DNA from: Bacillota bacterium
GTDB lineage: Bacteria > Bacillota > Clostridia > Peptostreptococcales > Anaerovoracaceae
Assembly (NCBI GenBank): GCA_022769485.1
Contig: JALEJU010000020.1
Coordinates: 1 to 64,000, forward strand
Reading direction: 5' to 3'
Length of the DNA: 64,000 nt
In this document: in pieces, positions 1 through 64,000 of the stretch
Layout of the letters: the number at the start of each line of letters is the position of its first letter
How positions within the stretch are numbered: position 1 is the stretch's first letter
Translations under genes and position numbers: made by a program
The notes under the pieces: generated by a model
The model's input: the letters and a program-made list of their open reading frames with translations, nothing else
What the model was told of the DNA's origin: nothing
Database searches by the model: none

Positions 1-138
1 CCTCGCGATTTCCACCTGCACAAGCTCCCAATCCTCCGGCGGTATGATGGCATCGTGAGAATGCTCGATAAAGTACTGTGGGACTTCACCTTCATTGGTT
101 TTCATCTTTTTCTCAAGAAAGTCTACCGTGAAGGTCTT
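1..138 (-). pseudogene. C-terminal fragment of a large serine recombinase, truncated
   Basis: Reading the minus strand from 138 to the window edge gives an open frame of 46 codons with the pattern KTFTVDFLEKK, then EGEVPQYFIEHSHDAII, then PEDWELVQ. This resembles the recombinase domain of large serine recombinases (TnpX/Pin-like mobile-element recombinases), where a tract like VPQYYVENSHPAII precedes the coiled-coil region. There is no catalytic resolvase domain upstream: the frame runs straight into the 3' end of a tRNA gene at 140, so the N-terminal half is missing. The remainder may continue past position 1. I read it as the remnant of an integrated or rearranged element. It could instead be a short reading frame starting at an internal ATG, which would still lack catalysis. 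Confidence 0.6.
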
Positions 139-139
139 C

Positions 140-216
140 TGGTGGGGACAGCGGGACTCGAACCTGCGACCTCATGCTTGTGACGCATGCGCTCTAACCA
201 GCTGAGCTATGCCCCC
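140..216 (-). tRNA. tRNA-Val (anticodon CAC)
   Basis: The minus strand folds as a full cloverleaf. The 7-bp acceptor pairs gggggca with tgtcccc, the D arm is agctcagctggttagagc, the anticodon stem catgc/gcatg encloses loop gtcacaa (anticodon CAC), and the T arm contains ggttcgagtcc. CCA is encoded. The gene is 77 nt. A serine recombinase scrap abuts the CCA end. A possible -10 (TATAAT read on minus, 237-232) lies 16 bases upstream. Confidence 0.95.
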
Positions 217-369
217 AAAACTTTATATCTTATTATAACACCGATTTTCTTACATGGTATCCCTTTTTTCGAAAAAATAAAAAATTGCCCGGTGAATTTG
301 TAAGGGAGTCGGCATTTAGGCTGATTTGCATCAAAAATGATCTGTTGCTCCAAATCGTCAGATTCCGCC

Positions 370-398
370 TTGAAAAGAAAGCCGAAAACCGATATACT
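370..398 (+). promoter_or_regulatory. Sigma-A type promoter for the YcxB-like gene
   Basis: TTGAAA (370-375) and TATACT (393-398) are separated by 17 bases, and the gene start follows about 30 bases downstream. The promoter lies inside the longer possible reading frame that begins at 285, which argues for the internal ATG at 429 as the true start. Confidence 0.6.
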
Positions 399-428
399 GA
401 GATAGCAGAAATCTTGAAGGAGGATGCT

Positions 429-962
429 ATGGATGCGAAGAATTTTGAAATAAAAACCACTCATTCCCAGGATGAATTTAAAATTTTAGCGAAAATTGAA
501 TACAATACCCGCGCAGGAGGACTGCGGTATTTATTTTATCTGGGCTGTTTGATTTTAGTAGGCGTTGGAATTTTCTCCCTTGTAAAGCTGGGATTCAGCA
601 TTTCGGCATTGATCATGATCGCGGTAGGACTGCTGGTCCCCTTTATGAATGTGCGGCTGGTAAATCGCTTAGCGAAGCTGATGGCGAAACAGGCCGGAGA
701 TATGGAGGCGGTTTTATCCTATGCCTTCGATGAAGAGAGCTTTTCCATTCAGGATAAAAACGGAGACAGAAGTTATTCCTGTGAAGAGATTGAAAAAGTA
801 GTGGAGACAGAGGAATATTTCTTTGTTTATTTGAAGAGTACCGTGTGCTTCTGTTTGCCGAAAAAGGACTTTCGGCAGGGAGATCCGCTGGATTTCACGA
901 ATTTTCTGCGGCAGCACGGGGCAGGCTGTAAATTTTTCCGGTATCCCGGGAAATTGAAATAG
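429..962 (+). CDS. YcxB-like membrane protein
   Basis: A 177-residue protein with a polar N-terminus, two adjacent hydrophobic segments (roughly residues 33-55 and 58-78, containing FYLGCLILVGVGIFSL and ISALIMIAVGLLVPF), and a soluble C-terminal domain with SYSCEEIEKVVETEEYFFVYL. This layout matches the YcxB-like family of Bacillota, whose function is unknown. The start at 429 is preceded by GAAGGAGG at good spacing, and the upstream extension holds the promoter. The SecB-like gene begins 13 bases after the stop and is probably co-transcribed. The family call is fairly firm. No biochemical role is claimed. Confidence 0.7.
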   Translation: MDAKNFEIKTTHSQDEFKILAKIEYNTRAGGLRYLFYLGCLILVGVGIFSLVKLGFSISALIMIAVGLLVPFMNVRLVNRLAKLMAKQAGDMEAVLSYAFDEESFSIQDKNGDRSYSCEEIEKVVETEEYFFVYLKSTVCFCLPKKDFRQGDPLDFTNFLRQHGAGCKFFRYPGKLK

Positions 963-975
963 AGAGGAAAAGAAA

Positions 976-1407
976 ATGAAAAACGTAACATTGGAGCGGT
1001 TTGTTGTGCGTAATGTGGAATTTATCAATAATGTAGAAGGTTCCATGAAACTGGAATTAAAGAACCGCCATAACTACAATGTGGATTACAATGAGGATGT
1101 AACCAAGTGCCGGAGCCGGTTAATCGTGGATATTCGAAACGAGCCGAACGATTCCCTTCTGCGGGTTCGTGTAGAGATTTGGGGTTATTTCCAGATCGGG
1201 GATTTGAAGGACAAGGCGAAAATTCATTGCGAAACTTATGACCAGATCTTCCCTCAGGCTCGCGCTTACATTGCTTCTTTGACAGCCATGGCGGGAATCG
1301 CACCTTTGATGGCAATTCCTATGGAATTAAATCCGGAAAATGTGAGTTTGCAGGCTCAGGGTTCCGATCCCATACCCGGAGTGCCCGGAACAAATTTAAA
1401 GAGCTGA
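976..1407 (+). CDS. SecB-like export chaperone family protein
   Basis: A 143-residue soluble protein. The central and C-terminal part (residues about 80-125: HCETYDQIFPQARAYIASL, then TAMAGIAPLMAIPMELNPEN) follows the SecB fold signature, in which a tract like LFPYARECISSLT is followed by a Pro-rich PLNLAPVNF segment. SecB-like homologues occur in Bacillota without the classical E. coli gene context and are often annotated as SecB family. It sits directly behind the YcxB-like membrane protein and ends in a strong terminator, so the pair forms a two-gene unit. Whether it delivers preproteins to SecA or acts as a toxin-antitoxin chaperone is not visible. No toxin-antitoxin pair is adjacent. Confidence 0.6.
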   Translation: MKNVTLERFVVRNVEFINNVEGSMKLELKNRHNYNVDYNEDVTKCRSRLIVDIRNEPNDSLLRVRVEIWGYFQIGDLKDKAKIHCETYDQIFPQARAYIASLTAMAGIAPLMAIPMELNPENVSLQAQGSDPIPGVPGTNLKS

Positions 1408-1413
1408 AAATCA

Positions 1414-1442
1414 TAACGCCCTGCGGGGCGTTTTCTATTTTT
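1414..1442 (+). terminator. Intrinsic terminator after the SecB-like gene
   Basis: The stem aacgccc/gggcgtt with loop tgc is followed by ttctattttttt-like sequence, eight bases after the stop codon. Confidence 0.85.
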
Positions 1443-1727
1443 TAAGATAAAATGTTTCCTTTTTTTCGAGAAAAGAATAAAAAAGTATCGGGGGTTAGTG
1501 GGAAAAATCGCTTCGGGGATTTTGCCGGTATTTCGGAAACGCTTTCGGATGCGGAACGGCATTTCATTGCCTGGGGAGAAACCTGTGGTTTGTATGCAGG
1601 ACAATGGATTTACATTTGCAGATGGGATCGGGTCTGTATCGTAAACATGAACACACTGCAAGCGGAAAAAACGGTGTTTTTCGGGGAAAAGTAATTTCAG
1701 CCTGACAGAAAAGTTATTATTTAATGG
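1443..1727. other. Stretch without a supportable gene
   Basis: An 80-codon frame (1452-1694, plus) fills this space, but it has no Shine-Dalgarno sequence, starts inside the T-rich tail of the preceding terminator, and shows no recognisable motif. I see no RNA gene here. It may be decayed coding sequence or spacer. Confidence 0.4.
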
Positions 1728-1770
1728 GAAGGAGCAGAAACGTGAGGGAACGTTCTGTTCCTTCTTTTTT
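1728..1770 (+). terminator. Terminator-like hairpin
   Basis: GAAGGAGCAGAAACGT pairs imperfectly with AACGTTCTGTTCCTTC across a short loop and is followed by TTTTTT. No confident gene ends just before it, so it could end transcription leaking from upstream, or mark the end of a decayed gene at 1452-1694. Confidence 0.65.
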
Positions 1771-1787
1771 AGGAAAAGGCAGGAATT

Positions 1788-1817
1788 TTGTCAAAATTTC
1801 TTTTCTTTCGTTTTATA
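1788..1817 (+). promoter_or_regulatory. Candidate promoter for the pot operon
   Basis: TTGTCA (1788-1793) and TTTATA (1812-1817) are 18 bases apart. This would give a leader of roughly 250 nt before potA. A second TATAGT at 1824-1829 lies close by, so the exact -10 is uncertain. Confidence 0.35.
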
Positions 1818-1875
1818 TTGGTGTATAGTAGTATGTATTGCTCATAAAAAAGCATCTGACAAACAATTTCTAAAT

Positions 1876-2046
1876 CACAGACTCACGGGTGCTGCCTAAA
1901 AACGGGCTGCCGTTAAAAAATTAACGGTAAGCTACGATTAGATCAAAGCCTTTTGCGGGAAGCAGCATGAAGGTCTGTGGGTTGGCAGGGTGTTTTCTTC
2001 GTACCGGATCGGGCAATTGAGCGACCGGGATGCTGACTTTTCCTGC
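1876..2046 (+). promoter_or_regulatory. Structured 5' leader RNA of potABCD, unassigned
   Basis: The leader contains nested complementary segments. CACAGAC (1876-1882) pairs perfectly with GTCTGTG (1973-1979), enclosing TGCTGC (1890-1895) with GCAGCA (1962-1967) and a perfect hairpin CCGTTAA/TTAACGG (1910-1916/1921-1927). A separate hairpin CCGG-TCG/CGA-CCGG spans 2004-2028. Two alternative pairings exist: CAGCAT (1963-1968) with ATGCTG (2030-2035), followed by a short T run, and GCAGG (1985-1989) with CCTGC (2042-2046). Competing pairings like these are typical of cis-regulatory RNAs. I could not match it to a riboswitch class I know. Polyamine or purine sensing would be a guess from the downstream genes. 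Confidence 0.45.
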
Positions 2047-2078
2047 TTTAACTAAAATCCGCAAAGGGGGATGCACAC

Positions 2079-3125
2079 ATGTTACAAAATATTATCAGTT
2101 TACAGCACATTGCCGCGGAATACGACGGAGAACGAGTTCTCGACGATTTCAATCTGGACATCCGCGAGCGGGAATTCATCACATTTCTGGGTCCATCCGG
2201 CTGTGGGAAGACCACGGTACTTCGGATCATCGGCGGATTTGCCGAACCTAAGGAGGGTGATATTTTTTTTGAGGGAAAACGAATCAACGGGCTACCGCCG
2301 TATCAGCGGCATGTGAATACCGTGTTTCAGCGGTATGCACTGTTTCCTCATTTGAATGTCTACGATAACGTGGCGTTTGGATTGAAATTGAAAAAGATAC
2401 CCAAGGATCAAATTCGGGAAAAGGTGGAGGAAATGCTTCGCCTCGTAAATTTGAAGGGTTACGGAAGGCGTAATGTCAACCAGCTTTCCGGCGGACAGCA
2501 GCAGCGGGTGGCCATTGCACGGGCTCTGGTAAACGAACCCCGGGTTCTTCTTTTGGACGAGCCTTTGGGAGCATTGGATTTAAAGCTGCGAAAAGAAATG
2601 CAGCTGGAATTAAAGCGAATTCACAAAGCCTCCGGAATTACCTTTGTCTATGTAACCCATGACCAGGAGGAAGCTCTGACCATGTCGGACAGAGTCGTGG
2701 TTATGCGTAACGGCGAAATTTTGCAGGAAGGGACGCCGGAAGACATCTACAATGAACCGGCCAATGCGTTCGTAGCGGATTTCATCGGGGAAAGCAATAT
2801 TCTGGATGGGATTATGCACAAAGATTATCTGGTGGAATTTGCCGGGGTAAAATTTGATTGTGTCGACAGCGGCTTTGAACCTATGGAGCGGGTGGAGGTC
2901 GTTATACGGCCTGAAGATATTAAAGTGGTTCCTCCGGAGGACGGGCAGTGGAGCGGCATTGTCAGTAGCGTTACATTTAAGGGCGTCCATTTTGAAATGG
3001 AAGTAGAGGGGCATGGGTTTACCTGGCTGATTCACTCTACCCTAATGGAAGAACCGGGAAAGATGATCGGCATGAGGTTGATCCCGGATGATATTCATAT
3101 TATGAAAAAAGCGGAGGAAGTGTAG
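2079..3125 (+). CDS. potA: Spermidine/putrescine ABC transporter ATPase PotA
   Basis: A 348-residue cytoplasmic ATPase that powers polyamine import. Walker A is GPSGCGKTT (about residues 39-47), the Q-loop lies in [10 protein letters not shown], the signature is LSGGQQQR, Walker B is LLLDEP, and the H-loop is [10 protein letters not shown]. The C-terminal roughly 110 residues form a TOBE-type regulatory domain (ESNILDG, then VVIRPEDI). The start follows GGGGG at 2066. The permease genes potB and potC and the lipoprotein potD follow with zero or negative spacing, which fixes the specificity as PotABCD rather than a maltose-type importer. A long structured RNA leader precedes it. Confidence 0.93.
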
Positions 3126-3938
3126 ATGAAAGGAAAATATGCGGCTTCCCCGTATTTGCTTTGGATGGTGCTGTTTATCCTTCTGCCGCTGGGGCTTATC
3201 GTATACTTCGCATTTACCAACGCAGAAGGCAGTTTTACTCTGGAGAACATTACACAGTCCGGAAATTATTTCCCTATTTTGATTCGTTCCATCTGGCTGG
3301 CAGCGGTCTCTACCGCAGTCTGTCTGGTTTTGGGTTATCCCATTGCGTATTTGATGTCACGCTGGAGGGGGGTCAGCGCCAGAACAATCACTTTGCTGAT
3401 CATGCTGCCTATGTGGATGAATTTTTTGCTGAGAACCTACGCCTGGATGACGATTTTGGAGAACAACGGTGTGCTGAACCAGATCCTGGGGTTTCTCGGT
3501 CTGCCTGCTCTCTCCATGATCAATACACAAGGTGCCGTGGTTTTAGGGATGGTTTATAACTACATCCCCTTTATGATTCTGCCGCTGCATTCCATTATGG
3601 TAAAAATCGGCGACGATGTAATTCAGGCTTCGCAGGATCTCGGCGCGCGCCCTGTGGACGTACTCCGGAAGGTGATTCTGCCCATGTCGGTGCCCGGGAT
3701 TCGGGCGGGGATTACCATGGTGTTTGTGCCGGCGGTTTCTACCTTTATCATTTCCCAGATGCTGGGCGGAGGAAGCAACCTGATGATCGGCGATATTATC
3801 GAGCTGCAGTTCCTGGGGAATGCGTACAATCCCAATTTAGGCTCTGCTATTGCTCTCGTGCTTATGGTGGTGGTTCTGCTGTGTATGAGCATTACCGGCT
3901 TTTTTGATGATGAACAGATGGAGGATACGCTGATATGA
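3126..3938 (+). CDS. potB: Spermidine/putrescine ABC permease PotB
   Basis: A 270-residue inner membrane permease with about six hydrophobic segments. The EAA-type coupling loop is visible as ASQDLGARPVDVLRKVILP (about residues 165-185), which docks on PotA. The N-terminus has the PotB pattern SPYLLWMVLFILLPLG. Its ATG follows the potA stop immediately (tagATG), so translation is probably coupled. It overlaps potC by four bases. Length and order are normal for the family. Confidence 0.92.
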   Translation: MKGKYAASPYLLWMVLFILLPLGLIVYFAFTNAEGSFTLENITQSGNYFPILIRSIWLAAVSTAVCLVLGYPIAYLMSRWRGVSARTITLLIMLPMWMNFLLRTYAWMTILENNGVLNQILGFLGLPALSMINTQGAVVLGMVYNYIPFMILPLHSIMVKIGDDVIQASQDLGARPVDVLRKVILPMSVPGIRAGITMVFVPAVSTFIISQMLGGGSNLMIGDIIELQFLGNAYNPNLGSAIALVLMVVVLLCMSITGFFDDEQMEDTLI

Positions 3939-4780
3939 GAAAGACACATAAAATTTCCGCCGCGTATTTGGGACTGTTCATGCTGTTTCTCTATGCGCCG
4001 ATTGCGATTTTAATTTTATATTCGTTCAATAATTCCAAGGGACGGGTATTTACGGGTTTTACCTTAAAATGGTATAGGGAACTGTTTCACGATGCGGCGG
4101 TTTTGGACAGCCTGATGACAACGATAACGGTCTCTCTGCTGGCTGCGGTTCTTTCAACAATTATCGGAACCATGGCGGCCATAGGCATTAACCGGATGAA
4201 GGGGACGGAGCGGAGTGTGATTATGAAATTCACCTATCTGCCTATCTTAAATCCGGAGATCATTACAGGGGTCTCTTTGATGCTGCTTTTTGTTACCTCC
4301 CGGTCGATTTTAAACAAGATTCATATGAATTTTGAATTCGGTATGGGAACGTTGATTGTGGCTCATGTGACGTTTGATGTAGCTTATGTTATATTAAACG
4401 TGCTGCCCAAGATCAAGCAGATGGATCAATCAATAGTAGATGCGGCTATGGATTTAGGCTGCAATCCCGTTCAGGCGTTCTTTAAAGCAACGATTCATGA
4501 GATCAAACCGGGAATTGTCGCGGGGTTCCTGATGGCGCTTACTTTCTCTATGGATGATTTTGTGGTTTCCTATTTTACGGCAGGGGTAAAGTACCAGCCG
4601 CTTTCGGTGCTGATTTATTCTATGACGAAACGCAGAGTCAGTCCGGAAATCAACGCACTATCCACTATGATCTTTGTAGTTGTGCTGGCGGCGCTGGTTA
4701 TCTGGAATGCGCTGCAGATCCGAAAAGAACGGCAGCTGCGGCTGGAGCAGTCTGCAGCAGTTAAGGAGGGAATGCGATGA
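3935..4780 (+). CDS. potC: Spermidine/putrescine ABC permease PotC
   Basis: A 281-residue second permease subunit. The N-terminal LYAPIAILILYSFN tract is characteristic of PotC, and the coupling loop reads AAMDLGCNPVQAFFKATIHE (about residues 168-187), followed by the conserved SMDDFVVSYFTAG. Start and stop overlap potB and potD through ATGA junctions, so the four pot genes form one translationally coupled unit. Some Bacillota carry a PotC-PotD fusion, but here the two are separate. Confidence 0.92.
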   Translation: MRKTHKISAAYLGLFMLFLYAPIAILILYSFNNSKGRVFTGFTLKWYRELFHDAAVLDSLMTTITVSLLAAVLSTIIGTMAAIGINRMKGTERSVIMKFTYLPILNPEIITGVSLMLLFVTSRSILNKIHMNFEFGMGTLIVAHVTFDVAYVILNVLPKIKQMDQSIVDAAMDLGCNPVQAFFKATIHEIKPGIVAGFLMALTFSMDDFVVSYFTAGVKYQPLSVLIYSMTKRRVSPEINALSTMIFVVVLAALVIWNALQIRKERQLRLEQSAAVKEGMR

Positions 4781-6069
4781 AAAACAGATTTTCGGCATTG
4801 CTGTTGACTCTGATGCTGCTTTTGTCCTGCGGACTTTTCTGGGGCTGCGGTGCCGGAGAGAAAACGGAGAAGACGGCGGTTTCTTCCCAGAGGGCGGAGA
4901 CTGAAGAAGCAGAGGCCGAATACGTACCCGATTACGATTTAGAGTACTATGAGCGGTTTAAAGGACAGGATATCGAGATCAATGTATACAACTGGGGCGA
5001 ATATATTGCCGACGGCGAGGACGGTCTCATGGATATCAATGCTGTATTTGAGGAACTGACAGGGATTCGTGTCAATTACACCACTTATGAAACCAACGAG
5101 GCCATGTATGCCAAATTGAAGAGCAAGGCAAATAATTACGATGTGATTGTGCCTTCGGATTATATGATTTCCCGGCTGATTGAAGAGGATATGATTCAGC
5201 CTCTGGATTTCAGCAACATTCCCAATTACCGTTTTATTGATGAGCCGTTTAAAAGCACGGATTATGATCCGGACAATATCTATTCTGTACCTTACGCCTG
5301 GGGGCGCGTGGGGATTGTCTATAACCGGGAAGCCGTGAATTACGAGGTAAACGGCTGGGAAGATCTGTGGAACGAAGCTCTCAGCGGGCAAATTCTCATG
5401 TTCAAAAATTCCCGGGATTCCTTCGCCATTGCGCTGATGAGCCTAGGATACAGCTTGAATTCGGAAAATCAGGAGGAACTGGAACAGGCCAGGGATCTGC
5501 TGAAGAAACAGAAGCCTCTGGTGCAGGCTTATGTGCAGGATCAGATCTTTGACAAGATGCAGGGGAACGAAGCGGTAATCGCTCCTTGTTATGTAGGCGA
5601 CTATGTTATTATGAAGGAAGTCAACGAGGATCTGGAAATTTTTATTCCCAATCCCACAAACCTGTATATTGACGCTATGTGTATTCCTGCGGATGCGCAG
5701 CAGAAAGAAGCGGCGGAGCTGTATATCAACTTTTTAAATGAGCCGGATGTAGCTGCGGATAATATGGAATACATTGTATATTCTACACCAAATGCGGCTG
5801 CGCTGGAATTGCTGGATCCGGCATACAGCGAGGACGAAATTCTGTATCCGGATGCTTCCGAACTGGAAAACTGCGAGGCTTTTGTTCATCTGTCCCAGCA
5901 GACCAATCTGACAATGGATGAAATGTGGACGGATATTTTAAGTTCCGATTCGGCTTACCGAGCCTGGGCCATGCCGGTGTTTTTGATCTGTGCTGTCGCT
6001 GTTATTATCTGCATGTCCATATACCGGAAACGAAAGAAGCAGAGAGAATCTATGGATGACTGGAATTAA
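4777..6069 (+). CDS. potD: Polyamine-binding lipoprotein PotD with a C-terminal membrane segment
   Basis: A 430-residue substrate-binding protein. The N-terminal signal has Cys at residues 18 and 24 within a hydrophobic stretch (LLSC, WGC), consistent with a lipoprotein. The mature part carries PotD hallmarks: INVYNWGEYI, YDVIVPSDYMI, VPYAWGRVGIVYN and FLNEPDVAADN. After the binding domain there is an extra hydrophobic segment near residues 399-416 (MPVFLICAVAVIICMSIY) followed by a basic tail, RKRKKQR. Typical PotD proteins are near 350 residues and lack this. It could therefore be anchored at both ends. Last gene of the pot unit; xpt starts 35 bases later. Confidence 0.9.
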   Translation: MKNRFSALLLTLMLLLSCGLFWGCGAGEKTEKTAVSSQRAETEEAEAEYVPDYDLEYYERFKGQDIEINVYNWGEYIADGEDGLMDINAVFEELTGIRVNYTTYETNEAMYAKLKSKANNYDVIVPSDYMISRLIEEDMIQPLDFSNIPNYRFIDEPFKSTDYDPDNIYSVPYAWGRVGIVYNREAVNYEVNGWEDLWNEALSGQILMFKNSRDSFAIALMSLGYSLNSENQEELEQARDLLKKQKPLVQAYVQDQIFDKMQGNEAVIAPCYVGDYVIMKEVNEDLEIFIPNPTNLYIDAMCIPADAQQKEAAELYINFLNEPDVAADNMEYIVYSTPNAAALELLDPAYSEDEILYPDASELENCEAFVHLSQQTNLTMDEMWTDILSSDSAYRAWAMPVFLICAVAVIICMSIYRKRKKQRESMDDWN

Positions 6070-6104
6070 AACTATCCGGAGAAAGGGAAAGGCTGAAAAG
6101 TAAA

Positions 6105-6674
6105 ATGAACGCATTAAAAGAGAAAATTTTGAAGGAAGGCAGTGTAATCGGCACGGAAATTATAAAGGTAGATCAATTTCTGAATCATCGGATCGATGTA
6201 AAGTTTCTGGAAGAAATCGGGGAGGAATTTCATAAACGCTTCGCGGAGGAAAGAATTACCAAGATTTTGACCGTGGAAGCAAGCGGGATTGCCATCGCTG
6301 TAATTGCGGCAAAGTATTTCGATTATGTTCCCGTAGTCTTTGCAAAGAAAGCCGTTCCCAGCACCATGACCGGGGGGAGTTATACTGCGGAAGCCAGGTC
6401 TTTTACCAAAGGGACGGTTTCCATGTTCCGGGTATCCAGGGAGGCTTTATCTCCGGAAGACCGTGTTCTGATTCTGGATGATTTTTTAGCCAGCGGTGAA
6501 GCCGGTTTCGCGTTGGCGGAAATTGTGAAGGCGGCAGGGGCTGCTGTCTGCGGTATCGGCTCCGTAATTGAGAAAGAATACCAAGGCGGAAGCAGACGGC
6601 TGCGGGAGGCCGGATACCGTGTGGAATCGCTGGCTGTAATCAAGGGGATTGAAAACGGAACCATTGTTTGGTGA
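6105..6674 (+). CDS. xpt: Xanthine phosphoribosyltransferase
   Basis: A 189-residue cytosolic enzyme converting xanthine and PRPP to XMP in purine salvage. The start MNALKEKILKEG and the downstream DQFLNHRID are typical of Bacillus-type Xpt. The PRPP-binding motif is VLILDDFLASGEA (about residues 122-134). It lies 35 bases behind potD and ahead of a nucleoside-type ABC importer, so uptake and salvage of purines are plausibly linked. I looked for a purine riboswitch upstream and in 6675-6926 and saw none. An independent promoter is not obvious, so it may be read from the pot transcript. Confidence 0.93.
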   Translation: MNALKEKILKEGSVIGTEIIKVDQFLNHRIDVKFLEEIGEEFHKRFAEERITKILTVEASGIAIAVIAAKYFDYVPVVFAKKAVPSTMTGGSYTAEARSFTKGTVSMFRVSREALSPEDRVLILDDFLASGEAGFALAEIVKAAGAAVCGIGSVIEKEYQGGSRRLREAGYRVESLAVIKGIENGTIVW

Positions 6675-6803
6675 AGAAATCCCGTTAAAATATTTGCCGG
6701 ATAATAGCGAACGATATGAGTGTATTCCACAGATAAATATTCGATATAAAGCGAACATTAAAAGGAAAATGACAAAATCAAAGGAAAAACGACAGAGAAA
6801 AAC

Positions 6804-6832
6804 TTTACCTGAGAAAACGGATTGTATATAAT
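6804..6832 (+). promoter_or_regulatory. Promoter for the nucleoside ABC importer
   Basis: TTTACC (6804-6809) and TATAAT (6827-6832) are 17 bases apart, giving a leader of about 85 nt before the lipoprotein gene. Confidence 0.6.
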
Positions 6833-6857
6833 AAAAAGGCAGAAAAGATGCTCTTTA

Positions 6858-6888
6858 AGTCGGTTTACGAAGATATGATAAACCGGCT
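6858..6888 (+). promoter_or_regulatory. Hairpin in the leader of the nucleoside importer
   Basis: AGTCGGTTTA (6858-6867) pairs over 10 bp (one G-U) with TAAACCGGCT (6879-6888), followed by CTAATTATTTT. It could act as a weak attenuator or a stabilising stem. It does not fit the purine riboswitch consensus. Confidence 0.4.
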
Positions 6889-6926
6889 CTAATTATTTTC
6901 ACCAGGAAAAAAGAAGGAGAGAAAGA

Positions 6927-8171
6927 ATGAAAAAGGTAATTGCTATTTTATTGATGCTGACGATGGTATTCAGCTTTGCAGCCTGCGGCGGCGACGATGC
7001 AGACAACGCGGGCAGCGATCTGAAGATCGGCGTTATTCTCGTAGGCGATGAAAACGAAGGTTATACCTATGCGCATATGGAAGGCATTAAAACTGCCGCC
7101 AAAAATTTGGGCATTGCAGATGACCAGATCATCTGGAAGTATTCTGTAGCGGAAGATGAATCCTGCTTCGACGCTGCCGCTGATTTGGCAGACGCAGGTT
7201 GTACCGCTATTTTCTCCAACAGTTACGGCCATCAGTCCTATATGGTACAGGCTGCTGAAGAGTATCCTGATGTACAGTTTGTTTCCATGACCGGCGATAC
7301 CGCAGCTGTATGCGGATTGGACAACATGCACAACGCATTTACAAAGGTTTATGAATCCAGATATGTATCCGGTATCGTAGCCGGCATGAAGCTGGCCGAG
7401 CTGATCGAGAACAATGAAGTTCCCGCTACCGGTATCGATGCGGACGGAAATTATAAAATCGGTTATGTAGGCGCTTATCCTTATGCTGAAGTAGTTTCCG
7501 GCTACACCGCGTTCTACCTGGGCATTAAGTCCGTTGTGGAAAACGTAGCTATGGAAGTTACCTATACAAACAGCTGGTTTGATATCGCTGCCGAGGGTAC
7601 CGCTGCGGAATCTCTGATGGCGGATGGCTGCGTTATCATCGGTCAGCACGCAGACTCCACCGGCGCTCCGGCAGCTGTACAGGCAGCGCAGGAAAAGGGT
7701 ACCGTTGCTTATTCTGTAGGCTACAATGTAGATATGCTGTCCGTAGCTCCCCAGGCTGCTCTGACTTCCGCAACCAATAACTGGGCTGTTTATTATGAAG
7801 AAGCATTCAAGGCTTTGATGGATGGCGAGGATCTGGCTGTTGACTGGTCTGAAGGTTATGAAACCGGTGCGGTAGCTATTACGGAGCTGGGCGAATCCTG
7901 TGCGGAAGGCACACAGGAAGCAGTTGATGAAGCGATCGCTGCAATCAAAGACGGATCCTTGCAGGTATTCGATGCCAGCAAGTGGACTGTAGACGGTAAA
8001 AACCTGACAACATACACCTTCGACTCCACAATTATTGACTTCTCCACAGGCAATGTTGTTTACGAAGGTCAGAAATATGAAGCAATCGTTGACGGCGCAT
8101 TTGTTGAATCCAACTTCAGATCCGCTCCTTACTTTGACGTAAGAATCGATGGCATCACAGAATTGAACTAA
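6927..8171 (+). CDS. BMP family nucleoside-binding lipoprotein
   Basis: A 414-residue substrate-binding protein of the basic membrane protein (BMP/PnrA-like) family. The signal peptide ends in the lipobox FAAC at residues 17-20. The mature domain has features of the family: KIGVILVGDENEGYTYAHM, CTAIFSNSYGHQSYMV, KVYESRYVSGIVAGMKL and KIGYVGAYPYAEV. BMP proteins bind purine or pyrimidine nucleosides and hand them to an RbsA-like ATPase and two permeases, which are exactly the next three genes. Codon use suggests high expression. GAAGGAG precedes the ATG. A strong hairpin follows the stop and probably raises the level of this subunit over the downstream ones. Confidence 0.88.
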   Translation: MKKVIAILLMLTMVFSFAACGGDDADNAGSDLKIGVILVGDENEGYTYAHMEGIKTAAKNLGIADDQIIWKYSVAEDESCFDAAADLADAGCTAIFSNSYGHQSYMVQAAEEYPDVQFVSMTGDTAAVCGLDNMHNAFTKVYESRYVSGIVAGMKLAELIENNEVPATGIDADGNYKIGYVGAYPYAEVVSGYTAFYLGIKSVVENVAMEVTYTNSWFDIAAEGTAAESLMADGCVIIGQHADSTGAPAAVQAAQEKGTVAYSVGYNVDMLSVAPQAALTSATNNWAVYYEEAFKALMDGEDLAVDWSEGYETGAVAITELGESCAEGTQEAVDEAIAAIKDGSLQVFDASKWTVDGKNLTTYTFDSTIIDFSTGNVVYEGQKYEAIVDGAFVESNFRSAPYFDVRIDGITELN

Positions 8172-8206
8172 TTACTTTCAATCAGATAAATGAATTGAAT
8201 GCACGG

Positions 8207-8236
8207 TTTGGCGGAGTTCTCCGGAACTCCGCCAAA
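8207..8236 (+). terminator. Intra-operon stem-loop after the BMP lipoprotein
   Basis: TTTGGCGGAGTTC (8207-8219) pairs perfectly over 13 bp with GAACTCCGCCAAA (8224-8236). The T run behind it is poor (gtctttg). Such stems between binding-protein and ATPase genes commonly act as partial terminators or protect the upstream mRNA. Confidence 0.65.
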
Positions 8237-8287
8237 GTCTTTGTATAGGACAATTACAGGCAATTCCAAAACAGGAGAATAGTAGAA

Positions 8288-9823
8288 ATGACATCTGCCA
8301 ATGCGATTGAATTAAGAGAAATTAGCAAACATTTTGGCGAAGTAATCGCGAATGACAAAGTAAGCCTCGAAGTAAAAAAGGGTGAGATCCTTTCCCTTCT
8401 GGGAGAAAACGGAAGCGGGAAGACCACGCTGATGAACATCCTGTCGGGTATTTATTATCCGGATCAGGGGCAGATTTTGGTAAACGGCAAAGAAGTGAAT
8501 ATCAGGAATCCGAAAGACGCTTTTGATTTGGGAATCGGCATGATTCATCAGCACTTTAAATTAGTTGATGTTTTTACTGCGGCGGAAAATATTATTCTGG
8601 GGCTGCCCGGAAAAATGAAGCTTTCCATGAAGCGAATCACGGAAGAGATCAATCAGCTGACTTTGAAATACGGATTCCAGTTGGATCCAAATAAAAAGAT
8701 ATATGATATGTCCGTGTCGGAAAAGCAGACCGTAGAAATTGTTAAAATGCTGTACCGGGGTACAAATATTTTGATTCTGGACGAGCCTACAGCGGTATTG
8801 ACGCCTCAGGAAACAACTCAGCTGTTTGATGTCTTGCGGAACATGCGGGATGATGGAAAAGCTGTTATCATTATTACTCATAAATTGAATGAAGTGCTGG
8901 AAATTTCCGATCGGGTTTCTGTTCTTCGCAAGGGAGTCTATATCGGTACGGTGGATACGAAGGACGCCACGGAACTATCTCTTACGGAGATGATGGTCGG
9001 GAAAAAAGTCAGCTTAAATATAGAACGGGCGGAGCCGCGCGATACAAAAGAACTGCTCTTTGTAAAAGATCTTACATGCATGAATAAGGATGGAATCAAA
9101 GTTCTGGATCACGTTTCTTTTACCGCATTCGGCGGAGAAATTCTCGGGATAGCAGGCATTGCGGGAAGCGGACAAAAAGAACTGCTGGAATCTATCGCAG
9201 GGCTGCAGAACCCTCTGAGCGGCAGCAGCATCCGTTATTTGCAGAAGGATGAGGACGCGCCTCAGGAACTGGTGGGCAAAAGTGCCCAGCAGATTAAGGA
9301 TATGGGCGTATCGTTGGCTTTCGTACCGGAGGATCGACTGGGTATGGGTCTGGTAGGTTCTTTGGGTATGGTAGGGAATATGATGCTTCGGAGCTATAAG
9401 AGAGGAAACTCCATTTTTACCGAAAGAAAGGCTCCCCGGGAGCTGGCGGAGGAGATAAGAGAACGTTTGGGCGTGGTCACACCGAGTATTTCTACTCCCG
9501 TTCGCAAATTGTCCGGAGGAAACGTACAGAAGGTATTGGTAGGTCGGGAAATTTCTTTAAAGCCACGGGTTTTGATGACTGCTTATGCGGTGCGGGGGCT
9601 TGATATCCACACGTCGTATACGATTTATAATCTCCTTTCCGAGGAAAAGAAGAAGGGGGTTGCGGTTATTTATGTAGGCGAAGACCTGGATGTTCTTCTG
9701 GAGCTGTGCGACCGAATTTTGGTTCTCTGCGGCGGAAAAGTCAGCGGTATTGTGGATGCCAGAACGACCACTAAGGAAGAAGTGGGATTGCTGATGACGA
9801 AAAATGAAAAGGGGGGTGAATAA
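8288..9823 (+). CDS. Nucleoside ABC transporter ATPase (double-domain, YufO/NupO-like)
   Basis: A 511-residue protein with two fused ABC domains. The first has Walker A GENGSGKTT (about residues 38-46), the signature-like VSEKQTVEI and Walker B ILILDEPTAV. The second starts near residue 265, has a degenerate Walker A (GIAGSGQKE) as usual in the RbsA/YufO class, and carries signature LSGGNVQK. The Walker B region reads VLMTAYAVRGLD, where the catalytic acidic residue is replaced. The gene lies between the BMP lipoprotein and the two permeases, which supports nucleoside import. Its stop is two bases before the next start. Confidence 0.88.
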   Translation: MTSANAIELREISKHFGEVIANDKVSLEVKKGEILSLLGENGSGKTTLMNILSGIYYPDQGQILVNGKEVNIRNPKDAFDLGIGMIHQHFKLVDVFTAAENIILGLPGKMKLSMKRITEEINQLTLKYGFQLDPNKKIYDMSVSEKQTVEIVKMLYRGTNILILDEPTAVLTPQETTQLFDVLRNMRDDGKAVIIITHKLNEVLEISDRVSVLRKGVYIGTVDTKDATELSLTEMMVGKKVSLNIERAEPRDTKELLFVKDLTCMNKDGIKVLDHVSFTAFGGEILGIAGIAGSGQKELLESIAGLQNPLSGSSIRYLQKDEDAPQELVGKSAQQIKDMGVSLAFVPEDRLGMGLVGSLGMVGNMMLRSYKRGNSIFTERKAPRELAEEIRERLGVVTPSISTPVRKLSGGNVQKVLVGREISLKPRVLMTAYAVRGLDIHTSYTIYNLLSEEKKKGVAVIYVGEDLDVLLELCDRILVLCGGKVSGIVDARTTTKEEVGLLMTKNEKGGE

Positions 9824-9824
9824 T

Positions 9825-10940
9825 ATGGCAAACGGAAACGCGGTAAATGAAAAAAAGGAACCCTTTGTTCGAATTATAAAATGTGACAATACGCCCAGAT
9901 GGTACGCGTGGAGCATGCGTGCGGTTGCTATCGTGTTCGCACTTTTGATCTGTGCAGTGGTAATCGTAGCGATTACCGGTTTAAACCCCCTGGAAGTATA
10001 TAAAGCCATGTTTGAAGGCGCTTTCGGCACGGAACGGCGGATATGGATTACCCTTCGGGATATGATGATCCTGCTGTGCGTGGGGATTGCTTTAGCGCCT
10101 GCTTTTAAAATGAAGTTTTGGAATATCGGCGCGGAGGGTCAGATTTTGGTAGGCGGCTGCGCTACGGCTGCCTGTATGATTTATTTGGATAACGTGCTTC
10201 CTCTTCCTGCTCTGTTTCTGGTCATGGCTTTGACCAGCATGGCCGCAGGGGCTGTCTGGGGTTTGATTCCGGCTATCTTTAAGGCCAAGCTGAACACCAA
10301 CGAAACCCTATTTACATTGATGATGAATTACGTTGCAATTCAAATCACTTCCTATTGTGTTGCGCTCTGGGAAAATCCTTACGGTTCCAACACTGTGGGG
10401 ATTATCAATTCCCAGACAAAGGCAGGCTGGTTCCCGACTGTATTCGGGCAGCAGTATGCTTTGAATGTAATGATCGTTTTGACATTGGCGCTTGTTATGT
10501 ATATTTATTTAAAGCACAGCAAGCACGGGTATGAAATTACCGTAATCGGTGATTCGGAAAACACGGCTCGTTATGCCGGTATCGATGTGGCTAAAGTTAT
10601 CGTCCGCACCATGCTGGTATCCGGGGCGATTGCCGGCTTATCCGGCTTTATCGCTGTTGCGGGGGCGAGCCATACGATTTCGGTCAATACGGCAGGAGGC
10701 CGCGGTTTTACGGCAATTATCGTTGCCTGGCTGGCAAAATTCAACACGTTTACTATGATTGCAATTTCTTTCCTTCTGGTCTTTCTGCAGCAGGGAGCCT
10801 GTGAAATCGCGTCCCGGTTTAACCTGAACGATTACGCGTCGCAGATGATTACCGGTATCATTCTGTTTTTCATCCTGGGCAGCGAATTCTTTATCAATTA
10901 CAGATTGGTGTTTCGGGGTAAAATGAGCAAGGAGGCGTAA
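9825..10940 (+). CDS. Nucleoside ABC transporter permease 1 (YufP-like)
   Basis: A 371-residue BPD_transp_2-type permease with about nine to ten hydrophobic segments. Family motifs include FWNIGAEGQILVGG and LNTNETLFTLMMNYVA. The cytoplasmic coupling region contains GDSENTARYAGID. The ATG at 9825 is chosen because GGGGGGTG lies at ideal spacing upstream, whereas the start at 9804 lies inside the ATPase gene with no ribosome binding site. It pairs with the following permease to form the heterodimeric channel. Confidence 0.88.
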   Translation: MANGNAVNEKKEPFVRIIKCDNTPRWYAWSMRAVAIVFALLICAVVIVAITGLNPLEVYKAMFEGAFGTERRIWITLRDMMILLCVGIALAPAFKMKFWNIGAEGQILVGGCATAACMIYLDNVLPLPALFLVMALTSMAAGAVWGLIPAIFKAKLNTNETLFTLMMNYVAIQITSYCVALWENPYGSNTVGIINSQTKAGWFPTVFGQQYALNVMIVLTLALVMYIYLKHSKHGYEITVIGDSENTARYAGIDVAKVIVRTMLVSGAIAGLSGFIAVAGASHTISVNTAGGRGFTAIIVAWLAKFNTFTMIAISFLLVFLQQGACEIASRFNLNDYASQMITGIILFFILGSEFFINYRLVFRGKMSKEA

Positions 10941-10943
10941 AAC

Positions 10944-11927
10944 ATGGACAGTATGATTTCACTCATCCAGGCGGCCATCGTATTTGGTACGGTCATTATG
11001 CTGGGAGCTACCGGCGAAATTATTGCGGAAAAGGCGGGAAGCTTGAACCTGGGTGTCCCCGGGATTATGTACCTGGGAGGTATCGCCGGTTTGGTAGGAG
11101 TATTTTTTTACGAAAGCGCGGCCGAGTCTCCCAGTAAAATCGTCTGCATTCTCATTGCCTTAGCCTGTTCCATGACGGCGGCTGCTCTGGGCGGATTTAT
11201 TTACAGTTTGCTGACGATTACGCTGCGGGCCAATCCGCAGGTTACGGGATTGACGTTGACCATTTTCGGATCCGGCGTAGCTAATTTTTTCGGCGGTTCG
11301 CTGAATAAGCTGGCAGGCGGAGTGGGGCAGATTTCGGTTGCTACTACAAGTTCTGCTTTTCGAACCATGATTCCCGGGCTGCATGATATGGGCGTCGTGG
11401 GGCAGATTTTCTTTTCTTACGGATTTCTTGCTTATGCTGCGGTTATTATCGCTGTTTTAGCGCAGCTGTACCTTTCTAAAACGCGGCAGGGTCTGAATCT
11501 GCGCGCCGTGGGAGAAAATCCCGGTACAGCGGATGCTACCGGTATCAATGTTATTAAGTACAAGTATTTGGCAACCTGCATCGGGGCGGCGATTTCCGGA
11601 CTGGGCGGTCTGTATTATGTAATGGATTATACAAAAGGAACCTGGGCGAACGACGGTACGATTGAAGGCTTGGGCTGGCTGGCAGTGGCCTTGGTTATCT
11701 TCGCTACCTGGAGACCGAAAAACGCCATTTGGGGCTCGTATCTTTTCGGGCTGCTTTACTGGGCATATTTCTATATGTCCGGCCTTACGAGAAGCTCTCA
11801 GGAGCTTTTTAAGATGCTTCCCTATGTGGTCACCATTGCGGTGCTTATCGCTATCAGTCTGCGGAAAAAGAGAGAGGATCAGCCTCCTGCGGGTCTGGCA
11901 GTTTCTTATTTCCGAGAGGAACGATGA
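10944..11927 (+). CDS. Nucleoside ABC transporter permease 2 (YufQ-like)
   Basis: A 327-residue permease, almost entirely hydrophobic, with the family N-terminal pattern LGATGEIIAEKAGSLNLGV and the later motif LNLRAVGENPGTADATGIN, equivalent to the coupling loop of the partner. It starts three bases after permease 1. A clear terminator follows, ending the importer operon. Length and motifs are normal for BMP-associated systems. Confidence 0.88.
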   Translation: MDSMISLIQAAIVFGTVIMLGATGEIIAEKAGSLNLGVPGIMYLGGIAGLVGVFFYESAAESPSKIVCILIALACSMTAAALGGFIYSLLTITLRANPQVTGLTLTIFGSGVANFFGGSLNKLAGGVGQISVATTSSAFRTMIPGLHDMGVVGQIFFSYGFLAYAAVIIAVLAQLYLSKTRQGLNLRAVGENPGTADATGINVIKYKYLATCIGAAISGLGGLYYVMDYTKGTWANDGTIEGLGWLAVALVIFATWRPKNAIWGSYLFGLLYWAYFYMSGLTRSSQELFKMLPYVVTIAVLIAISLRKKREDQPPAGLAVSYFREER

Positions 11928-11951
11928 AATATCCGGGCATTTGCCCGAACG

Positions 11952-11985
11952 CAAAGAACCGGCAGAATGCTCTGCCGGTTCTTTG
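11952..11985 (+). terminator. Terminator of the nucleoside importer operon
   Basis: CAAAGAACCGGCAGA pairs with TCTGCCGGTTCTTTG around a short loop. The near-perfect 15-bp stem is followed by a moderately T-rich tail and lies 25 bases past the last stop. Confidence 0.85.
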
Positions 11986-12029
11986 TTATTGTATGCCGCC
12001 TGCATCCCCGCAGGCGCAGGATAAATTTC

Positions 12030-12491
12030 TCAATATACCAGTGTTTCGGAGCGATCCTTTACGGTTTTTATTTCGTCGATCAAAGCTTCCAGTTTGGTTT
12101 CAATCAAATCCATATCCGCAGGATCTATGTTGTGGTCAATAAACATATTTTCAAACTGTTCGGTCAGGTCGGAGATGGATCCGGCAACCTTAGTAAACCT
12201 GTCAAAGTTGGAGCTCTTAGCCGCATTGCGGAATTTTACGATATCATCTCTGATAAATTCCACAATTTCATTTTCATCGGAAAATTTTCCGTGAGGAATT
12301 GCGTAAGGCTGCATCCTCTGGAGGTAATATTTATTTTCCATCGTAATATTGTATACATAGGATACGGTAATGCCATTCTCCAGGTTAAACTTGACTATAT
12401 GCATGGCGCTGTCAATTTCATGAATTTCAGTGGGCTTTAACTGCCGCAGACTCATGTTGAGTACATCACTTGTAACTGTACGTTCTTTCAT
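12030..12491 (-). CDS. Unknown 153-residue soluble protein
   Basis: I do not recognise the family. The protein is soluble and charged, and starts MKERTVTSDVLNMSLRQLKP. A beta-rich first half (SAMHIVKFNLENGITVSYVY) is followed by a largely helical, acidic second half, DLTEQFENMF through LIETKLEALIDEIKTV, likely a short coiled coil. AAAGGACGG lies upstream of the ATG. It has its own promoter at 12594-12566 and sits downstream of the terminator of the transporter gene, so it is probably an independent unit. It is convergent with the nucleoside importer. Confidence 0.6.
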   Translation of the reverse strand: MKERTVTSDVLNMSLRQLKPTEIHEIDSAMHIVKFNLENGITVSYVYNITMENKYYLQRMQPYAIPHGKFSDENEIVEFIRDDIVKFRNAAKSSNFDRFTKVAGSISDLTEQFENMFIDHNIDPADMDLIETKLEALIDEIKTVKDRSETLVY

Positions 12492-12565
12492 AATATTGCC
12501 GTCCTTTCTGAGACCCTAAGGCTCATTTATTTAATAGTCAATCTTTTTTCGACTTACTTTTCCAT

Positions 12566-12594
12566 AGTATACAATGAATTGTCAAACTATTCAA
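12566..12594 (-). promoter_or_regulatory. Promoter for the unknown 153-residue protein
   Basis: On the minus strand, TTGAAT (12594-12589) and TATACT (12571-12566) are 17 bases apart. It lies between the upstream terminator and the gene. Confidence 0.65.
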
Positions 12595-12615
12595 TATATT
12601 TTTTAAAATTTTTTC

Positions 12616-12653
12616 AAAAACGAAAACCGGCTCGAAGAAACCTTCGAGCCGGA
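12616..12653 (-). terminator. Terminator of the ArsB/NhaD-type transporter gene
   Basis: On the minus strand, CCGGCTCGAAG pairs with CTTCGAGCCGG around a 4-base loop and is followed by TTTTCGTTTT, 22 bases after the stop. Confidence 0.85.
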
Positions 12654-12674
12654 ATAAATCGTCTTTAATTACTA

Positions 12675-13946
12675 CTAAAAACCGAAGCGAATCATTAAAT
12701 AGATGGTAGAAATAATGATGGACAAAATCATCATGGGGAAGCCCAGCTTCGTGAACTGTATAAATGTAATCGGATGGCCGTGTCTTCCGCTGATACCGGA
12801 AAGTACAACGTTTGCGGAAGCGCCGATCAAAGTTCCGTTGCCGCCCAGGCAAGCACCCAGGGACAGAGCCCACCAGAGAGGAATAACATCCATGCCGCTT
12901 GCTTCCATTGTAATGATCATGGGGATCATAGTAGCAACAAACGGGATGTTGTCCAGGATTGCAGACAGAACCGCAGATGCCCACAGGATGATGATCATGG
13001 TAACAACCAGATCGCCGCCGGTGAGACCCATCAGCAGATCCGCCAGTTTTTCGATTACGCCGGTGGATTCCATACCGCCTACAACCATAAACAGAGCGGT
13101 GAAGAAGACGATAGTCGGCCATTCAACGTCGGCGATTGTCTCTTCCACATTCTGTTTACCGATCAGAATCATGATTACAGCGGCAGCCAGAGCGATGATG
13201 CTGGATTCCAGATGCAGCTGGCTGTGAAGCATAAATCCTACGGCAACCAGGATGATCATTACAACGCTCTTGTGCATCAAAGCGCGATCCTTTACCATTT
13301 CGTTTTCATCCAGCTCCATAACGGCTTTCATTTTTTCCGGAGAAACAAACAGTTTTCTGCCGTAGATGAACTTAAACGCAAAAATTGTAGCGATTAAGAT
13401 AACAATAGCGATGCCGCCGGTGTTGATGATGAAGTCGGCAAAGCTCAATCCGGCTGCGCTGCCGATCATAATGTTCGGGGGATCACCGATCAGAGTGCCG
13501 GTACCGCCGATATTAGAAGCGAGGATCTGTGTCATCAGGAAGGGAACCGGATTCAGCTCCAGAATCTTCGTAATAGCGATGGTCATGGGGCCGATCAGCA
13601 GCACGGTGGTAACGTTGTCCAGGAAAGCGGAGAGCACCGCTGTGATAACCATAAATACGATCATCAGGTGCCAGGGTTCGCCCTTTACCAGCTTGGCGGA
13701 CTTAATGGCGATGTATTCGAAGATGCCGGACTGCTTAACCACGGCAACGAACAACATCATGCCGACGAGAACGCCGATGGTGTTGAAGTCAATGTATTCA
13801 ACACTGGTTTCGATTGTCAGAATACCGGTCATGATCAGAGCAACTACACCGGCAACGGCCGCAACCGAACGGTGTACTTTTTCGGACATGATGGCAACAA
13901 TGACAACCACAAAAATGACAATTGAGATGATTGCTTGTTGTGACAT
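12675..13946 (-). CDS. ArsB/NhaD-type ion transporter
   Basis: A 423-residue integral membrane protein with about eleven hydrophobic segments, in the ion transporter superfamily that holds ArsB, NhaD and CitMHS. Diagnostic are the two inverted-repeat motifs: LDNVTTVLLIGPMT followed by GGTGTLIGDPPNIMIG in the first half, and LDNIPFVATMIPMI followed by GGNGTLIGASANVV in the second. The substrate cannot be fixed from sequence. Na+/H+ antiport, arsenite or a dicarboxylate are all possible, and no ars genes are adjacent. The start at 13946 has GAAAGGAAC upstream. The longer frame to 14099 would be 5' leader. Confidence 0.8.
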   Translation of the reverse strand: MSQQAIISIVIFVVVIVAIMSEKVHRSVAAVAGVVALIMTGILTIETSVEYIDFNTIGVLVGMMLFVAVVKQSGIFEYIAIKSAKLVKGEPWHLMIVFMVITAVLSAFLDNVTTVLLIGPMTIAITKILELNPVPFLMTQILASNIGGTGTLIGDPPNIMIGSAAGLSFADFIINTGGIAIVILIATIFAFKFIYGRKLFVSPEKMKAVMELDENEMVKDRALMHKSVVMIILVAVGFMLHSQLHLESSIIALAAAVIMILIGKQNVEETIADVEWPTIVFFTALFMVVGGMESTGVIEKLADLLMGLTGGDLVVTMIIILWASAVLSAILDNIPFVATMIPMIITMEASGMDVIPLWWALSLGACLGGNGTLIGASANVVLSGISGRHGHPITFIQFTKLGFPMMILSIIISTIYLMIRFGF

Positions 13947-14329
13947 AGAATTGTTCCTTTCATAGCAATAAAAGATAGTAGTAGAGAGTGTAGTAGTATA
14001 AATAAAGACGGCCTTACTTAATGCGGAAAGAGCTGAATTATCAGCGGTTAGCATTAAGCCGCACATTGGTATTTTATCGTTTTTTTGGACAATATGCAAT
14101 CACTTTTTAGGACTTATTTAATGTAAGAAGAGAAAGACAGCGGCATATGGATGAACGGCAGAAAACACAAAAAATTCAGAAAACGATTTCCGTTTACAGA
14201 TATGAGAACCGGTTTAGTGCCGTACGGTTTGACATCGATTTTACATAAGGTTTCTTTTTTATTTTACACTGCGGCGATATTCTGATAGCAGAAAGAAAAA
14301 AGTTTGAAAAATGAAAGGAGATCTTAAAT
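13947..14329. other. Divergent intergenic region between the transporter and pstS
   Basis: No gene is supportable. It holds the 5' leader of the minus-strand transporter, with complementary segments CTTAATGC and GCATTAAG near 14017-14024 and 14052-14059, and the upstream region of pstS. A TTGACA at 14229-14234 is present but has no good -10 at the right spacing. I could not identify a convincing pair of Pho-box repeats by eye. Confidence 0.5.
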
Positions 14330-15142
14330 ATGAATATGAAAAAAATTATCAGCATTTTACTCGTTTTAGTTTTTGCGGCCTCTGCGCTGACCGGCTGCGG
14401 GGAAGAAAGCGGCGGAACGGTTTCCACCGACGGCTCCACTTCCATGGAGAAAGTCATCGGTGCATTGGGGGAAGCCTTTGAAGCAGAGAATTCCGGCGTT
14501 ACCTTTACCTATAATCCGACCGGATCCGGTTCCGGTATCCAGGCTGTTTCGGAAGGCCGCTGCGACATCGGGTTATCCAGCCGCAGTTTGAAAGAAGAAG
14601 AAAAAGCCGAGGGATTGAAAGAAACCGTATTGGCCTATGACGGTATCGCTGTGGTTGTCAATCCCGAAAATCCCATTTCCGACTTGAGCGTAGAAACAAT
14701 TGCAAAAATTTATACCGGTGAAATTACCAACTGGAAGGAAGTGGGCGGAAACGATGCGGAAATCGTTTTAATCGGTCGTGAAGCAGGGAGCGGAACGAGG
14801 GATGGCTTCGAGTCCATTACTCAAACGGAGGATGCCTGCACGTACCGTCAGGAGCTGACATCTACCGGCGATGTTATTACCACCGTTGCGCAAAACCCCA
14901 ACGCAATCGGTTACGCTTCCCTGGCTTCTGTAAAGGACAGTGTGCGGGCTGTTTCGGTTGACGGCGTAACGCCTTCTGAGGATACGATAAAGGATGGAAG
15001 CTATATCGTACAGCGCCCCTTCGTTCTGGTTACAAAAGAAGGCGCAGAGCTTTCCGAAACCGCGCAGAAGTTCTTTGATTTTATTACCTCGCCGGAGGCA
15101 GCGGAAATTATTTCTGACGCAGGTGCGGTGCCGGCAAACTGA
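14330..15142 (+). CDS. pstS: Phosphate-binding lipoprotein PstS
   Basis: A 270-residue high-affinity phosphate-binding protein. The lipobox LTGC is near residue 23. The binding-pocket motifs are [29 protein letters not shown] and [13 protein letters not shown], all typical of the short Bacillota PstS. AAAGGAG precedes the ATG. Downstream one expects pstC, pstA, pstB and phoU. Only a truncated pstC is found, so this binding protein has no complete importer in the window. It may work with genes elsewhere or be left over. Confidence 0.92.
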
Positions 15143-15204
15143 GTATTGCCACAGGGGGCAGCAAAATAACGGCTGCCCCCGACTTTAAGGAAAGGCTGAA
15201 CGGA

Positions 15205-16173
15205 ATGAAGAACAAAAAGCGACTGCTTGAAAACACAATTCATGGCATTTTTCTTATTTTAGGATTGATCACTGTTGGCTGTGTGCTGCTCATTACGGTG
15301 TATTTGGTCATCTCCGGTATACCGGCGATCAAAGAGATCGGGCTGTTTCGGTTCCTGCTGGGCAGGACATGGGCGTCCACTGCAGCGGAACCATCCTACG
15401 GAATTCTGCCGTTTATTTTGACCAGCGTTTATGGTACGGCGGGAGCGATTCTGCTTGGGGTTCCTGTTGGTTTTTTGACTGCTGTGTATTTAGCTAAGAT
15501 AGCGTCGCCCCAATGGAAGGCGGTTATGGAATCCGCAGTGAACCTGCTGGCCGGTATTCCTTCTGTAGTATACGGCCTCGCGGGCATGTTGATCATCGTG
15601 CCGGGAATCCGAGCGGTATTCCGTATACCGGACGGCGCAAGCCTGCTGGCGGCAATCATTGTACTGGCAATCATGATTCTGCCCTCTGTTATAAAAGTGT
15701 CCATGACCGCGCTTGAGGCGGTTCCCAAAGAATATGAGGATGCTTCTCTTGCACTGGGGGCAACTCCCATGGAAACCTATTTTAAGGTATCCGTACCGGC
15801 GGCCAAAAGCGGTATTGCCGCGGCAGTGGTGCTGGGCGTGGGAAGAGCCATCGGCGAAGCCATGGCGGTTATGATGGTATCCGGCAACGTGCCCAATATG
15901 CCGGGGCTGTTTCAGAGCGTCCGGTTTCTGACCACGGCGGTAGCCAGTGAAATGTCTTATAAGGAGTTTGAACTTTTGCGTCTGTTTCTTTCTCATCCCG
16001 GTATGGCGTTCACCCGTGATCAGCTTTTTAATGAGATATGGGGTATGGATTACTGCGGCGAAACCCGCACGGTAGATGTGCATATCCGAACGCTGCGGCA
16101 GAAACTGGGGGATTACGGCAAAATGATCGAAACGGTGCGTAATGTGGGCTATCGGCTGGAGGCAACGGTATGA
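15205..16173 (+). CDS. Chimeric gene: PstC permease (residues 1-252) joined to the DNA-binding domain of a PhoP/PhoB regulator
   Basis: Residues 1-250 are a normal phosphate permease PstC: five membrane segments, [12 protein letters not shown], the coupling loop [20 protein letters not shown] and [16 protein letters not shown], up to [11 protein letters not shown]. At that point, where PstC normally continues into its sixth membrane segment, the frame switches to [26 protein letters not shown] and [16 protein letters not shown], the winged-helix domain of OmpR/PhoB response regulators, complete to its C-terminus. The receiver domain, pstA, pstB and phoU are absent, and phoR follows with an ATGA overlap. 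PstC topology puts the junction outside the cell, so a working membrane-bound regulator is unlikely. I read it as an in-frame deletion, or an assembly join, of about three to four kilobases. Confidence 0.85.
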
Positions 16174-17825
16174 CCAGAAAAATATTTCGTTCTATCCTCC
16201 TCGTTGCTTCCGCGGTTCTGCTGGCCAGTCTTATGATCGTTATGGGATGCCTGTACGATTATTTTGAGGGCGTACAGGAGGAGCAGCTCAAAGATGAATT
16301 AAGCCTTGCCGCTGCCGCAGTTGAGGATTCGGGGCAGGAGTATTTAGAGAAGCTGAAATCCGATCGTTACCGGATTACATGGATCGCTGCGGACGGTACG
16401 GTTCTTTATGATACCAAAACGGGCGCGAAGGGCATGGAAAATCACGGGAATCGTGAGGAGATCCGCGAGGCACTGGAGAGCGGCGAAGGGGACAGCTTGC
16501 GCTATTCCGCAACCCTGTTGGAAAAAACCATATATTATGCAAGAAAACTGGATGATGATACGGTGCTGCGGATTTCTGTCAGCAGCGTTACGGCGGGGAT
16601 TCTTGTACTGGGCATGATGCAGCCCATTATAATCGTTTTCATTGTGGCCTTGGTTCTTTCCGGGCTGTTGGCAAGCCGCCTTTCAAAACGAATTGTGGAG
16701 CCGCTGAACCGGCTTGATCTTGAGCACCCGCTGGAAAATGATGCTTACGAGGAACTTTCTCCTCTGCTGAAACGCATCAATTACCAGCATAAAGAGATTG
16801 CCGGGCAGCTTCGCCGGCTGCAGCAAAAAACGGATGAGTTTGCGCAGATTACCGAAAGCATGGGAGAGGGGCTTGTATTGCTGGACAACAAGGGAACGAT
16901 TCTCAGTATAAATCCGGCGGCACAAAAGCTGTTCGGCGCAGACCGTTCCTGTGTGGGAAAGGATTTTCTGACGGTTGATCGCAGCCATGATATGAGCATG
17001 GCTATCCGCACCGCATTGTCGGAAGGGCACTGCGAAGTTCGCGCGGAACGCGTGGGACGGGAATACCAGTTTGATGTCAGCCGTATTGAGTCGGAAAACA
17101 TGACTATCGGCGCGGTATTGTTGGCTTTCGATGTGACGGAACAGGAATTTGCGGAGCGCAATCGTCGGGAGTTTACCGCTAATGTCTCTCATGAGCTGAA
17201 AACGCCGCTGCAATCGATTATCGGCAGTGCCGAACTGATTGAAAACGGGCTTGTAAAGCCGGAGGATATGCCCCGTTTTGTAGGCCATATCCGAAAAGAA
17301 GCAGCACGGCTTGTAGTATTGATCGAAGATATTATCCGCTTGTCCCAGTTGGACGAAGGCGATGAGATGCCCTGCGAGAAAGTTGATCTGCTTGAAATTG
17401 CGGAGGAAGCGGTTTGCAATTTGCAGGACGCTGCCGCCGAAAAAAAAGTGCGGCTCTCCGTCACGGGCGAAAATGCGGCGATAAACGGTGTTCGCAGGCT
17501 GCTTTATGAGATCGTTTATAATCTTTGCGAAAATGCCATCAAGTATAATGTGGACGGCGGTTGTGTGGATGTTACTGTGTCCGCAGATGAAAAAGAAACG
17601 GTTTTAACGGTAAGAGATACCGGCATCGGCATTCCGCCGGAACATCAATCCCGTGTATTTGAACGGTTTTACAGAGTGGATAAAAGTCATTCCAAGGCGT
17701 CGGGCGGAACCGGTCTGGGGCTTTCCATCGTTAAGCACGCAGTGCAGTATCACCATGGAAAAATCGAATTGCAAAGCAAATGCGGAGAAGGAACGACGAT
17801 TACGGTTCATTTTTCAAAATCATAG
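16170..17825 (+). CDS. phoR: PhoR-type sensor histidine kinase
   Basis: A 551-residue membrane kinase. There is an N-terminal membrane segment (about 9-28), an extracytoplasmic domain to about 140, a second membrane segment near 148-172, a HAMP-like stretch, a PAS domain (about 225-330, with [21 protein letters not shown]), a HisKA phosphoacceptor [11 protein letters not shown] near residue 342, then the ATPase domain with [19 protein letters not shown] and [13 protein letters not shown]. The order PAS-HisKA-HATPase and the position behind a PhoP-like gene match PhoR of phosphate starvation control. Its partner regulator survives only as a DNA-binding fragment in the chimeric gene with which it overlaps, so here it is an orphan unless another regulator exists. 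Confidence 0.85.
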
Positions 17826-17863
17826 GGGTAATGCGTTCAAAGTACTCCGTTGTCTACAGTCTG

Positions 17864-17897
17864 GCGGGCAAGCACCTTTGGGGCTTGCCCGCTTTAG
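17864..17897 (+). terminator. Terminator after phoR
   Basis: GCGGGCAAGC (17864-17873) pairs with GCTTGCCCGC (17883-17892), followed by TTTA. The T run is short, so efficiency may be moderate. Confidence 0.6.
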
Positions 17898-18069
17898 TGA
17901 CCACAAAGCGAATAAGCAGAAAACAGATCTTAAAATTCTGCGTTTGTCAATGATATGACCCAAGGAAAACGGCAAAAAGTGCTAAAATCTCTTGCTCAAC
18001 AGGCATTTTTGCAAAATGAAAAAGCACGGCAGCTTCAACACCAATGGTATCAAAACTATCGTGCTTGTT

Positions 18070-18156
18070 TGGTGCAGGCAAGAGGACTCGAACCTCCATG
18101 AAGTAACCTTCACACGGACCTGAACCGTGCGCGTCTGCCAATTCCGCCATGCCTGC
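18070..18156 (-). tRNA. tRNA-Leu (anticodon CAG)
   Basis: The minus strand gives an 87-nt class II tRNA. The acceptor gcaggca/tgcctgc is perfect, the D arm contains ggcggaattggcagac, and the anticodon stem cacgg/ccgtg holds loop ttcaggt (anticodon CAG). A long variable arm and T arm ggttcgagtcc follow. CCA is encoded. Confidence 0.95.
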
Positions 18157-18276
18157 GAACTGACAAAATTTAATATACCAGAAGTCGTCATAAATTGCAA
18201 GCTTTTTTATGAAAAAAATGCCCTTAATCTTGGAATTAAAAAATGTAAAATTTGAAGAAAGGAAAAGCTTAATTTG

Positions 18277-18285
18277 TGCTATACT
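18277..18285 (+). promoter_or_regulatory. Extended -10 promoter for the DJ-1 family gene
   Basis: TGCTATACT fits the extended -10 pattern TGnTATAnT. No good -35 lies at 17 bases; a TTGAAG at 18252 is too far. Confidence 0.45.
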
Positions 18286-18319
18286 AAACATACATTCTTT
18301 TATAATCGGAGGGACAAGC

Positions 18320-18943
18320 ATGAAAGTATTCGTTCATTTAGCAGCTGGATTTGAGGAGATAGAAGCATTGACGATTGTAGATGTGCTGCGGCGTGCCGAT
18401 GTAGATGTACAGATGGTATCCGTTATGGATGATTTGGAAGTTACCGGTGCAAGAGGGATTACTGTCAAAGCGGATTTACTGTTTGAAAATGCGGATTACA
18501 ATGAATGCGAAATGATGGTTTTTCCGGGCGGTATGCTGGGGACAACCAATATGGCAAATCATGAGCCTTTGATGATGCAGCTGCGGGAGTTCGTGGAAGG
18601 GAAAAAATGGCTGGCAGCGATCTGCGCGGCGCCTATTATTTTCGGTGAGTTGGGTCTGTTGGCGGATCGGGAGGCTCTTTGTTATCCGGGGTTGGAGTAC
18701 AATCTTTTCGGAGCGCAGATTCCACAGGATAAAAACGTGGTATGTGATGAAAACTATATTACTTCCAAAGGACCGGCGACAGCGATGGAATTTGCTTTGC
18801 AGCTGGTAGAAGTTCTTGCGGGGAGAGCCAAACGGAGAGATATTGCTGCAGATCTGCTTTTTGAGCTGAACGAAACGGACGAAGAAAAGGCCGCGGCAGA
18901 TGCGCATGTGCATGAATCCGGAGGCTGTTCCTGCTGTCATTAA
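18320..18943 (+). CDS. DJ-1/PfpI family protein with a Cys-rich tail
   Basis: A 207-residue protein of the DJ-1/ThiJ/PfpI superfamily. It has the N-terminal AAGFEEIEALTIVDVLRRA with the conserved Glu, the nucleophile elbow AICAAP (Cys near residue 101) and the later SKGPATAMEFAL. DJ-1-type proteins act in stress defence, with glyoxalase or deglycase activities described for some. The specific activity here is not predictable. The C-terminus continues about 20 residues past the fold, ending in a His/Cys cluster (AHVHESGGCSCCH) that suggests metal binding. The start at 18320 has GGAGGGAC upstream, whereas the frame from 18209 covers the promoter. A terminator follows. Confidence 0.85.
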   Translation: MKVFVHLAAGFEEIEALTIVDVLRRADVDVQMVSVMDDLEVTGARGITVKADLLFENADYNECEMMVFPGGMLGTTNMANHEPLMMQLREFVEGKKWLAAICAAPIIFGELGLLADREALCYPGLEYNLFGAQIPQDKNVVCDENYITSKGPATAMEFALQLVEVLAGRAKRRDIAADLLFELNETDEEKAAADAHVHESGGCSCCH

Positions 18944-18958
18944 AATATAAGGACGGAA

Positions 18959-19002
18959 TCAGAACCCGATCTCGTAAAGAACGGTGAGGGTTCTGTTTTT
19001 TT
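18959..19002 (+). terminator. Terminator after the DJ-1 family gene
   Basis: CAGAACCC pairs with GGGTTCTG and is followed by TTTTTTT, about 20 bases after the stop. Confidence 0.85.
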
Positions 19003-19018
19003 ATTGCGCTAAAATCTC

Positions 19019-19047
19019 TTGACAAATTAAAATCCTTATTATAGAAT
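19019..19047 (+). promoter_or_regulatory. Strong sigma-A promoter for ydbC
   Basis: TTGACA (19019-19024) and TAGAAT (19042-19047) are 17 bases apart. An inverted repeat, TGTAA-AATTA-TTACA (19051-19065), covers the expected start site and could be an operator. Confidence 0.75.
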
Positions 19048-19081
19048 AACTGTAAAATTATTACAAAAAGAGGGGGATTTT

Positions 19082-19330
19082 ATGAACGAGAGTAACCAGA
19101 AAAAAGAAATTACATTTGAAATTCAGAAGCATATTGGAGTCATTCAGGAAGAGAATAAAGGATGGAGAAAAGAACTGAACCTGGTTTCCTGGAACGGAGG
19201 ACCGGCAAAATACGACATTCGAGCCTGGAGCGCCGATTATCAGAAAATGGACCGGGGGATTACGCTGAAACCGGGAGAAATGCGTAATTTAAAAACTCTT
19301 TTAGAAGATTTGGAAATAAACGATGCATAA
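19082..19330 (+). CDS. ydbC: YdbC/PC4-like single-stranded DNA-binding protein
   Basis: An 82-residue protein of the YdbC family, bacterial relatives of the PC4 coactivator fold that bind single-stranded DNA as dimers. The conserved core is HIGVIQEENKGWRKELNLVS, then GGPAKYDIRAW and KMDRGITLKPGEM. The role in cells is not settled; DNA repair or transcription has been suggested for the fold. AGAGGGGGA precedes the ATG, and a strong promoter stands directly upstream. The next small gene begins 61 bases later and shares its terminator. Confidence 0.85.
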   Translation: MNESNQKKEITFEIQKHIGVIQEENKGWRKELNLVSWNGGPAKYDIRAWSADYQKMDRGITLKPGEMRNLKTLLEDLEINDA

Positions 19331-19391
19331 TGTACTCACCTTTTTCTTCCGGAATACATATTCTGGTGGAAAAGAGAAGGAGGTAGTTTAC

Positions 19392-19529
19392 ATGGGAAAT
19401 TATAATAATTGCGGATGCGGAAATAACGGTATGGACGACAGCTTGCTGTTCTTTTTCCTGCTTCTGATTTTTATTTTCTGCCGCCCCGGAATTGTAGGCT
19501 GCGGAAACGATTGTGATTCCTGCTGCTAA
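19392..19529 (+). CDS. Small cysteine-rich single-pass membrane peptide
   Basis: A 45-residue peptide with an excellent Shine-Dalgarno (AAGGAGG, nine bases before the ATG). It consists of a Cys/Gly/Asn-rich N-terminus (NNCGCGNNG), one very hydrophobic segment of about 14 residues (SLLFFFLLLIFIFC) and a Cys-rich C-terminus ending CGNDCDSCC, with eight Cys in total. It resembles the small Gly/Cys-rich YjcZ-like peptides often found in spore-formers, but I cannot assign it. It lies between ydbC and a terminator and is probably co-transcribed with ydbC. Confidence 0.6.
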   Translation: MGNYNNCGCGNNGMDDSLLFFFLLLIFIFCRPGIVGCGNDCDSCC

Positions 19530-19539
19530 AACTCATAAA

Positions 19540-19572
19540 AAGTCTCCCCGAAAAAGTTCGGGGAGGCTTTAT
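19540..19572 (+). terminator. Terminator of the ydbC unit, possibly bidirectional
   Basis: AGTCTCCCCGAA pairs with TTCGGGGAGGCT around a short loop. A-rich sequence before and T-rich sequence after it allow function on both strands, serving the convergent DUF378 gene too. Confidence 0.8.
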
Positions 19573-19611
19573 GCTCCGGCTTGTACGAAACCGGAGGGTG
19601 CAGCCGCTGCC

Positions 19612-19821
19612 TTAAGATGCGCTGACAGCATTTCCGGATTTTCCTGTGAAATAGAATGAAATTGCATACAGGCCGCACAATCCGACGATTGCATATATGA
19701 TTCTGCTGATAATTGCCAGTTGACCGCCAAAGATGGACGCAATCAGATCGTACTGGAAGAAACCGATTAAGCCCCAGTTGATAGCGCCGATGATCAGAAT
19801 CGCGAGTACGAAATTTCTCAT
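19612..19821 (-). CDS. DUF378 family membrane protein
   Basis: A 69-residue protein with two hydrophobic segments (residues about 3-22 and 38-58). It shows the DUF378 pattern ILIIGAINWGLIGFFQYDLI followed by IYAIVGLCGLYAI. The function is unknown. The ATG at 19821 is preferred because AAAGGAG lies nine bases upstream; a TTG at 19830 would sit on top of that site. It is convergent with the ydbC unit. Confidence 0.8.
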   Translation of the reverse strand: MRNFVLAILIIGAINWGLIGFFQYDLIASIFGGQLAIISRIIYAIVGLCGLYAISFYFTGKSGNAVSAS

Positions 19822-19935
19822 GTCAATCAACTCCTTTCAAAAGAAAGTATTCCCATTTCTTTTGTGTTTTATAAAGAGTTTTGATAAAATATTTGTAATT
19901 GTTACATATAATTACGAAATGCAGGAAGAAGGCAT

Positions 19936-21612
19936 ATGATGGAAATACAGTTGATTTTGCATACAGCTCCCGGAAAGAGCGGAATCCCCGTTTCTGTAAA
20001 ACGAGGTACAACACTGAAAGATCTTGCCCGCAAGTGGCAAAAAGACGTTCCGTACCCAATTTTAGCGGCATTAGCAGGGCAGAGATGTGTGGAACTGACT
20101 TATGCGGTAGAAGAACCGTGTGAAATCACGTTTTTATCTTTAACTGATAAAAGCATGGAATCGCTGTATCAAAGAAGCGTAACCTTTTTATATTTAAAAG
20201 CGGTAAATGATGTGCTGGGAGCTGACGTGCCGGTGGAAATCTGCCATTCTATCAGCGACGGGCTTTACAGTGAGATCAAAAAAGCCGGGGAAATAACGGA
20301 AGAAGAGGTTCGTGCTGTGGAGCACAGAATGAAGGAAATCGTAAAAGCCGACCTTCCGTTTCAAAAAAGAACTGTTCGCGGAAATGAAATCCGTGCCGTG
20401 TTTGGAAACCGGGCAAGTTCCGAAAGGGTAAAGCTTTTAGAGCGGGCGCAGGGACACAGGGTATCCTTTTATTCCTGCGATGGATTCAGTAACTTCTTCT
20501 ACGGGAAAATGGTACCGTCCGCAGGGTATTTGTACGCTTTTGAACTTCGCAAGTATAAAAAAGGCGTGCTACTGCGATTTCCCACGCAAGCTTCTCCCGG
20601 CAGTGTTCCTCCTTACAGGGAAGAGGAGGCCTTATATCGGGCATTTAAGGAGTCCCAGGACTGGTGTGATCTGATGGATATTGGTTATGTGAGCGATTTA
20701 AACCGCATGGTGGAGGATGGAAGTTACCGCGATGTAATTTTGATTTCCGAAGCTTTGCATGAAAAAAAGATCGCTGAAATTGCGGATCTGATTACACGAA
20801 AGAAAAAGCATATTATTTTTATTGCGGGACCCTCGTCTTCCGGCAAGACGACGTTTGCGCGGCGGCTTTGTGTGCAGTTGCGCGTTAATGGCTGTCACCC
20901 CTTATATCTGGGGCTGGATGATTATTTCCTGGATCGGAAAGACAGTCCCGTGGACGAAAATGGAAATTATAATTTTGAAGGCCTTAACGCATTGGATCTT
21001 TCGCTTTTTTCCCAACAGATGAGCACCTTGCTCCGCGGCGAATCTACGGATATTCCCCGTTTTGATTTCAAAACGGGATGTAAAGTATTTGGGGAGCGAA
21101 TCACGAAAATTGAGGCGGGAGAACCCATTGTAATTGAGGGCATTCACGGATTGAATCACGCTCTGCATGAGGGCATTCCCCAAGAAGACATTTTTAAAAT
21201 TTATATAAGCCCGGTTACACAATTGAATATTGACAATTATAATCGTGTGTCTACCACATATTCCCGTTTATTGCGGAGAATTGTCCGGGATCATCAATTT
21301 CGGGGCTGGTCGGCGGAAGAAACAATTCGGCGGTGGCCCGGCGTTCGGGAAGGAGAAAATAAAAATGTATTTCCGTATTGCAACGAAGCGGATGTGTTTT
21401 TTAATTCCGTGCATATATATGAACTGGCAGTCTTAAAAAAGTACGCGCTTCCTTTGTTAAAGGAAATCGGCGAAGATTCCGACTGCTTTATGGAAGCGGA
21501 CTATCTAAGGCGATTCCTTCGGTTTATTAAAACCATAGAAGACGATTCCATTATTTCCAACAATTCGATTTTACGGGAGTTTATCGGGGGAAGCATTTTT
21601 GTCAATTCCTGA
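19936..21612 (+). CDS. Nucleoside (uridine) kinase with N-terminal TGS domain
   Basis: A 558-residue protein combining a TGS-like domain (residues 1-60, GIPVSVKRGTTLKDLARKWQ), a ThrRS second-additional-like region (about 80-270, with HSISDGLYSEI and EITEEEVRAVEHRMKEIV), and a C-terminal uridine kinase/phosphoribulokinase domain. The last has Walker A FIAGPSSSGKTTFARRL near residue 295, LDDYFLDR and VIEGIHGLNHAL. This architecture is common in Clostridia and annotated as nucleoside kinase, presumably salvaging nucleosides to NMPs. A palindromic TGTAA-TTG-TTACA (19894-19906) lies in the promoter region. A terminator overlaps the start of the intergenic spacer to the convergent ABC genes. Confidence 0.85.
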   Translation: MMEIQLILHTAPGKSGIPVSVKRGTTLKDLARKWQKDVPYPILAALAGQRCVELTYAVEEPCEITFLSLTDKSMESLYQRSVTFLYLKAVNDVLGADVPVEICHSISDGLYSEIKKAGEITEEEVRAVEHRMKEIVKADLPFQKRTVRGNEIRAVFGNRASSERVKLLERAQGHRVSFYSCDGFSNFFYGKMVPSAGYLYAFELRKYKKGVLLRFPTQASPGSVPPYREEEALYRAFKESQDWCDLMDIGYVSDLNRMVEDGSYRDVILISEALHEKKIAEIADLITRKKKHIIFIAGPSSSGKTTFARRLCVQLRVNGCHPLYLGLDDYFLDRKDSPVDENGNYNFEGLNALDLSLFSQQMSTLLRGESTDIPRFDFKTGCKVFGERITKIEAGEPIVIEGIHGLNHALHEGIPQEDIFKIYISPVTQLNIDNYNRVSTTYSRLLRRIVRDHQFRGWSAEETIRRWPGVREGENKNVFPYCNEADVFFNSVHIYELAVLKKYALPLLKEIGEDSDCFMEADYLRRFLRFIKTIEDDSIISNNSILREFIGGSIFVNS

Positions 21613-21668
21613 AAATGTTAAAATAATATCGCCGTTATATGAGGAGTATTGTTTACGAGAGTTTTGTA

Positions 21669-21692
21669 TATCGGCCGCAGAGCCGATTTTTT
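21669..21692 (+). terminator. Terminator after the nucleoside kinase
   Basis: ATCGGC (21670-21675) pairs with GCCGAT (21682-21687), followed by six T. The tail overlaps the last codon of the convergent ATPase gene. Confidence 0.7.
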
Positions 21693-22362
21693 ACATAAGT
21701 TCAATGATCTGCCGGGGAAGCGTTTGGTCGAACTGCGGACGGGTAAAGTGCCCGGCAAAGGACGCGGGTCTTCCCGCCAGAACATAAATTTCATCAGCAA
21801 GGCGAAGGGCGTCTTCAATGTCGTGTGTAACAAAAAAAACCGTTCGTTTATCTTTTTCGTAAATGCAGCAGAAAGCTTCCAGAAGCTCTTCTTTGAGCTT
21901 TGTATCCAGACCTTTAAAAGGTTCATCCAGAAAGAGCAGCTGAGAGGGATAAGCAAAGGCTCGGCAGAGAGCAACCCGCTGTACCATCCCGCCGCTCAGG
22001 GAAGAAAGCGGTTCATGGGCGTATTTTAAAAGACCTACCAAGTCCAGATAGCGCCGGATGATTTTATGCCGTTCTTCTTTTGTGTAAAGATTTTTTAAAA
22101 CGAAATCAATGTTTGAATAGGCATCAAACCAGGGAAGGAGCCGCGTCTCCTGAAATACATAAGACATTCGCATATCCCCGGGAAGAACAACCCGGCCGGA
22201 TGTAGGCTCAGTCAAACCTGCCAGTAAATTTATAAGGGTAGTTTTCCCTACACCGGAGCCGCCTAAGATGCAGGTTGCTTGGTGTTCTTTAAATTCCGCG
22301 TTGAGATTTTCAAATAAAATGGAATCACCGAAAGATTTAGATACGTTTTCCAGTTTTATCAT
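21691..22362 (-). CDS. ABC transporter ATPase, SsuB/TauB/nitrate type
   Basis: A 223-residue ATPase with Walker A LGGSGVGKTTL (about residues 34-44), Q-loop YVFQETRLLPW, signature LSGGMVQRVAL, Walker B LLFLDEPFKGLD and H-loop FVTHDIEDAL. The QETRLLPW pattern is typical of the sulfonate/nitrate/taurine family. It overlaps the permease gene by 26 bases. The system lacks desulfonation or nitrogen genes nearby, so the substrate is open: aliphatic sulfonate, thiamine precursor, bicarbonate or another small anion. Confidence 0.85.
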   Translation of the reverse strand: MIKLENVSKSFGDSILFENLNAEFKEHQATCILGGSGVGKTTLINLLAGLTEPTSGRVVLPGDMRMSYVFQETRLLPWFDAYSNIDFVLKNLYTKEERHKIIRRYLDLVGLLKYAHEPLSSLSGGMVQRVALCRAFAYPSQLLFLDEPFKGLDTKLKEELLEAFCCIYEKDKRTVFFVTHDIEDALRLADEIYVLAGRPASFAGHFTRPQFDQTLPRQIIELM

Positions 22363-23098
22363 AGCCGGATACCTTTACAAATAAAAATTCAAAGAGATAG
22401 CTGAGGGCAATGATTACAATGGTCCAGGCAAACAGAGATGCCGGATCCAGCCATGTTTTCGACTGATAAAGATGGAAACCAATCGAATAACGGGGCAGCG
22501 CCAGCACCTCCGCGGCAGCTATCGCCTTCCAGGCGATACCCAGCGAGGATACAATGCCGGCGTTAATATAAGGAACAGCGGAACGGAAATAGACAGATCG
22601 AACCACGTCCGCCTTTCGGACGCGGTAAATCCGGCACATTTCCAATAGCTTTTCATCGGTGTTTCGGATTCCGGCCACGGAAGATGTAAAAATCAAGGGA
22701 AAGCACATCAAGAATCCCGCGAAAATCGGCACGTTGGTGGAACGAAACCAGATAATCGCGATAATGATAATGGATGCGATAGGCATGGAGCGAAGCACCA
22801 CAACCAATGGGTTTAACAGATCATGTACAGAGGGGTAAAGCCCGCAGAGAATTCCCAGAGAAACCCCCAGCCCTACGGAAAGCAGCAGTGCTGAAACTGT
22901 TCGAAGCATGCTGTGACCGATTACAATATATGTTTCACCGTCGCTCAAAAGAGAAAACAGTGTTTCAAAAGCGGATAAAGGAGAAGGAAGGTAGATTTCC
23001 TTATTGATGATAAGGAAAACTGCCTCCCAGATCAATAACCAGAATAGAATAATAAGCGGTTGTTTAAATTTACGGTTCCGTATAGTAGAACGAGTCAT
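22337..23098 (-). CDS. ABC transporter permease, SsuC type
   Basis: A 253-residue permease with about six membrane segments. The coupling loop is visible as KLLEMCRIYRVRKADVVRSV (about residues 150-170), followed by SLGIAWKAIAAAEVLALP, the signature of SsuC/TauC-type subunits. It starts inside the 3' end of the binding-protein gene (29-base overlap) and ends inside the ATPase gene, so the three genes form a tightly coupled unit. No separate promoter is expected. Confidence 0.85.
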   Translation of the reverse strand: MTRSTIRNRKFKQPLIILFWLLIWEAVFLIINKEIYLPSPLSAFETLFSLLSDGETYIVIGHSMLRTVSALLLSVGLGVSLGILCGLYPSVHDLLNPLVVVLRSMPIASIIIIAIIWFRSTNVPIFAGFLMCFPLIFTSSVAGIRNTDEKLLEMCRIYRVRKADVVRSVYFRSAVPYINAGIVSSLGIAWKAIAAAEVLALPRYSIGFHLYQSKTWLDPASLFAWTIVIIALSYLFEFLFVKVSGYDKTGKRI

Positions 23099-24080
23099 CC
23101 GGTAAAGCGCCTCCTATGGAAGAGGGTTCAAATTTGTAGAGTACGTTTAGGAATTGGGAAATTTCTTCCTTTGCTTCCTGGGCGGATTTAAATACGATAT
23201 TACAGTAAGGAATTGCCTGTTCTGTAACCTGAGCGTCTTCGATAATGTTGTTGTCGGCTACCAGCCTTGCCGCTTCTGCGGGCGATTCATTTACAAAAGC
23301 AACGGATTGCTTATAGCGGGACAGCAGCTCCGAAACAAATTCCGGATGATTTTCCGCAAACGTACGGGTGGATATCAGACAGCCCATAGAAAGCGTACTT
23401 TCTCCTTTTGAAGCCTTTTCCCATTCTTTTGTAAGATCCAAAAGGATTTTTACATTGGAGTCTTTACGGATAACCTGCGTGACAAAGGGCTGGGGTAAAA
23501 TTGCCAGATCCGCATCTCCGGCCAGCAAAACCTGCGATGCGGAAGCATGATCCGTATAGTATTCCAGATTTACTTTTCCGGTAAGTCCATTTTGCTCAAA
23601 GATATAGTCTGCGGCATATTGGGGAACGTTCCCGGATCCGCTGATGGCGATTGTTTTGCCTTCCAGACCGTCGATGGAAGAAATGTCATCCCGTCCTACC
23701 AGATACAGGATTCCTAAAGTCTGTTCCGCTAAAACAACGATATTTCCGTCTGTTTTATTAAATAAAACGGAGGCTACGTTGGTAGGGAGCGCAGCAATTT
23801 GAATTTCATCATTGATTAGTTTCCCTGTCAGAATATCTGCCGATTCGGCTACCATGTAGTCTACGGTATAAGACGTATCGTCGAAAGTTTCACCGTCCAA
23901 GGCTTTTTTATCAATCAGCTGAATCATACCGATGGACGTGGGGCCTTTTATTCCGGCAATGGTAACCTGTTCTGTTTGCGTAGAGGGATCCGAAGCGGTG
24001 TCCTCGCCGCAGCCTGTAAGCATAAGGGTAAAAATCAAGCAAAAAGCAACTATAAGCGAAAGTGTTTTTCTCATAATCAT
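23070..24080 (-). CDS. ABC transporter substrate-binding lipoprotein, NMT1/SsuA-like
   Basis: A 336-residue lipoprotein with signal sequence and lipobox (MLTGC, Cys near residue 24). It contains GPTSIGMIQLIDK, IQIAALPTNVASVLFN, LEGKTIAISGSGNVPQYAA and DLAILPQPFVTQV, the pattern of NMT1/THI5-like and sulfonate-binding proteins. Two ATGs lie two codons apart (24080 and 24074). AGGAG is four bases before the first and ten before the second, so the exact start is uncertain. First gene of the three-gene importer. Its ligand cannot be named. Confidence 0.8.
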   Translation of the reverse strand: MIMRKTLSLIVAFCLIFTLMLTGCGEDTASDPSTQTEQVTIAGIKGPTSIGMIQLIDKKALDGETFDDTSYTVDYMVAESADILTGKLINDEIQIAALPTNVASVLFNKTDGNIVVLAEQTLGILYLVGRDDISSIDGLEGKTIAISGSGNVPQYAADYIFEQNGLTGKVNLEYYTDHASASQVLLAGDADLAILPQPFVTQVIRKDSNVKILLDLTKEWEKASKGESTLSMGCLISTRTFAENHPEFVSELLSRYKQSVAFVNESPAEAARLVADNNIIEDAQVTEQAIPYCNIVFKSAQEAKEEISQFLNVLYKFEPSSIGGALPDDSFYYTEP

Positions 24081-24226
24081 AATTCTCCTATCTGCGAAAT
24101 TATATATAGTTTCTGTACAGAAGGGCATCTCATGCATACTTTTGTAAAAGTTTTTAATTCCTTTTCTGCTTTCCAATATATACTGATTAGAAGAAAAAAG
24201 CAATCGAAAATCCATAAAGAGGCATA

Positions 24227-24263
24227 GAAAAAGGCTGCAGCACTTCGCTGCAGCCTTTTTTCT
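24227..24263 (-). terminator. Terminator of the hydCBA operon
   Basis: GGCTGCAG pairs with CTGCAGCC around GCGAAGT, flanked by A and T runs on both sides, 30 bases after the hydA stop on the minus strand. Confidence 0.88.
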
Positions 24264-24292
24264 ATATAGTTACAAGCCTTTCCGGTTCGTAA

Positions 24293-26065
24293 TTAGTCCT
24301 GCTTATAGGAAGTCTTTGCTTCATAGTGAGTATGGAGCAGTTTGTGAGCCAGATGTCCGTTGGGTTCTTTCAGATATTCATCATACAGAGCCTTAACTTC
24401 TGCGTTTTCATGAGACTTTCTCTTGGGCAGTCTGCGGTCTTCGCTGTACAGACCTGCAGCTCTTGCTTCTTTCGGATTTACATCCAAACGAACCTTGGAG
24501 GATACGATGGACTGACCGCCGCCGTGTACACAGCCGCCCGGGCAAGCCATAACTTCGATGAAGTGAACGTCCAGTTCGCCAGCCTTAACAGCGTCCAGAA
24601 CCTTTGCAGCGTTTGCAGTACCGTGAGCAACAGCGATCTTGATTTCAGTGTCAACGCCGTTGACGGGCAGAGTTACACTTGCCGTCTTAACGCCTTCCAG
24701 ACCTCTTACAGCCTGATATTCGATATCCTGCAGGTCTTTGCCGGTCAGGATGTCTGCAACTGTTCTCAGAGCAGCTTCCATTACGCCGCCGGTTGTACCG
24801 AAGATTACGCCGGCGCCTGTACCTTCGCCCAGGATGCTGTCGGGTTCTTCATCGGGCAGGGAAGCAAATCTGATTCTTGCCTGCTTGATCATATCACCCA
24901 GTTCTCTTGTGGTCAGGGAGTAATCTACGTCTCTGACGCCGTCAACTTCCATCTCAGGTCTTGCGCATTCGCTCTTCTTGGAAGTACAGGGCATGATGGA
25001 AACGGAAACGATCTTCTTGGGATCGATGCCGGCTTTTTCAGCGAAATAGCTCTTAGCAATTGCACCGAACATCTGCTGCGGAGACTTACATGTGGAGAGG
25101 TTGGGCAGGAATTCAGGATAGTTCAGTTCGCAGTAGCGAATCCAGCCCGGGGAACAGGAAGTAATCATAGGCAGAACGCCGCCGTTGGTTAATCTGCTCA
25201 GCAGTTCCGTACCTTCTTCCATAATGGTCAGGTCAGCGGAGAAGTTTGTATCAAATACCTTGTCGAAGCCAAGTCTTCTCAGAGCAGCGGTCATCTTTCC
25301 GGTTACCGGAGTACCTACGGGCAGACCGAATTCTTCACCCAGAGAAACTCTTACTGCGGGAGCAGTCTGAACAACAACGTACTTTTCGGGATCGTCGATT
25401 GCAGCCCAAACATCATCGATGTTGGAGTGTTCTCTCAAAGCAGCAACGGGGCAAGCTTCGATACACTGACCGCAGTATACGCACTCAACGTCTCTCATGG
25501 AGAAATCGAAAGCGGGAGCAACTTCGGTTTTAACGCCTCTCTTTGTGAAGTCCAGAACGCCGATGCCCTGAACGTTTCTGCAAGTGCTTACGCATCTGCC
25601 GCACAGGATACATTTGCTGGAATCACGAACGATGGAGGGAGACAGATCGTCGATGTGAGCTTCTCTCTTTTCGCCATCGTAGGGAACTTCCTTAATATCC
25701 AGTTCGTCGCACAGCTTCTGCAGTTCGCATGTACGGTTTCTTCTGCATGTCAGACACTCTCTGTTGTGGGAAGCCAGCAGCAGTTCAACGTTTGTCTTAA
25801 CTGCTTCTCTTACTTCGGGAGTGTTTGTTCTGACATTCATGCCCTCTGCAACCTGCAGTACGCAGGAAGCGGGCAGATTTCTCATGGGAACACCGTTGAT
25901 GTCTACGCTTACAACGCAGACTCTGCAAGCAGCGATTTCATTAATGTCTTTCAGGTAGCAGAGAGTCGGAATATCTACACCGGCTTCTCTGGCTGCCAAC
26001 AATACGGTATAGTCTTTGGGAACACTTACCTGGATCCCGTTGATTGTTACATTTACTTTATCCAT
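24293..26065 (-). CDS. hydA: NADH-linked [FeFe] hydrogenase catalytic subunit HydA
   Basis: A 590-residue subunit that makes or consumes H2 at an H-cluster. In order: a [2Fe-2S] domain (residues 1-75, PTLCYLKD and AACRVCVV), a His-Cys [4Fe-4S] site (HNRECLTCRRNRTC near 94-107), two [4Fe-4S] clusters (CILCGRCVSTC and CVYCGQCIEAC, about 150-210), and the H-cluster domain with L1 TSCSPGW, L2 MPCTSKK and L3 ACPGGCVHGGG. This is the group A architecture of trimeric, usually electron-bifurcating enzymes. hydC and hydB lie upstream in the same operon. Codon use is strongly biased, as expected for an abundant protein, which also creates long false frames on the other strand. Confidence 0.95.
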   Translation of the reverse strand: MDKVNVTINGIQVSVPKDYTVLLAAREAGVDIPTLCYLKDINEIAACRVCVVSVDINGVPMRNLPASCVLQVAEGMNVRTNTPEVREAVKTNVELLLASHNRECLTCRRNRTCELQKLCDELDIKEVPYDGEKREAHIDDLSPSIVRDSSKCILCGRCVSTCRNVQGIGVLDFTKRGVKTEVAPAFDFSMRDVECVYCGQCIEACPVAALREHSNIDDVWAAIDDPEKYVVVQTAPAVRVSLGEEFGLPVGTPVTGKMTAALRRLGFDKVFDTNFSADLTIMEEGTELLSRLTNGGVLPMITSCSPGWIRYCELNYPEFLPNLSTCKSPQQMFGAIAKSYFAEKAGIDPKKIVSVSIMPCTSKKSECARPEMEVDGVRDVDYSLTTRELGDMIKQARIRFASLPDEEPDSILGEGTGAGVIFGTTGGVMEAALRTVADILTGKDLQDIEYQAVRGLEGVKTASVTLPVNGVDTEIKIAVAHGTANAAKVLDAVKAGELDVHFIEVMACPGGCVHGGGQSIVSSKVRLDVNPKEARAAGLYSEDRRLPKRKSHENAEVKALYDEYLKEPNGHLAHKLLHTHYEAKTSYKQD

Positions 26066-26080
26066 TGTTCTCCTGTCCTC

Positions 26081-27913
26081 CTATTTTTTAATAATAGCCG
26101 CGAACTTACAAGCATCCATACAAGCTCCGCACTTGATGCACTTAGCCTGGTCGATGGTGTGCTTTTCTTTAACGTTGCCTGTGATCGCACCAACGGGGCA
26201 CTTCTTGGAGCAGAGAGTACAACCCTTACATGCGTCGGTGATTTCGTAGCTCAGCAGAGCCTGGCATACGCCTGCGGGGCACTTCTTGTCTACAACGTGA
26301 GCAACGTATTCATCTCTGAAGCGATTCATAGTGGACAGAACCGGGTTAGGAGCAGTCTGACCCAGACCGCACAGAGCTGTTGTCTTAATAGTCTGCGCCA
26401 ATTTTTCCAGAGTATTCAGGTCTTCCGGAGTACCTTTGCCGGCGGTGATCTTGTCTAAGATCTCCAGCATTCTCTTTGTACCTTCACGGCAGGGAGTACA
26501 TTTACCGCAGGATTCATCAACTGTGAAGTCCAGGAAGAAGCGGGCGATGTCAACCATGCAGTTGTCTTCGTCCATTACGATCATACCGCCGGAACCCATC
26601 ATGGAACCCAGGGCTACCAGGTTGTCAAAGTCGATGGGAGTATCCAGGTTTGCTGCTGTGATACAGCCGCCGGAGGGACCGCCGGTCTGAACAGCTTTAA
26701 ATTCTTTGCCGTTGGGGCAGCCGCCGCCTACATCGTAAATAACCTGTCTCAGAGTTACGCCCATGGGAACTTCTACCAGACCGGTGTTGTTGATCTTGCC
26801 GCCCAGTGCGAATACCTTGGTTCCGGGGGACTTTTCTGTACCGAAGCTTCTGAACCAGTCTGCACCCTTCAGGATAATCTGAGCAACGTTAGCCAGAGTT
26901 TCTACGTTGTTGATGCAGGACGGTTTACCCCACAGACCTTTGTTAGCCGGGAAAGGAGGCTTATTTCTGGACATACCGCGCTTACCTTCGATGGAAGCGA
27001 TCAGAGCTGTTTCTTCGCCGCATACGAATGCGCCTGCACCCAGTCTGATGTCAACGTCGAAGGAGAAGTCTGTTCCGAAGAGGTTGTCGCCCAAAACGCC
27101 CAGTTCTTTTGCCTGTGCGATAGCGATCTTCAGTCTCTGAACAGCGATGGGGTATTCAGCTCTTACATAGATGTAGCCCTTTGTAGCGCCGATAGCGTAG
27201 CCGCCGATAGCCATAGCTTCCAGTACAGCATGGGGGTCACCTTCCAGAACGGAACGATCCATGAATGCGCCCGGGTCACCTTCGTCAGCGTTACAGATGA
27301 TGTACTTCTGGTCAGCTTCGTTGGGTGCCGCAAAGCTCCACTTCAAACCGGTGAGGAAACCGCCGCCTCCTCTGCCTCTCAGACCGGCTTTCTTTACTGT
27401 ATCGATAACGTCGGCCGGAGTCATTTCGGTCAGAGCCTTAGCCAGAGCCTGATAACCGTTTCTTGCAATGTATTCGTTAATATCTTCGGGGTTGATCAGA
27501 CCGCAGTTCTGCAGAGCAACTCTCTTCTGCAGCTTGTAGAAGTCCAGCTCTTCCAAAGTTTTCAGCGAGCCGCCTACAGTGTATTCAGCAACGGGCTGTC
27601 CGCCGGCCAGGTGCTTTTCAACGATTTCAGCAGCCTTTTCCGGGTTTACATGGATATAAGTAACCTTTTTCTTACCGGGTTCGAAAACTTCTACGATCGG
27701 TTCATAGGTACACATACCGATACAACCGGTCTTAACAACGTTTACATTCAGACCCTTTGCTTCAACGCCTGCCTTCAGAGCGTCCAGAACCGGGCCTGCA
27801 CCGGCAGAGATACCGCAGGTAGCCATACCAACGGTGACTCTCATGCCTTCTTTAATTTCCACCAGATCGATGGATTTAGCCTGCATATCTTTCAATTCGT
27901 TCAAATTTTTCAT
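26081..27913 (-). CDS. hydB: Bifurcating hydrogenase subunit HydB (NuoF-like)
   Basis: A 610-residue flavoprotein. The N-terminal thioredoxin-like [2Fe-2S] domain (TCGISAGAG and CIGMCTYEP, residues about 30-80) is followed by the NuoF core with FMN/NADH motif GLRGRGGGGFLTG and NADEGDPGAFMDR, the [4Fe-4S] site ESCGKCTPCREGT, and C-terminal twin ferredoxin clusters (CKGCTLCSKKCP, CIKCGACMDAC). It binds NADH and is the flavin site of bifurcation in HydABC enzymes. The start at 27913 has GAGGTGG five bases upstream; a GTG three codons earlier overlaps that site. Lies between hydC and hydA. Confidence 0.94.
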   Translation of the reverse strand: MKNLNELKDMQAKSIDLVEIKEGMRVTVGMATCGISAGAGPVLDALKAGVEAKGLNVNVVKTGCIGMCTYEPIVEVFEPGKKKVTYIHVNPEKAAEIVEKHLAGGQPVAEYTVGGSLKTLEELDFYKLQKRVALQNCGLINPEDINEYIARNGYQALAKALTEMTPADVIDTVKKAGLRGRGGGGFLTGLKWSFAAPNEADQKYIICNADEGDPGAFMDRSVLEGDPHAVLEAMAIGGYAIGATKGYIYVRAEYPIAVQRLKIAIAQAKELGVLGDNLFGTDFSFDVDIRLGAGAFVCGEETALIASIEGKRGMSRNKPPFPANKGLWGKPSCINNVETLANVAQIILKGADWFRSFGTEKSPGTKVFALGGKINNTGLVEVPMGVTLRQVIYDVGGGCPNGKEFKAVQTGGPSGGCITAANLDTPIDFDNLVALGSMMGSGGMIVMDEDNCMVDIARFFLDFTVDESCGKCTPCREGTKRMLEILDKITAGKGTPEDLNTLEKLAQTIKTTALCGLGQTAPNPVLSTMNRFRDEYVAHVVDKKCPAGVCQALLSYEITDACKGCTLCSKKCPVGAITGNVKEKHTIDQAKCIKCGACMDACKFAAIIKK

Positions 27914-27924
27914 CTGCGCCACCT

Positions 27925-28440
27925 CTATCCTCTATATTTATTCAAGATTTCAGGAATTCCGCTGACGTCGTCCAGCTTAGCATAAACGTCGTCATCGATC
28001 ATCATAACGGGAGCCAGACCGCAGCAGCCCAGGCAGCGGGTAGCTTCCAGAGTGAAGATTCCGTCAGGAGTGGTGTCGCCTACAGCGATGTCCAGCTGCT
28101 TAGCAACTTCGTCGATAACAGCCTGAGCGCCTTTTACGTAGCAGGCAGTACCAAGGCAGATGCCGATCTTATGTTTCCCCTTCGGAGTCAAATTAAACTG
28201 GCTGTAGAAAGTGGATACGCCATAAATTTCAGCGATGGGTACGTTGATTTCATCAGAGATAAATTTCTGAACTTCCAGGGGCAGGTAGCCGAAAATGCGC
28301 TGTGCTTCCTGCAGTACGGACATTGTAACGCCCTGAGCTCCATTCAAAGAGTCAATGTACTCTTTGAGTTCAACGAATCTTTTGTCGTCTGCACTGATCT
28401 TGTTGCAGTTGCATTTGCAATCGTTTTGCATTTTTCTCAT
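27925..28440 (-). CDS. hydC: Bifurcating hydrogenase subunit HydC (NuoE-like)
   Basis: A 171-residue thioredoxin-fold [2Fe-2S] subunit. The cluster ligands are the four Cys in CLGTAC and CLGCC (about residues 95-140), with NuoE-typical GVSTFYSQFNL. The N-terminus carries an extra Cys-rich tract (NDCKCNCNK) not needed for the known cluster. First gene of hydCBA. Two possible ATGs (28440 and 28431) flank the optimal distance from AAGGAG (two and eleven bases), so the start is uncertain by three codons. A leader of about 235 nt precedes it. Confidence 0.93.
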   Translation of the reverse strand: MRKMQNDCKCNCNKISADDKRFVELKEYIDSLNGAQGVTMSVLQEAQRIFGYLPLEVQKFISDEINVPIAEIYGVSTFYSQFNLTPKGKHKIGICLGTACYVKGAQAVIDEVAKQLDIAVGDTTPDGIFTLEATRCLGCCGLAPVMMIDDDVYAKLDDVSGIPEILNKYRG

Positions 28441-28711
28441 CTCTCCTTACATTGTTCGTGATTGCTCTTCCCGATTGCCGTTTGATTCTTTTTCGGCGTC
28501 CTCCTGTTCAGGGGAACTTCATACCGCTTCCCTGGGGCAGAGTGTTCCCCGGTTTGGAAAATTTCCGCTTGACGCAGAAAAAGAACCTTCCGGCAGATAA
28601 AATCCGCAGTTACGAACTTTTGATGCGGATTTCCGGAAAGATAACTGATACACTCCTTATAATTTCGACATGCTTCGCAAGATTATAAGACAACTTAACT
28701 ATATCATCCAA
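28441..28711 (-). promoter_or_regulatory. Promoter and long leader of hydCBA
   Basis: On the minus strand, TTGGAT (28711-28706) and TATAAT (28687-28682) are 18 bases apart. Transcription would start near 28675, leaving about 235 nt before hydC. The leader contains a stem AAATCCGCA/TGCGGATTT (28632-28624 with 28608-28600) followed by TTATCT, and a second stem GGGGAAC/GTTCCCC (28550-28544 with 28517-28511). These could be attenuator-like. No classical Rex palindrome was identified. Confidence 0.5.
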
Positions 28712-28927
28712 TTTCTTTTCCTGCAATACTTTTCAGTGTTTTTGACGGAAATTTCACAAGTATTTTATGGGCGTATTTCCATCTGTTTGCAAGGGAGAAC
28801 CGGTTTTTTTTATCCGCCGGGTGAAAGCGGCCTGCTTTAAGCAGAGCATTCAGAAATATGAGAAAAATCATTCGTTTTTTCATACGGCGCATCGACAAAT
28901 TTTGACTTTGGAGGGGCGGCCAAAGGC

Positions 28928-28957
28928 TTGGACAGTTTTGGCCGCTTATGATAAAAT
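28928..28957 (+). promoter_or_regulatory. Candidate promoter for pcrA-ligA
   Basis: TTGGAC (28928-28933) and TAAAAT (28952-28957) are 18 bases apart, with the pcrA start 58 bases downstream. A possible stem GGCCAAA/TTTTGGCC overlaps the region. Confidence 0.5.
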
Positions 28958-29014
28958 AAAAAACAAAATCGGAAAAAGAAAAGCGTCTGTTTGCTTGAAA
29001 AAGGGGAAGAATTT

Positions 29015-31321
29015 ATGGACTATTTGGATAGATTAAACAAAGAACAGCGGGCTGCCGCTACGCATAAAGACGGGCCGCTTTTGATTCTGGCCGGAGCGGG
29101 GAGCGGAAAAACCAGCACTATGACCCACAGAATTGCCTGGCTGATTCGGGAATGCGGTGTGTCGCCCTACCATATCCTTGCGGTAACCTTTACGAATAAG
29201 GCGGCGCAGGAAATGCGGGACAGAATCGAGAATCTGGTGGGCTCCGACGTGCGGAAAATGTGGGTGGTGACATTTCATTCCGCCTGCCTGCGAATCCTGC
29301 GGACTTACGGAGAACGGCTGGGTTATGAGCGGGACTTTGTGGTTTACGATCCGGCAGATCAGAAAGTGGTCATGCGGAATGCGATAAAAGCGAAAAATAT
29401 TGATGAAAAAAAATATTCGGTGCAATACGTTCTTTCTATTATAAGTGCCTGCAAGGAGAAAGGGCAGAGCCCGGAGGCGTATCTGGAGATAGAAGGAGAA
29501 AATCCGAAAACGAAGACAATAGCAGAGCTGTACCGGGCGTATGAAAGCACCCTCCGCAAAAATAACGCTGTAGATTTCGACGATCTGCTCTGGAAAACCG
29601 TGAAGCTGCTGGAGCAGGACGGGGAGGTACTGGAGCGCTATAAAAAACGCTTCCAATATATTATGGTAGACGAATATCAGGATACAAATATGATGCAGTA
29701 TCGTTTTATAAAACTGCTGGCGGAAGGGCATAACAATATCTGCGTGGTGGGCGACGACGATCAGTGCATTTACCAGTGGAGGGGTGCGGATATTCGGAAT
29801 ATTCTGGAATTTGAGAAGGATTTCAAAGGCGCGAAACTTATTAAGCTGGAACAGAATTACCGCTCCGACGCCAATATTTTGGACGCGGCGCATTCGGTGA
29901 TTTCACATAATAAAGGAAGGAAGCCGAAAAAGCTCTGGACGCAGAGAGGGGCGGGAAACAAGATCAAGTATTACCGGGCTGACGACGATCGGGAGGAGGC
30001 TCGTTATACCGCAAGGGAGATCTGCCGGATTCATGACGGGGGAAAGAATTACTCGGATTTTGCTGTGCTTTACAGAACCAACAGTCAGTCCCGCCGCTTT
30101 GAAGAAGCCTTTACCGGGGCGGGAATTCCCTACCGGGTGCTGGGCGGCCTTCGATATTACGATCGGAAAGAAGTTAAGGATCTTGTGGCTTATATGCGGC
30201 TGGTGCTGAACCCTGCGGACGATCTGGCTCTGGAACGGGTTATCAACGAGCCGAAGCGCGGTGTGGGCGGCAAGACCATTGAAAAGCTGAAAAAACTGGC
30301 GGAAGTACGGGGCGAAAGTGTGTTTCAGGTCTTGTGTGACCGGGAAGTAACCGGCTCCCTTTCCGGCAAAGCGTCACAGAATCTGACAGCGCTGGCGGAA
30401 CTGATCGAAGAACTGTCCGAAGAAAAGGACAATCTGCGGATTTCGGACATCTGCGATGCGCTGCTGGTTCGCAGCGGGTATCTTCCTGCATTGCAGTCGC
30501 AGAACACCATAGAGGCCGAGAGTCGGATTGAGAATCTGATGGAATTTAAATCGGTGATATCCGATTATGAGAAGGAAGCGGAAGCCGTTTTGGAGCAGGG
30601 GACTTTTGATCCGGAATCGGGAGAGACCGAACCCGGCAGTTTAGGCGCATTCTTAGAAAAAATCGCTTTAATGGCAGATGTGGATAACCGGGATTCGGAG
30701 GAAAATGCCGTCATTCTGATGACTTTGCACAGCGCCAAAGGTCTGGAATTTCCCGTAGTGTTTATGGCGGGAATGGAGGACGGGCTGTTTCCCGGCTGGC
30801 GGGCTTTTGAAAAGGCCGACGGGCTGGAAGAGGAAAGGCGGCTTTGCTATGTGGGTATGACCCGGGCTAAGGAATTGCTGTATCTGACCGGCGCACGCAT
30901 GCGGACGCTGTACGGCAAGACGGATTATACCAGAGAATCTGTGTTTTTAAGGGAGATCGACGGAAAACTGCTGGATGGAGACGCGGTTTTTGAGGGACGG
31001 CGTTATGATAAGTATTCGGATTATACCCCCGCCGGCGGCACAGTGATGACCGGAAAAATCCGGGAGTTTACGGAGGAATCAGCGCGCGGGCCTTTCGGCG
31101 GAGGCGATCTGAAAAGATACGATGCGGGAAGAGCCGCCAGAGAGACTGCGGCGAGAACAACAGCGGCGGGAATAGAACTGAAGCCGGGGGATCGGGTTAG
31201 ACACGGAAAGTTCGGCGAAGGTATGGTGATCGAAGCGGATGCGAAAACCGCTTCGGTGGCCTTTGACACGGCAGGTGTGAAAAAACTGGCGCTGCATGTG
31301 GCGCCGTTGAAAAAGTTATAA
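29015..31321 (+). CDS. pcrA: ATP-dependent DNA helicase PcrA/UvrD
   Basis: A 768-residue superfamily 1A 3'-5' helicase for repair and replication restart. Motif I is AGAGSGKTSTM (about residues 26-36), Ia TFTNKAAQEM, II VDEYQDTN, III GDDDQCIYQWRGA, IV QNYRSD, V LMTLHSAKGLEF and VI EEERRLCYVGMTRA. The C-terminus has the PcrA Tudor-like end (GDRVRHGKFGEGMV). The start at 29015 follows AAGGGGAAG; the upstream TTG frame is not needed. ligA follows 24 bases later, a pairing common in Bacillota. Confidence 0.95.
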   Translation: MDYLDRLNKEQRAAATHKDGPLLILAGAGSGKTSTMTHRIAWLIRECGVSPYHILAVTFTNKAAQEMRDRIENLVGSDVRKMWVVTFHSACLRILRTYGERLGYERDFVVYDPADQKVVMRNAIKAKNIDEKKYSVQYVLSIISACKEKGQSPEAYLEIEGENPKTKTIAELYRAYESTLRKNNAVDFDDLLWKTVKLLEQDGEVLERYKKRFQYIMVDEYQDTNMMQYRFIKLLAEGHNNICVVGDDDQCIYQWRGADIRNILEFEKDFKGAKLIKLEQNYRSDANILDAAHSVISHNKGRKPKKLWTQRGAGNKIKYYRADDDREEARYTAREICRIHDGGKNYSDFAVLYRTNSQSRRFEEAFTGAGIPYRVLGGLRYYDRKEVKDLVAYMRLVLNPADDLALERVINEPKRGVGGKTIEKLKKLAEVRGESVFQVLCDREVTGSLSGKASQNLTALAELIEELSEEKDNLRISDICDALLVRSGYLPALQSQNTIEAESRIENLMEFKSVISDYEKEAEAVLEQGTFDPESGETEPGSLGAFLEKIALMADVDNRDSEENAVILMTLHSAKGLEFPVVFMAGMEDGLFPGWRAFEKADGLEEERRLCYVGMTRAKELLYLTGARMRTLYGKTDYTRESVFLREIDGKLLDGDAVFEGRRYDKYSDYTPAGGTVMTGKIREFTEESARGPFGGGDLKRYDAGRAARETAARTTAAGIELKPGDRVRHGKFGEGMVIEADAKTASVAFDTAGVKKLALHVAPLKKL

Positions 31322-33358
<2,037 letters not shown>

Positions 33359-33510
33359 TCCTGTTCTTCAAAACTCTTTTTGTATTACGGGGTTACAGCC
33401 GCACCTGCGCATACACCTCTGTGCAGGCGCAGCGGAAAAAAGGAGCAGATCGAAAAGAAAGGGCTTTTTTCTCTGTTTCGCACGTAGACGAAAATTATGC
33501 AGGATAAAAA

Positions 33511-33546
33511 GATTCGGCTTCAATTCCCGGAAGCCGGATTTTTTAT
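33511..33546 (+). terminator. Terminator in the ligA to NuoE-like spacer
   Basis: TTCGGCTTC pairs with GGAAGCCGGA around AATTCC, followed by TTTTTT. The spacer from 33359 to 33681 otherwise holds a GC-rich inverted segment near 33399-33431 and the promoter below. Confidence 0.75.
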
Positions 33547-33570
33547 GCTTCGTATGTGGTCGGATGCACA

Positions 33571-33599
33571 TTGCAATTTCGCTTTCTTTTTGCTATAAT
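33571..33599 (+). promoter_or_regulatory. Promoter of the second NuoEF-like operon
   Basis: TTGCAA (33571-33576) and TATAAT (33594-33599) are 17 bases apart. The leader is about 75 nt. Confidence 0.75.
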
Positions 33600-33681
33600 A
33601 AATAGCTATATTAAGAAGGAATAGGGCTGTTTTTTTCGCCGGAACCGGGCGGAAAGATGTGCATGATAGGAGGAATGCAGA

Positions 33682-34200
33682 ATGAGCTGCAAAGAAAGCT
33701 GCTGCTGCAAAAAAGAGGACGCGTTTCCGGAATTGATTTCGGTTTTGCAGAATTACGGGAGTGTTCCGGGAAGTTTAATTACGATTTTGCAGAAGACGCA
33801 GGAAATCTACGGCTATTTATCCGTGGGCGCGATCGAGTATATTGCTGAAAAAACGGGAATCAAACCGGCAGATATTTACGGCGTCGCTACGTTTTATACA
33901 CAGTTCCGGTTAAAACCCATCGGCAAACATCTGATCATGCTGTGCAAAGGCACGGCATGCCATGTAAACGGGGCAGATCAGATCGAAGAGGCCATAACCG
34001 AGGAATTGGGGATCGGAGACGGAGAAACTACCGGGGACGGGCTGTTTACGCTGAATAACGTGGCTTGTCTGGGTTGCTGCAGCTTGGCGCCGGTTATGAT
34101 GGTGCGCACAGGCGAAGAAAGCGAGACCTACGGCAATTTGACCAAGGATTCCGTAAAGGAAGCGCTTCGGAAGATCAAGGCAGAAGAGGAGGCGAAGTAA
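33682..34200 (+). CDS. NuoE/HydC-like [2Fe-2S] subunit
   Basis: A 172-residue paralogue of HydC with the same ligand pattern, CKGTAC and CLGCC, and GVATFYTQFRL. The N-terminus again has an extra Cys tract (MSCKESCCCKKED). It passes electrons between the flavin subunit and the rest of the complex. Good AGGAGG precedes the ATG. The next gene starts immediately after its stop (taaATG). It belongs to a complex distinct from the hydCBA hydrogenase 5 kb away on the other strand. Confidence 0.9.
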   Translation: MSCKESCCCKKEDAFPELISVLQNYGSVPGSLITILQKTQEIYGYLSVGAIEYIAEKTGIKPADIYGVATFYTQFRLKPIGKHLIMLCKGTACHVNGADQIEEAITEELGIGDGETTGDGLFTLNNVACLGCCSLAPVMMVRTGEESETYGNLTKDSVKEALRKIKAEEEAK

Positions 34201-35958
34201 ATGAAGGTCGTAGTAGGACAGGGAAGCTGCGGAATCGCTACCGGAGCAAAAAAAACTGCGGCGGAATTTGAACGCCTTATAAAGAAAAAGAACCTTTCGG
34301 GTATATCCGTGGATAAGACCGGATGCATCGGCACCTGTTATCTGGAACCTATCGTGGATGTTTACAGCGATGACGGAGACCTGCAGGCCCGATATGTGAA
34401 AGTGCAGCCGGATAAAGTCGAAACAATTGTAAACCGGCATTTACAGAACGGCGAAATTGTTTCGGAATATGAAATTTCAGAAAGTGACCGGGAGTTTCTG
34501 TCAAAACAGAAACGCATCGTGCTGCGGAACTGCGGTGTGATCAATCCGGAGCGGATCGAGGAATATATGGCTGCGGGCGGTTATCAGGCGCTGAAAAAAG
34601 TCGTAACGTCTATGACGCCGGAGCAGGTGATCGAAGAAATGAAAGAGTCCGGGCTGCGGGGCAGAGGCGGAGCCGGATTTCCCACATGGTTTAAATGGAA
34701 TGCGGCGAAAGAATCGCCGGATGAAGAGGGAAAATACATGTGCTGCAATGCGGACGAGGGAGATCCGGGCGCGTTTATGGATCGGTCTGTGTTGGAAGGC
34801 GACCCTCATTCTTTGATCGAGGGTATGATCATCGGCGGATATGCAATCGGCGCTTCCGAAGGCGTGATTTATGTACGGGCAGAATACCCTCTGGCGATTG
34901 AGCGGCTGGAACTGGCGATCCGGCAGGCGGAAGAACACGGCTTTCTGGGAGACCGGCTTTTCGGAACGGATTACAGTTACCATCTTCGGATCAAGGCCGG
35001 TGCAGGTGCTTTCGTATGCGGAGAAGAGACCGCTCTCATTGCTTCCCTGGAGGGGCAGCGGGGTATGCCCCGGCTGAAACCGCCTTTCCCCGCGCAGAAA
35101 GGCTACTGGGGAAAACCTACGAACATCAATAATGTAGAAACCTTTGCCAATGTACCCTGGATTTTAGAACACGGCGGAGCGGCTTTCGGCGCCATGGGCA
35201 CGGAACAGAGCAAAGGGACAAAGGTATTTGCTCTGGCAGGGAAAATCAAAAGAGGCGGACTGGCGGAAGTACCCATGGGGCTTCCTCTCCGGGATGTGAT
35301 CTTCGGAATCGGAGACGGGATCAAGGACGGACGCCGGTTTAAAGCCGTGCAGATGGGTGGCCCTTCCGGGGGCTGTATTCCTGCGGAATTGGCCGATACG
35401 CCTGTTGATTATGAAAATATAAACAAGACCGGAGCAATCGTAGGCTCCGGCGGTATGATCGTTATGGACGAAACCACCTGCATGGTGGATATGGCTCGGT
35501 ATTTCCTGGATTTTACCCGGAAAGAATCCTGCGGAAAGTGCAATTACTGTCGGGTGGGAACGAAACGGATGCTGGAAATTCTGGAGCGGATTACGGAAGG
35601 AAAGGGCAGAGACGGCGATATTGAATTGCTGGAAGAGCTGGCTTTAAAGATCAAAGAAGGATCTCTGTGCGGCCTGGGGCAGACAGCGCCCAATCCGGTG
35701 CTGACTACTTTGAAATACTTTCGGAATGAATACGAAGATCATATTTATAAAAAGAAATGTACCGCAAAATCATGCTCTGCACTTTTGACGTTTGTTATTA
35801 CCGACGCCTGCAAAGGCTGCACCCTGTGTGCGAAAAAATGTCCTGTGGGTGCGATTACAGGCGGCGTGAAAGAGAAGCATGTCATTGACACGGAGAAATG
35901 CATCAAGTGCGGAAAATGCGAAGAAAGCTGTAAATTCGGCGCGATTTTAAAGGAATAG
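34201..35958 (+). CDS. NuoF/HydB-like NADH- and flavin-binding subunit
   Basis: A 585-residue paralogue of HydB with the same order: thioredoxin-like [2Fe-2S] domain (SCGIATGA, CIGTCYLEP), NADH/FMN core (GLRGRGGAGFPTW, NADEGDPGAFMDR), the [4Fe-4S] site ESCGKCNYCRVGT, and C-terminal twin [4Fe-4S] clusters (CKGCTLCAKKCP, CIKCGKCEESC). The full cofactor set of the bifurcating BC module is retained. Partner of the adjacent NuoE-like protein and the large fusion subunit that starts 17 bases downstream. Confidence 0.92.
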   Translation: MKVVVGQGSCGIATGAKKTAAEFERLIKKKNLSGISVDKTGCIGTCYLEPIVDVYSDDGDLQARYVKVQPDKVETIVNRHLQNGEIVSEYEISESDREFLSKQKRIVLRNCGVINPERIEEYMAAGGYQALKKVVTSMTPEQVIEEMKESGLRGRGGAGFPTWFKWNAAKESPDEEGKYMCCNADEGDPGAFMDRSVLEGDPHSLIEGMIIGGYAIGASEGVIYVRAEYPLAIERLELAIRQAEEHGFLGDRLFGTDYSYHLRIKAGAGAFVCGEETALIASLEGQRGMPRLKPPFPAQKGYWGKPTNINNVETFANVPWILEHGGAAFGAMGTEQSKGTKVFALAGKIKRGGLAEVPMGLPLRDVIFGIGDGIKDGRRFKAVQMGGPSGGCIPAELADTPVDYENINKTGAIVGSGGMIVMDETTCMVDMARYFLDFTRKESCGKCNYCRVGTKRMLEILERITEGKGRDGDIELLEELALKIKEGSLCGLGQTAPNPVLTTLKYFRNEYEDHIYKKKCTAKSCSALLTFVITDACKGCTLCAKKCPVGAITGGVKEKHVIDTEKCIKCGKCEESCKFGAILKE

Positions 35959-35974
35959 GAGAGGGGTGAAACGG

Positions 35975-38881
35975 ATGGAACAAATCAAGGTAATGATTGA
36001 CGGCCGGGAGTGCTTCGGCCGGCCGGGGCAGACTGTCTTGTCCCTGGCGAAAGAAAACGGTATTTTCATCCCTACCCTTTGTTTTGACCAACGGGTTGAG
36101 ATATACGGGGGCTGCGGCATCTGCATGGTAGAAATGAAAGGAAGCCCCAAGCTGTTTAAAGCCTGCGCAACCGTAATCGGGCAGGATATGGAGATTTGGA
36201 CAGACACGGAACGGGTACGGGAATCGAGAAAAACAAATCTGGAACTGCTGCTGTCCGACCATCGGGGCGACTGCCGGCCTCCCTGTGCGCTGAATTGCCC
36301 GGCGGGTACCGACTGCCAGGGCTATGTGGGAATGATTGCCAACGGACAGTATGAAGAAGCTTTGAAGCTGATTAAAGAAAAAATTCCGCTTCCGGCTTCT
36401 ATCGGGCGGGTCTGCCCCCACCCCTGCGAAGACCACTGCCGGAGAAAATTGGCAGACGAGCCCATTTCCATCGCATGGCTGAAGCGCTTTGCTGCGGATT
36501 TAGCTGCTGCCAATCCGTATATTCCGGAAATTCCTGAGGAGACAGGGAAGAAAGTGGCAGTAATAGGCGGCGGCCCTATGGGGTTGTCCTCGGCGTATTT
36601 TCTGCGTTTAAAAGGGCACAGCGTTACGGTGTTTGAAGCGATGCCTCATTTCGGCGGTATGCTGCGCTATGGGATCCCCCAATACCGTTTGCCGAAGGAA
36701 GTAGTGGATGCGGAAGTCGAAACCATTGAAAAGATGGGGATAGAACTCCGCCCGAATACAAAGATCGGTCAGGATATTTCCTTCGAGCAGATCAGAAAAG
36801 ATTACGATGCGGTAATTTTAGGAATCGGAGCATGGGTATCTACGGGTACCGGCTGTCCGGGAGAAGATGCGGAAGGCGTGGAAGGCGGCATCGATTTTCT
36901 GAGACAGGTGATCAAAGGAGAAGCTCCCGATCTGACCGGTAAAAAAGTGGCTGTAGTAGGCGGCGGAAACACCGCTATGGACGCTTGCCGTACAGCTGTG
37001 CGCCTGGGGGCGGAAACGGTCTATAACATTTATCGAAGAACGAAGCACGAAATGCCTGCGGATCGGCTGGAAATTGAAGAAGCTGAGGAAGAAGGCGTTG
37101 TATTTAAGAATTTGACCAATCCGCTGGAATACTATAAAGATGCAGAGGGGCATGTGAAACAGGTACATCTGCAGATTATGGAATTAGGCGAGCCGGACGC
37201 CAGCGGCCGACGTTCTCCCAAGCCTGTGGAAGGCAAAACGGAGCTTTTGGATGTGGATATGGTGCTTCTTGCGATCGGGCAGGCTGTTAATACCAAAGGC
37301 TTTGATGAATTGGACAAATCCCGGAAAAAGGGAATCGCTTACGACCCGGAAACCTTCATGACCAGCATGGAAGGTGTTTTTGCCGGGGGAGACTGCGGAA
37401 ATGATAAAATTTCCATTGCTATTGAAGCAATCGCGGATGCGGAAAAAATGAGCAAAGTGGCGGACGCGTACCTGCGGGGAGAGAAGATACGGTATCGGAA
37501 GCCGTATGTGCATGAACGCAGGGATATCGACGAAACTTCGTTCGAGGATCGGGAACGTCTGTGCCGGTCTAAGATGGAGCAGCTTTCTCCGGAACAGAGA
37601 AGGGATAACTTTAAGGAAATCGTAGCGGGTTACAGAGAAGAAGAGGCGCGGAGAGAGGCAGACCGCTGTCTGGAATGCGGATGCGGAAAATATTACGACT
37701 GCAAGCTGCTGGAATACGCAGACCTATATAATGTAAAGCCCGAACGTTTTGCGGGAGAAGTGAATCATATCGAATTTGAAGACGATCATCCTTATATTCT
37801 CCGGGATCCCAATAAATGTATCCTCTGCGGGCTTTGCGTCCGCATATGCAGCGAGGCGGTAGGAAGCGGCGTCCTGGGGCTGGTACACAGGGGATTTGAT
37901 ACGGTAGTCAAGCCGGCGCTGGAACGGCCTTTAGAAGCGGCAGGCTGCGTTTCCTGCGGAAACTGCGTAAGCCTTTGTCCCACCGGGGCGCTGCTGCCGA
38001 GGGTTACAGAGCGCAAGCCTGTGCCTATGCGGGTGGAAAAGGTGAGAACCACCTGCCCTCATTGCAGCGTCGGCTGTCAGATGGATCTTTGCATAAAAGG
38101 CAATCTGTTGGCAGGAACAGAACCGGTTTCCGGGACTTCCGGCACAGGGCTTTTGTGCAAGCGGGGGAAGTTTGATTACGGTTTCGTAAATCGTGGGGAT
38201 CGGCTGAAAGTGCCCATGATTCGAAAGGATGGCGCCTTAGTTCCCGTTTCCTGGGACGAGGCGTTGGATTTCACGGCGGCGCGGCTGAGCGCGCTGAAAG
38301 CGGAATTCGGGGCGGATGCTTTGGCGGGCTTATCCGGAGGGCGCAGCAGCAATGACGAGCAGCAGCTGTTTGCGAAGCTTATAAGTGAAATTGCAGGAAG
38401 TGAAAATCTGGACTGCTGTACGGATTTGAAGGACGCAGAGGAAAATGCGGCGTTGGCCGCCGAAGGAATCAGCCCGCTGAACGGCCCAAATAACCTGCGG
38501 GGCGCCCGGGATATGGGTGTGCGGCCCGGAAAGTGCGGAAGATCCGCGATGGAAATCATGAAAGGAGCTTCTGCGGGGGAAATAAAAGGCCTGTTCATTT
38601 TGGACGAAAATCCAATGTATTCCGATTTTGAGCCTTTCTATGAAGAGGCAGCTTTAAAGCGGTTGGATTTCTTAGCTGTGCAGGACATCTTTTTAACGAA
38701 GACCGCCGCTTTAGCCGATGTGGTTCTCCCGACAGCCTGCTTCGCGGAAAAAGACGGTTCCTTTACCAATGCGGAGGGGCGAGTTCAGCCGATCCGAAAA
38801 GCGGTTTCCGCTCCGGGTGAGGCCAAAGAGGGGGCGTGGATTTTGACGCAGCTTATGAGAAGGCTGAATACGGAAAAGTAG
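35975..38881 (+). CDS. Large fusion subunit: [2Fe-2S] NuoG-N, GltD-like flavin domain, twin ferredoxin, truncated molybdopterin domain
   Basis: A 968-residue multidomain protein. Residues 1-80 form a NuoG/HydA-type [2Fe-2S] domain (PTLCFDQ, GGCGICMVEM). From about 95 a GltD/NfnB-like [4Fe-4S] lead-in (CRPPCALNCP, RVCPHPCEDHC) is followed by an FAD fold (AVIGGGPMGLSSAY near 190) and an NAD(P) fold (AVVGGGNTAMDACR near 322, with YRRTKHEMPA). Twin [4Fe-4S] clusters sit near 612-665 (CILCGLCVRIC, CVSCGNCVSLCP). Then a molybdopterin-type [4Fe-4S] site appears (CPHCSVGCQ near 692) and only about 240 residues of a molybdopterin domain, lacking the catalytic Cys/Sec segment and the cap domain. With its NuoE and NuoF partners it may link NADH, NADPH and ferredoxin. 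Formate or H2 chemistry is not supported. The ATG at 35975 follows GAGGGGTG. Confidence 0.85.
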   Translation: MEQIKVMIDGRECFGRPGQTVLSLAKENGIFIPTLCFDQRVEIYGGCGICMVEMKGSPKLFKACATVIGQDMEIWTDTERVRESRKTNLELLLSDHRGDCRPPCALNCPAGTDCQGYVGMIANGQYEEALKLIKEKIPLPASIGRVCPHPCEDHCRRKLADEPISIAWLKRFAADLAAANPYIPEIPEETGKKVAVIGGGPMGLSSAYFLRLKGHSVTVFEAMPHFGGMLRYGIPQYRLPKEVVDAEVETIEKMGIELRPNTKIGQDISFEQIRKDYDAVILGIGAWVSTGTGCPGEDAEGVEGGIDFLRQVIKGEAPDLTGKKVAVVGGGNTAMDACRTAVRLGAETVYNIYRRTKHEMPADRLEIEEAEEEGVVFKNLTNPLEYYKDAEGHVKQVHLQIMELGEPDASGRRSPKPVEGKTELLDVDMVLLAIGQAVNTKGFDELDKSRKKGIAYDPETFMTSMEGVFAGGDCGNDKISIAIEAIADAEKMSKVADAYLRGEKIRYRKPYVHERRDIDETSFEDRERLCRSKMEQLSPEQRRDNFKEIVAGYREEEARREADRCLECGCGKYYDCKLLEYADLYNVKPERFAGEVNHIEFEDDHPYILRDPNKCILCGLCVRICSEAVGSGVLGLVHRGFDTVVKPALERPLEAAGCVSCGNCVSLCPTGALLPRVTERKPVPMRVEKVRTTCPHCSVGCQMDLCIKGNLLAGTEPVSGTSGTGLLCKRGKFDYGFVNRGDRLKVPMIRKDGALVPVSWDEALDFTAARLSALKAEFGADALAGLSGGRSSNDEQQLFAKLISEIAGSENLDCCTDLKDAEENAALAAEGISPLNGPNNLRGARDMGVRPGKCGRSAMEIMKGASAGEIKGLFILDENPMYSDFEPFYEEAALKRLDFLAVQDIFLTKTAALADVVLPTACFAEKDGSFTNAEGRVQPIRKAVSAPGEAKEGAWILTQLMRRLNTEK

Positions 38882-38930
38882 ATTTTGCGGGAAAAACGCC
38901 CGGCTCATTGCGGTTGGGCGGGAAATCCGG

Positions 38931-38959
38931 TTGACTTTCAGCGGGTTTATCCGTATAAT
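38931..38959 (+). promoter_or_regulatory. Strong promoter for the SRP RNA
   Basis: TTGACT (38931-38936) and TATAAT (38954-38959) are 17 bases apart, placing the start near 38966, just before the RNA helix begins. Confidence 0.8.
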
Positions 38960-38974
38960 AGACAAGAGAAATAG

Positions 38975-39130
38975 ATTGCCCTTTGGCAGCTTCGCTTGGT
39001 GCGGTTTCGGGTTCTGTGCAATAAGAATCTGTGAACCTCGTCAGGTCCGGAAGGAAGCAGCGATAAGCGGAACACCTTATGTGCCGCAGAGTAGCCTGTT
39101 CCGACGCCGGCGGGGCTGCCAAGGGGCAAT
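38975..39130 (+). ncRNA. ffs: Signal recognition particle RNA
   Basis: The Ffh-binding apical domain is unmistakable: GTCAGGTCCGGAAGGAAGCA (39039-39058). The ends pair as a long helix, with ATTGCCCTTTGGCAGC at 38975-38990 complementary to GGGGCTGCCAAGGGGCAAT at the 3' side. The length is about 156 nt by eye, with ends uncertain by several bases. It directly precedes dnaX, as in many Clostridia. Confidence 0.92.
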
Positions 39131-39174
39131 CTTTTATGTGGGAAGAAAAGTTCGGAAGAAGATAAGAGAATTTC

Positions 39175-40746
39175 ATGTATCAAGCATTATACCGAAGCTT
39201 CCGCCCGGAAACCTTTTCTGAGATTTTAGGGCAGGAACACATTGTAAAAATATTAAAAAATCAAATTGCCGCGGGTACCGTGGGACATGCGTATCTGTTC
39301 TGCGGAACCAGAGGAACCGGAAAGACATCCACGGCGCGAATCCTGGCAAAAGCCATGAATTGCACTTCTGACGGCAACGAAAAACCGTGCGGCGTTTGTT
39401 CCAACTGCCGTGCCATAAAAGAGGGCACATTTATAGACGTAATAGAGATCGACGCTGCTTCCAATAATGGCGTAGAGAACATTCGGGAGCTGCGGGAGAG
39501 TGTAAAATATCCTCCTGCAGCAGGCGCATGTAAAGTTTACATTATAGACGAAGTGCATATGCTTTCCACGGGGGCGTTCAACGCGCTTTTAAAAACCCTG
39601 GAAGAACCGCCGGCCCATGTGATGTTTATTCTGGCAACCACCGAACCGCAGAAGCTGCCGGCTACTATTTTATCCCGCTGTCTTCGCCTGGACTTTCGCA
39701 GGGTATCCGAGGCACAGCTGCGGGCGGGTATGCGCGCTATCTGCGGAGAACTCGGGGTAAAGATCTCCGATGCGGCTTTGGGATTGGTGGCGGCCAATTC
39801 CGACGGATCGGTGCGGGACGCTCTTTCTTTACTGGATCAGTGTATTTCAGCGGGAGGCAAAGAGGTGACCCGTCAGGATGTGCTGGATTTTCTGGGAACT
39901 TCCGGAGAGGAAGTCTTCCTGGAAATGACGGATTTGATTACCGCGGGAAAAGTGGCGGAAGCCATCGGGCTTTTAAATCGAATTTTAAGTGACGGGAAGG
40001 ATGAAAGACAGTTTTTAAAAGATTGGGTGGCGCATTATCGGAGCCTTCTTTTAACCAAATATATGAAAAGTCCCGAGGACATTTTAAATCTGTCCGTTGA
40101 AAATGTAGAACGTCTGCGGGAGCAGGCGCAGCGGCTGGATCTGGAACAGCTGAACGACGGGATTACAGAATTGTCCAAAACTCTGGCAGAAGCAAAATGG
40201 TCTACGCAGCCTCGGGTGTTGGCGGAGCTCTGCATCGTGAAGCTTTGCAAAACCGACGGGATATCTTTTAAAAAGACCCCGGCGGCTTCGAAACGGAAGG
40301 CGGCAGAAGGAGCGGACGCACAGGAAAGACGGAAAGAAGATTCCCCGATGCAGGAACGCCCGGAAAACCCGGATTTATCAGAAACAGAGGAACCCGCCGA
40401 AGAACCGGCGAACGCTTCGGAGGAAGAGAATCTGGATTTGGTTCTTTTGTGGAACTGCATCTGTGACGAAGGAGAAAGTCAAAAAGGGAGCTTTCACATT
40501 TTGCGGACAGGGGCTCGGCTGGCAGAATTGACGCCGGAAACGTTTGTGCTGGAAACCAACGGTGCTATGTCAGCCCGTTATGCGGAAACCAATTTGTCCT
40601 GGCTGTCCGATTTGATGGAAAAACATACGGGGAAACGGCGGAAGGCTTTATGCCGTAGGGAGCAGACGCAGCAGGAGCAGAAAAACATCGACGAATTGGT
40701 TCAGGAACTGGAATCGTCTTTGGGGATTAAAATAGAAACAGAATAA
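39175..40746 (+). CDS. dnaX: DNA polymerase III subunit gamma/tau
   Basis: A 523-residue clamp-loader ATPase. Walker A is GTRGTGKTST (about residues 44-53), the zinc site has CTSDGNEKPCGVCSNC, Walker B is IIDEVHML, and sensor 1 and the Arg finger region read LATTEPQKLPATILSRC. Beyond about residue 360 the sequence becomes charged and low-complexity (tau linker), then a folded tail to 523. The start MYQALYRSFRPETF is the family norm, though its Shine-Dalgarno is weak. ybaB and recR follow. Confidence 0.95.
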   Translation: MYQALYRSFRPETFSEILGQEHIVKILKNQIAAGTVGHAYLFCGTRGTGKTSTARILAKAMNCTSDGNEKPCGVCSNCRAIKEGTFIDVIEIDAASNNGVENIRELRESVKYPPAAGACKVYIIDEVHMLSTGAFNALLKTLEEPPAHVMFILATTEPQKLPATILSRCLRLDFRRVSEAQLRAGMRAICGELGVKISDAALGLVAANSDGSVRDALSLLDQCISAGGKEVTRQDVLDFLGTSGEEVFLEMTDLITAGKVAEAIGLLNRILSDGKDERQFLKDWVAHYRSLLLTKYMKSPEDILNLSVENVERLREQAQRLDLEQLNDGITELSKTLAEAKWSTQPRVLAELCIVKLCKTDGISFKKTPAASKRKAAEGADAQERRKEDSPMQERPENPDLSETEEPAEEPANASEEENLDLVLLWNCICDEGESQKGSFHILRTGARLAELTPETFVLETNGAMSARYAETNLSWLSDLMEKHTGKRRKALCRREQTQQEQKNIDELVQELESSLGIKIETE

Positions 40747-40759
40747 AAGGAGAACAGAA

Positions 40760-41116
40760 ATGGGAAAAGGAATGAAAGCAGGTAAAAAACACACGTCGGG
40801 CGGCGCAGCTTCTATGCAGAAGCAAATGGCTCAGCTGCAGGCGGTTCAGCGAAAGATGGCGGAAACGCAGGCGGAACTGGAGAAACAGGAAGTCAGCGCT
40901 ACGGCAGGGGGCGGCGCGGTCAGTATCACCGTAAACGGCGCCAAGACTTTGACGAAAGTAGAAATTAAGCCGGAAGTAGTGGATCCCGATGATGTAGAAA
41001 TGCTTCAGGACTTGATTATCGTAGCGGCGAACGAAGCTCTCCGGCAAATGGAGGAAATTTCTCAGACGGAAATGAACAAGCTCACCAGCGGGTTTGGGAT
41101 TCCCGGCATGATATAA
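40760..41116 (+). CDS. YbaB/EbfC nucleoid-associated protein
   Basis: A 118-residue DNA-binding protein of the YbaB/EbfC family, with a Met/Gln-rich N-terminal helix ([18 protein letters not shown]), the core [20 protein letters not shown] and the C-terminal [13 protein letters not shown]. It bends DNA and is thought to assist RecR-related repair. It sits between dnaX and recR in the usual order. AAGGAG precedes the ATG. Confidence 0.93.
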
Positions 41117-41120
41117 AGCC

Positions 41121-41720
41121 ATGAACCATTATGCGAAACCTTTAGCGAATCTGATCAATCAGCTGGCGCGGCTGCCGGGCATCGGAGGAAAAAGCGCACA
41201 GCGGCTGGCATTTCATATTCTTGCAATGGAGGAGCAGAATGCGGAAGACCTGGCTCGGGCGATTTTGGACGCAAAAAAGAGCATGAAATACTGTTCCGTC
41301 TGCGGAAATCTGACGGATCAGGATCCCTGCGCCCTGTGTTCGGATCCGGGTCGGAATCCCAACGTAATCTGCGTAGTAGAAAGCCCCAGGGACGTGTTTG
41401 CTATGGAGCGGATTCGGGAATTCAAAGGGCAGTATCACGTTCTGAACGGAGCCATTTCTCCTATAGACGGAATCGGTCCGGAGGATATCAATTTAAAATC
41501 GTTGATCATGAGGCTTCAAAAAAACGATGTAGAAGAAGTGATTTTGGCTACAAATCCAAACATAGAGGGGGAGGCTACCGCTATGTATATCGCCAGGCTG
41601 ATCAAGCCTTCGGGAATTAAGGTCAGCCGGATTGCCCATGGTATTCCTGTGGGAGGGGATTTGGAATATACGGATGAGGTTACGCTATCCAAGGCTATGG
41701 AGGGCAGACGAATACTATAA
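41121..41720 (+). CDS. recR: Recombination protein RecR
   Basis: A 199-residue RecFOR pathway protein. It has an N-terminal HhH ([18 protein letters not shown]), a four-Cys zinc finger ([16 protein letters not shown], about residues 57-72) and a Toprim domain ([15 protein letters not shown]), with the C-terminal [15 protein letters not shown] signature. It starts four bases after ybaB and is normal in length. Last gene of the dnaX-ybaB-recR unit before azlC. Confidence 0.95.
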
Positions 41721-41761
41721 AATTTGCAGTAAAGTGACCGCATTACAAACGAGGTAAACGT

Positions 41762-42478
41762 ATGAAACGCGAAATACTTTCCGCGGCGATCCGGGTTACC
41801 GTGCCGGTGCTGATGGGCTATCTGGCTATCGGAATGGCTTTTGGGCTGATGCTGCAGTCGGTAGGATACGGGGCGCCTTGGGCTTTGTTAATGAGCTTGA
41901 CTATTTATGCCGGATCCGGACAGTATCTGGGGGTATCTTTGCTGGCCACGGGGGCTTCCCTGCCTCAAGTGGCCTTTTTAACGTTGATGATCAATTTTCG
42001 TCATTTGGTTTACGGTCTGTCCATGCTGGAAAAATTTCGGGGAATGGGGAAAAGAAAATTCTATATGATTTTCTCCCTGACGGATGAAACCTACGCATTG
42101 CTCAGTTCGGTCAAGGTTCCGGAGGGGATACGAGCCCACGATTATTATTTTACCATCGCTATGCTGAATCAAAGCTACTGGGTGCTGGGATCGGTGCTGG
42201 GGTCGCTTTTAGGGGCAGCTTTGGGAATTGATACAACAGGGGTGGATTTTGCCATGACAGCGCTGTTTTTGGTTATCGCTGTAGGCCAGTGGAAAAAGGC
42301 GGAAAGCCATCTGCCCGCATTGTTGGGAGCGGCTGCGACGTTAGTCGGTCTGCTGCTGGCGGGAGCAGAGAATATGCTGCTGCCAGCTCTGGGGGTTATC
42401 GTGGCGGCACTGACGTTAATGCGTCCCCGGTTAGAGGAAAGAGTTCAGGAAGAATGCGGAGAGGAGGCTGCTCCATGA
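41762..42478 (+). CDS. azlC: AzlC-type branched-chain amino acid exporter subunit
   Basis: A 238-residue membrane protein with about six to seven segments. Family features are PVLMGYLAIGMAFGLML, IYAGSGQYLGVSLL and INFRHLVYGLSM followed by SLTDETYALL. AzlC with AzlD exports branched-chain amino acids or analogues. It lies 41 bases behind recR and overlaps azlD by four bases. It is an unusual insertion between recR and the DUF2508/bofA genes that normally follow. Confidence 0.88.
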   Translation: MKREILSAAIRVTVPVLMGYLAIGMAFGLMLQSVGYGAPWALLMSLTIYAGSGQYLGVSLLATGASLPQVAFLTLMINFRHLVYGLSMLEKFRGMGKRKFYMIFSLTDETYALLSSVKVPEGIRAHDYYFTIAMLNQSYWVLGSVLGSLLGAALGIDTTGVDFAMTALFLVIAVGQWKKAESHLPALLGAAATLVGLLLAGAENMLLPALGVIVAALTLMRPRLEERVQEECGEEAAP

Positions 42479-42810
42479 CGCTGAATACCGGACAAGCCCT
42501 TGCTGCCATCGGCGTGATGGCGGCGGTGACATTTTTAACGAGAGCTTTGCCTTTTTTTGTCTTTGACCGAGGAGGGAAAATCCCCGGGATCATTCTGTAC
42601 TTGGGACGGGTGCTGCCTCCGGCTATTATCGCCATGCTCATTATCTATTGTTTGAAAGGGGTCAGCTTTGCCCAGCCGTCCGGCTGGATTCCGGCGGCGC
42701 TGTCCTGCGGGGCGGTAGTGGCGCTGCACCTGTGGAAGAAAAACGACCTGTTGTCTATTTTCGGCGGAACTGTTTTATATATGGTGCTGGTGCAGACCGT
42801 CTTTGCGTAA
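42475..42810 (+). CDS. azlD: AzlD-type branched-chain amino acid exporter subunit
   Basis: A 111-residue membrane protein with three to four segments, AzlD-like: VTFLTRALPFFVF, YLGRVLPPAIIAMLIIYCL and VALHLWKKNDLLSIFGGT. The ATG at 42475 overlaps the azlC stop (ATGA) and is preceded by GGAGAGGAGG, so the longer frame from 42289 is not the gene. AzlD is the small partner required with AzlC. Confidence 0.88.
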   Translation: MTLNTGQALAAIGVMAAVTFLTRALPFFVFDRGGKIPGIILYLGRVLPPAIIAMLIIYCLKGVSFAQPSGWIPAALSCGAVVALHLWKKNDLLSIFGGTVLYMVLVQTVFA

Positions 42811-42877
42811 CGTGCGGATATCCATATCTGCAAGGGCAGGGTGTCTTATTGACATCCTGTCCTTATTTGATTTTTGA

Positions 42878-43138
42878 TTAAATAAGCAGAAGCAGCAGGA
42901 GCCCGGGGAGTCCTAAAATGCCCACTGTGAGGATAGAAAGGAAATTAAGGGGAATATGAAAACCGAAAAACGTACCTGCCGCGTTGACCAGTAGGAGAAG
43001 CAGACCTCCCGCTAAGCTGTTCAGCACGAATTTGAGCAGCAGTTTTCCCGGCTTGAGAAGCCATTTTCCCAGAAAACAGACGGATAATATCAGCAGGGCA
43101 TAGATCAGCATGATGCCGATTTCTGTACTCATGTTCAT
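42878..43138 (-). CDS. bofA: BofA family membrane protein (pro-sigma-K processing inhibitor)
   Basis: An 86-residue protein with two to three hydrophobic segments and the BofA pattern GKWLLKPGKLLLKFVLNSLAG followed by LLVNAAGTFFGFHIPLNFLS. BofA restrains the SpoIVFB protease during sporulation in Bacillus. In Clostridia homologues persist near recR. Here the gene is on the opposite strand to recR and DUF2508. The start at 43138 has GAGGTG six bases upstream; the frame extending to 43237 crosses into the divergent gene. Confidence 0.8.
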   Translation of the reverse strand: MNMSTEIGIMLIYALLILSVCFLGKWLLKPGKLLLKFVLNSLAGGLLLLLVNAAGTFFGFHIPLNFLSILTVGILGLPGLLLLLLI

Positions 43139-43225
43139 ATGCGCACCTCGTTTTAAATTGGAATGACTGTATAAAATATGCAGAGGAAGAATAGAATAGA
43201 AGCAAACAGAAAGGGGTGGATTAAG

Positions 43226-43513
43226 ATGGAAGGACATACAGCGGCAAGAATGGCAAAGGACGGAATGCGGGCAATTTTATCCAGATTCGGGTGGAAGGCG
43301 GAGGATTCGGCGGCAAATGCCGAAAAGAGAGAAAACGAATGGATTTTGACCAGTCTGAATTTGGCAAAACGCGAATGGGAAGCGGCGGAAAACCGGTTTA
43401 ACGAGGTGACGGTTCCGGAGCTATTGGATGCGGCGGCGTATCAGATTATGGCTGAAAAGTCCAAATACGAATATTTGGTCAAGAGAGCGAAAGAGCGGAA
43501 TCTGCATTTCTGA
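43226..43513 (+). CDS. DUF2508 family protein (YaaL-like)
   Basis: A 95-residue, mostly helical soluble protein: WILTSLNLAKREWEAAENRF, then DAAAYQIMAEKSKYEYLVKR. This is the DUF2508/YaaL family, encoded beside recR and bofA in many Bacillota. No function is known. AAGGGGTGG precedes the ATG. Divergent from bofA. Confidence 0.8.
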   Translation: MEGHTAARMAKDGMRAILSRFGWKAEDSAANAEKRENEWILTSLNLAKREWEAAENRFNEVTVPELLDAAAYQIMAEKSKYEYLVKRAKERNLHF

Positions 43514-43528
43514 TCTTATGTATTCCCG

Positions 43529-43558
43529 TTGCCAATTCAATTTTAAGTGTGCTATTAT
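43529..43558 (+). promoter_or_regulatory. Promoter for the GNAT-like gene
   Basis: TTGCCA (43529-43534) and TATTAT (43553-43558) are 18 bases apart. Confidence 0.55.
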
Positions 43559-43635
43559 AGTAAACACGAATCAATTATGCGGTATCTTGGAAGGAAGCCG
43601 ATTCGGGAGGCACGGACAAGGGATAAGGAGGGAAT

Positions 43636-44352
43636 ATGCACGCCATTGAACGGTATGAATTGGAGCGGGCAGCAGAATTGCTGACGTTGGCATATCAAAA
43701 CGATACAAAAACTCAGCTGGAAATGGACGGAGTCGAAAACAGTGAAGAACTGCTGGCTATTCGGGCGAAGGACTATCTGGAAACTCTCTTTGGCAGAGGC
43801 GCTGTCTGGATTGAAGAAACGCAGCCAAAAAGCATTCTTGTGGCGTTTCAGAGCAAGCGCTTTTCCAATATGCGGTATTTAACCATGCTGCGAACCAGCA
43901 TGAACCATATAGCGGAAGCGGCGGGAAAAGAGCGCTTGAAGAAAATGGCTGAAAACGGTAAGAAGATGAAGCGCCTGGAAGACTATGTGTGGCACAGAAA
44001 GGTTCCGAAGAAAAAAAAGGATACTTACTACCATTTGCTGACCGTATTTATTGAGCCGGAAAGTTTAGATACGGATCATGTGTATGATATGCTGGAGCCG
44101 TTTATGAGCTATTGCGACCGGTATGCTATGCCCATGACCTATGAATCCTGGAATCCGGAAATGACAGAGATTATGAAAAATCTGTGCTTTGAGGTTCGGA
44201 AAACGAAGGAAGTCAAAGCCTGTCCGGGCGTGACGGTATGTCATATGGTGCGGCAGCCCCAGAGGGACGAGGCGGAAAACAGCGGGACGGAGCCGCAGAA
44301 ATCCGTCGAGGATACGGATGATCTGTACGAAGGCGAAACCGATTACGAATAG
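43636..44352 (+). CDS. Atypical GNAT-fold protein, function unknown
   Basis: A 238-residue soluble protein. The stretch YYHLLTVFIEPESLDTDHVY followed by LEPFMSYCDRYAMPMTYESW and MTEIMKNLCFEV matches the strand-helix-strand-helix-LGFEV course of GNAT acetyltransferases, but the acetyl-CoA pyrophosphate loop (normally RxxGxG/A) is replaced by ESLDTD. A degenerate or non-catalytic relative is therefore likely. A basic patch (KRLEDYVWHRKVPKKKKD) sits in the middle and an acidic tail ends the protein. AAGGAGG precedes the ATG. The VanY-like lipoprotein follows 32 bases on. Confidence 0.5.
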   Translation: MHAIERYELERAAELLTLAYQNDTKTQLEMDGVENSEELLAIRAKDYLETLFGRGAVWIEETQPKSILVAFQSKRFSNMRYLTMLRTSMNHIAEAAGKERLKKMAENGKKMKRLEDYVWHRKVPKKKKDTYYHLLTVFIEPESLDTDHVYDMLEPFMSYCDRYAMPMTYESWNPEMTEIMKNLCFEVRKTKEVKACPGVTVCHMVRQPQRDEAENSGTEPQKSVEDTDDLYEGETDYE

Positions 44353-44384
44353 CGGAAATCAAGAAACACAAGTTGGGGGAATCG

Positions 44385-45140
44385 ATGAATCAAACAAAGA
44401 CATGCCGCAGCGGAATTTTGCTTTTGATTTTGCTGCTGGCGGCTATGAGCATTGCCGGGGGCTGTGCCGCTCAAAGCGGTGGGGAAAAATCCGCTGCGGA
44501 TCAAACGAATGAGGGCGAGGATCTCCTGCAGGAATCGTGGGTGACCCGGGAAGCGGATCCTTTATCGGCGGAAGAACTCAGCGGCGATTGCTTGATTTTA
44601 GTAAATAAGCTGCATCCTGTAGAAAAGGGAGAACCGGATGATTTGGTTTACGCACCGTATTATGCGGATCGCAGCGGTACATATAACCGATATATTCGGA
44701 AAGAGGCTTGCGAAGCTTACGGAAGACTGGTAGAGGCGGCAAAGACGGACGGGTATGATATTCGGCTGACATCAGCGTTTCGGACATACGATGTGCAGAA
44801 AAGCTACTATGACCGGTATGTGCAGACCAAAGGACAGGAGTGGGCAGACAAATATTCTGCAAAGCCCGGAACTTCCGAGCATCAGACCGGTTTGGCCATA
44901 GACGTCAGCAGCCCCTCTGTAAACTGGGAGCTTACCGACGGGTTTGCAGATACTGAGGAAGGCCGGTGGCTGGCGGCACACTGCGGCGAATACGGATTTA
45001 TTATCCGTTATCCGAAAGGCAGAGAGGAAATTACCGGGTATTCCTATGAGCCTTGGCATATCCGGTATGTAGGGGTCGCTGCTGCTGCGGAAATCTGTGG
45101 AAAGGACTGGACGCTGGAAGAATATCTGGCAAATTTATAG
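44385..45140 (+). CDS. VanY-type D,D-carboxypeptidase lipoprotein (M15B)
   Basis: A 251-residue exported peptidase. The signal peptide ends at AGGC near residue 27 (lipoprotein). The M15B zinc site is complete: SAFRTYDVQKSYYD, SEHQTGLAIDVSS (His and Asp ligands) and EPWHIRYVG (catalytic Glu and His). Such enzymes trim the terminal D-Ala from peptidoglycan stems. Housekeeping cell-wall roles are more common than vancomycin resistance, and no van genes are near. The ATG at 44385 follows GGGGGA. A terminator follows. Confidence 0.88.
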   Translation: MNQTKTCRSGILLLILLLAAMSIAGGCAAQSGGEKSAADQTNEGEDLLQESWVTREADPLSAEELSGDCLILVNKLHPVEKGEPDDLVYAPYYADRSGTYNRYIRKEACEAYGRLVEAAKTDGYDIRLTSAFRTYDVQKSYYDRYVQTKGQEWADKYSAKPGTSEHQTGLAIDVSSPSVNWELTDGFADTEEGRWLAAHCGEYGFIIRYPKGREEITGYSYEPWHIRYVGVAAAAEICGKDWTLEEYLANL

Positions 45141-45206
45141 AAATATGAAAAACGCTCCCCGAATGCTCTTCTCAGGAGAGTGCGGGAGCCGGTCGGACAA
45201 GAGATG

Positions 45207-45242
45207 AAAAAGGCTGCCTCAATTTGAGGCAGCTTTTTTTTA
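45207..45242. terminator. Bidirectional terminator between the VanY-like and metS genes
   Basis: GCTGCCTCA pairs with TGAGGCAGC, with A4 before and T8 after. It serves the plus-strand VanY-like gene and the minus-strand transporter operon. Confidence 0.88.
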
Positions 45243-45254
45243 TTTTTTATATTG

Positions 45255-45353
45255 TTATTTGCGATGCTTTAATGCGATCGCCAGGGAGATGGCGCAGCCG
45301 CCCCAAAGAGCTCCGCAGCCGATGATCATAAGAACAATTGCTCCTGTACTCAT
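45255..45353 (-). CDS. metS: MetS family small subunit of NSS transporter
   Basis: A 32-residue single-pass membrane peptide, MSTGAIVLMIIGCGALWGG followed by CAISLAIALKHRK. AAGGAGGTC sits at ideal spacing inside the end of the transporter gene, and the ATG abuts its stop codon (taaATG). MetS-type peptides of this size are required partners of MetP, an Na+-dependent NSS family methionine/alanine importer, and have the same hydrophobic helix with a Trp and a basic tail. The gene is easily missed because of its length. Confidence 0.8.
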   Translation of the reverse strand: MSTGAIVLMIIGCGALWGGCAISLAIALKHRK

Positions 45354-46856
45354 TTATTTGACCTCCTTGGATGCGATTTTACTAATATCTGCATAACCTT
45401 CCTTGCCCTTCATAGAAGTGAGGATAATAACCGCAGCTACGCAGATTGCCAGCATACCCCAGCCGAAGACGTTAATATCACTCTGCGCATAGCCGCCGTA
45501 ACCGTTTACGATGAAATCTTTGGTATTGAGGATCACCATAACGCCAAGGCCGAGAACAGTAACGATTTTAAGTGCATAGACCCACCACTTACCGATGCTG
45601 AAGTTAGAAAATTCGTTTGCTTCTTTCCGAAGTGTTTCGGGTTTAAAGAACCAGCCGATTATCAAGACTTCCAGGAAGCCGGCGGTTGCAACGCCTACGT
45701 TGTTAATAAATGCGTCTACGATGTCCAGAATATTCAGCCCTGCGCCGGTCACGAACAGGAGACCGAGCAGGAATGCAGGAACCATAACGACGGTACAAGC
45801 TTTTTTATGACTCATAGCGAATTTGTCCTGCATACCGGAAACAACTGCCTGAATAATGGAAATCAGAGATGTAATGCCTGCGGTCAGCAACGCACCGAAG
45901 AAGCATACTCCGAAGAAACCGTTCATTCCGGGGAGTGTGTTGATTGCGGTGGGGAATGTCATAAATGCCAGCCCTACGCCGGAGCCTGCGATTTCTTCCA
46001 CACCTACGCCCTGCGCATAAGCCATGTAGCCCATAATGGAGAATACGCCGATACCCGCAAACACCTCAAAACCGTGGTTTGTTGTAGCTGTAATAAATGC
46101 GGTGTTGACAACGTCGGTTTCCTTGGGCAGATAGCTGGAATACGCCAGCATAATAGCAAAGCAGATGGATAAACTGAAGAATACCTGACCGTAAGCGGCG
46201 ACCCAAACGCTGGGTTTGGTAAGCGCAGACCAGTCGGGCTTAAACATATATTCCAGGCCGTCAAGCGCGCCGGGCAGGGTCAAGCCTCTGATAACCAGGA
46301 TTGTGATCATGATCAGCAGCAGGGGCAGACAGATTTTGCATGCGATGTTGATGCCCTTGTTAATGCCGCGGTACATAATGAATGCTACAACAGCCCAAAC
46401 GGCCAGGTAAGGAAGCAGAAGATTCATCTGAATCCCGCCCAGATTCAGGGCACTGTCGGAAAGACCCAGGAAGGACACGAAGAACGATGTAGGATCATCT
46501 CCCCACGCAGACGTAAAGGAGAATCCTACATAACAAACGGTCCATACGACGATTGCAAAATAGTAAACGGTGATGATGAATGCACACATAACCTGCCACC
46601 AACCCAGCCATTCAAACTTTTTGTTGATGCGCGCCCAGGTTACGGGAGCTCCGCCTCTGTAAGTTTTACCCATGGTATATTCCAAAATCAAAATGGGGAT
46701 ACCGGCGGTAAGAATTACAAAGAAATAGGGGAGCAGGAAAGCTCCGCCGCCATTGTTTGCGGCAACGTACGGAAAACGCCAGATGTTTCCCAGACCCACA
46801 GCGGATCCGATGGCGGCCAGTACAAAGCCCAATTTAGAATTCCATTGATCTCTCAA
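45354..46856 (-). CDS. Sodium-dependent amino acid transporter, NSS/SNF family (MetP-like)
   Basis: A 500-residue transporter with about twelve membrane segments. Near the N-terminus it has the hallmark GSAVGLGNIWRFPYVAANNG (sodium and substrate site 1), and later GVFSIMGYMAY with the adjacent FFGALLTAGITSLI. NSS proteins import amino acids with Na+. The adjoining MetS-like peptide favours methionine or alanine. The TTG at 46856 is chosen as start because AAGGAGG lies eight bases upstream and the protein then begins LRDQWNSKLGF, as relatives do. Confidence 0.88.
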   Translation of the reverse strand: MRDQWNSKLGFVLAAIGSAVGLGNIWRFPYVAANNGGGAFLLPYFFVILTAGIPILILEYTMGKTYRGGAPVTWARINKKFEWLGWWQVMCAFIITVYYFAIVVWTVCYVGFSFTSAWGDDPTSFFVSFLGLSDSALNLGGIQMNLLLPYLAVWAVVAFIMYRGINKGINIACKICLPLLLIMITILVIRGLTLPGALDGLEYMFKPDWSALTKPSVWVAAYGQVFFSLSICFAIMLAYSSYLPKETDVVNTAFITATTNHGFEVFAGIGVFSIMGYMAYAQGVGVEEIAGSGVGLAFMTFPTAINTLPGMNGFFGVCFFGALLTAGITSLISIIQAVVSGMQDKFAMSHKKACTVVMVPAFLLGLLFVTGAGLNILDIVDAFINNVGVATAGFLEVLIIGWFFKPETLRKEANEFSNFSIGKWWVYALKIVTVLGLGVMVILNTKDFIVNGYGGYAQSDINVFGWGMLAICVAAVIILTSMKGKEGYADISKIASKEVK

Positions 46857-46943
46857 GAAAATAACCTCCTTTTTAGCCAGCACATGTTAGTAATAATGAT
46901 AGTAGTGCGTCTGTTTTTTCTCGAAAAAAACGAATACTTATTC

Positions 46944-46972
46944 AGTATAAAAGAACAGAATATCAATGTCAA
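46944..46972 (-). promoter_or_regulatory. Promoter of the NSS transporter-metS unit
   Basis: On the minus strand, TTGACA (46972-46967) and TATACT (46949-46944) are 17 bases apart, giving a leader of about 80 nt. Confidence 0.75.
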
Positions 46973-47103
46973 ACAAAAAGTGGTGAGAGGCGACAAGTGC
47001 TTTTTTTTATTTTTGTTTGGTTAAACAAAAAATAAGGCGGAATGAGAGAAAACACAGAAGAAAGCCCTTGGTTATCTGAAAAATACAAAAGTATAAAAGT
47101 TTC

Positions 47104-47132
47104 TTGAATGGGGACATTTTTTGATATATAAT
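47104..47132 (+). promoter_or_regulatory. Promoter of guaB
   Basis: TTGAAT (47104-47109) and TATAAT (47127-47132) are 17 bases apart. The leader contains a small perfect hairpin CTGTCG/CGACAG (47188-47202) just before the ribosome binding site. The rest of the 46857-47221 divergent spacer shows nothing else. Confidence 0.7.
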
Positions 47133-47221
47133 GTGAAACTAATATAATCGAAACGAACATAGATGAACATGTAAAAGAACAATGAATCTGTCGGGACGAC
47201 AGGAAAGAGAAAGGAGCTGCC

Positions 47222-48730
47222 ATGGCCTATTATTTCGAAGAACCGTCCAGAACTTTTAATGAATATCTGCTGGTGCCCGGGTATTCCGGCGAGAACTGCA
47301 TTCCTTCTGCGGTGGATCTGCGAACCCCTGTAACAAAATACCGGAAAGGTGAGGAATCGGATATTTACATGAACATTCCTCTTGTATCGGCGATCATGCA
47401 GTCTGTTTCCGATGACCGTATGGCGATCGCCCTGGCCAAAGAAGGCGGCCTTTCCTTTATATATGGTTCACAGTCTGTAGCCAACGAGGCGGCTATGGTT
47501 TCCCGGGTAAAGAACCATAAAGCCGGCTTTGTCACCAGTGATTCCAATGTCCATCCCGATCAGACTCTGGCGGATATCATCGCATTAAAAGAGAAAACGG
47601 GGCATTCTACCGTAGCGGTTACCGACGACGGCACGGCGGAAGGCAAAGTGCTGGGTATCGTTACCAGCCGGGATTATCGAATCAGCCGGATGTCCATGGA
47701 TACCAAGGTAAAGGAATTTATGACGCCTTTTGACCATTTGATTTATGCGGAAGAAGGAATCAGCCTGAAAGAAGCAAACGATATCCTTTGGGAAAATAAG
47801 CTGAACGCACTGCCCATCGTGGATAAAAACGGCCGATTGACTTATTTTGTATTCCGAAAGGATTACGAGAGCCATAAAGATCATCCCCTGGAGCTGCTGG
47901 ATTCTCATAAGCGCTATATGGTGGGCGCGGGTATCAATACCAGGGATTATGAAGAGCGGGTTCCGGCTTTGCTGGACGCAGGAGCGGATGTGCTCTGCAT
48001 CGACTCCTCGGAAGGATTTTCCGAATGGCAGCGTAAGACCATTTCCTGGGTTCGTCAAAATTACGGCGAAGATGTAAAAATCGGCGCGGGAAACGTAGTG
48101 GATGAAGAAAGCTTTCGTTTTTTGGCTGACGCAGGCGCGGATTTTATTAAAATCGGTATCGGCGGCGGCTCGATCTGCATCACGAGAGAACAGAAAGGTA
48201 TCGGAAGAGGGCAGGCTACCGCGGTCATCGAAGTGGCAAAAGCCCGAAATCAATATTTCGAAGAAACCGGAATTTATATTCCCCTTTGTTCCGACGGCGG
48301 CATTGTATACGATTATCATATGACGCTGGCTTTGGCTATGGGGGCGGACTTCCTTATGCTGGGTCGTTACTTCTCCCGGTTTGATGAAAGTCCTACGGAC
48401 AAGCTGAACATCAACGGCAATTATGTGAAAGAATACTGGGGCGAAGGTTCCAACCGTGCCCGCAATTGGCAGCGTTATGATATGGGCGGCGACGCCAAGC
48501 TCTCCTTTGAGGAAGGCGTGGATTCTTACGTTCCTTATGCGGGAAGCCTGAAGGACAACGTAACCCTTTCGTTAAACAAGGTGCGATCTACCATGTGTAA
48601 CTGCGGAGCTATGACCATCCCCGAGCTGCAGAAGAACGCCAAGCTGACTCTGGTTTCCGCTACCAGTATCGTAGAAGGCGGAGCACATGATGTTATCTTA
48701 AAGGATGGAAAGGGCTCTCAGATCAGATAA
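47222..48730 (+). CDS. guaB: IMP dehydrogenase, Tritrichomonas-like type
   Basis: A 502-residue enzyme oxidising IMP to XMP, the committed step to GTP. The N-terminal barrel half ([19 protein letters not shown]) is followed by two CBS motifs (about residues 100-215), then the second half with [14 protein letters not shown] and the catalytic Cys in [18 protein letters not shown]. The mobile flap carries [20 protein letters not shown]. Standard bacterial GuaB has SICTTR followed by a VAGVGVPQ tract instead. The pattern here, and the ends FNEYLLVPG and [15 protein letters not shown], follow the protozoan Tritrichomonas foetus enzyme. Function as IMPDH is secure. AAAGGAG precedes the ATG. Confidence 0.93.
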
Positions 48731-48746
48731 GCTCATAGAAAAAATA

Positions 48747-48775
48747 TTGACATGAGTAAAGATGTGGAGTATAAT
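48747..48775 (+). promoter_or_regulatory. Consensus promoter of the aromatic amino acid operon
   Basis: TTGACA (48747-48752) and TATAAT (48770-48775) match the consensus exactly at 17-base spacing. Transcription would start near 48782, just ahead of the leader peptide. It follows the guaB stop by only 16 bases. Confidence 0.9.
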
Positions 48776-48810
48776 ACTTCCTATAAAATAAAGAAAGGAC
48801 GTTTTTGGGG

Positions 48811-48870
48811 ATGAAAATGAATTCCGGTATCAACTTCGGTTATTATTTTTACTTTTACTATGATGTATAG
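48811..48870 (+). CDS. Tyr/Phe-rich leader peptide of the aromatic operon
   Basis: A 19-residue frame that begins MKMNSGIN and ends FGYYFYFYYDV, then TAG. Eight of its last eleven residues are Tyr or Phe. It starts about 30 bases after the predicted transcription start, with AAGGA upstream at 48795-48799, and is followed 70 bases later by an intrinsic terminator placed before the DAHP synthase gene. This is the classical layout of ribosome-mediated attenuation, where scarcity of charged tRNA-Tyr or tRNA-Phe stalls the ribosome and allows read-through. TAAGAG (48871-48876), just behind the stop codon, can pair with CTCTTA (48924-48929), and TTCGG (48835-48839) with CCGAA (48889-48893), offering alternative folds. 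Confidence 0.8.
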   Translation: MKMNSGINFGYYFYFYYDV

Positions 48871-48939
48871 TAAGAGTAATTTGTGATGCCGAAATTGTAT
48901 AGACGGAGTTCCCGAAAAAAACTCTCTTATATAAGCTTG

Positions 48940-48980
48940 AGCCGCACAGATTACGAAATCTGTGCGGCTTTTCTTTTTTA
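48940..48980 (+). terminator. Attenuator terminator before aroF
   Basis: AGCCGCACAGATT (48940-48952) pairs perfectly over 13 bp with AATCTGTGCGGCT (48957-48969) around ACGA, followed by TTTTCTTTTTT. It lies between the leader peptide and the ribosome binding site of the DAHP synthase gene, so it must be bypassed for operon expression. Confidence 0.92.
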
Positions 48981-49003
48981 TTCCGAAAGAGGAGGAGAAA
49001 ATT

Positions 49004-50008
49004 ATGATCGTTGTTTTAAAACCCAATACACCGAAAGAACGGGCGTCCGCGCTTATCGAGTGGCTGAAAAGCCAGAACCTGACGGTGCATATTTCTGAGG
49101 GGGAAATCAATACTGTTTTGGGATTGGTGGGCGATACCGGAGAAATCGATATGGACCTGGTTTCCAGCCTGGACATCGTAGAGGACGTAAAACGGGTATC
49201 GGATCCTTTCAAATGCTGCAACCGCAAATTCCATCCGAAAGATACTGTAATCGAGGTGGGAGATGTAAAAATCGGCGGGGGGCATTTCTGCTTGATTGCG
49301 GGTCCCTGTTCCGTAGAATCAGAGGAGCAGATTGTAGAAGTAGCGCAGAAGGTGAAAGCCGCCGGAGCGAATATTCTTCGGGGCGGCGCGTTTAAGCCGA
49401 GAACTTCGCCCTATGCTTTTCAGGGCCTGAAAGCCGACGGGATTGAACTTTTGCTGGAGGCAAAAAAGATCACCGGCCTTCCCATCATTACGGAAATTAT
49501 GAATGCCAATCACCTGCCTTTGTTTGAGGATGTAGACATTATTCAAGTGGGAGCCCGAAATATGCAGAATTTTGAATTGCTTAAGGAGCTGGGCAAGCTG
49601 AAGAAGCCGATTCTCCTCAAAAGAGGGTTGGCCAATACTTTGAAGGAATTGCTGATGAGTGCGGAATACATTATGGCCGGCGGAAATGAGCAGATTATTC
49701 TCTGTGAACGCGGCATCCGCACTTTTGAGACGCAGACAAGAAATACGCTGGATATTTCCGCAGTTCCCATGCTGCATGAACTCAGCCACTTGCCGGTGGT
49801 AGTGGATCCCAGCCATGCTACCGGCGTTCGCAGTTTAGTAGAGCCCATGGCTTTGGCCGGTGCGGCCTGCGGTGCGGACGGACTGATGATTGAGGTGCAT
49901 AACGACCCCATGCATGCCTGGTGCGACGGGGCGCAGTCTCTGCGACCGGAGCAGTTTGCCGAAGTGGCTCAAAAAGTACTTGCTGTACGGGAGGCACTTA
50001 GAAAATGA
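49004..50008 (+). CDS. aroF: 3-deoxy-7-phosphoheptulonate (DAHP) synthase, type I-beta
   Basis: A 334-residue first enzyme of the shikimate pathway (PEP + erythrose-4-P to DAHP). An N-terminal ferredoxin-like regulatory domain (residues 1-70, MIVVLKPNTPKERAS) is fused to the KDPG-like barrel with AGPCSVESEEQI, GGAFKPRTSPYAFQG, IQVGARNMQNF, LKRG and DPSHATGVRSLV. The N-terminal domain in this subfamily senses Tyr or Phe, so allosteric feedback likely adds to the attenuator. The ATG at 49004 has GGAGGAG upstream. It overlaps tyrA by four bases. Confidence 0.95.
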   Translation: MIVVLKPNTPKERASALIEWLKSQNLTVHISEGEINTVLGLVGDTGEIDMDLVSSLDIVEDVKRVSDPFKCCNRKFHPKDTVIEVGDVKIGGGHFCLIAGPCSVESEEQIVEVAQKVKAAGANILRGGAFKPRTSPYAFQGLKADGIELLLEAKKITGLPIITEIMNANHLPLFEDVDIIQVGARNMQNFELLKELGKLKKPILLKRGLANTLKELLMSAEYIMAGGNEQIILCERGIRTFETQTRNTLDISAVPMLHELSHLPVVVDPSHATGVRSLVEPMALAGAACGADGLMIEVHNDPMHAWCDGAQSLRPEQFAEVAQKVLAVREALRK

Positions 50009-50841
50009 TCGTAGGAATCGTAGGGTTAGGTTTGATCGGCGGATCGCTGGCAAAGGCGTATCAGGAAAGCGGAAAAGCTACCGTCCTTGCATACGATCAG
50101 GATGAAAGCGTGTTGTCTTTTGCGCAGCTTTCCGGCGTGGTCAGCGGCAGATTGACAAAGGAAACGATTTCCTCTTGCGATGTGATATTGATAGCGGTGT
50201 ATCCTCAGGCGGCAATTGCCTATCTGCAGGAAATGGGAGCGCATATCGGATCTCATCCTGTGGTGATTGACTGCTGCGGCACAAAGCGGACGGTATGCGG
50301 CGCCTGTTTTCCGCTTGCGGAAAAATACGGTTTCACATATTTAGGAGGCCATCCTATGGCCGGCACGCAGCACTCCGGATTTAAACATTCCAGGGGAAAT
50401 CTGTTTCGGAATGCGCCTATGGTAATTGTACCGCCTTCCTTTGATGATATCGAGCTGCTTTCCGGCGTCAAAGAGCTGCTTGAACCGGTTGGCTTCGGCA
50501 GTCTCTCCGTTACCACAGCCGAAGAGCACGATAAGATGATTGCTTTCACATCTCAATTAGCGCATGTGGTATCCAACGCTTATATTAAAAGCCCTACCGC
50601 TGCAGAGCATAAAGGCTTTTCCGCCGGCAGCTATAAAGATATGACCCGGGTGGCCAGGCTGAATCCGGAAATGTGGACAGAGCTGTTTTTGGAAAACCGG
50701 GATAATCTGTTAAAGGAATTAGATGGATTTATCTGCGCTTTGCAGGAATACCATACCGCTTTGGAGCAGAATGATGAAGCGGGGCTTATCCGTTTGCTCC
50801 GGGAGGGAACAGAACGCAAAGAGGAGGTGGACGGGCGGTGA
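50005..50841 (+). CDS. tyrA: Prephenate dehydrogenase
   Basis: A 278-residue NAD(P)-dependent enzyme converting prephenate to 4-hydroxyphenylpyruvate, towards Tyr. The Rossmann motif GIVGLGLIGGSLAKAY is at residues 3-18, and the active-site tract GGHPMAGTQHSGFKHS is near 115-130. A catalytic-helix region follows with HDKMIAFTSQLAHVVS. No ACT or chorismate mutase domain is attached. Start and stop overlap the neighbours (ATGA, GTGA), indicating translational coupling. Confidence 0.92.
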   Translation: MIVGIVGLGLIGGSLAKAYQESGKATVLAYDQDESVLSFAQLSGVVSGRLTKETISSCDVILIAVYPQAAIAYLQEMGAHIGSHPVVIDCCGTKRTVCGACFPLAEKYGFTYLGGHPMAGTQHSGFKHSRGNLFRNAPMVIVPPSFDDIELLSGVKELLEPVGFGSLSVTTAEEHDKMIAFTSQLAHVVSNAYIKSPTAAEHKGFSAGSYKDMTRVARLNPEMWTELFLENRDNLLKELDGFICALQEYHTALEQNDEAGLIRLLREGTERKEEVDGR

Positions 50842-51899
50842 CAGAAATAACGATTTCTGCTTCGCGGACGTACAGTGTGCGGATTGGAACGAATTTGCTG
50901 GAACAATGCGGAGAAGCGGTACGCTCCATTTCGGAGAAAGCACAGAAAGCGGCAATCATAACCGATGATATCGTGCATGAACTTTATGGCCGGCGCGTGG
51001 AAGAGTCGCTGCGCCGGGTAGGCTTTCAGACGTTTTCTTTCGTATTTCCCCACGGTGAGGAGCAGAAAAACCTGGATACCTACGCCGCGGCTCAGAATTT
51101 TCTGGCGGAACACCGGGTTTCCCGGGGCGATATTATCATAGCTCTGGGCGGCGGCGTTTCGGGCGATTTAGCCGGGTTTACAGCGGCTACTTATATGCGA
51201 GGAATCCCGTATGTGCAGATTCCCACCACGGTGCTGGCGGCGGTGGATTCCTCCGTGGGAGGTAAAACCGCTGTGAATTTGAACCGCGGAAAAAATTTAT
51301 GCGGCTGTTTTTACCAGCCGGAGCTGGTGCTCTGCGATTGCAGTACTTTTTCGACACTGCCGCCGGAGGTGTTTCGGGACGGCTGCGCGGAGGTAATCAA
51401 ATACGGGGTTCTGGGCGGCGGTGAGTTTTTCGCCGGCCTGGAACAAACGCCGGCAGAAGAACAAATCGAAGGGATGGTTGCCCATTGTGTTTCGATGAAA
51501 GGTGATTTGGTCTGCAAAGATGAATTTGACCGCGGGTACCGTCAGTTGCTGAATTTGGGTCATACAGTGGGGCATGCAATTGAGGTCTGCAGTGATTTTC
51601 AAATTTCTCACGGCAAAGCTGTGGCTGCGGGAATGGCTATTATGGCCAGATCTGCCCGGAAACAGGGAATATGCGATCCTGAGGTGCCGGAACGCATTGC
51701 AGCTTTGCTGAAGAAATATTCTCTGCCGTGTGAAACCGCGTTTTCCGCAGAAGAATTATATCAGGCCGCCTGCGCTGATAAAAAAATCACCGGGGGAACC
51801 GTGTGTATTGTGGTGCCGGAGGCTATCGGAAAGTGTGTACTTAAGACGATAAAAACGGAAGAGTTATTTGATTGGATTTCTATGGGGCTTTGTGTATGA
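50838..51899 (+). CDS. aroB: 3-dehydroquinate synthase
   Basis: A 353-residue enzyme converting DAHP to 3-dehydroquinate. Signature: GGGVSGDLAGFTAATYMRGI, PTTVLAAVDSSVGGKTAVN and metal ligands in GHTVGHAIE and SHGKAVAAG. It starts at a GTG overlapping the tyrA stop, with GAGGAGGTGG upstream. Normal length. Confidence 0.94.
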   Translation: MTEITISASRTYSVRIGTNLLEQCGEAVRSISEKAQKAAIITDDIVHELYGRRVEESLRRVGFQTFSFVFPHGEEQKNLDTYAAAQNFLAEHRVSRGDIIIALGGGVSGDLAGFTAATYMRGIPYVQIPTTVLAAVDSSVGGKTAVNLNRGKNLCGCFYQPELVLCDCSTFSTLPPEVFRDGCAEVIKYGVLGGGEFFAGLEQTPAEEQIEGMVAHCVSMKGDLVCKDEFDRGYRQLLNLGHTVGHAIEVCSDFQISHGKAVAAGMAIMARSARKQGICDPEVPERIAALLKKYSLPCETAFSAEELYQAACADKKITGGTVCIVVPEAIGKCVLKTIKTEELFDWISMGLCV

Positions 51900-53158
51900 T
51901 TCAAATTATTTCCAATAAAAACTGGCACGGGACGATTCAGGCGAAAGCTTCAAAGTCTCATGCCCACAGGCTGCTGATCTGTGCGGCTCTGGGAAAAGAA
52001 CCGGTTAGGCTGCGCTGCAGCGGGTTTTCCGAAGACATTGAGGCGACCATACGCTGTCTGCGGGCAATGGGTGCTGAGATTCTTATCCGCGGAGACGAAA
52101 TTGCCGTGACGCCGATTAAAACGCCGCCGGAGGGTTTGTGCAGCCTTTCCTGCGGAGAGAGCGGTTCTACATTGCGATTCCTGCTTCCCGTGGTCGGGGC
52201 GCTGGGACTGTCCGCAGTGTTTCATCTTGCCGGGCGGCTTCCGGAAAGGCCTTTGAAGCCGCTGGAGGAGCAGCTTGTTTCTCACGGCATGGCGCTGACC
52301 CGTCGGGACAGCTATATCCATGTTTCCGGGAAGCTGCAGGCGGGAGAATATTTCCTGCCCGGTAATGTGTCTTCTCAATATACGTCGGGGCTGCTGATGG
52401 CTTTGCCTCTGCTTCGGGGAGAAAGCACGCTGGCAATAGACGGGAAACAGGAGTCGGCGGCTTATGTGGATATAACCAGAGACGTGCTGCGCATATGCGG
52501 AGTGGAAATAGAAGAAACGGGCGGTTCATATCACATTTCCGGCAGGCAGAAGTTCTGCCCGCCGGAGAAGATTGCTGCGGAGGGCGATTGGTCCAACGGC
52601 GCGTTCTGGCTGTGCGCCGGGGCGCTGCTGCCGGACGGCCTGTGTGTTGCGGGGCTGAATCCGGATTCCTGCCAGGGCGATAAAGAGATTCTTTCTGTTT
52701 TGCGCCGGTTCGGTGCCCGGGTGGATGTATCGGCGGAGAAGGTTACGGTTCGCACGGGAGTTTTAAAAGGAATTGAGGTAGACGCCTCCGGAATTCCCGA
52801 CCTGGTTCCCATTATCAGCGTAGTGGCTGCCGGGGCGCAGGGAGAGAGCCGGATTGTAAACGCGGCTCGGCTGAGGCTGAAAGAGTCGGATCGGCTGAAA
52901 TCCACTGCGGACATGCTGTGCCGTCTGGGAGCCGATGTTGTCGAAACGGAGACCGGGCTTGTAATTCGGGGAGGAAAGGCTTTGGCCGGAGGCCGGGTCT
53001 CTTCTTGGAGTGATCATCGAATCGCCATGGCGGCGGCTGTGGCAAGCTTATTATGTCAAGGTGAAGTAACCATAGAAGGAAGCGAAGCCGTGTCGAAATC
53101 GTATCCTGCTTTTTGGGAGGATTTGCAGTCACTGACAGGAAAGGAGAACGACGCATGA
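51896..53158 (+). CDS. aroA: 3-phosphoshikimate 1-carboxyvinyltransferase (EPSP synthase)
   Basis: A 420-residue enzyme joining shikimate-3-P and PEP. Motifs: ASKSHAHRLLICAAL (N-terminal Lys-Ser), CGESGSTLRFLLPV, VSSQYTSGLLMALP, and RLKESDRLKSTADML with SWSDHRIAMAAAVA near the C-terminus. The CGESGSTLR pattern has Glu where class I enzymes have CGNAGT, suggesting the more glyphosate-tolerant class. The ATG at 51896 overlaps the aroB stop. Confidence 0.94.
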   Translation: MIQIISNKNWHGTIQAKASKSHAHRLLICAALGKEPVRLRCSGFSEDIEATIRCLRAMGAEILIRGDEIAVTPIKTPPEGLCSLSCGESGSTLRFLLPVVGALGLSAVFHLAGRLPERPLKPLEEQLVSHGMALTRRDSYIHVSGKLQAGEYFLPGNVSSQYTSGLLMALPLLRGESTLAIDGKQESAAYVDITRDVLRICGVEIEETGGSYHISGRQKFCPPEKIAAEGDWSNGAFWLCAGALLPDGLCVAGLNPDSCQGDKEILSVLRRFGARVDVSAEKVTVRTGVLKGIEVDASGIPDLVPIISVVAAGAQGESRIVNAARLRLKESDRLKSTADMLCRLGADVVETETGLVIRGGKALAGGRVSSWSDHRIAMAAAVASLLCQGEVTIEGSEAVSKSYPAFWEDLQSLTGKENDA

Positions 53159-54225
53159 GCAGTATTTACGGTAAAAATTTGAAAATCTCTCTGTTCGGAC
53201 AGTCTCATTCCCCGGGCATAGGCGTTACGGTAGAAGGGCTGCCTCCCGGATTTGCTGTTGATTTTGAAGAATTGAACGATTTTATGTCCCGGCGCAGGCC
53301 GGGCGGGAGCCCTTTCGCCACTCCACGGCGGGAAGCCGACCACCCGGAGTTTCTTTCCGGTCTGGTTGGAAATGTGATCTGCGGCGCTCCTCTGACCGCT
53401 GTTATTCGAAATACAAATACTCGTTCCGGAGACTATGAGGCGTTTCGGGATTTGCCCCGACCCGGACATGCTGATTTTACGGCGCAGCTGAAATTCGGAG
53501 GCGCACAGGACACGGCAGGCGGGGGGCATTTTTCGGGACGGCTGACAGCTCCCCTCTGTTTGGCGGGCGGCATTGTAAAACAAGTCCTGCGGCAGAAAGG
53601 TATTTTCGTTGCCGCGCATATCGCATCTGTGGGAGAGATCGAGGATGACCTCTGGGATCCCTGCAGAGAGATTGAACGTATAGAGAACCGGGAGTTTCCG
53701 GTTTTAAATCCTGCGCAGGGAGAAAAAATGCAGCGCCTGATTTTAGACATGCGGGAGCAGGGCGATTCTGTGGGAGGTACTGTGGAATGCATGATCAGCG
53801 GCGTGCCGGGAGGCGTTGGGGATCCTATCTTCGACGGCATAGAAAGCCGTGTGGCGCAGATTGTTTTCGGAATTCCTGCAGTAAAGGGGCTGGAATTCGG
53901 AAGCGGATTCGCCGGTTCCCGTCTGAGGGGCAGCCAGAACAACGATCCGTATACGGTGGTTGATGGCAATGTGCGCACGGAGACTAACCGAGCCGGCGGC
54001 ATTCTCGGCGGAATTACAACAGGTATGCCGGTTGTGTTTCGGGCAGCGTTTAAACCCACGCCGTCTATTGCGCGCCCCCAGAAAAGCGTAAGGCTATCCG
54101 TACTGCGTGAGGATATTTTGGAAATTCAGGGGCGTCACGATCCCTGCGTTGTAGTGCGGGCGGTGCCCTGTGTGGAAGCGGCTGCGGCTATCGCGATTTA
54201 CGACGCACTTTTAGATGTCAGATAG
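53155..54225 (+). CDS. aroC: Chorismate synthase
   Basis: A 356-residue FMN-dependent enzyme making chorismate from EPSP. Motifs: GQSHSPGIGVTVEGLPPG, SRRRPGGSPFATPRREAD, RPGHADFTAQLKFG, GGGHFSGRLTAPLCLAGG and GSRLRGSQNND-like residues. It overlaps the aroA stop by four bases and is followed by pheA after 21 bases with its own AAAGGAGG. It is full length and closes the common pathway. Confidence 0.94.
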   Translation: MSSIYGKNLKISLFGQSHSPGIGVTVEGLPPGFAVDFEELNDFMSRRRPGGSPFATPRREADHPEFLSGLVGNVICGAPLTAVIRNTNTRSGDYEAFRDLPRPGHADFTAQLKFGGAQDTAGGGHFSGRLTAPLCLAGGIVKQVLRQKGIFVAAHIASVGEIEDDLWDPCREIERIENREFPVLNPAQGEKMQRLILDMREQGDSVGGTVECMISGVPGGVGDPIFDGIESRVAQIVFGIPAVKGLEFGSGFAGSRLRGSQNNDPYTVVDGNVRTETNRAGGILGGITTGMPVVFRAAFKPTPSIARPQKSVRLSVLREDILEIQGRHDPCVVVRAVPCVEAAAAIAIYDALLDVR

Positions 54226-54246
54226 TGATATAAAGGAGGATTTTTT

Positions 54247-55389
54247 ATGGATTTGGAAAAGATGCGGGAAGAGATTGATGTGATCGATGATCAGCTGGTA
54301 GACCTTTTTTCACAGCGGATGGCGATTGCCGGGAGAATTGCCGAATACAAGAAGGAAAACGGCCTTCCGGTTCTGGATGCGGATAGAGAGAGAAAGAAGC
54401 TGAACAGCATATCGAAAGCCGCAGGGGAGGAAATGCAGGATTATGCAGCGGTATTGTATTCTCTGCTTTTTGAAATCAGCCGCAGCTATCAGAATAAGGT
54501 TTTAGGCATTACAAATGAACTGCCGGAAAAAATCGAATGTGCCGTTAGAGATACGGCGCCCCTGTTCCCGGAGCGGGCGGTAGTAGCGTGTCAGGGCGTG
54601 GAAGGGGCATACTCCCAGCAAGCATGCGAAAGGTTGTTCCGTATGCCGGAGGTTATGTATTTCCGCAACTTTGAGAGCGTATTTTCCGCAGTGGAAAGCG
54701 GGCTGTGCCGATACGGCGTAATTCCTCTTGAAAACAGTACGGCAGGTTCCGTAAATATGATATACGACTTGATGATGGAGCATGATTTTCGCATTGTGCG
54801 GTCTACCCGCCTGAAAATCGATCACTGTCTTATGGTTCCGGAGGGTGTACAGCTTGAAAATGTGAAAGAAATTTTTTCTCATGAACAGGCTATTTCCCAG
54901 TGTTCGGAATTCCTGAAGAGTCTGGACGGCGTAAAAATTACCTGCTGCGAAAATACGGCGGCAGCTGCGGCACAGGTGGCTGCGGATGGACGCAGAGATG
55001 CGGCGGCTTTGTGTTCCCGTTCCTGTGCCGGATTATACGGGTTGAAAATTTTAAAAGAAGCGGCACAGAATCAAAGCAATAATTACACTCGTTTTATCTG
55101 TATTTCAAAAAAACTGGAAATTTACCCGGGAGCAGACCGTACCAGCTTGATGATGGTGCTGCCTCACCGTCCCGGTTCCTTGTATAAAGTATTGTCCCGT
55201 TTCTATGTGCTTGGCATTAACCTGAATAAGCTGGAAAGCCGGCCGATTCCCGAACGGGAATTTGAATTCATGTTTTATTTCGATCTAAATACGCCGGTGT
55301 ATTCTCCGCAGTTTATTCAGCTTATGGGCGAATTACAGACTTTAAGCGATGAATTCTCCTATCTGGGCAGTTATTCCGAGGTGATTTAG
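54247..55389 (+). CDS. pheA: Bifunctional chorismate mutase/prephenate dehydratase (P-protein)
   Basis: A 380-residue enzyme. An AroQ-type chorismate mutase occupies residues 1-85 (REEIDVIDDQLVDLFSQRMA). Prephenate dehydratase follows (about 110-285) with GVEGAYSQQAC, VIPLENSTAGSVNMIYDLMM and NNYTRFICISKK, the last holding the catalytic Thr-Arg-Phe. The C-terminal ACT domain has HRPGSLYKVLSRF and LNKLESRPI, the Phe-binding ESRP motif. It forms phenylpyruvate, and its mutase also feeds TyrA. Feedback by Phe is expected. Ends directly at the aroE-aroK start. Confidence 0.94.
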   Translation: MDLEKMREEIDVIDDQLVDLFSQRMAIAGRIAEYKKENGLPVLDADRERKKLNSISKAAGEEMQDYAAVLYSLLFEISRSYQNKVLGITNELPEKIECAVRDTAPLFPERAVVACQGVEGAYSQQACERLFRMPEVMYFRNFESVFSAVESGLCRYGVIPLENSTAGSVNMIYDLMMEHDFRIVRSTRLKIDHCLMVPEGVQLENVKEIFSHEQAISQCSEFLKSLDGVKITCCENTAAAAAQVAADGRRDAAALCSRSCAGLYGLKILKEAAQNQSNNYTRFICISKKLEIYPGADRTSLMMVLPHRPGSLYKVLSRFYVLGINLNKLESRPIPEREFEFMFYFDLNTPVYSPQFIQLMGELQTLSDEFSYLGSYSEVI

Positions 55390-56619
55390 ATGCTTCGGTG
55401 CGGATTGCTGGGAGAGAAGCTGGGGCACAGTTATTCTCCGGCTATTCATGCTCTTTTGGGTGAGTATACTTACAAATTGTATGAAAAGAAAGCCCATGAG
55501 CTGCCGGAGTTTCTAACGGCAGGTGATTTTGACGGCCTGAACGTTACGATTCCATATAAAAAAGCGGTGATCCCTTACTGCGATTCGCTTTCCGAATCGG
55601 CGGCGCGGACAGGGGCGGTGAATACGCTTGTCAGGAGGGCAGACGGCACTCTTTACGGGGATAATACGGATGTGTACGGGTTCTCTTATCTGTTGGAGAG
55701 CAGTGGAATTGATGCGACGGGGAAAAAAGCGCTGGTGCTGGGCTCCGGGGGCGCTTCGGCGGCGGTATGTGCCGCTCTGGGCGATCTGGGGGCGGCTTCC
55801 GTGATCGTGATTTCCCGCAAAGGCGAGAATCATTACGGAAATTTAGACCGGCATGCAGACACGGATTTGATTGTAAATACCACGCCGGTAGGCATGTATC
55901 CGGAAAACGGGGCAGCGCCTTTGGACTTAACTGCCTTTCCCAATTGCAGAGGTGTGCTGGATGTGGTATACAATCCCCTTCGGACTGCGTTGGTTCTTCA
56001 GGCGGAAGAGTTGGGAATCCCCTGTGACGGCGGTCTTCTTATGCTGGCTGCACAGGCAAAGCGCAGCAGTGAACTGTTTACCGGGAAACGTTTAGACGAT
56101 GGAATAATAGAACGGGTTTACAAAAATCTGCTGGAAACTATGGAAAATATCGTTCTGATCGGGATGCCCGGCAGCGGAAAAAGCAGTACGGCCAAGCTGC
56201 TGGCGGAGAGAACGGGAAGGATGCCGGCGGACAGTGACGAGGAAATCGTTCGGCGCAGTGGCATGAGCATTCCCGAAATTTTCTCGAAATACGGCGAAGA
56301 GGAATTCCGAAGAAGGGAAAGCGCGGTTTTAAAAGATCTGGGAAAGCGAAGCGGTATTATTCTTTCTGCGGGAGGCGGCTGTGTGCTGCGGGAGGAAAAC
56401 TACGGGTACCTGCGCCAAAACGGCCGGATCGTCTGGATTTACCGGGATCTTGACGCATTGGAAACGGAAGGCCGGCCTCTTTCTCTGGGGACAGACCTGA
56501 GGGAAATGTTCCGCCGACGCAGCGCGCTTTATGAACGGTTTGCCGATATCCGTATCGAGAATAACGGTACATTGGAGCAGACGGCGGAAAAAATAGAAGA
56601 GAGGCTTGTAATAAGATGA
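55390..56619 (+). CDS. Fusion of shikimate dehydrogenase (AroE) and shikimate kinase (AroK)
   Basis: A 409-residue two-domain enzyme. Residues 1-250 are shikimate dehydrogenase: GEKLGHSYSPAIHALLG, LNVTIPYKKAV, GAVNTLV, NTDVYGF and the NADP loop LGSGGASAAV. Residues about 252-409 are shikimate kinase: LIGMPGSGKSSTAKLLA (Walker A), DSDEEIVRRSG, FRRRESAVL and LSAGGGCVLR. The stop of pheA touches its start, and aroQ begins inside its last codon. The two domains catalyse consecutive steps (dehydroshikimate to shikimate to shikimate-3-P). Both look complete. Confidence 0.93.
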   Translation: MLRCGLLGEKLGHSYSPAIHALLGEYTYKLYEKKAHELPEFLTAGDFDGLNVTIPYKKAVIPYCDSLSESAARTGAVNTLVRRADGTLYGDNTDVYGFSYLLESSGIDATGKKALVLGSGGASAAVCAALGDLGAASVIVISRKGENHYGNLDRHADTDLIVNTTPVGMYPENGAAPLDLTAFPNCRGVLDVVYNPLRTALVLQAEELGIPCDGGLLMLAAQAKRSSELFTGKRLDDGIIERVYKNLLETMENIVLIGMPGSGKSSTAKLLAERTGRMPADSDEEIVRRSGMSIPEIFSKYGEEEFRRRESAVLKDLGKRSGIILSAGGGCVLREENYGYLRQNGRIVWIYRDLDALETEGRPLSLGTDLREMFRRRSALYERFADIRIENNGTLEQTAEKIEERLVIR

Positions 56620-57053
56620 AACTATTAGTGATCAACGGACCCAACCTGAATCTTTTAGGACTGCGGGAACCGGAAATTTACGGAAGCCGGGATTATGCTG
56701 CGCTGTGCGGATTTATTCAGGACAAAGCGGCGGAAATCGGTGCGGAGGCGGAGGTCTTTCAGTCCAACCACGAGGGTGCGATTGTGGATAAAATTCAGCG
56801 GGCTTATGGCGTTTTCCAAGGGATCGTCATCAATCCGGCCGCATACACCCATACCAGCATTGCGATTTTAGACGCGCTTAAGGCCGTGGGTATTCCCGCG
56901 GTGGAGGTGCATCTCTCCGATGTGAGCCTGCGGGAGCCTTTCCGTCAGGTGTCTTACGCGGGTATGGCCTGTATAAAGACGTATATGGGTTTGGGCTTTG
57001 AAGGATATGCAAAAGCTATGGATTATTTAAAGGACTATTTAGCAGCCGAATAA
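56616..57053 (+). CDS. aroQ: 3-dehydroquinate dehydratase, type II
   Basis: A 145-residue dodecameric-type enzyme converting 3-dehydroquinate to 3-dehydroshikimate. Motifs: INGPNLNLLGLREPEIYG (catalytic Arg and Tyr loop), FQSNHEGAIVDKIQ, INPAAYTHTSIAI and EVHLSDVSLREPFRQVS. It overlaps the fusion gene by four bases and is last in the operon, supplying the third step absent from the other genes. Confidence 0.94.
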   Translation: MKLLVINGPNLNLLGLREPEIYGSRDYAALCGFIQDKAAEIGAEAEVFQSNHEGAIVDKIQRAYGVFQGIVINPAAYTHTSIAILDALKAVGIPAVEVHLSDVSLREPFRQVSYAGMACIKTYMGLGFEGYAKAMDYLKDYLAAE

Positions 57054-57062
57054 AGGGAATAA

Positions 57063-57093
57063 AGCGCCCCGCTCAGGATTTGAGCGGGGCGCT
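57063..57093 (+). terminator. Strong hairpin ending the aromatic operon
   Basis: AGCGCCCCGCTCA (57063-57075) pairs over 13 bp with TGAGCGGGGCGCT (57081-57093). The following tail is not T-rich until 57117, so termination may be less than complete or assisted. Confidence 0.65.
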
Positions 57094-57296
57094 CCGGTTA
57101 TGCGGTCGTGCCGGCTTTTTATAATATGGCCTTCTGCATTCCTGTTTAAGTACGGCTGCGGATGGAACAAAAATGCAAAAATAATATCCTGACTTTAACG
57201 CAATCTCGTCTATTTATGCTATTATTAAGTGTTAGGGATAGGAAATACCCGGTGCGGTAAAAATAAGAAACAGATTGATTGTCGGAGGGAAACAGG

Positions 57297-59282
57297 ATGG
57301 ATTTTGGTTTTCTGAAAGCGGCTGCAGCTACTCCGTTGGTAAAAACGGCCAATCCGGAGTTGAATGCGGCTGAAATAATAAAGTGTATGGAAGAAGCGGA
57401 TAAAGAAGGCGCGGGCTTGTTAGTGTTCCCGGAGCTTTGCTTGACGGGCTATACCTGCGGCGACTTGTTTTTCCAGCCGTTTCTGTATGAAAAACAGATG
57501 GAGGCGCTGAAACGCATCGTAAAAGCTTCGAAGAAAAACCGGATGCTGATAGCAGTGGGCTGTTATCTGCGGATTGAAAACAGGATGTACAACTGCGCAG
57601 TTATGGTGCAGGACGGAGCTATTGTAGGCGCAGTGCCGAAATTGTTTATTCCCGCGGACGGGGAGCATGAAGAGGAACGGTGGTTCGCGCCGGGAACGGA
57701 AATCGCCGGCGCAAGGACGGAAATCAGACTGCTGGATGAAACGGTTCCCTTTGGATTTCTGCTGTTCCGGGACGAGGAAAGGAATATCTGCATCGGCACG
57801 GAAGTCTGCCGGGATCTTTGGGTTCCGGTAAACCAGGGGGCGCAGCTGAGTATGGCGGGAGCCCATATCGTGTGCAATCTTTCCGCCAACCTGGAAATTG
57901 CGGGAAAGGCGGCTGTTCGCAGAGATTTGATAAAACAGGCCAGTGCAAGCTCCCTGTGCGCTTATGTTTACGCCAACGCGGGAGTGGGCGAATCCACGGC
58001 GGATGTGGTTTTCAGCGGCCATTCTGTAATTGCGGAAAGCGGAGCCGTATTAAAAGAAAGCCCCCGTTTTTTAAGAAGCAGTAATTTGATTTACGCCGAT
58101 ATTGATGTAGAGGCGCTGCGAAACCGCAGAGCGGTTACCGCGGATTTTGATCACTGCGCGAATTATTACGGGGATAAAGATTTGTACCGTGAGGTTTCTC
58201 TGAAAAAATTGCCCCGGGCGGAAGAAAAGAACTTTACCAGGCATTATTCCAAGCTGCCTTTCCTTCCGGAGAATCCGGAAGAGCGGGCGGAAGCCTGCAG
58301 GGATGTGTTTTCCATTCAGACCGCGGCGCTGGCCGGACGTTTAGAGAGAGCCCATGCGAAAAAGGCGGTTATCGGTATTTCCGGCGGGTTGGATTCAACG
58401 CTGGCTCTTTTGGTAACTGCAGGAGCTTTCCGGCTGATGGGGAGAAAAACGGAAGATATTGTGGCTTTGACCATGCCCGGATTCGGGACTACCGATCAGA
58501 CTTACAATAACGCGTTGACCATCATGCGCCTTTTGGGAACGGAGGTACGGGAAATTCCCATCGGAGAGGCGGTTTTACAGCACTTTAAAGATATCGGCCA
58601 CGATCCGGAGGTAAAGGACGCGGCTTATGAGAATGCCCAGGCGCGGGAACGCACCCAGATTCTTATGGATATTGCCAATAAAGAGGGCGGCATCGTTGTG
58701 GGAACCGGGGATTTGTCGGAAGAAGCGCTGGGATGGTGTACTTACAACGGCGACCATATGTCCATGTATGCGGTCAACGCCGACGTGCCTAAAACCCAGC
58801 TGCAGTATATCATCAGATGGGTTATGGCCCACCGCCTCAGCGGCGAAGAAGCGGATGAAAAATTCAGCAGCGACAACGCTCTGCTGAAGAAGACGCTGCA
58901 GGATATTCTGGATACGCCCATTTCCCCCGAGCTGCTTCCGCCGGATAAAGACGGGAAAATCGCGCAGAAGACGGAAAATGCGGTGGGACCCTATATTCTG
59001 CATGATTTCTTCCTGTTTCATACCGTGCGGCATCAGGTTGGTCCCGGAAAATTGCTGTTTCTCGCATCGCAGGCATTTGCCGGGGATTACGAAGAGGAAG
59101 AAATACGGAAATGGCTCCGTCTGTTTTACCGCAGGTTCTTTACACAGCAGTTTAAGCGCAGCTGCAGCCCGGACGGTCCGAAAGTCAATGCGGTGGATTT
59201 GTCGCCCAGAGGCGGCTGGCATGTTCCCAGCGACGCGGACGGATCGCTGTGGATTTCGGATTTAGATAGGGACGAAAATTAG
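57297..59282 (+). CDS. nadE: Glutamine-dependent NAD+ synthetase
   Basis: A 661-residue enzyme amidating NaAD to NAD+ with ammonia from glutamine. The N-terminal nitrilase-type glutaminase (residues 1-280) has Glu in VFPELCLTGYTCGD, Lys in AVPKLF and Cys in IGTEVCRDLW. The C-terminal synthetase (from about 330) has the P-loop IGISGGLDSTLALL, MPGFGTTDQTYNNA and VVGTGDLSEEALGWCTYNGD. Full length for the bacterial two-domain type. The ATG at 57297 follows GGAGGG. The frame could also open at a TTG 18 bases earlier. Confidence 0.94.
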   Translation: MDFGFLKAAAATPLVKTANPELNAAEIIKCMEEADKEGAGLLVFPELCLTGYTCGDLFFQPFLYEKQMEALKRIVKASKKNRMLIAVGCYLRIENRMYNCAVMVQDGAIVGAVPKLFIPADGEHEEERWFAPGTEIAGARTEIRLLDETVPFGFLLFRDEERNICIGTEVCRDLWVPVNQGAQLSMAGAHIVCNLSANLEIAGKAAVRRDLIKQASASSLCAYVYANAGVGESTADVVFSGHSVIAESGAVLKESPRFLRSSNLIYADIDVEALRNRRAVTADFDHCANYYGDKDLYREVSLKKLPRAEEKNFTRHYSKLPFLPENPEERAEACRDVFSIQTAALAGRLERAHAKKAVIGISGGLDSTLALLVTAGAFRLMGRKTEDIVALTMPGFGTTDQTYNNALTIMRLLGTEVREIPIGEAVLQHFKDIGHDPEVKDAAYENAQARERTQILMDIANKEGGIVVGTGDLSEEALGWCTYNGDHMSMYAVNADVPKTQLQYIIRWVMAHRLSGEEADEKFSSDNALLKKTLQDILDTPISPELLPPDKDGKIAQKTENAVGPYILHDFFLFHTVRHQVGPGKLLFLASQAFAGDYEEEEIRKWLRLFYRRFFTQQFKRSCSPDGPKVNAVDLSPRGGWHVPSDADGSLWISDLDRDEN

Positions 59283-59304
59283 CCTAAGTTAAAATTGGAA
59301 AATA

Positions 59305-59333
59305 TTGACAAATCAAGACCGGAGGTATATTCT
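59305..59333 (+). promoter_or_regulatory. Promoter of yhaM-cca-recD2
   Basis: TTGACA (59305-59310) and TATTCT (59328-59333) are 17 bases apart. It lies inside a longer possible reading frame of the next gene and supports the ATG at 59391 as the true start. Confidence 0.65.
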
Positions 59334-59390
59334 GACAGAAAGGCAAACCCCGGCCTTGGTTTAAATAAAGGCAGAATTCCGGAGGAAAGA

Positions 59391-60353
59391 ATGAAAGAGC
59401 ATTATATTTGTTTTTTGCAGACCAATGAGGAACTTACGGATTTTTTTATGGTAAAGACCATCGCCATAAAGCTGGGTTCCAATAAAAAACAGTATCTTGA
59501 CTTACTGCTGTGCGACAACAGCGGGGAGATTACAGCGAAAAAATGGGATGTTTCCGACGAGGAACTTCCGTCTTTGGAGGCGATTAAAGAAGGAGATTTT
59601 ATTAAGGCCAAAGCGGTAGTTACAGAGTGGAACGGGATGCGTCAGCTGAAGATTTTAAAGCTTCGCAGAGCGGTAGAGCAAGACGCTTTGGAACTTTCCG
59701 ATTACATAAAAGCAGCCCCGGAAAAGAGCGGGGATATGCTGGCATTTATCAGAAGCGCCGCGGAACGTATGCAGGATGAACAGCTGAAAGCCCTCTGCCT
59801 GCGGGTCTTGGACGATAACCGGGAACGCCTCTTGTACTATCCCGCAGCTATGAAAAATCACCATGCGGAACTGGGCGGGCTGCTGTACCATACCAAGCGC
59901 ATGGTTATGATGGGTGAGCGCTGCTGTGAGGTGTACACGAACCTGAACAGGGATCTTTTAATTACCGGCGTCATCATTCACGATATGCAGAAGATTAACG
60001 AAATTGATGCGGATGAGATGGGCATTTCTACGGGATATACTTTTGAAGGACAGCTGCTTGGACATATTGTTCAGGGAATCTGCTCCATCGATCGTTTGGC
60101 AGAGGAATTGGGCATGGACAGAGAGAAAGCGGTTATGCTGGAGCATATGATTTTATCTCACCATTATGAGCCCGAATACGGAAGCCCGAAAAAGCCTCTG
60201 TTTCCGGAAGCGGAAGCCCTGCACTACCTGGATATCGTAGATGCCAGAATGTACGATATGGAGGCGGCTCTGCGGGGAGTACAGCCCGGAGAATTTTCCG
60301 ACAAAGTCTGGACGCTGGACAACCGGAAATTGTATAAGGCGGAAGATCAATGA
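59391..60353 (+). CDS. yhaM: YhaM-type 3'-5' exoribonuclease (OB fold plus HD domain)
   Basis: A 320-residue enzyme. The N-terminal OB-fold nucleic-acid domain (residues 15-95, with KKQYLDLLLCDNSGEITAKK) precedes an HD phosphohydrolase domain carrying HHAELGGLLYHTKRM, IIHDMQKINEI (HD dyad), LLGHIVQG and LEHMILSHHYEPEYGSPKKP. YhaM trims RNA and DNA 3' ends using a divalent metal. GGAGGAAAG sits just ahead of the ATG. It overlaps cca by four bases, so RNA end processing and CCA addition are encoded together. Confidence 0.9.
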   Translation: MKEHYICFLQTNEELTDFFMVKTIAIKLGSNKKQYLDLLLCDNSGEITAKKWDVSDEELPSLEAIKEGDFIKAKAVVTEWNGMRQLKILKLRRAVEQDALELSDYIKAAPEKSGDMLAFIRSAAERMQDEQLKALCLRVLDDNRERLLYYPAAMKNHHAELGGLLYHTKRMVMMGERCCEVYTNLNRDLLITGVIIHDMQKINEIDADEMGISTGYTFEGQLLGHIVQGICSIDRLAEELGMDREKAVMLEHMILSHHYEPEYGSPKKPLFPEAEALHYLDIVDARMYDMEAALRGVQPGEFSDKVWTLDNRKLYKAEDQ

Positions 60354-61633
60354 GGGCAGTTCCAGCGGATGTAAAAAGAATATTGAAAAAGATCGAGGAA
60401 GCGGGATACCGGGCGTATATAACAGGCGGCAGCCTGCGGGATCTGCTGCGGGGACGGGAACCTGCGGATTGGGATCTGTCCACAACAGCGCCGCCGGAAA
60501 CAGTGTCGCTGCTGTTTCCCGAAGCCGATAGGCGGGGAATGCCTTTCGGTGTGGTAAGGGTCAGAGACGGTGCGTTGGAAGCGGATGTAGCGTCTCTTCG
60601 GAAGGACGGCGCTTATTTTGATTACCGGAGGCCTTCCGGGATTACTTTTACAAACTGTGTAGAAGAAGATTTAATGCGCCGGGATTTTGGCATGAATGCT
60701 ATGGCTATGGGAACCGACGGAAGGATTATCGACCCCTTCGGCGGTCAGAAACAGATTCAAAAAAAGCTGATTCAGGCGGTAGGAAATCCGGAGGATCGAT
60801 TTCGTGAGGATCCGCTGCGGATTTTAAGAGGACTGCGGCTTGCGGCGGAACTGGACTTTGATTTGGAGGCGGAAACCTTTCATGCCATGGAAAAAACGTC
60901 TTCCCTTTTGCATGAGGTCAGCCCGGAGCGCCGGCGCACGGAATTTGAGAGGCTCATTTCCGCAGAACATGCAGGGAAAGGCTTGAGAATGTGCACGGCG
61001 GCAGGAGTTATGCCGGCACTGATCGGCGGCTGTTTTCCTCCCCCTCGCAGTACAGAGCATGGCAGTTTTGAAATGCTGCTGCAGAATATCGATTTGGATA
61101 AACAACGGCGAACCCGCCCGGATCTTCGGATTGCTCTTTTGTTTTTGTGCTGTGATCAAAAGAAATCCATGCAGGCAATCGATGATCTGCATTATGATCG
61201 TCATACGGCAGATTTAATGAAATGCGCCCAGAAGCATTTGTCGGAGCTGCATCTGGCTTCCGGTTCGTTTGAATTGAAACGATTTATTTATCTTCATGGC
61301 TGGGAGGCGTATGCGTTTTTAAATGAGTTGACAAAAATGCAGAGGGATATTTTTCATATTTCCCCGTTTCGAATCGAAAGCCGTTATTACATTTTGCAGG
61401 AAATCAAGAAGAATAACGAGCCGATTTTTGTAAGGGATCTGGCGATAGACGGAAATGATTTAAAAGAAGCCGGGATCGCGGAGGGGGAACGAATCGGCGA
61501 GATTTTAAAGCTGCTGACGGAAACGGTGCATCGTTATCCGGGATTAAATACGAGAGAAAAGCTGCTGAAAAAAGCCAAATCGATGAAAAATCCCTGGATA
61601 GCCAAGCTGAAGAGCTTGAATTGGACCAGATAG
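60350..61633 (+). CDS. cca: CCA tRNA nucleotidyltransferase
   Basis: A 427-residue enzyme of the class II polymerase-beta family. The head domain has ITGGSLRDLLRGREPADWDL (G-S and DxD-type ligands), then RRDFGMNAMAM, FGGQKQIQKKLI and the neck DRFREDPLRILRGLRLAAEL. The tail is an HD-like region without a clear metal dyad. It either adds CCA or, in species with split enzymes, A only. The tRNAs seen here encode CCA, so it would serve repair. Overlaps yhaM. Confidence 0.92.
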   Translation: MRAVPADVKRILKKIEEAGYRAYITGGSLRDLLRGREPADWDLSTTAPPETVSLLFPEADRRGMPFGVVRVRDGALEADVASLRKDGAYFDYRRPSGITFTNCVEEDLMRRDFGMNAMAMGTDGRIIDPFGGQKQIQKKLIQAVGNPEDRFREDPLRILRGLRLAAELDFDLEAETFHAMEKTSSLLHEVSPERRRTEFERLISAEHAGKGLRMCTAAGVMPALIGGCFPPPRSTEHGSFEMLLQNIDLDKQRRTRPDLRIALLFLCCDQKKSMQAIDDLHYDRHTADLMKCAQKHLSELHLASGSFELKRFIYLHGWEAYAFLNELTKMQRDIFHISPFRIESRYYILQEIKKNNEPIFVRDLAIDGNDLKEAGIAEGERIGEILKLLTETVHRYPGLNTREKLLKKAKSMKNPWIAKLKSLNWTR

Positions 61634-61654
61634 GCGCAGGGCGGAGATAAATCC

Positions 61655-63874
61655 ATGGAAGAAAAAAAGGCCGTTTTAGCGGAGATCATATATAAAAACA
61701 GAGAAAACGGGTATACGGTAGGCGTGGCGGAAAACGAAGAGGAACAGGAGCAGTTTACTGTAGTGGGATATATGCCTGGGGCAGAGCAGGGGCAGACGTT
61801 TCTCTTTCAGGGTGAATGGAAGGTGCATGCTTCTTACGGCCGGCAGTTTCAGGTTTCGGGGTATCGCCAGCAAATGCCCGAGACACCGGAGGGTATTGAA
61901 CATTTTCTGGCCTCCGGCGTTTTAAAAGGCATCGGCAAGAAAACGGCAAAGGCTATCGTACAGAAATTCGGAAGCGATACCCTGCGGATTTTAGAGGAAG
62001 AGCCGGAACGTTTAACGGAAGTGGGCGGCATCGGCAGAGTCAAGGCGCTTTCCGTGGCGGATGCTTACCAGGCGCATAAAGAATTTGCAGAGATCGTGGT
62101 CTACTTTCAGCAGTATGGAATTTCCGCGGCGTATGCCATGCGGCTGTATAAAGTTTACGGCGGCGATACCATCGCGGCGGTGGAGTCCAATCCGTATCAA
62201 TTAGTAGACGATATATTCGGAATCGGATTTCGGAAAGCGGATGAAATCGCCTCCAAGCTGGGAATCGATCCGCATTCGGAATATCGACTGCACAGCGGGA
62301 TTCTGTACGGTCTTTGGAATTATGTAAATGAGGGGCACGTGTTCGTTCCGCGGAAGCTGCTTTGCGAAACCATCGGCGAACTGCTGCATGTAGGCGCGGA
62401 AGAAATTTACGAGGAACTGACACAGCTGGCGTTTGAAGGGAATGTGCACATTGAACTGCTGGAAAACCGGGAAGTAGTTTATCTTGCGCCGTATTATACT
62501 GCGGAGCAGAATGTGTGCCGCAAGCTGATCGAGCTGAATCAGGCGCAGCTGAAAACGCTGGCTTCCGGTGTGGACGGTCTGATTGCCGCCGCGGAGCGGG
62601 ACGCTGCGATCAGTCTTTCGGAACGTCAGAAAGAAGCGGTGCGGACAGCGGTAAACAGCGGCGTCTGCGTGATTACCGGCGGCCCGGGCACCGGAAAAAC
62701 TACGATTATCCATACGATTATACGGGTTTTTCAGCAAAGCGGGCTGAAAACGGCTATTGCCGCGCCTACGGGGCGGGCGGCAAAGCGCATTACAGAGACC
62801 TCCGGGTTTTACGCGTCTACGATTCACCGCCTTTTGGAGTACTATTATTCAGAAGACGATTCTCAAATGAGCTTTGGGAAAAACCGGGAAGATCCTCTGG
62901 ATTACGACGCGGTTATTATTGACGAAGCTTCTATGATCGACATTCTTTTGATGAACGGACTGCTGGCGGCGCTGCGGCCGGGCACACGGCTGATTGTAGT
63001 GGGAGACGCGGATCAGCTGCCTTCTGTGGGAGCAGGAAATGTATTGCGGGATATGATCGCCGGAGAAGTGATTCCCTGCGTGGAATTAAAGGAAATTTTC
63101 CGGCAGGCTCAGGAGAGCATGATCGTAGTAAACGCCCACCGCATTAACCGCGGGGAGTATCCGGGACTCAACGAAAAAGACAAGGATTTCTTCTTCCTGC
63201 GCCGAAAAGGAGAGAAAGAAATGCTTGAGACATTAAAGGATCTTTGTATCCGGAGGCTTCCCTCGTATTTTGAAAGCTGCGACCCTCTGCGGGACGTGCA
63301 GATTTTAACACCGGTGCGGAAAGGCACGCTGGGGACTTTAAACTTGAACAGAGAGCTGCAGGAAATCTTAAACCCTCCTTCGCCGGATAAAAAAGAAAAG
63401 AAGTTCGGAGACCGAATCTTCCGCGAAGGGGATAAGGTTATGCAGATGAAAAATAACTATACCATCGAATGGAAACGTATGGAGGATTTTACGGAAGGAT
63501 CGGGGGTTTTTAACGGAGACAGCGGTTTTATCGACAGCATTGATACGGAATTCAACGAATTAGTTGTAGTTTATGAGGACAGCAAGTATGTAAAATATGA
63601 ATTCGGACAGCTGGACGAACTGGAACTGGCGTACGCGATTACGGTTCACAAGAGCCAAGGCAGCGAGTTTCCGCTGGTCATTATGCCTGTTTCTTGGTTC
63701 CCGCCCATGCTGGCCACCCGAAATCTGCTGTATACAGCGGTAACCAGGGCAAAGCAGGCAGTTGTTTTAGTGGGATCTGAAGACAAGATGAGAGCAATGG
63801 TGGATAATAACCGGACAGAGGAACGCTGGTCGGGGCTTTCGCCGAAGCTGAGAAGTTTTTTGGAGCTTTCATAG
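61655..63874 (+). CDS. recD2: RecD2-type ATP-dependent DNA helicase
   Basis: A 739-residue 5'-3' helicase not tied to RecBC. The N-terminal OB-like domain (residues 1-80) is followed by helix-hairpin-helix repeats (GIGKKTAKAIVQKFG, GGIGRVKALSVADAY, FGIGFRKADEIASKLGID), then helicase motifs I GGPGTGKTTI (near 345), II VIIDEASMID, III GDADQLPSVGAGNVL and the UvrD C2 motif AITVHKSQGSEF with YTAVTRAKQ. recB and recC are absent here, as expected. comF follows, a frequent arrangement in Bacillota. Confidence 0.93.
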   Translation: MEEKKAVLAEIIYKNRENGYTVGVAENEEEQEQFTVVGYMPGAEQGQTFLFQGEWKVHASYGRQFQVSGYRQQMPETPEGIEHFLASGVLKGIGKKTAKAIVQKFGSDTLRILEEEPERLTEVGGIGRVKALSVADAYQAHKEFAEIVVYFQQYGISAAYAMRLYKVYGGDTIAAVESNPYQLVDDIFGIGFRKADEIASKLGIDPHSEYRLHSGILYGLWNYVNEGHVFVPRKLLCETIGELLHVGAEEIYEELTQLAFEGNVHIELLENREVVYLAPYYTAEQNVCRKLIELNQAQLKTLASGVDGLIAAAERDAAISLSERQKEAVRTAVNSGVCVITGGPGTGKTTIIHTIIRVFQQSGLKTAIAAPTGRAAKRITETSGFYASTIHRLLEYYYSEDDSQMSFGKNREDPLDYDAVIIDEASMIDILLMNGLLAALRPGTRLIVVGDADQLPSVGAGNVLRDMIAGEVIPCVELKEIFRQAQESMIVVNAHRINRGEYPGLNEKDKDFFFLRRKGEKEMLETLKDLCIRRLPSYFESCDPLRDVQILTPVRKGTLGTLNLNRELQEILNPPSPDKKEKKFGDRIFREGDKVMQMKNNYTIEWKRMEDFTEGSGVFNGDSGFIDSIDTEFNELVVVYEDSKYVKYEFGQLDELELAYAITVHKSQGSEFPLVIMPVSWFPPMLATRNLLYTAVTRAKQAVVLVGSEDKMRAMVDNNRTEERWSGLSPKLRSFLELS

Positions 63875-63949
63875 AAGCGGAAGAACGCGAAGGAGAGAAA
63901 AACGAAGCGGATTTTTATTGAGAAACGACTGAAACAAATCGGAAGTCAA

Positions 63950-64000
63950 ATGCAGGAATGGCTTTTTCCTTCAAATTTATATTGCATTTGCTGCGGAAAA
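63950..64000 (+). CDS. comF: ComF family protein, 5' end only
   Basis: The last codons of the window read MQEWLFPSNLYCICCGK, the N-terminus of ComF competence/phosphoribosyltransferase-like proteins, where a LFP tract precedes the Cys pairs of a zinc finger. The frame is open upstream back to the recD2 stop. AAGGAGAG lies at 63890-63897, which would suit a start near 63902-63911, but no ATG, GTG or TTG is there, so the start is uncertain. The gene continues past the window. Confidence 0.55.
   Translation, partial: MQEWLFPSNLYCICCGK

Follow-up and report, generated by a model that had tools for sequence, protein, structure and literature searches.

The window analyzed here, the whole stretch of 64,000 nucleotides, carries the genes potABCD (2079-6069) and, after them, xpt and the genes of a purine-nucleoside transporter of the BMP type. 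On the forward strand, potA (2079-3125) encodes the ATPase of a polyamine ABC transporter and scores above the TIGR01187 cut-off. The permease genes potB (3126-3938) and potC (3935-4780) both contain PF00528, with PotH/PotB and PotC type as their respective best NCBIfam models, and potD (4777-6069) encodes a substrate-binding protein (SBP_bac_8) with PotD as its best; all three NCBIfam matches fall below cut-off. The xpt gene and the BMP-type ABC transporter occupy 6105-11927, downstream of potD. At 1744-1764, a strong hairpin with a T run behind it resembles a terminator for the upstream transcription unit. The genome is rated 100% complete and yielded zero matches to spermidine synthase, which fits a reliance on polyamine import.

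The 227 nt ahead of potA (1852 to 2078) form a conserved leader, within which the structured RNA spans 1852-2074, its 3' end lying 4 nt short of the gene. An initial annotation had drawn the region as 1771-2078, which begins too early given the terminator hairpin at 1744-1764, a TATAGT at 1824-1829 and the start of the conserved RNA at 1852. The TATAGT, on the forward strand, is a weak, putative -10 element of the leader promoter, proposed from its letters and not called by the promoter scan. The segment 1836-2082 folds at -72.4 kcal/mol, compared with a mean of -62.6 kcal/mol for dinucleotide shuffles (z -2.2; 3 of 200 shuffles did as well). A terminator scan found no intrinsic terminator inside the leader, and transcription attenuation was set aside on that ground. 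When Rfam 15 (4227 models) was searched at gathering thresholds, no family matched the leader of the window or the leaders of 20 related loci. Relaxing the search to E values up to 10 over 1500-2300 gave chance matches only, the best of which was the upstream terminator hairpin at 1744-1764, matched by chance to a plastid psbA 3' UTR family. The proposal that an unassigned structured leader precedes potABCD had been tied to two checks, a search of Rfam and a search for compensatory changes in relatives; no Rfam family matched, and the stems do show compensatory changes.

All of the stems proposed initially are present. The outer stem, CACAGAC/GTCTGTG (1876-1882/1973-1979), is part of helix P1, formed by TCACAGAC (1875-1882) and GTCTGTGG (1973-1980); P1 is aligned within the window's clade and covaries in other lineages. 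The inner stem is P2, a 7-bp helix with one G-U pair formed by GTGCTGC (1889-1895) and GCAGCAT (1962-1968), in which three of seven pairs show two-sided changes among close relatives in the clade alignment. The hairpin with an A4 loop, CCGTTAA-AAAA-TTAACGG (1910-1927), lies within the variable hairpin P3b (1903-1936), which has a conserved base (ACGGG...ACGATTAG) and a variable tip. Next to P3b, helix P3a (CTAA, 1896-1899, with TTAG, 1938-1941) is invariant in the window-type clade and has the counterpart CUAAU:AUUAG in Anaerotruncus. Helix P4 joins GGCAGG (1984-1989) to CCTGCT (2042-2047), and in relatives in the clade alignment it changes from G-C to A-U on both sides. A second GGGATGC (2027-2033) occurs in an insert in the P4 loop of the window that the other aligned relatives lack; pairing between this copy and GCATC (1852-1856) is possible, perhaps as a decoy or a switching partner.

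Two further helices were found beyond these stems. The closing helix P0 pairs GCATCT (1852-1857) with GGATGC (2069-2074); its 5' strand is present in almost every relative whose 5' end is complete, its 3' strand is conserved in relatives, and both strands were proposed by unguided RNAalifold. The other is a 10-bp pseudoknot between CCUUUUGCGG (1949-1958; CCTTTTGCGG in the DNA) and CCGCAAAGGG (2059-2068), with a predicted helix energy of -16.4 kcal/mol and covariation in both strands. It is a pseudoknot because P1/P2 enclose the CYYUUUGCGG segment but not the strand with which it pairs. The 3' strand overlaps the Shine-Dalgarno sequence GGGGG (2066-2070), which falls wholly within the pseudoknot and P0. 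The two helices abut without a gap, and consequently every nucleotide from 2059 to 2074 is paired, GGGGG included. The initial annotation had described two competing long-range pairings near the ribosome-binding site; two such pairings are indeed conserved, as P0 and the pseudoknot, but being adjacent and compatible they need not compete. The covarying pseudoknot that masks the Shine-Dalgarno sequence, the key feature of the leader, was absent from that account. When the pseudoknot strands were held unpaired, folding recovered a common architecture in most lineages, which reads from 5' to 3' as P0, P1, P2 within P1, an optional variable P3, CYYUUUGCGG in the P2 loop, P4 and CCGCAAAGGG.

The three distal pairs of the pseudoknot covary between genus g301 and the remaining leaders. 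The strands read CCCUUUGCGG:CCGCAAAGGG elsewhere and either CCCUUUGUCA:UGACAAAGGG or CCCUUUGUUCA:UGAACAAAGGG in g301, the latter form having one base pair inserted in both strands; GCGG:CCGC is thus exchanged for GUCA:UGAC and GUUCA:UGAAC. At the three distal pairs, approximately 38 sequences of the GCGG type stand against approximately 20 covaried ones, with isolated mismatches only. Since the sequences are related, these changes count as at least two coordinated events and not as many independent ones. Little covariation evidence comes from the inner seven pairs of the pseudoknot or from P0, because they are nearly invariant. Unguided RNAalifold also proposed P0 and the inner pseudoknot helix. 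In a single MAG, the leader at 6834-7002 (reverse strand) of its locus has a covarying P0, with GUGUC:GAUAC in place of GCAUC:GAUGC.

P1 to P4 covary as well. Covariation was counted within clades, because MAFFT alignments of mixed lineages (A1 and A2) misaligned P1 and P4. In five MAFFT alignments built from sequence only, 98.5% (window type), 96.2%, 98.1%, 96.7% and 96.6% of structure cells were paired, compared with 38-56% in a control in which partners were slid by 1-3 columns. Pairs changed on both sides numbered 5, 5, 5, 9 and 11 in the five alignments, and the window's own clade contributed two-sided changes at three pairs of P2, one of P3b and one of P4. Testing the P1/P2 duplex against shuffled 5' segments gave a weak signal: the median z was -1.6, and for 16 of 88 sequences no more than 2 of 200 shuffles did as well. 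Random segments of this length already pair well, which is why the alignment counts are the better test. Covariation thus establishes a conserved RNA structure whose pseudoknot occludes the potA ribosome-binding site.

Members of the leader family were found at more than 100 loci, spread over no fewer than five clostridial lineages; Anaerotruncus colihominis DSM 17241 is among the carriers. Within the window's family, blastn matches to the leader came from several genera, with identities of 71-80%, while further genera matched the last ~20 nt alone. A scan for the 3' element CTAAAWTCCGCAAAGGGGG in named genomes returned 22 loci with a recognizable leader in nearly all, among them Anaerotruncus colihominis, A. 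massiliensis, Massiliimalia timonensis, Marasmitruncus massiliensis and MAGs from rumen and caecum; a match in Agitococcus had no leader and appears to be fortuitous. Seven window-type sequences served to build a covariance model, which was run in the window's family and picked up divergent leader types, mostly at E values of 1e-5 to 1e-16, and an order-level search yielded only genomes of the same family again. So as not to search by motif alone, potA upstream regions were also read irrespective of sequence, and the leader was found before 5 of 87 potA genes in a class-wide sample and before 28 of 82 in one family (f74), two of the 28 being degenerate. In one f74 genus, 41 of 61 genomes had a DNA match to the leader query. 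A gene-agnostic pseudoknot pattern matched in 78 of 348 f74 genomes, compared with a handful in a backward-read control. C. difficile was checked through a review, which names no potA element (PMC11477304).

Variants of the leader were seen at several loci. At L166 (G752) and L171 (G762), the leaders before potA are degenerate, with a 3' element that ends in GGGGAGTC or GGGGACAC and not in GGGGATGC; spacing is altered too in L171, and the RNA at both loci looks as if it were decaying. The g301 loci L249-L268 carry a conserved GGGUAUCGCGCAG stretch 3' of P1 and a hairpin, GUCGACACU...AGUGU, beside the 3' strand of the pseudoknot. The UGUC of this hairpin could compete for GACA, and the hairpin is possibly an anti-sequestering arm.

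In every genuine occurrence checked, the gene directly downstream of the leader is potA. This was so for 21 of 21 covariance-model loci checked and for 26 of 30 loci retrieved by the gene-agnostic pattern, one of which runs into a truncated potA start; the remaining four have no GGATGC element and appear to be chance matches. At all examined leader-bearing loci with enough flank, pot genes follow the leader. This constancy supports, as an inference, the initial suggestion of ligand control tied to polyamine import. The same suggestion had extended to purines, xanthine and PRPP, a link that found no support: only the window has xpt and the purine-nucleoside transporter after potD, and at the other leader-bearing loci inspected neither xpt nor a BMP gene occupies that place. 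Purine or PRPP sensing was dropped as the main idea since the xpt linkage is peculiar to the window.

Many other Clostridia have, just upstream of potA (at L150, G299, for instance), an open reading frame that ends in the motif W-[V/I]-S-x-P-P-x-F. One such protein has an XRE helix-turn-helix and a cupin domain, a combination known from PuuR-type polyamine regulators. Taking this motif at the end of the upstream reading frame as the mark of an XRE-cupin gene, we counted it at 40 of 87 potA genes class-wide, that is, at 40 of the 82 without a leader. It was found beside none of 33 leader-bearing potA genes in the class sample and f74 combined, a figure in which the class sample is small (n=5) and the exclusion of the regulator follows phylogeny. 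A search of the window genome, run without a control, found no XRE-cupin homologue. The RNA leader appears to stand in for the XRE-cupin regulator whose gene precedes potA in many of the other Clostridia.

The best explanation of these observations is that the leader belongs to a conserved, unnamed family of cis-regulatory RNAs controlling potABCD translation in Clostridia. We consider it probable that it turns translation of potABCD OFF, acting most likely as a polyamine riboswitch. In the proposed mechanism, P1 encloses P2, whose loop bears the optional hairpin P3 and the single-stranded CYYUUUGCGG, and this P1-P2-P3 core would bind a small ligand, our best guess being spermidine, putrescine or another polyamine. 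As covariation shows, CYYUUUGCGG extends out of P1/P2 to pair with CCGCAAAGGG before potA, the 5'-terminal GCAUCU pairs with GGAUGC, and the whole Shine-Dalgarno region is buried by these two helices. Ligand binding would stabilize the pseudoknot, such that ribosomes are blocked at potA when polyamine is plentiful. We infer regulation, a polyamine as its signal and an OFF state on binding: an importer should shut when its substrate is plentiful, and the leader has no terminator, an elaborate core and a single target gene, features familiar from translational riboswitches that bind metabolites. A covarying structure in the 5' UTR, engagement of the Shine-Dalgarno sequence (2059-2074) and association with a single pathway were all found. 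Judged from gene context alone, a polyamine is the most likely ligand.

The same RNA and pseudoknot could respond to a different signal, such as a purine, PRPP or an ion like Mg2+. Gene context does not identify ligand chemistry, and xpt and a purine-nucleoside importer do follow potD in the window, yet the constant partner of the leader is potABCD and the other loci examined lack xpt and BMP genes after potD, so we regard a non-polyamine signal as quite unlikely. It is also unlikely that the leader is the target of a trans-acting protein or small RNA, with no metabolite bound by the RNA itself. Many RNA leaders are bound by proteins, and the strongly conserved CCGCAAAGGGGGAUGC element and the loop segments would suit a protein site; however, a multi-helix core joined to a pseudoknot at the ribosome-binding site is typical of a translational riboswitch, and neither an XRE-cupin gene nor a candidate gene for an RNA-binding protein was recognized beside leader-bearing potA. 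A constitutive structure that tunes translation, or a thermometer, would likewise bury the Shine-Dalgarno sequence without a specific signal. A thermometer, however, could do without conserved loop sequences, without so elaborate a P1-P2-P3 core and without being confined to a single gene in many genera, and we hold this reading to be very improbable.

Comparison with known systems places the putative polyamine riboswitch apart from each. The spermidine riboswitch described by Salvail et al. (2023, PMC10853860) is a SAM-I variant that acts as an OFF switch by transcription termination, and it precedes polyamine-synthesis genes in Trichococcus and in relatives of Bacillus. Both RNAs accompany polyamine genes in Gram-positives, with OFF behavior shown there and expected here, but the leader is found in Clostridia, precedes importer genes and has no terminator, and no Rfam model, SAM-I included, matched the window or its relatives. 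In preQ1-II and SAM-II riboswitches, which control translation, the 3' strand of a pseudoknot contains the Shine-Dalgarno sequence. The leader shares this arrangement and differs in size, helices and sequence, with no Rfam match to either class; unlike theirs, its pseudoknot draws the 5' strand from the loop of P2 within a P1-P2 hairpin. The potE motif is an orphan confined to Veillonella, before an antiporter gene and with a poorly supported structure, and the odc1 motif is an orphan linked to ornithine decarboxylase (PMC8632094); like the leader, they are structured RNAs beside polyamine genes, but neither precedes potA. The potC motif (RF01751), named for a polyamine transporter gene, is marine only (PMC2864571), and its Rfam model has no match here. 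The ABC-leader of Pasteurellaceae also lies upstream of potABCD (PMC2965389), and is set apart by its description as gammaproteobacterial with a premature terminator. In the part of the literature that our search covered, the SAM-I variant was the only validated spermidine riboswitch, and none of the potE, odc1 and potC motifs, as described, is like the leader; with this incomplete coverage, an earlier description is possible. We accordingly regard the leader as a new family within a known kind of RNA.

We give about even chances to the broadest reading, that the leader represents a widespread, undescribed polyamine riboswitch class with its own pseudoknotted fold, unrelated to SAM-I, which directly senses spermidine or putrescine, represses importer translation in Clostridia of the gut and replaces a protein repressor. 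The leader is carried by named strains, including Anaerotruncus colihominis DSM 17241, Massiliimalia timonensis and Marasmitruncus massiliensis, and the covarying pseudoknot makes sharp mutational tests possible. Natural polyamine riboswitches have long been sought, and in the literature covered here just one rare class has been validated (PMC10853860). If the broadest reading is true, the leader would be a second, structurally independent class that shows how Clostridia of the gut and rumen set polyamine uptake, and it would provide a clean case of an RNA replacing a protein regulator.
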